Assembly (NCBI RefSeq): GCF_000966975.1
Contig: NZ_JZWV01000479.1
Coordinates: forward strand, 1-14,667
Origin: Streptomyces katrae
GTDB taxonomy: Bacteria > Actinomycetota > Actinomycetes > Streptomycetales > Streptomycetaceae
Length of the DNA: 14,667 nucleotides
Direction: 5' to 3'
Shown piece after piece: positions 1-14,667 of the stretch; position 1 is the stretch's first letter, and each line of letters opens with the position of its first letter. A program made the translations under genes and the position numbers. The notes beneath the pieces are model-generated. The model was not told the origin of the DNA, made no database searches, and saw nothing but the letters and a program-made list of their open reading frames with translations.

Positions 1-56
1 GCCGGGCGGCGCGGGTCAGGCAAGATCCGGAAGAGACGGCCTAGCACCGCCGCTGC

Positions 57-222
57 CTGACCGGCCTCTCCCGCTTCGAGGCCGCCCTGGCCATCATGCA
101 ATCCGCACCCGAGCACTCCTGGACAGCCCGCGAGATCGCTCCGGAGCGCTCTGGACGCGACTTATCCGGCGCCCTCTGCCGTGGCCAGCAGTGGGAAGGC
201 GGGCCTGGCCTTCAGCCGTAGT
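57..222 (+). pseudogene. Weak coding remnant at the window edge
   Basis: The frame from 57 reads LTGLSRFEAALAIMQSAPEH and continues SWTAREIA up to about 143. Nearly every third codon base there is G or C, as expected of a streptomycete gene. An in-frame TAG at 42-44 closes the frame upstream. After about 143 the codon bias fades, and the frame ends with TAG at 220-222. The amino-acid style resembles a small winged-helix/HTH segment, but I do not recognise the family. It is most likely a short remnant of a decayed gene; chance coding-like composition is the alternative. Confidence 0.22.
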
Positions 223-226
223 AGGT

Positions 227-812
227 TCAGCCACCGAATCGTGCGAGCAGTCTGGCGGTGTCGTCGGTGTTGCGTCCGAGGCCGGCGGCTACCTCCGCGG
301 CGTCGTGGTCGCGTGCGTCGTGGGCCGCCACATAGGCGGTTCACTGGGCGCTGAGTTCCAGGCTGAGGGCCGCCTTGATGGCGGCGTCGGCGAGTCCCAG
401 GCAAGCGTTTCGATCGCGGCACTGACGCTGCGCAGGAGCGCCTCCAGCTCGCCGGGAAGGGGAACGGTTCCCTCTCGTACAGTGCTGATGTGCCGGTCCC
501 AGTCCTCCTCGCAGTGCTCGGCGGTGCTGCACCCGCTCTCGTGGAAGGTCTGCTCGCCGGCTGGCTCCCAGTCCACGGGGTAGGCGGTCCCGGTCCAGCC
601 GCATGAGCATGCGGGCCTCAGGACATCTGCCTTCGGGCGCGTGGGTGGGTGCTGCCGTCGTAGACGCTTCAGTGCCTGACGTCCCGGCCGTAGCTGTCCG
701 ACGCCGCGCCGAAGCACACCGGCGTGGGCGTGGTCCCGTGTGCGAGGAGCACCCTGACACGGCCTTGGTGCGAGGTGTCGTACTCGCACGTCCAGGTCTC
801 GTCGATCTTCAT
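227..812 (-). pseudogene. Decayed hypothetical gene (two 1-nt deletions plus a stop)
   Basis: The true start is ATG at 810-812 (MKIDETWTCEYDTSHQGRVR), preceded by a strong GGAGGG ribosome site. Frame 1 runs 47 residues to ...GRDVRH and a TGA at 669-671. Restoring one G there (TGG for Trp) moves into a second frame with KADVLRPACSCGWTGTAYPV and GTVPLPGELEALLRSVSAAI. Near position 389 one more lost base moves into a third frame, DAAIKAALSLELSAQ, which meets a TGA at 341-343. The same frame then continues TAYVAAHDARDHDAAEVAAG to a final TGA at 227-229. The rebuilt protein would be about 196 aa. It resembles, from memory, a streptomycete hypothetical family with a CxCGW centre and an HTH-like C-terminus. 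The function is unknown. Either a real pseudogene or a cluster of sequencing errors. Confidence 0.72.
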
Positions 813-1082
813 GAATCCCTCCTGCCCGTTGCGAGGCGGCGACCGTCGGCTCGCATACAACGATCGCGCCGTGTCTCCCGTGGTCAGGTGAACTCTGGAC
901 GTTCGCTCTGCCGATGGGCGCTCGGCGGGCGGGGGTGTGTGCCCGGCGTACATGCGGGTCGGTCTGGTGGGGCGCGAGGTGGTGCGTGGGGTGGTGCGTC
1001 GAACCGTCCACGACTTTTGCATGCATATTGCACTTGAATTCTGGCTCGTCGGGGGGTGTCTGGGAGGCCGATCCCGAGGGGT

Positions 1083-1117
1083 GATTGGCCAGAAGATGTG
1101 TTGCTGTTCAGCCAATC
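1083..1117. repeat. Spaced inverted repeat GATTGGC...GCCAATC
   Basis: GATTGGC (1083-1089) and its exact complement GCCAATC (1111-1117) are separated by 21 bases in the upstream region of the DUF397/XRE pair. The arms are short but sit in relatively AT-rich intergenic DNA. It could be an operator half-site pair for the downstream XRE protein, or chance. Confidence 0.3.
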
Positions 1118-1133
1118 TTGTAGGCGCTCTCAC

Positions 1134-1163
1134 TTGCGGCTGCGGGGGTGCGCACGGTATCTA
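1134..1163 (+). promoter_or_regulatory. Candidate promoter upstream of the DUF397 gene
   Basis: TTGCGG (1134-1139) and TATCTA (1158-1163) are spaced by 18 bases and followed by an AT-rich stretch. The match to sigma-70-type boxes is moderate, and the start codon is about 200 bases away, so this is tentative. Confidence 0.22.
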
Positions 1164-1370
1164 GATTCGGATTCTTTTCGTACTGAAAGAAGTGCTCCTC
1201 CGGGGGACGGCGTCGGCATGGCGTGGGGGCTAGGGTCGCCATCACCGTGCAGGGCCGTGAAAGTTTCACGGGCCTGGGGTCCTCGGATCGTGTTCGAGTG
1301 AAGTGGTTGTGGGGCCGGGGCGCGATGCCGGGTCAAGAGTGCAGTTCGGAAGCGGAGAGGGCAGGTTTCT

Positions 1371-1610
1371 GTGGAGAGTGTGTTCCGGAACGGGATGACG
1401 GCGGATTCGATTTTGAATGTGCGGTGGCGGAAGGCTTCGGCGAGTGACCCGTTCGACAACTGCGTGGAAGTTGCACGGCTCGAGGACGGGGAGGTGGGCG
1501 TGAGGAACTCGCGGTTCCCGTCGGGGCCGGCCCTGGTGTTCACGAGGGACGAGATGGTCGCCTTCATCGATGGGGTGAAGAAGGGCGAGTTCGATGGAAT
1601 GACTGTCTGA
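1371..1610 (+). CDS. DUF397 domain protein
   Basis: A 79-aa protein with the DUF397 signature order: an N-terminal WRKASAS, NCVEVARLEDGEVGVRNS in the middle, and PSGPALVFTRDEMVAFIDGV with KKGEFD at the C-terminus. Family length is usually 60-80 aa, so it is complete. The GTG start at 1371 has a purine-rich AGGGCAGG five bases upstream; ATG 1395 (residue 9) is a weaker alternative. DUF397 proteins are small cytoplasmic proteins encoded next to XRE regulators in streptomycetes, as in whiJ-like loci, and have been discussed as partners of the XRE protein. Here the XRE gene follows on the same strand about 90 bases later, which fits a functional pair. The biochemical role is not established. Confidence 0.9.
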   Translation: MESVFRNGMTADSILNVRWRKASASDPFDNCVEVARLEDGEVGVRNSRFPSGPALVFTRDEMVAFIDGVKKGEFDGMTV

Positions 1611-1628
1611 AACGGTAGGGCCTAGGGT
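1599..1628 (+). promoter_or_regulatory. Candidate promoter for the XRE/DUF5753 gene
   Basis: ATGACT (1599-1604) and TAGGGT (1623-1628) are 18 bases apart. They overlap the end of the DUF397 gene and place a start site near 1635, ahead of both possible XRE starts. This would allow the XRE gene to be expressed separately from DUF397. The match is moderate. Confidence 0.32.
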
Positions 1629-1698
1629 TGCCGTTGCGGCGGGGGGACTTCACGATGTGTGCTGGCGCAAGATCGCCATCGTGAACGAGGAGTCGCGC

Positions 1699-2643
1699 GT
1701 GGCCGCACGGCCTTTGAGTGTTGTCGGCGGGGCTGATCTTCCGGAGGTTCCGGGGTCGGTCCCGCCTCCGCATACGGTCCGTCAGCTCCTGGGCGTGCGG
1801 ATGAGGGCGGCTCGCAAGGCCGCGAAACTGAAGATCGCCGACGTGGTGGAGCGAGGCGTGGTCAGTTCCCAGTCGGTTCTCAGCAGGATCGAGAACGGGC
1901 ACGAGAACGTGACCGTCAACGAGAAGCTGATCGAGGGTCTCCTGGCCTTCTACGGGGTGACCGACCCGGAGGAGCTGCGGGTGATCCGCCGCCGGGTGGC
2001 GGAGCTGGAGGGCCAGTCGGCATGGTGGACCGCGCACGACGGCCTGGTCGTGGGTGAGTTCGCCGACCTGTTGTATATGGAGAGGGCGGCCGATCGGATC
2101 ACCGTCTACGAGTCCGTGTTCGTGCCGGGGGTACTGCAGGTGCCGTCCTACATGGACGCGGTGATGACGCACGTCTGCCTGACCCCTGAGGAGCGCGAGC
2201 GCGCTCACAAGCGCCAGCAGCTGCGCAAGGACCGCCAGAGGCTGCTGGACGACGAGGGCTCCCGGCAGTACACCGCGATCATCGAGGAAGCGGTGCTGCT
2301 GCGGACGGTCGGCAGCCGGGCAGTGATGCGTGAGCAGCTGCGCCACCTGCTCAACCTGTGCGAGAACCGCAAGTCGGTTCACATCCGGGTGTTCCCCATG
2401 TCCGCCTGGGAGCAGGCCCTGCCCATGACGGCGTCGGTGACGCTGTTGCAGTTCCCGCGCGACCGGGGCGGCCAGGACATGCTGTACGCGGACACGGCGG
2501 GCAGTGGCGGCTCCTGGCTGCGGGAGCCGAGGGGCGAGATGGTCAAGGCGGCGCTGGAGCGGGTGCGTGAGCACGCGTGGGACAAGAGGGAAACTCTGAA
2601 GTTCCTGGACGCGCGGATCGCCGAGCTGGTCGACCCGCGCTAG
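1699..2643 (+). CDS. XRE-family regulator with DUF5753 domain
   Basis: A 314-aa cytoplasmic DNA-binding protein from GTG 1699, which has GAGGAG six bases upstream. ATG 1657, preceded by a G-rich run, would add 14 residues and cannot be excluded. Residues about 28-87 form an XRE helix-turn-helix (TVRQLLGVRMRAARKAAKLK, then SSQSVLSRIENGHENVTV). The rest matches DUF5753, the Scr1-type C-terminal domain: GEFADLLYMERAADRITVYE, VFVPGVLQVPSYM, then the ENRKSVHIRVFPMSAWEQAL strand and a SVTLLQFP segment. Length is normal for the family. These regulators usually pair with DUF397 proteins, as here. The ligand is unknown. Its stop codon overlaps the stop of the converging methyltransferase gene, leaving no room for a terminator. 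Confidence 0.92.
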   Translation: MAARPLSVVGGADLPEVPGSVPPPHTVRQLLGVRMRAARKAAKLKIADVVERGVVSSQSVLSRIENGHENVTVNEKLIEGLLAFYGVTDPEELRVIRRRVAELEGQSAWWTAHDGLVVGEFADLLYMERAADRITVYESVFVPGVLQVPSYMDAVMTHVCLTPEERERAHKRQQLRKDRQRLLDDEGSRQYTAIIEEAVLLRTVGSRAVMREQLRHLLNLCENRKSVHIRVFPMSAWEQALPMTASVTLLQFPRDRGGQDMLYADTAGSGGSWLREPRGEMVKAALERVREHAWDKRETLKFLDARIAELVDPR

Positions 2644-3428
2644 CGGATCCGGGCGACGCCGCCGCAGGCGATCCAGTCAGCGCCGGCCGGGCGAAGCGCG
2701 AGGCCGGTGTCGGGGAGCCAGGTGGATACCTCGACGGGGGCAGGGTGTTCGAGGAGGTCTGATCCGTCGAAGAACCTGGCGATGTCGGCGGTGGACCGGA
2801 CGCGGCCCCAGCTGCCGATGGTGCGCTTCATGAACGCGCTGAGCTCTTCGCGCGAGGTGGCGTCGTCGCTGGCGATGTGGGAGATGACGAGGTAGCTACC
2901 GGCCGGGAGGCGGGCGGCGACGTCACGGACGAGGAGCCAGGGGTCGTCGTCGTCGGTGAGGCAGTGCAGGACGGAGACGAAGAGGGCGGCGACTGGACGG
3001 TCGTCGGCAAGGATCCGGCGCACGCGCGGAACGCTGAAGATACGCTCCGGGTCTCGGATGTCGGCTTCGACGACCGCGGTGGTCAGCAGGTCCTCTTCGA
3101 GGACCATACGGCCGTGGGCACAGACCATGGGGTCGTTGTCGATGTAGACCACGCTGGCCGTGGGAGTGACTTCTTGGGCCACCTCGTGGACGTTGGGGCG
3201 GGTGGGCAGGCCGGTCCCGAAGTCGAGGAAACGACGGACGCCATGGGTCTGTGCGAGATAGCGCACCGCACGCACCAGGAAAGCCCGGTTGGCCTGCGCC
3301 AGTTGCTGCATGTCGGGAGCGATGTCCAGGAGTTCAGCGCATGCCCGGCGGTCGCTGGGATAGTTGTCGGTACCGCCGATGAGGTAATCGTACATTCGGG
3401 CATAGCTGGGCCTGGTGACATCGATCAT
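2640..3428 (-). CDS. SAM-dependent methyltransferase, SAV2177/DUF574 family
   Basis: A 262-aa protein from ATG 3428. Residues 2-24 carry the family's opening motif (DVTRPSYARMYDYLIGGTDN), residues 67-85 the SAM-binding motif I region (RFLDFGTGLPTRPNVHEVAQ), and about 94-104 the acidic-loop region (VYIDNDPMVCAHG). LFVSVLHCLTDDDDP follows. The family is widespread in streptomycetes with SAV2177 as the type member; the methyl acceptor is unknown. The opening motif usually has a short tail before it, so the start may lie upstream. The frame is open to GTG 3578 and third-position GC stays high there, giving an extra 50 residues with a CC...CxxC pattern, but neither start has a well-spaced ribosome site. 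The tail overlaps the XRE gene by CTAG. Confidence 0.9.
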   Translation of the reverse strand: MIDVTRPSYARMYDYLIGGTDNYPSDRRACAELLDIAPDMQQLAQANRAFLVRAVRYLAQTHGVRRFLDFGTGLPTRPNVHEVAQEVTPTASVVYIDNDPMVCAHGRMVLEEDLLTTAVVEADIRDPERIFSVPRVRRILADDRPVAALFVSVLHCLTDDDDPWLLVRDVAARLPAGSYLVISHIASDDATSREELSAFMKRTIGSWGRVRSTADIARFFDGSDLLEHPAPVEVSTWLPDTGLALRPAGADWIACGGVARIR

Positions 3429-3644
3429 GGGATTGGTCGGCTCCCGATGGCGCCGGTCTGCCCCGTCGCAGATCCGGCAGTTGAGTAGCGCCACATGGTA
3501 GGCCCACTCGTCACGGCAGCACCAGGTCGCGATGATGTTGCGGTGATGCGCGGGAGGTGAATCAGCCGCTGCTTTCACGCGGGCGCAGACGCCGATGCCC
3601 GGGCCCTGACCTCGCAGAATGCGTGGAATATGCGCCTGGAGAAT

Positions 3645-4151
3645 TCACTTCGGAGCGGACAGCGTGCGCAGTGCGGCGCGGTGTAGGACGCGGAAGGCGC
3701 TGTCGGAGATGCCCATCAGCTCGGCGGCGGTCTCGGCGGGCAGGCCGAGCCGGTGGCGCAGGATGACCGCGTCGGCCTGCGGGCAGGGCAGGTCAGCCCC
3801 GCAACGGGACCCGCGCTCGGCAGCGTCCTCGATCAGGGAGGTGAACATCTCCCACACCGCGGCGGCCGGGGACGCACAGGCCAGCGCCTGGGGCCAGCAC
3901 GGGGCCAGTGCGTCGAGCGCGTGGTCGGCCAGACGTGCGCCGCACCGGGTGCTGGAGAGCCGGACGGCGGCGTAGCGGATGTAGAGCGGCCGGTACCGGG
4001 AGCAGAACGCCTCGTAGGACGCGTCCGTCACGGTGTCGGTCGGAGCGTAGGGCCGGCGGCTCCGTGAGTTGTCTCGCACGGCTGGCGGCTGGCGTATGGG
4101 GCCGGGCGCGGGGGAATGGCGGGCAGGCTGGGACACGGCAGATTCGAGCAT
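3645..4151 (-). CDS. Sigma-70 region 4-like HTH protein
   Basis: A 168-aa protein. After a basic, proline-rich N-terminal stretch, residues about 43-65 read DASYEAFCSRYRPLYIRYAA, like the opening of ECF-type sigma factors, and the middle ACASPAAAVWEMFTSLIEDA is typical of streptomycete sigma-like proteins. Residues about 127-165 (QADAVILRHRLGLPAETAAE, LMGISDSAFRVLHRAALRTL) form the region-4 helix-turn-helix that contacts the -35 box. Region 2 is weak, so it may be a sigma-like regulator rather than a full sigma factor. ATG 4151 has only a weak AGGGT upstream; GTG 4031 (128 aa) would remove the low-complexity start. No anti-sigma gene is adjacent, but a small membrane protein lies immediately upstream on the same strand. 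Confidence 0.7.
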   Translation of the reverse strand: MLESAVSQPARHSPAPGPIRQPPAVRDNSRSRRPYAPTDTVTDASYEAFCSRYRPLYIRYAAVRLSSTRCGARLADHALDALAPCWPQALACASPAAAVWEMFTSLIEDAAERGSRCGADLPCPQADAVILRHRLGLPAETAAELMGISDSAFRVLHRAALRTLSAPK

Positions 4152-4265
4152 GAGTACCCTGGGCGATCGCTTTTACGGGATTAATTTCCGAATAGCGCTT
4201 TGGCCGGATCTCATCGCTCCGAACGGGGCATTGCTGTCCCGCGGGCTGGCGGCCGGCGCGCGTCG

Positions 4266-4295
4266 AGGGCCCGGCCGGGGATACGGCCGGGCCCT
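4266..4295 (-). terminator. Hairpin terminator after the small membrane protein gene
   Basis: AGGGCCCGGCCG (4266-4277) and CGGCCGGGCCCT (4284-4295) are perfect 12-base complements around a 6-base loop. The hairpin begins seven bases past the stop of the minus-strand gene at 4302. There is no clear U-run, as is common for actinobacterial terminators. Confidence 0.75.
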
Positions 4296-4301
4296 GCTGG
4301 T

Positions 4302-4562
4302 TCAGCTGCGGCGAATACGCAGGTACGTCACGACCGTTCCGTCGGTCAGCACGGCCGGCGCCAGCGCGAGCAGTACACCGGCAGTGGCGGAGCCCATGAC
4401 GGTGGCTACCGCGCCGGCGGCTGTCAGGAGGGAGCCCCACTGGAAGCGGACCGAAAGAATGCTGAGTGTTTCCGTTTCAGCCTGCGGGAAAGTCGGAATG
4501 GTACGGTCGTGTGTCTTCGGCAGGGCGGCGATGGCCCCCTGCTGGTAAGCGCGTTCGATCAC
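4302..4562 (-). CDS. Small hypothetical membrane protein
   Basis: An 86-aa protein. GTG 4562 is preceded by AGGAG with a six-base gap, a convincing ribosome site. Residues 1-40 are polar (MIERAYQQGAIAALPKTHDR). A long hydrophobic stretch at about 43-77 (WGSLLTAAGAVATVMGSATA, then GVLLALAPAVL) is long enough for one membrane helix or a tight helical hairpin, and the end RIRRS is basic. I do not recognise the family. It sits between two perfect inverted repeats, so it is probably its own transcription unit. It is the nearest same-strand neighbour upstream of the sigma-like gene, so a membrane partner role is conceivable but unproven. Confidence 0.68.
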   Translation of the reverse strand: MIERAYQQGAIAALPKTHDRTIPTFPQAETETLSILSVRFQWGSLLTAAGAVATVMGSATAGVLLALAPAVLTDGTVVTYLRIRRS

Positions 4563-5001
4563 GCGAATCTCCTATGTCGTTTCGTGTGCGCCGGACGCAT
4601 CGGTCCCGGGGGTGGCACCCCCCGGGACCTTCGCTTTGTCCGGAGCCCGCACCGTAACCAGCGGGGGCACAGGTGTGCCAAGACCGCACCCCCGTGAAAA
4701 CGGAACCCCATCCCCCAGAAACTGCGCCCGAGCTGACGGCTCTGCACCCCGCACGGCGACTCAAGCAGCTTGAGAAGGCGCACACTTCACAACAAATCGA
4801 TCACATGCGGTCATGCAGTAGGGCTCGCCCGAGAAAACGATCACCGGTACAGCAGAGCGCTGTTCACCCGAAAGAAGCAAGACCGCGGCTAGTCGGCCGG
4901 CCCACATGCACGGCGGCGGAAATCCTCTCCCTCCGCCCCTGCAGGGGGGAGGTCAATGGGGTGACGATGATTGCTGGCGGCCAATACACCCTCGGACCCT
5001 G
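4563..5001. other. Intergenic region with no supported gene
   Basis: Between the small membrane protein start and the Rhs fragment I find one strong inverted repeat (listed separately) and no convincing gene. A plus-strand frame from GTG 4694 (KTEPHPPETAPELTALHPAR...) is partly protein-like but has no ribosome site and loses GC bias at third positions after about 28 codons. The AT-richer part around 4780-4870 may hold promoters. Confidence 0.45.
4602..4629. repeat. Perfect 11-bp inverted repeat
   Basis: GGTCCCGGGGG (4602-4612) and CCCCCGGGACC (4619-4629) flank a six-base loop. It lies 40 bases upstream of the small membrane protein start, inside its probable 5' leader, so it is either a terminator insulating this gene from upstream minus-strand transcription or an RNA structure or operator controlling it. 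Confidence 0.6.
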
Positions 5002-6123
5002 CGCACACGCAACACCTTCGAGCCCGTCTACGGACTGAAGCAGACCGTCCAGGCCGAAGCCATCAGCCCCAACGGACCCGGTGCATGGCAGACGACCGGC
5101 CAGATCTGCGGGACCACCAGCTACGTCCACAACACCGCCAAGAACCTGATCGGCTTGCCCCAGCGCGTCCGCACCACTGCGGGCGACTGCGCACAGGCGG
5201 CAACAGGGGCGTTGCTCTCCGATAGCCGCACGGCCTATGACGCGCCGGGGGCCTTCGGCGTCGCCCCGGACAGGGGCTTGGTCTCCCAGGTCGACACCAA
5301 CGATGCTGCCAGCACGGGCTGGGTCACGACTGCGCGCTCTGAGTACGACGCGCTCGGACGCGTGATCAAGGTGTCCGACGCTGTCGGCCATTCCGTCACG
5401 ACGGCCTACAGTCCGGCGACTGGCCCCGTCTTCAGCATGACCGGCACCGACGTGATGGGTCACACCAGCACGGTGAAGGCCGATCCCGGCCGCAACAGTC
5501 CGATCGAGAAGACGGACATCAACGGTCGCAAGGTCACGGCCGCCTACGACAACCTGGGGCGCTCGACCGCCGTATGGACTCCGTCGCAGAAGCCGGGGAC
5601 GGACAAGGCTGCCTACACCTTCTCGTACCAAATCAGCGAGCACGAGCCGCCTGCGGTCACCAGCAGCACCCTTCAGGACAACGGCACCTACAAGCAGACC
5701 GTCGACATCTACGACGGCCTGCTGCGCCCACGCCAGAGCCAGGGCGAGGCCCTCGGCGGCGGGCGGGTGATCAAGGACACGCTCTACAACGCAAACGGCA
5801 CGGTCAGCCAGACACACAACGCCTACTACGCCGAGGGCGCGCCGACGAAGCAGATCTTCGTCCCGGAATCCGTGTTCCACGTCCCGAACTCCACCGCTAC
5901 GGCCTATGACGGCCTCGGCCGGGCCGTTCGCGCCACCACGCTCCACTCCGACGTGCCGCAGTACTCCTCGACCATCCAGTACGGCGGGGACTACACCCTC
6001 AGCCGCTCGGCCATGTCCGCCGACGGCAACACCCCGCTCCCGGGCAGCCGCGCCTCGAAGACCTGGACCGACCCCCTGGGCCGGACCTCGGCCGTCGAAC
6101 ACGCCACGGCCTGGGACCTCACC
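5002..6123 (+). pseudogene. Internal fragment of an Rhs/YD-repeat protein
   Basis: About 374 codons match the YD-repeat core of Rhs/WapA-type secreted proteins. The fragment opens with RTRNTFEPVYGLKQTVQAEA and contains repeated YD units: TAYDAPGAFG, SEYDALGRVIKVSDAVGHSV, AAYDNLGRSTAVWT, DIYDGLLRPRQSQGEALGGG, TAYDGLGRAVRATT and TDPLGRTSAVEHATAWDLT. Intact proteins usually exceed 1,500 residues, with a signal peptide and a C-terminal toxin domain. Here there is no signal sequence, no upstream RHS part, no core-ending motif and no toxin tip. The open frame has ATG 4906 upstream, but the first 32 residues are not family-like, and after 6123 homology stops although the frame stays open to 6450. 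I read it as a relic left by recombination. Confidence 0.8.
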
Positions 6124-6206
6124 TTGCGCATCCGCTTGTCAGGTGCTCATCTGCGCCGGCGCACATCCGGCACGAACACCCAGCTCACACGCGTTTCTCT
6201 CCACCA

Positions 6207-6233
6207 CTGCTCCCGCCCGGCGGGCGGGAGCAG
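6207..6233. terminator. Strong bidirectional hairpin
   Basis: CTGCTCCCGCCC (6207-6218) and GGGCGGGAGCAG (6222-6233) are perfect 12-base complements with a three-base loop. It lies between the Rhs fragment (+) and the flavoprotein gene (-), so it could stop transcription from both sides. The rest of 6124-6398 shows no gene I can support. Confidence 0.65.
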
Positions 6234-6398
6234 GAGCTCGAATTCGCCGCTCGGCCGTCTGCGCCAGGTCTGGGCCGACGGTCCGCGGGTCCCCTCAGGG
6301 CGTGATCGGCAACGTGCTGGCCGGCGTCGTAGGCGTGGAGATCCGCGTCACCGCCGCGGCTCTGCTGTCCGGGGCGCGGCGGGTGGACCGGGCCGGCG

Positions 6399-6968
6399 TC
6401 AGGTGGTGCGTGGTTCGTCCAGGGTATCGAGGGCGAGGTCCCAGGGGTAGGCGTCGACGTTGCCGTGCTTTGGCGGGTGGGGGCGGAATCCGGGTCCGGT
6501 GCCGTCGTCCAGGAGGTAGCGGACTCCTGCTCCGCGCAGGGTGGCGATGGCGGGGGCGAGGGCGGGGTGCTGGGCCTGGGCGGCGTTGATGTAGGGGAGG
6601 GCGACGACGGGGCGGTGGGGCATGCCGAGGGCTTCGGTGATGAGGCCGAGGGCGAGGGTGTCGGCGTGGCCGGCCGCCCACTTCGTGGTGGTGTTCAAGG
6701 TGGCGGGGGCGACGAGGAGGGCGTCGGGGTCGGGCAGGACGTCGGATTGGGAGGGGAGTTTGTAGGTGTGGCGGACCGGGTGTCCGGTCAGCGCTCGCCA
6801 GGCGTCGAGCTCGCTGTCGCCGCCGGCTTCTTCGACCGACCATCGGTGGGCGGCGGGAGTGAGGACGAGGGCGACGTCCCAGCCTCGGGCCTGGGCGGCC
6901 TTGATGCCGGTGGTGACGTGGCGGGCGGGTGGTGCGGCGCAGGAGATGACGTACAGGGTTCGGGTCAC
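6399..6968 (-). CDS. Flavoprotein (PPC decarboxylase/EpiD-like fold)
   Basis: A 189-aa cytoplasmic protein in the flavoprotein superfamily of phosphopantothenoylcysteine decarboxylase, EpiD and UbiX. It begins TRTLYVISCAAPPARHVTTG, then GWDVALVLTPAAHRW, the key PDALLVAPATLNTTTKWAAG segment (compare the PASANT motif that binds FMN), ADTLALGLITEALGMPHRPV, and VALPYINAAQAQHP where decarboxylases have the substrate-clamp motif. FMN binding is therefore likely; the reaction is unknown, and it need not be a coenzyme A enzyme. GTG 6968 overlaps the stop of the upstream regulator gene by GTGA, so translation is coupled. It probably acts with, or modifies the signal for, that regulator. Confidence 0.85.
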   Translation of the reverse strand: MTRTLYVISCAAPPARHVTTGIKAAQARGWDVALVLTPAAHRWSVEEAGGDSELDAWRALTGHPVRHTYKLPSQSDVLPDPDALLVAPATLNTTTKWAAGHADTLALGLITEALGMPHRPVVALPYINAAQAQHPALAPAIATLRGAGVRYLLDDGTGPGFRPHPPKHGNVDAYPWDLALDTLDEPRTT

Positions 6969-8215
6969 CCGGGTAGTCCACAGCGCTCGGCGAGCGCGCG
7001 CAACCGCCCCTCGGCGCTCCCTGCGCCCAGAAGGCGGAGGTCCTCGACGAGTTGGTGGGTGCGGGGGCGGCCGAGGACTTCCTCGGGGGCTTCGCGTTCG
7101 GCGTCCAGGAGGGTGTCGACGGCCTTCTGTCGGTTCCCGGCCTGGGTGTAGGCGTGGGCGAGGTCGGTCAGGAGGTGGGCGCGGCGCTCGCGCGGGAGGG
7201 CGGCGCGTTGGTCGGCGGTGATGGCCTGGGCGACTGCGGCGCCGGCTTCGCCTTCGTAGAGCTTGACGTGGGCGGCGAGCCGGTAGAGGGAGACGTTCGT
7301 GGTGTTGAAGGCGGTGAAGAGGGCGTTGCCGTCCGCGTCGGGCGGGAGCTGGCGGGCGTGTTCGTCCGCCTGGGCGAGGAGGTCGGGGACCTGGCGGGCG
7401 GCGGACGGTGCGCGGCGGTCGGTGAGGGTGGCGGCGGTGGCCTGGGCCATGGCGGCCTTGAGGTAGAGCATGCCGAGGGTGGACAGGCCGACGGCCCCGC
7501 GGCCGGTGAGGTCGGGGGTGAGGCGGGTGGCTGCTGCCTGTGCGAAGGCGGCGGCTGCGTGGGGCTGTTCGTCGGCGGTGAGTGCGTCGGTGAGGTGGCG
7601 GGCGGCGGAGGCCTGGATGACGGGGTCGCCGGAGCGTTCGGCGGCCAGGACGGCGCGGTGGCCGGCGAGGGAGGCGATGTCGGTGGCTCCGGCTTTGATG
7701 GCGAGGGCTTCGGTGAGCTGGAGGGTCATGGACAGGGCGCGGTAGGCGGTGAGCTGGTCGTCGCCGTCGTGGAGGGCGGCGGCGTGGGTGGCGTCGGTGA
7801 GGAGGGCGGGGATGCGGCCGCTGAGGCTGGTGAAGGCGGCGCTGGCCTGGAAGAGGCGCCAGGCGTGGTGGACGGAGCGGCGCAGGGTGTCCACGTCGAG
7901 CGGGTGGGCGCTGGCGTCGGGGGTGCCGGTGGCGATGTCGTGGCGGTGCAGGGCCACGCGGATCGCCTCCATCTCGCCCGCCGCGTCGGCGGTTTCGTCG
8001 GAGGTGGTGTCGGCGAGGAGGACGGGCAGGGGGACGGCCAGGACGCGGGCGGCGGCTTCGAGGACGGAGAGGCGTGGGTCGGCCTGGCGGGAGCCGGCCT
8101 CCAGGTCCTGGACCCAGCGTTTGCTCTTGCCCATCAGCGTGCCGAACGCGGTCTGGGTCAGGCGGCGGCGCCCGCGCCAGCAGGCGATGTTCTCTCCGAT
8201 GCGGCGGGTGTCCAT
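6965..8215 (-). CDS. XRE-family regulator with TPR-like C-terminal region
   Basis: A 416-aa DNA-binding protein. ATG 8215 is chosen because GGGGAG lies eight bases upstream and the HTH begins directly (MDTRRIGENIACWRGRRRLT); the frame is open to 8254 but without a ribosome site. Residues about 5-62 are the HTH (TQTAFGTLMGKSKRWVQDLE, AGSRQADPRLSVLE). From about residue 105 the protein is all-helical with alanine-rich repeats resembling tetratricopeptides, ending with LLTDLAHAYTQAGNRQKAVD. Such helical domains often bind peptides or small molecules. It is first in an operon with the flavoprotein and divergent from an unknown gene; the 19-bp palindrome in the divergent gap is its likely binding site. 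Confidence 0.87.
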   Translation of the reverse strand: MDTRRIGENIACWRGRRRLTQTAFGTLMGKSKRWVQDLEAGSRQADPRLSVLEAAARVLAVPLPVLLADTTSDETADAAGEMEAIRVALHRHDIATGTPDASAHPLDVDTLRRSVHHAWRLFQASAAFTSLSGRIPALLTDATHAAALHDGDDQLTAYRALSMTLQLTEALAIKAGATDIASLAGHRAVLAAERSGDPVIQASAARHLTDALTADEQPHAAAAFAQAAATRLTPDLTGRGAVGLSTLGMLYLKAAMAQATAATLTDRRAPSAARQVPDLLAQADEHARQLPPDADGNALFTAFNTTNVSLYRLAAHVKLYEGEAGAAVAQAITADQRAALPRERRAHLLTDLAHAYTQAGNRQKAVDTLLDAEREAPEEVLGRPRTHQLVEDLRLLGAGSAEGRLRALAERCGLPG

Positions 8216-8245
8216 GAGCACGGCTCCCCAAGAGCGGTGGAATCT

Positions 8246-8264
8246 GGCACGCACACTGCGTGCC
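8246..8264. promoter_or_regulatory. 19-bp palindromic operator, copy 1
   Basis: GGCACGCA-CAC-TGCGTGCC: perfect eight-base arms around a three-base spacer. It ends 33 bases before ATG 8298 (+) and 30 bases before ATG 8215 (-), so it can control both divergent genes. An identical copy lies at 8859-8877. The likely binder is the XRE-TPR protein next to it; this is inference from location. Confidence 0.85.
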
Positions 8265-8285
8265 TACATACCGTTGTACTCCGCC

Positions 8286-8297
8286 TACGGTGCGTCC
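8286..8297 (+). promoter_or_regulatory. -10 box for a leaderless transcript, gene 8298
   Basis: TACGGT (8286-8291) fits the actinobacterial TANNNT -10 box and is followed by six bases and then ATG, which would put the transcription start on the start codon. No ribosome site is present. There is no good -35 box; the palindrome's right arm and the following bases occupy that place, suggesting activator-dependent or tightly repressed transcription. Confidence 0.65.
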
Positions 8298-8774
8298 ATG
8301 ACCCGATCCGACAACGGCACCCTGCCGTGGGCTGCCCTCCTCGACCCGACTCCCGAAGTCTTCTTCGAATTCCGCAAGGGCCACTCGGTATGGGCCGCGT
8401 GCGGCTGGACCTGGGACGCCGTCGCCATCACGCCTCTGCAAAGAGGCCTCGCGGCCCTCGACGAGCTGGCTCTCCCGATGGACGGCGAATACACCGTCAT
8501 CGCCGACCACGCGCGCCAGGAACTCATCGTCTACATCCCCTGCGGCACAGGTGCCGTCCTCGACGGCCTCCCGGGCGTACGTGTGCTGGGCCGGGGCACC
8601 GACCTCCTTGTCCCGGCCGGCCAGTACGGGACCTTCGCCGCGGCCTGGCTCAGCCGCCCCCGCGGCGAAGCCGATGAGGCCTTCATCACCCCCGCCCGGC
8701 TGCGCGCCGCACTCCTCGCGGCGGATGCCGCGCACCACACCTACGAGACTGCGGAGCCCGCCCGCGCCGAATAG
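8298..8774 (+). CDS. Hypothetical protein, palindrome-controlled
   Basis: A 158-aa soluble protein with no signal peptide or membrane segment. Visible features are WAACGWTWDAVAITPLQRGL (residues 32-51), an EYTVIADHARQELIVYIPCG strand pair (64-83), GVRVLGRGTDLLVPAG (93-108) and a C-terminal helix TPARLRAALLAADAAHH. The alternation of strands with GTDLLVP and WLSRP recalls streptomycete proteins annotated as hypothetical or distantly primase/polymerase-like, but I see no catalytic motif and assign no function. ATG 8298 is used because the TACGGT -10 box lies six bases upstream; the frame is open further upstream, opposite the regulator gene. Third-position GC bias supports coding. Confidence 0.82.
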   Translation: MTRSDNGTLPWAALLDPTPEVFFEFRKGHSVWAACGWTWDAVAITPLQRGLAALDELALPMDGEYTVIADHARQELIVYIPCGTGAVLDGLPGVRVLGRGTDLLVPAGQYGTFAAAWLSRPRGEADEAFITPARLRAALLAADAAHHTYETAEPARAE

Positions 8775-8800
8775 CGCTCCCCCGCTCCCCTTCACCCTCA

Positions 8801-8833
8801 CCGGCTCCCGTGTACTGCCCCTCGGGCAGCCGG
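8801..8833 (+). terminator. Hairpin between the two small unknown genes
   Basis: CTGCCC-CTC-GGGCAG (8815-8829) is a perfect six-base stem, and CCGGC (8801-8805) can pair with GCCGG (8829-8833) around it, apart from one shared base. A short T-rich run follows at 8841-8851. It would separate gene 8298 from gene 8911, supporting separate promoters. Confidence 0.45.
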
Positions 8834-8858
8834 CGGGGGCCTTCCTCTGTTACAAGAA

Positions 8859-8877
8859 GGCACGCACACTGCGTGCC
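8859..8877. promoter_or_regulatory. 19-bp palindromic operator, copy 2
   Basis: The sequence is identical to the 8246-8264 palindrome and again ends exactly 33 bases before an ATG (8911). The flanking DNA differs, so this is not a recent segmental duplication; the palindrome itself is conserved. Confidence 0.85.
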
Positions 8878-8898
8878 CACCCCTGCGAAATGGGGCCG

Positions 8899-8910
8899 TA
8901 CGGTCCGGAC
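8899..8910 (+). promoter_or_regulatory. -10 box for a leaderless transcript, gene 8911
   Basis: TACGGT (8899-8904), six bases, then ATG: the same geometry as at 8286-8297. No ribosome site is seen in the short leader, and no consensus -35 box is present. The shared TACGGT and the shared 33-base spacing argue for one mode of control. Confidence 0.65.
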
Positions 8911-9333
8911 ATGACCGAGACCCACCACACCCTCTCCGTCCCCGCCGCCGATGCCACGCTCCAGCCTCAGGTGTTGAGCGGCCCCTCGTTCGGTCAGGAC
9001 CTCGTCCGCACCCTTCATCAGGCCACCAGCGTGGTCGGCGGTCTCTCCTTCCATGACGTGGAGACGAGCGACATCGAGGTGTCCGCCTTCGGTGCGATCG
9101 TCTGCACCGGCGACACCCCTGCCGACGCCCTCCAAGCTGCCGCCGCAGTCGCACGCCAGGCCCCCGGACTGGAGATCCACGCCCTGGCCTGGGCCCGGAC
9201 CGACGGACCCCGCGAAGGCACCTTCGAGTACAAGGTGACGATGACGGTCACCGCCCCCGACCCCGCCACGGGCGAACACAGCGGCGCCACCCACCAGGAG
9301 CGCGGCCGCCACCTTTTGGGCCAGCCTAAGTAG
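8911..9333 (+). CDS. Hypothetical protein, palindrome-controlled
   Basis: A 140-aa soluble protein I do not recognise. Residues 1-25 are polar (MTETHHTLSVPAADATLQPQ), followed by PSFGQDLVRTLHQATSVVGG, a likely helix. The middle VSAFGAIVCTGDTPADALQA and AAAVARQAPGLEIHALAWAR suggest an alpha/beta fold, and FEYKVTMTVTAPDP is a clear beta strand. No signal peptide, membrane helix, metal-binding cluster or catalytic motif is visible. ATG 8911 is fixed by the TACGGT box six bases upstream. It shares its control palindrome with gene 8298, so the two probably work in the same process as the XRE-TPR regulator and flavoprotein. Confidence 0.82.
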   Translation: MTETHHTLSVPAADATLQPQVLSGPSFGQDLVRTLHQATSVVGGLSFHDVETSDIEVSAFGAIVCTGDTPADALQAAAAVARQAPGLEIHALAWARTDGPREGTFEYKVTMTVTAPDPATGEHSGATHQERGRHLLGQPK

Positions 9334-9340
9334 CTCCGGG

Positions 9341-9362
9341 CACCATCACCTCCCTGACGGTG
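9341..9362 (+). terminator. Weak hairpin after gene 8911
   Basis: CACCATCA (9341-9348) can pair with TGACGGTG (9355-9362) with one mismatch around a six-base loop. It starts eight bases after the stop codon and is a weak terminator candidate. Confidence 0.35.
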
Positions 9363-9393
9363 CGCCGCGCTTGGCGATCGGAACGGCTCCTTT

Positions 9394-9422
9394 GGTGATC
9401 GATTCACGCTCGAATGATCACC
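9394..9422. repeat. Imperfect palindrome upstream of the sigma cassette
   Basis: GGTGATCGATT (9394-9404) and AATGATCACC (9413-9422) are complementary apart from one bulged G. A related motif, TTGGCGATCG, lies at 9371-9380 in front of TTGGTGATCG (9392-9401). This is a plausible operator for the coupled sigma cassette, about 120 bases before the first start codon. Confidence 0.4.
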
Positions 9423-9433
9423 GTATTTGCGCG

Positions 9434-9463
9434 TTGAAGTTTTTTCGGGGTCGCGTGTACCCA
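9434..9463 (+). promoter_or_regulatory. Candidate promoter of the sigma cassette
   Basis: TTGAAG (9434-9439) and TACCCA (9458-9463) are 18 bases apart in a locally T-rich stretch, directly after the imperfect palindrome and about 70 bases before the ribosome site at 9533. The -10 match is poor, so confidence is low. Confidence 0.25.
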
Positions 9464-9542
9464 AACGAGGCCTCCCGAACGCTGTCCTTCTTAGAGGCAC
9501 CCGCGAAAGGACCCACGGTGCTTGATCTTCCTAGGAGGACAC

Positions 9543-9695
9543 GTGCAGCTGAACGCTGCGCTGCTGGTGGCCGCAGTCGAGCCACCGGTGCCACCCGTCG
9601 GCCCAGAACGGATCGCTCGGCCGGCTCCCGGCCGCATAGCGGTTCGCACCAGCGACCGGTGCCAGGGACGCGGCGGTTGCGGGGTGGGCTGGTGA
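9543..9695 (+). CDS. Small ORF coupled to the sigma gene
   Basis: A 50-aa ORF starting at GTG 9543 behind a perfect AGGAGG (9533-9538, four-base gap), the strongest ribosome site in this region. The protein starts VQLNAALLVAAVEPPVPPVG and ends CQGRGGCGVGW, with two cysteines near the C-terminus. I do not recognise it. Its TGA overlaps the sigma gene's GTG in a GTGA, so ribosomes finishing it can start the sigma gene, which itself has only a poor ribosome site. It may be a real small protein or mainly a translated leader; the short hydrophobic start is too weak to call a signal or membrane helix. Confidence 0.6.
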   Translation: MQLNAALLVAAVEPPVPPVGPERIARPAPGRIAVRTSDRCQGRGGCGVGW

Positions 9696-10381
9696 GCGAC
9701 GTGGGCACTGCCGAGCACGATGACCCGGCTGGCGCGACGCGCGACACCTGGGGCCGTCACCTGTCCCATCCGGCATCCGAACCGGTCGGCATGCCCCATG
9801 TGATCCGAGACGGTTCGGTGCCTCTGGTGCCGGTGCCGCCGCAGCCGGAGGCCCCGGATCACTGGACACCGGAGCAGGTCGCGAGGTTCCAGGAGTACCA
9901 CGAGCGGTACGCGGAAAAGTTCCTCTGGTACGCGGACGCGAGACTGCCCAGCCGTTTCGACGCTGAGGACGCCGTCCACAGCACCTTCGAGTACGTGGTG
10001 GAGCAGTGGCCCAGGGTGACGACGATGGAGTTCCCTTCCGCCTACGGCTGGACGGTGCTCAGGAGCCGGATCGCCGACCTGCACCGCGAGGGCAGCCGCA
10101 TCGGCCCGGTCGACGACGAGCGGCTGCAGGAGGAGATCGGCCAACGGCCCGTAGGGGACCACGGCGAGGAGATCGTCAACCTGATGAGCCTTCTTGAGGA
10201 GATCAGGGAGCTTCCCGAGCGCCAGGAGCAAGCGCTCGTGCTGGACGCGCTCGGTGTACCGGTCGAGGAGATGGCCGAGCTCATGGGGATCAAGGAGGAA
10301 TCTGCGCGGATGAATCTCAAACGGGCCAAGGCCCGACTGAAGCGGCGGCTTGACGCTGAGGGATGGAGGCGGAAGTGGTGA
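9692..10381 (+). CDS. ECF-like RNA polymerase sigma factor
   Basis: A 229-aa protein from GTG 9692. Residues 1-60 are proline-rich and probably disordered. Residues about 66-135 correspond to region 2 (RFQEYHERYAEKFLWYADAR, RFDAEDAVHSTFEYVVEQWP, SAYGWTVLRSRIADLHREGS), which binds core polymerase and the -10 box. Residues about 165-222 are region 4 (ELPERQEQALVLDALGVPVE, EMAELMGIKEESARMNLKRA), the -35-binding helix-turn-helix. ATG 9791 would drop 33 residues but has no ribosome site. It overlaps genes on both sides by GTGA. No classical anti-sigma factor with a membrane helix is adjacent; the downstream regulator-like protein is the natural candidate to control it. Confidence 0.85.
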   Translation: MSDVGTAEHDDPAGATRDTWGRHLSHPASEPVGMPHVIRDGSVPLVPVPPQPEAPDHWTPEQVARFQEYHERYAEKFLWYADARLPSRFDAEDAVHSTFEYVVEQWPRVTTMEFPSAYGWTVLRSRIADLHREGSRIGPVDDERLQEEIGQRPVGDHGEEIVNLMSLLEEIRELPERQEQALVLDALGVPVEEMAELMGIKEESARMNLKRAKARLKRRLDAEGWRRKW

Positions 10382-12117
10382 GCCAGGCGGACACGTCCTG
10401 GTCCCTTGATGCCGGCGCCGGGGCTGACAGCGGATCCCGGCTGCGGTACGACGTCTCGGCCGCCTACGACCGGCTGATGGTGTCCGCGGCCAGTCGGTGG
10501 CCTCTGCCCGAGCACCCCGGGGTCACGGCCAGCGAGGAGGCGGAGCGGGAACTGGACACGCTGTGCCAGAGCGTTGTGCTCGACCCCCAGTCTGGTCTCG
10601 ACATCGGTCTGCTCGCTGAGGACTTCGGCCTGACCACCAGCGGCGCGGTGGCCTTCGGCTGTCTCCTTCACTTGGTCCGTGACGAAGCCGCCTCCTTCTG
10701 GTGGGAGTTCGCCGCTGGCGCGGGGGAGCACGAGGCCGCCTACCTCTTGATGCTCGACCACAAGCGACGCGCCGAACTCCGCGACGCGGAGCTGTGGCGC
10801 GAGCGGCTCCACTCGGCCCTGACCCCGCGGCCGGAGGGCCCCACCGGTCGCGGCTGGCGTGACCAGCCGCTCCCGTCCGCAGAGCTACGCCAGAAGCTGC
10901 ACCAGGCCACCCGCCATGCCAAACGCCACGAGCACGAGGACCTGGGCGTGATCGTGCTGGCGACCCCGCGTCTGGCCGAGGCCCTCCAGGAGCTCACCAG
11001 CACATCCCTGACCCCGGACAACTCGCGTGAGGACGCCTCCGTTCCCGGCCAGCCCGCTGCGGCGGCGAACGGCCTGCGCGGCGGCCCCGAACCGGCTGAA
11101 GACGCGACGGCCGCACCGGCCGGCTCGGGCCGCGAGACGGGCGCCCCGCCGGTACGGCCTCAGCCGCCGAAGGGATGGACGCCACCGCCGGGCAGGCCCG
11201 GAGAGGCCTTCGACCAGAGCGGTCACGCTCCGGCGGCATGGGAGGACTCTCTTCGGGTCCTGGACGTCCTCCATCTCATCCGCGAGACCGGATCCGCCGA
11301 CATCCCGACCGTCGCCCGAACCGCGGGGATCACCCCTCGTGGAGCAGCCGAGCTCCTGTCGTGGCTGGCCGACAACAGTCTCGGCCGCCGCCTGGACGCG
11401 CACACGTATGGTCCCGGCCCCCTTCTGGTCGAGATCGCGCGCGGCAACTCCATTCTGCAGGGTGTCCTTGACCAGCTGTGTGCCGACACCGGCGCGGCGA
11501 TCTACCTCAGCACCTACACCGACGGGGAGATCCTCATCCCCCCCAGCGCCTCGGGCCCGCAGGCCCCCCAGGTCACCGTGACCGTCGACTTCAAAGAGAC
11601 ACCGCACGCCAGTGCCGTCGGCAAAAGCCTGCTCTCCCAGCTACCCCCCGCCGAACGAGCCGACTTGCTCTCCCGGCACCGCCCCAAGCCCCTGACTCCC
11701 AGAACCATCACCAATGCCGACCGGCTGATCGACACCATCGACCGATACGGCCCGCAGAGCCCCTACTTCGACGTTCTCGAGTACAGCGACGAGGGGGTCT
11801 GCGTCACGATCTCGCTACCCCTGGCCGGGCAGGCGTGCTCGGTCGCGCTTTCCCTGCCCCTCGCCGAGCACCACCGGCTCCTGGACTCGGCCGAAGCTCT
11901 CAGCAACCGCTCCACCGGCCTGTTCCTCGCCCTGGTGCTCGCCACCAACCCCACCACCCCTGCCCCTGTCGCACGTCCCGTGCCGGAGCGCGCCGAATCG
12001 GGACTTGGCCTCACCCGGTCGGGGCTGTGGGCCCCACGCCCCGGCCTGGCGACACCTCCCGCCCTCATCCCCCACCTCGCGGACCATCACCCGCGCCTGC
12101 TCTACACCGCTCGCTGA
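10378..12117 (+). CDS. Composite regulator: novel N-terminus plus IclR-like C-terminus
   Basis: A 579-aa cytoplasmic protein from GTG 10378, which overlaps the sigma stop by GTGA and has GGAGG eight bases upstream. Residues about 20-145 are an alpha-helical region with no family I can name (LRYDVSAAYDRLMVSAASRW, then YLLMLDHKRRAELRDAELWR). Residues 210-285 are a Pro/Ala/Gly-rich linker. Residues about 291-345 look like an IclR winged HTH (LRVLDVLHLIRETGSADIPT), and 355-520 like the IclR ligand-binding domain (SAVGKSLLSQLPPAERADLL, PLTPRTITNADRLIDTIDRY, EYSDEGVCVTISLPL). Normal IclR proteins are about 250 aa with the HTH first, so this is an unusual fusion. It may sense a small molecule and restrain the sigma factor through its N-terminus; that is inference. 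Confidence 0.8.
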   Translation: MSQADTSWSLDAGAGADSGSRLRYDVSAAYDRLMVSAASRWPLPEHPGVTASEEAERELDTLCQSVVLDPQSGLDIGLLAEDFGLTTSGAVAFGCLLHLVRDEAASFWWEFAAGAGEHEAAYLLMLDHKRRAELRDAELWRERLHSALTPRPEGPTGRGWRDQPLPSAELRQKLHQATRHAKRHEHEDLGVIVLATPRLAEALQELTSTSLTPDNSREDASVPGQPAAAANGLRGGPEPAEDATAAPAGSGRETGAPPVRPQPPKGWTPPPGRPGEAFDQSGHAPAAWEDSLRVLDVLHLIRETGSADIPTVARTAGITPRGAAELLSWLADNSLGRRLDAHTYGPGPLLVEIARGNSILQGVLDQLCADTGAAIYLSTYTDGEILIPPSASGPQAPQVTVTVDFKETPHASAVGKSLLSQLPPAERADLLSRHRPKPLTPRTITNADRLIDTIDRYGPQSPYFDVLEYSDEGVCVTISLPLAGQACSVALSLPLAEHHRLLDSAEALSNRSTGLFLALVLATNPTTPAPVARPVPERAESGLGLTRSGLWAPRPGLATPPALIPHLADHHPRLLYTAR

Positions 12118-12122
12118 ACCGC

Positions 12123-12167
12123 CTCGGGGCCCGGCACCAGGCCGGGCCGGGCCCCACCACCCCCGAG
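12123..12167 (+). terminator. Hairpin terminator of the sigma cassette
   Basis: GGGGCCCGGC (12126-12135) pairs with GCCGGGCCCC (12146-12155); alternatively the outer CTCGGGG (12123-12129) pairs with CCCCGAG (12161-12167). The hairpin lies directly behind the stop of the IclR-like gene at 12117. Confidence 0.7.
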
Positions 12168-12196
12168 ACAGCCAGAACCCGAACAGGACCACGCAC

Positions 12197-12343
12197 ATGC
12201 TCAACGAGCCTGCGGACAAGCTCCCCTCGTCCGACAGCCCCGCCCCGCCACCCACCGCCAGCCAGACGATCACCAACTGGCTCGTGCCCACCGCCCTCCT
12301 TCTGGAGATCATCGGGCGCGCCATGACCATCTTGGCCGGCTGA
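12197..12343 (+). CDS. 48-aa single-pass membrane peptide
   Basis: ATG 12197 is preceded by a modest AGGA-type ribosome site (CAGGACC, about six bases upstream). The peptide starts MLNEPADKLPSSDSPAPPPT, a polar proline-rich tail, and finishes with the hydrophobic segment NWLVPTALLLEIIGRAMTIL, enough for one membrane helix. It is framed by hairpins at 12123-12167 and 12365-12379, so it looks like a deliberate small transcription unit, or the last cistron read through from the sigma cassette. I do not recognise the family. Small membrane peptides can be toxins, anti-sigma partners or assembly factors; nothing here decides between them. Confidence 0.5.
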   Translation: MLNEPADKLPSSDSPAPPPTASQTITNWLVPTALLLEIIGRAMTILAG

Positions 12344-12364
12344 CCCCGCCAGGTGCAGCACCAG

Positions 12365-12379
12365 CCGGCCAAGGGCCGG
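12365..12379 (+). terminator. Hairpin after the 48-aa peptide gene
   Basis: CCGGCC (12365-12370), loop AAG, GGCCGG (12374-12379): a perfect six-base stem 22 bases after the stop codon. Confidence 0.5.
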
Positions 12380-12450
12380 ATTGCCGGGTGCCGGGCCGAT
12401 CTACTTCCGCTGGGTCCCCCATCGGCACCGTGGGCGCCGCAATGGCTATG

Positions 12451-12486
12451 AACTGAAAGTCACTCTTAGTAGCGACAGTTTCACTT
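12451..12486. promoter_or_regulatory. Imperfect inverted repeat over the helicase promoter
   Basis: AACTGAAAGTC (12451-12461) and CAGTTTCACTT (12476-12486) are complementary at 8 of 11 positions. The right arm covers the -35 box, a position suited to a repressor. Confidence 0.35.
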
Positions 12487-12508
12487 AACGTGCCATAGCG
12501 CGTATGGT
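12480..12508 (+). promoter_or_regulatory. Promoter of the helicase gene
   Basis: TTCACT (12480-12485), a 17-base spacer, and TATGGT (12503-12508) give a good sigma-70-type promoter in AT-rich DNA, with transcription starting near 12515. The leader to ATG 12691 would be about 175 bases. The rest of 12380-12690 shows no gene; the in-frame upstream extension to 12553 lacks third-position GC bias and a ribosome site. Confidence 0.6.
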
Positions 12509-12690
12509 GTTTCCTCGGCTCGTGAAGCCGCAGGATCCGTACGTTCCGACCCGTGACCGCAACGTACGTGCATGGATCCGAAGGTGCCTTGCATCAACAC
12601 GACGCAGCTCTATTTCCCGCAGCGTGCTATCAGTCAGGCCACCCGCGGATCACCGGATCTCCGCGAACGGCCCGGACCGAGGACGTTGCA

Positions 12691-14037
12691 ATGACCGCAG
12701 ATCACGCCCGGAAGAGCGCTGCCCGACAGCAGGCGCATATCTCGGGACAGAATTATCTGCAGGCCGCTTTCAACATTGCCGCAGGCGCGCCCGAACCGGT
12801 CCGCGCGGCAGGACAGCAGTTCGTCTTGTCCTCCGACTTCTGCGGGTCCTTCGCCGGGGTGGTGCACGACCGGAAGTGGCTGGTCGACGTGTATCCGGCT
12901 CAGGCGGGGCGAGGCCTACCGCGCGGGCTCACCCCGTTCGAGGCCCCGCCCCACTCGTGGGAGCGGTACGTGCAGGGCGAGATCAACCATCAACCCCTCC
13001 CTCCGCCCCCTCTTGCGGGAACCGTTCCGCCCCTGCGTGAGTATCAGCAAAATCAGGTCGCAAGGCTGCTGTCCGCGCGGCGTGAGAAAGCTCCCGGCTA
13101 TCTGTGGGCTCTGCCGACAGGATCCGGGAAGACGCCGATGGCCGTCAGGGCGGTCTGTGCGGCAGCGGGGCAGACACCGCAGAAAATCCTGGTGGTGACG
13201 CGCCTGCCCATGGTCCCGGCCTGGCGGGCGGCCATCGACCGCTTCGCCACCAGCCGCCACCGGTGGGTGGTGATCAACCCCGAACGCCTGTGGCGGCTGC
13301 TGCGCCACCCTGACGCCGACCTGCACCGGATGCCAACAGACGGAGCGGCGAAGCTCGTCGCCTACGAGGGCGTACCGCGGGTCGACTGGGACACGGTCAT
13401 CGTCGACGAGTGCCACATGCTCGCCAACTTCGAATCGAGAAGGACCCGCACCCTCCAGCGCCTGCTGGCTCGCAGCGACGGCGGGCACGCGTTCGCCATG
13501 TGGGCGTCGGCCACGCCGTTCTCCGAGCCGGAGGTTAGCGCCTACCTGGCCAGGCTGATCGCCCACGCGGCCGGTGTGCAAGCCCCTGCCGAGGGGGCCG
13601 ACTACCGCCTGTGGCTCAAGGAACTGGGCATGCGGCTGAACAACGACCGGCGGGGGCGCTGGTACCACCGCTTCAACCGCGCGGATGTGAGCCGTCTCAG
13701 GGCCCTGCTCTACGAGTCGGGGGTGGGCTCCGCGGCGACGGCGTCGGACCTGGATCTGCCCGAGCAGGAACGCGACGTCGTGCCCATCCAGCTGTCGGAG
13801 CCGGACCGGGTGCGCTACGAGCGGGCCTGGGAGGAGTTCCGCCGCTCCGAGGGCCTGGCTGTATTCTCCGACCTCGACCCGGGGTCCTACCGCGTCGAGG
13901 CGCTGCGCAAGGTGCAGAAGGCGTCGTTGGTGAAGGCCCCGTACGTGGCGGACATCGTGGTAAAGCAAGTGCGTCAGGGCCGGCAAGTCGTGGTGCCGAT
14001 GTGGTTCGTGAAGTCGATCGAAGAGGTAGCCGTGTGA
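12691..14037 (+). CDS. SF2 DEAD/DEAH-type helicase, truncated by an internal stop
   Basis: A 448-aa ORF. ATG 12691 has GAGGA eight bases upstream; GTG 12553 lacks a ribosome site. After an N-terminal domain (residues 1-110), the first RecA-like domain has the Q-motif-like PPLREYQQNQVARLL, Walker A PTGSGKT (142-148), motif Ia region KILVVTRLPMVPAWRAAIDR, Walker B DECH (239-242) and motif III SAT (273-275). The second domain begins after about residue 360 and reaches GRQVVVPMWFVKSIEEVAV, then TGA. Motifs V and VI are therefore missing from this product, so it is unlikely to translocate on nucleic acid. The frame resumes directly after the stop, so the TGA is probably a recent CGA-to-TGA change or an error. 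Such helicases occur in phage and defence loci; no partner nuclease is seen here. Confidence 0.82.
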   Translation: MTADHARKSAARQQAHISGQNYLQAAFNIAAGAPEPVRAAGQQFVLSSDFCGSFAGVVHDRKWLVDVYPAQAGRGLPRGLTPFEAPPHSWERYVQGEINHQPLPPPPLAGTVPPLREYQQNQVARLLSARREKAPGYLWALPTGSGKTPMAVRAVCAAAGQTPQKILVVTRLPMVPAWRAAIDRFATSRHRWVVINPERLWRLLRHPDADLHRMPTDGAAKLVAYEGVPRVDWDTVIVDECHMLANFESRRTRTLQRLLARSDGGHAFAMWASATPFSEPEVSAYLARLIAHAAGVQAPAEGADYRLWLKELGMRLNNDRRGRWYHRFNRADVSRLRALLYESGVGSAATASDLDLPEQERDVVPIQLSEPDRVRYERAWEEFRRSEGLAVFSDLDPGSYRVEALRKVQKASLVKAPYVADIVVKQVRQGRQVVVPMWFVKSIEEVAV

Positions 14038-14175
14038 ATCGCGCGAGGGCTGCGCAAGGCGGGCCTGGAGGAGCGGGTGGTGGCGATCACCGGGCGCCAC
14101 GTCGAGCTGCGGGAGCGCAAGCGGGTGGCGTTCCAGCGGGGTGAGGCGCTGGTGGTGGTTCTCAACGCGTTGGAG
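14038..14175 (+). pseudogene. Detached C-terminal remnant of the helicase
   Basis: In the helicase frame, the codons after the TGA at 14035-14037 read IARGLRKAGLEERVVAITGR, then VELRERKRVAFQRGEALVVV and LNALEGT. This is the expected stretch between motifs IV and V of an SF2 helicase, where a loaded second RecA domain writes a (F)QxGEaxVVVlna pattern. Homology fades at about 14175, where composition shifts and the IS-like sequence begins, so motif VI and the end of the gene are lost. Confidence 0.6.
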
Positions 14176-14667
14176 GGCACCGCCTTGCTGAGCGAGGGCC
14201 CGTGCCACCTTCCGCGTCTGCTGGGATTTCAGCAACTCAAAGATGGCCAGCAGAGCGCAGATGCCAAGCTTGATTCTTGTTGCCAAGACAGGACCAAATT
14301 TGGAGCCGGGCTCCTTGCTGCGGGGCGCCAGTTGCACTATCGGCGTCGAGGCGTGGAGGCCCGGTCCACGATGGGCGGGGCATCCTGCCCAAGCTGTGGA
14401 CTGTGGTCAGTGCGAGTGCACGGGTTGTACCTGCTGTTTCCTCGCGATCTTCCGACCGCCGGCCAGCACGTGGTGTTGTCCTTGAGAGTTCGCCGGTTCT
14501 CCTGCAGGGAGACTGCCTGCCCTCGGCGGACCTTTGCCGAGCAGATACCTGGCCTCACCCGCCGATACGAAGGCGAACCCAACGGCTGCGCTCGGCCCTC
14601 GCATCCGTCGGCCTTGCCTTGGCCGGCCGTCCTGTCGCCCGGATGGCCCATGCCTTCGGCGCACGGG
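14176..14667 (+). mobile_element. ISL3-family insertion sequence, left part
   Basis: From about 14176 the sequence leaves the helicase and base composition drops, as in IS terminal DNA, before an ISL3-type transposase appears. The element runs off the window, so the second end and the inverted repeats cannot be compared; the exact left boundary (between about 14160 and 14230) is uncertain. Its insertion explains the loss of the helicase C-terminus. Confidence 0.6.
14353..14667 (+). pseudogene. ISL3-family transposase N-terminus, frameshifted
   Basis: The frame VEARSTMGGASCPSCGLWS followed by VLSLRVRRFSCRETACPRRT and FAEQIPGLTRRY is the zinc-binding N-terminal domain of ISL3 transposases: CPSCG gives CxxC, and CRETAC gives Cx4C. 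At about 14569 the frame breaks. The expected continuation RRTQRLRSALASVGLALAGR, PVARMAHAFGAR appears in another frame, as if one G had been lost in TAC-GGA-AGG. The catalytic DDE domain lies outside the window. The start is unclear: residues upstream of 14353 do not look like the usual transposase beginning, and GTG 14353 is only a convenient boundary. Confidence 0.7.

What the first reader, a model, noticed from the sequence alone, without database searches (positions are those of the whole stretch)
6399..9333. Four-gene regulon built around an identical 19-bp palindrome
The palindrome GGCACGCACACTGCGTGCC occurs twice, each ending exactly 33 bases before an ATG. The two downstream proteins (158 and 140 aa) are of unknown function, and the flanking DNA differs, so the motif and its spacing seem to be under selection. 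The first copy also sits 30 bases from the start of the XRE-TPR regulator, which overlaps a flavoprotein gene by GTGA. The simplest reading is an autoregulated module in which a ligand-sensing XRE-TPR protein controls itself, a flavoenzyme and two unknown effectors. I know of no named system with this composition.
Basis: partly seen in the sequence, partly recalled or inferred. Interest (0 to 1): 0.78.

Follow-up and report, generated by a model that had tools for sequence, protein, structure and literature searches.

The report
Regulator–flavoprotein switch with matching operators
Many Streptomyces plasmids and chromosomes carry a DNA-binding regulator nearly always paired with a flavin-type protein, and the short palindrome in front of its target genes changes together with the regulator's DNA-reading helix, so the two genes named here are very likely its direct targets.

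Summary
In detail: GGCACGCACACTGCGTGCC lies at 8246-8264 and 8859-8877, each ending 33 nt before an ATG. It is far beyond chance and is conserved. In 11 loci of this type (window included) the palindrome + -10 + start arrangement occurs exactly twice; in 12 loci of a sister type, where the second gene follows in the same operon, exactly once. Over 65 non-redundant loci the palindrome letters track two residues of the XRE recognition helix (Q/E with half-site base 2: 65 of 65; D/not-D with base 6: 64 of 65). The rules were noted before a further search that obeyed them 16 of 16; the D/base-6 pair changed together in 7 of 8 independent pairs. This is strong sequence evidence that the regulator binds these sites. 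The module is real, with two corrections: the flavoprotein is the regulator's constant partner (63 of 65 loci) rather than one effector among several; and the targets are interchangeable, small plasmid genes here and sometimes RiPP genes elsewhere. Likely mechanism: the regulator activates effectors from the -35 region of leaderless promoters and blocks its own promoter; the flavoprotein modulates it. The sign of regulation, leaderless starts and the flavoprotein's role are inferred.

The parts
6399..6968 (-). HFCD-type flavoprotein gene (189 aa), constant partner of the regulator; stop included
   Evidence: PF02441 36.4 bits, cut-off 22.7; next to XRE in 63 of 65 loci
6965..8215 (-). XRE-TPR-like regulator gene (416 aa); recognition helix ..KRWVQDLE..
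   Evidence: PF13560 30.4 bits, cut-off 27; helix/operator covariation
8246..8264 (.). operator 1 GGCACGCACACTGCGTGCC, between the regulator and the 158-aa gene
   Evidence: same place in 11 class A and, as CCCAC..., 12 class B loci
8273..8278 (-). TACAAC on the minus strand (GTTGTA on plus), proposed -10 of the regulator gene
   Evidence: conserved at first sites, mostly as TTGTAC or GTATAC; TTGTAC/GTATAC absent at 10 of 10 second sites tested
8286..8291 (+). TACGGT, proposed -10 of the leaderless 158-aa gene
   Evidence: same offset at first and second sites
8298..8774 (+). 158-aa protein gene, first effector; plasmid family, weakly like a primase-polymerase fold
8859..8877 (.). operator 2 GGCACGCACACTGCGTGCC
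8899..8904 (+). TACGGT, proposed -10 of the leaderless 140-aa gene
8911..9333 (+). 140-aa protein gene, second effector
   Evidence: relative behind the second site in 10 of 11 class A loci, window included

Best explanation
A mobile regulatory cassette. An XRE-type regulator, presumably a dimer, reads the palindrome with its recognition helix. At operator 1 it sits at -52 to -34 of the divergent 158-aa promoter (counting the ATG A as +1), which has a -10 but no recognisable -35, and over the start region of its own promoter; at operator 2 it sits in the same place before the 140-aa gene. Hence it most likely activates both effectors and restrains its own operon (regulator + flavoprotein). The adjacent HFCD flavoprotein most likely sets the regulator's activity, by binding it or by making or removing its ligand. 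Shown by sequence: site conservation, one site per transcription unit, near-fixed spacing, helix-operator covariation, flavoprotein linkage. Inferred: activation rather than repression (about 65:35), autorepression, leaderless starts, the flavoprotein's role, and the effectors' jobs (plasmid-linked, unknown).
For: Scan blind to the motif's letters (palindrome + TAnnnT-type -10 + start): exactly 2 hits in each of 11 class A loci and 1 in each of 12 class B loci, none elsewhere in their 265 kb, 0 in 131 kb of 31 control loci (L044 and L045 are near-identical). Class A has the 140-aa gene in 10 of 11 and the DUF6415-like gene in 0 of 11; class B DUF6415-like 12 of 12 and 140-aa 0 of 12; in the 9 annotated class B loci it overlaps the 158 gene by 4 nt, so one promoter suffices. 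Helix Q with NGC 42 of 42, E with CCC 23 of 23; D with base 6 G 37, other residue with base 6 A 27, one exception L013. Rules noted, new rows: 16 of 16. Tree from the part behind the HTH, 60 rows: 7 independent pairs same way, 0 opposite, 1 no change, p 0.016. Both sites of a locus share the variant, e.g. L006 GGCGAACA twice. Regulator -10-like element only beside the regulator. Flavoprotein follows in 63 of 65.
Against: No expression or binding data. L013 breaks the base-6 rule (D with A). The Q/E switch happened once on the tree, so its perfect fit is one event. Many Streptomyces promoters lack a good -35 (recalled), so activation is not proven; -35 hexamers were printed for 30 of 61 rows only. 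The same palindrome also occurs in three integrative-element-like loci without such a promoter, two of them in genomes without a regulator match. 158-like genes occur on plasmids with other neighbours and no palindrome 33 nt upstream (L060-L063).
Confidence: 0.62

Rival explanations
1. Same regulator and operators, but a repressor of all promoters: the protein covers the -35 region of the effector genes and its own start region, and the flavoprotein or a ligand releases it.
For: A protein bound at -52 to -34 can also exclude RNA polymerase; small XRE proteins are often repressors (recalled); in solved structures the profile matches only the HTH of SinR and HipB.
Against: Effector promoters keep a -10 at fixed offset and show no TTGACA-like hexamer at the -35 place (30 first-site rows printed, second sites by eye), as expected where an activator replaces it; WhiJ9, a comparable Streptomyces XRE, activates its divergent target and appears to repress itself (PMC10294661, passages).
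Confidence: 0.27
2. The palindrome is read by another host protein or works as an RNA hairpin; its closeness to the XRE gene is incidental.
For: Perfect 8-bp stem with 3-nt loop; occurs after a small gene in three integrative-element-like loci.
Against: Letters track the XRE recognition helix over independent branches; at the second sites it lies upstream of the predicted transcript.
Confidence: 0.04
3. The set is a toxin-antitoxin or anti-phage unit, with the palindrome an ordinary antitoxin operator.
For: Plasmid location; weak HipB-type score of the HTH; HTH_VI and capH models (E 5e-7, 9e-7) and, for the 140-aa protein, DrmA (E 0.0084) in the defence library.
Against: The HipB score is below its cut-off, the defence-library matches of the regulator cover the HTH alone and the DrmA match is weak; the 158-aa protein, the flavoprotein and three DUF6415-like proteins match none; the pair also fronts RiPP genes.
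Confidence: 0.07

Closest known systems
WhiJ9-BldB9-iosA and the other WhiJ/BldB/AbaA cassettes of Streptomyces (PMC10294661, passages only)
   Same: XRE regulator next to a small partner gene and an exchangeable target; activation of the target with signs of autorepression reported for WhiJ9
   Different: Here the partner is a flavoprotein, no DUF5753 match in 11 of 11 scanned regulators, and the site is a 19-bp palindrome centred near -43, not direct repeats 113 bp upstream of the start
XRE-DUF397 pairs of S. coelicolor, e.g. Scr1/Scr2 (PMC6262351, PMC10364602; search listing and abstract start only)
   Same: XRE plus co-encoded partner
   Different: Partner family and regulator C-terminus
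RRNPP regulators (PlcR, Rgg, NprR; recalled)
   Same: N-terminal XRE HTH and a long, possibly TPR, C-terminal part
   Different: No TPR match above cut-off; a peptide gene was not looked for; PDB matches of the profile limited to the HTH
HFCD flavoproteins: CoaC/CoaBC, EpiD type (PF02441; the group name HFCD and EpiD are recalled)
   Same: Flavoprotein profile; residues 56-151 align to CoaBC, including VAPAT.N...KWA.G.AD
   Different: CoaBC model 23.3 bits against a cut-off of 219.7; encoded next to a regulator

Membership tests
WhiJ / XRE-DUF397 cassette | XRE HTH regulator | tested here: met
   PF13560 in 11 of 11
WhiJ / XRE-DUF397 cassette | DUF5753 C-terminal domain (recalled as typical) | tested here: not met
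   Pfam scan of 11 members lists only HTH_31 and HTH_3 at E 0.01
WhiJ / XRE-DUF397 cassette | DUF397/BldB partner encoded next to it | tested here: not met
   a flavoprotein follows in 63 of 65; no DUF397 annotated beside it in 11 plasmid loci (gene tables incomplete)
RRNPP peptide-sensing regulators | TPR domain | tested here: inconclusive
   TPR_7 E 0.017, 15.6 bits of 27.9; none at E 0.01 in 11
RRNPP peptide-sensing regulators | cognate exported peptide | not tested
   no search for propeptides was made
Flavoprotein family PF02441 | profile above curated cut-off | tested here: met
   36.4 bits, cut-off 22.7
Phosphopantothenoylcysteine decarboxylase (CoaC/CoaBC) | equivalog profile cut-off | tested here: not met
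   23.3 of 219.7 and 19.9 of 261.4 bits
Type II toxin-antitoxin (HipB type) | family profile cut-off | tested here: not met
   23.9 of 71.65 bits
Prim-Pol domain (158-aa protein) | PF09250 above cut-off | tested here: not met
   no match for the window protein at E up to 1; chromosomal relative L034 21.0 of 22.8 bits
Prim-Pol domain (158-aa protein) | same fold as solved prim-pol domains | tested here: inconclusive

The most novel reading that the evidence does not exclude
An unnamed two-protein control system, XRE-TPR-like regulator plus an HFCD flavoprotein that works as sensor or ligand-maker rather than as a tailoring enzyme, widespread in this family of actinobacteria, carried by plasmids and set in front of exchangeable cargo (plasmid genes, graspetide and radical-SAM RiPP genes), with a readable two-residue DNA recognition code.
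Probability: 0.45. Interest if true: 0.75.

Novelty: new variant of a known kind. Interest (0 to 1): 0.6.

Why it matters
It gives a testable operator, promoter layout and DNA-recognition code for a regulator family of unknown function, and lets its targets be read from genomes. At least three of 20 fetched loci place it beside an ATP-grasp RiPP maturase, so it may be a handle on such peptide clusters. It also asks a new question: what a CoaC/EpiD-like flavoprotein does as the fixed partner of a transcription factor.

Tried and rejected
Flavoprotein as a mere effector: rejected, because it follows the regulator in 63 of 65 loci while the divergent genes change. Fixed four-gene regulon: rejected, since class B has the DUF6415-like gene instead of the 140-aa gene and L041 has a 58-aa ORF behind the second site. 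Phage origin of the 158-aa gene: no match in phage records, although several relatives lie on contigs of about 48 kb. 'Restriction endonuclease' name of the class B partner: of three scanned, all match DUF6415 below its cut-off and none a nuclease. Structure of the 140-aa protein: model pLDDT 59, not used. Genome-wide regulon by loose motif: at up to 3 mismatches forward 88 and control 94 matches, no excess. Literature: searches listed no paper that I recognised, from title and abstract start, as being on this regulator-flavoprotein pair or its operator (open-licence PMC library only); passages of PMC8939145 on graspetide loci (no 'flavo' word) and of PMC13118837 did not mention it.

Rows dropped before counts: one search had 126 regulator loci, many of them copies or overlaps; 61 non-redundant rows passed (same first 120 residues and same operator = one row); four more (L015, L083, L092, L156) were added by hand because a regular expression or a filter on base 17 had missed them; L071/L135 (start lost) and L148 (N-terminus absent) were left out, as were the 19 distant regulators L099-L117 (about 35% identity), none of which showed this palindrome. 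Of the 21 loci L138-L158, four repeated earlier rows and L148 was left out, leaving 16. Five of 65 rows were too short for the tree.

Full report
What is there. The window (a 14,667-base contig of an unnamed draft genome, G000, very likely Streptomyces to judge by its relatives) holds, on the minus strand, a 416-aa XRE regulator and a flavoprotein gene overlapping by GTGA, and on the plus strand a 158-aa and a 140-aa gene. The palindrome GGCACGCACACTGCGTGCC stands at 8246-8264 and 8859-8877, 33 nt before each ATG; chance expectation is about 0.01. At the same offset behind both copies lies TACGGT, a -10-like box 6 nt before the ATG, as expected of leaderless transcripts (inference; no start was mapped).

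Relatives. The 158-aa family has 24 hits and the 140-aa family 15 in the protein database, the window's own included, and both lie on Streptomyces plasmids (17 and 6 plasmid records); the 158-aa protein has none in phage records (the 140-aa protein was not tried there). The same block, flavoprotein - regulator - divergent 158 - 140, is on plasmids NZ_CP134204 and NZ_CP108634. In others the 158 gene overlaps a gene annotated restriction endonuclease; three of these were scanned and match only DUF6415 (and one a weak antitoxin model), below cut-off.

Two operator classes. Class A operators read NGCRNRCA-n3-TGYNYGC or close to it; class B read CCCACAC-type. A scan blind to the letters (palindrome, -10, start codon) found exactly two sites in each of 11 class A loci (window included), exactly one in each of 12 class B loci, nothing else in 265 kb of these loci, and none in 131 kb of 31 control loci. 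Class A carries the 140-aa gene in 10 of 11 with its own site and the DUF6415-like gene in 0 of 11; class B carries DUF6415-like in 12 of 12 and the 140-aa gene in 0 of 12. So there is one operator per transcription unit. In L041 the second promoter is kept but a 58-aa ORF lies behind it. Spacing to the 158 ATG is 33 nt in all 23 but L041 (34); to the gene behind the second site 33 in seven and 34 in four of 11.

The recognition code. The residue after RW[VLA] in the recognition helix is Q with NGC at half-site bases 1-3 (42 of 42) and E with CCC (23 of 23); the next residue is D with G at base 6 (37), and E, S, Q, A or F with A at base 6 (27); one exception, L013, has D with A. In a mutual-information scan of 49 helix-region positions against the half-site bases these two pairs rank first and second (normalised 1.0 and 0.90; a third pair, at a position further along the chain with base 2, also rounds to 0.90). 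Both rules were in the notebook; the next search brought 16 new non-redundant rows, all of which obey them. On a tree built only from the part behind the HTH (60 of 65 rows) D changes 9 times and G6 8 times; independent pairs on well-supported branches go the same way 7 times, opposite 0, no change 1, p 0.016. Q/E changed only once, so it counts as one event. The two sites of a locus also vary together (L006: GGCGAACA at both; L044-L046: TGTGCGCC right arms at both).

Promoters. A TACSGT-like box keeps its offset at first and second sites (variants such as TACGTT, TAGCGT, TAACGT occur). A second element, mostly TTGTAC or GTATAC (minus strand TACAAC or TATACC), is conserved only at first sites, next to the regulator gene; those two strings are absent at 10 of 10 second sites tested (L041's second site has TTGTAG, but at the effector -10 offset). 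I read it as the regulator's own -10. The operator then covers the regulator's start region and the effector's -35 position, where no -35-like hexamer is seen (30 of 61 first-site rows printed). This favours activation of effectors with autorepression, as reported for WhiJ9-iosA (PMC10294661, passages read), but a repressor is not excluded.

The regulator-flavoprotein pair. A flavoprotein follows the regulator in 63 of 65 rows; in L055 the regulator appears frameshifted but a flavoprotein is annotated, and L092 is a decayed copy without one. Regulators of this clade occur in 25 of 394 genomes of the family at E 1e-50, own included, in 6 of 17 genera, some on chromosome-sized contigs. In 20 fetched loci outside the 158-aa set the divergent genes vary. 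I gave ten proteins from seven of these loci, chosen by eye from the listing: three loci hold an ATP-grasp RiPP maturase over its cut-off (L118, L124, L126; L118 also a precursor and a methyltransferase), one an AmcB-type radical SAM maturase (L137), two other radical SAM proteins without an over-cut-off model (L123, L125), and one protein (L131) matched nothing. The maturase occurs 91 times in 61 genomes, so at least three in 20 loci of mostly 10 kb is well above chance, though L124 and L126 are related and the remaining loci were not scanned.

What the effectors do is open. The 158-aa protein has distant relatives (241 of 392 genomes at E 1e-6, most of those listed near 1e-9), one of which scores just under the Prim-Pol cut-off; its own model resembles prim-pol domains weakly. 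The 140-aa protein has no usable model.

Verdict. The regulon reading is well supported at the level of sequence; its sign, the flavoprotein's part and the effectors' function need the bench. No paper recognised as describing the pair or its operator came up in searches.

Noticed in passing
L162 (own genome C819), L164, L165, around 1500: TGAACAAGGCACGCA-n3-TGCGTGCC also overlaps or follows the stop of a small gene, before what looks by eye like an FtsK-type transfer gene, in three integrative-element-like loci; two of these genomes (G059, G094) gave no regulator match at E 1e-25. No matching promoter; the control pattern gave 0 in 246 genomes, and the other four of seven matches are regulator loci. 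Unexplained.
   Followed up: partly
L009, L010, L067: 140-aa relatives also sit behind XRE + DUF397 pairs on plasmids, L010/L067 with a Prim-Pol-annotated and an HATPase gene, as if the regulator pair were exchangeable.
   Followed up: partly
L060-L063: 158-like genes with (in three of four) a 'restriction endonuclease'-annotated neighbour stand next to a GNAT gene and, in the two scanned, a TPR protein without HTH match; no palindrome 33 nt upstream.
   Followed up: partly
L024 about 1467: A 158-like reading frame runs on into what looks by eye like an HATPase (anti-sigma-like) domain.
   Followed up: no
L125 5571-6215, L126 5215-5868: First divergent gene looks by eye like the 158-aa family (no homology test made); L126 is followed by an ATP-grasp RiPP maturase.
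   Followed up: no
L055 about 2690-3926: Regulator gene appears frameshifted beside an operator and an annotated flavoprotein.
   Followed up: no
L056-L059 upstream of the regulator ATG: Short inverted repeat of the CTCCG...CGGAG kind around the likely ribosome-binding site of the regulator.
   Followed up: no
window 4906-6450, 9371-12117, 2640-3578, 12553-14037, 14077-14667: RHS-repeat protein, ECF-type sigma factor followed by a protein with an IclR C-terminal domain, SAM methyltransferase, ResIII helicase-like and ISL3-type zinc-ribbon frames: a mobile-looking neighbourhood.
   Followed up: no
L007 3134-6950: YcaO, TfuA and MFS transporter genes lie beside the flavoprotein on plasmid NZ_CP108634.
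   Followed up: no
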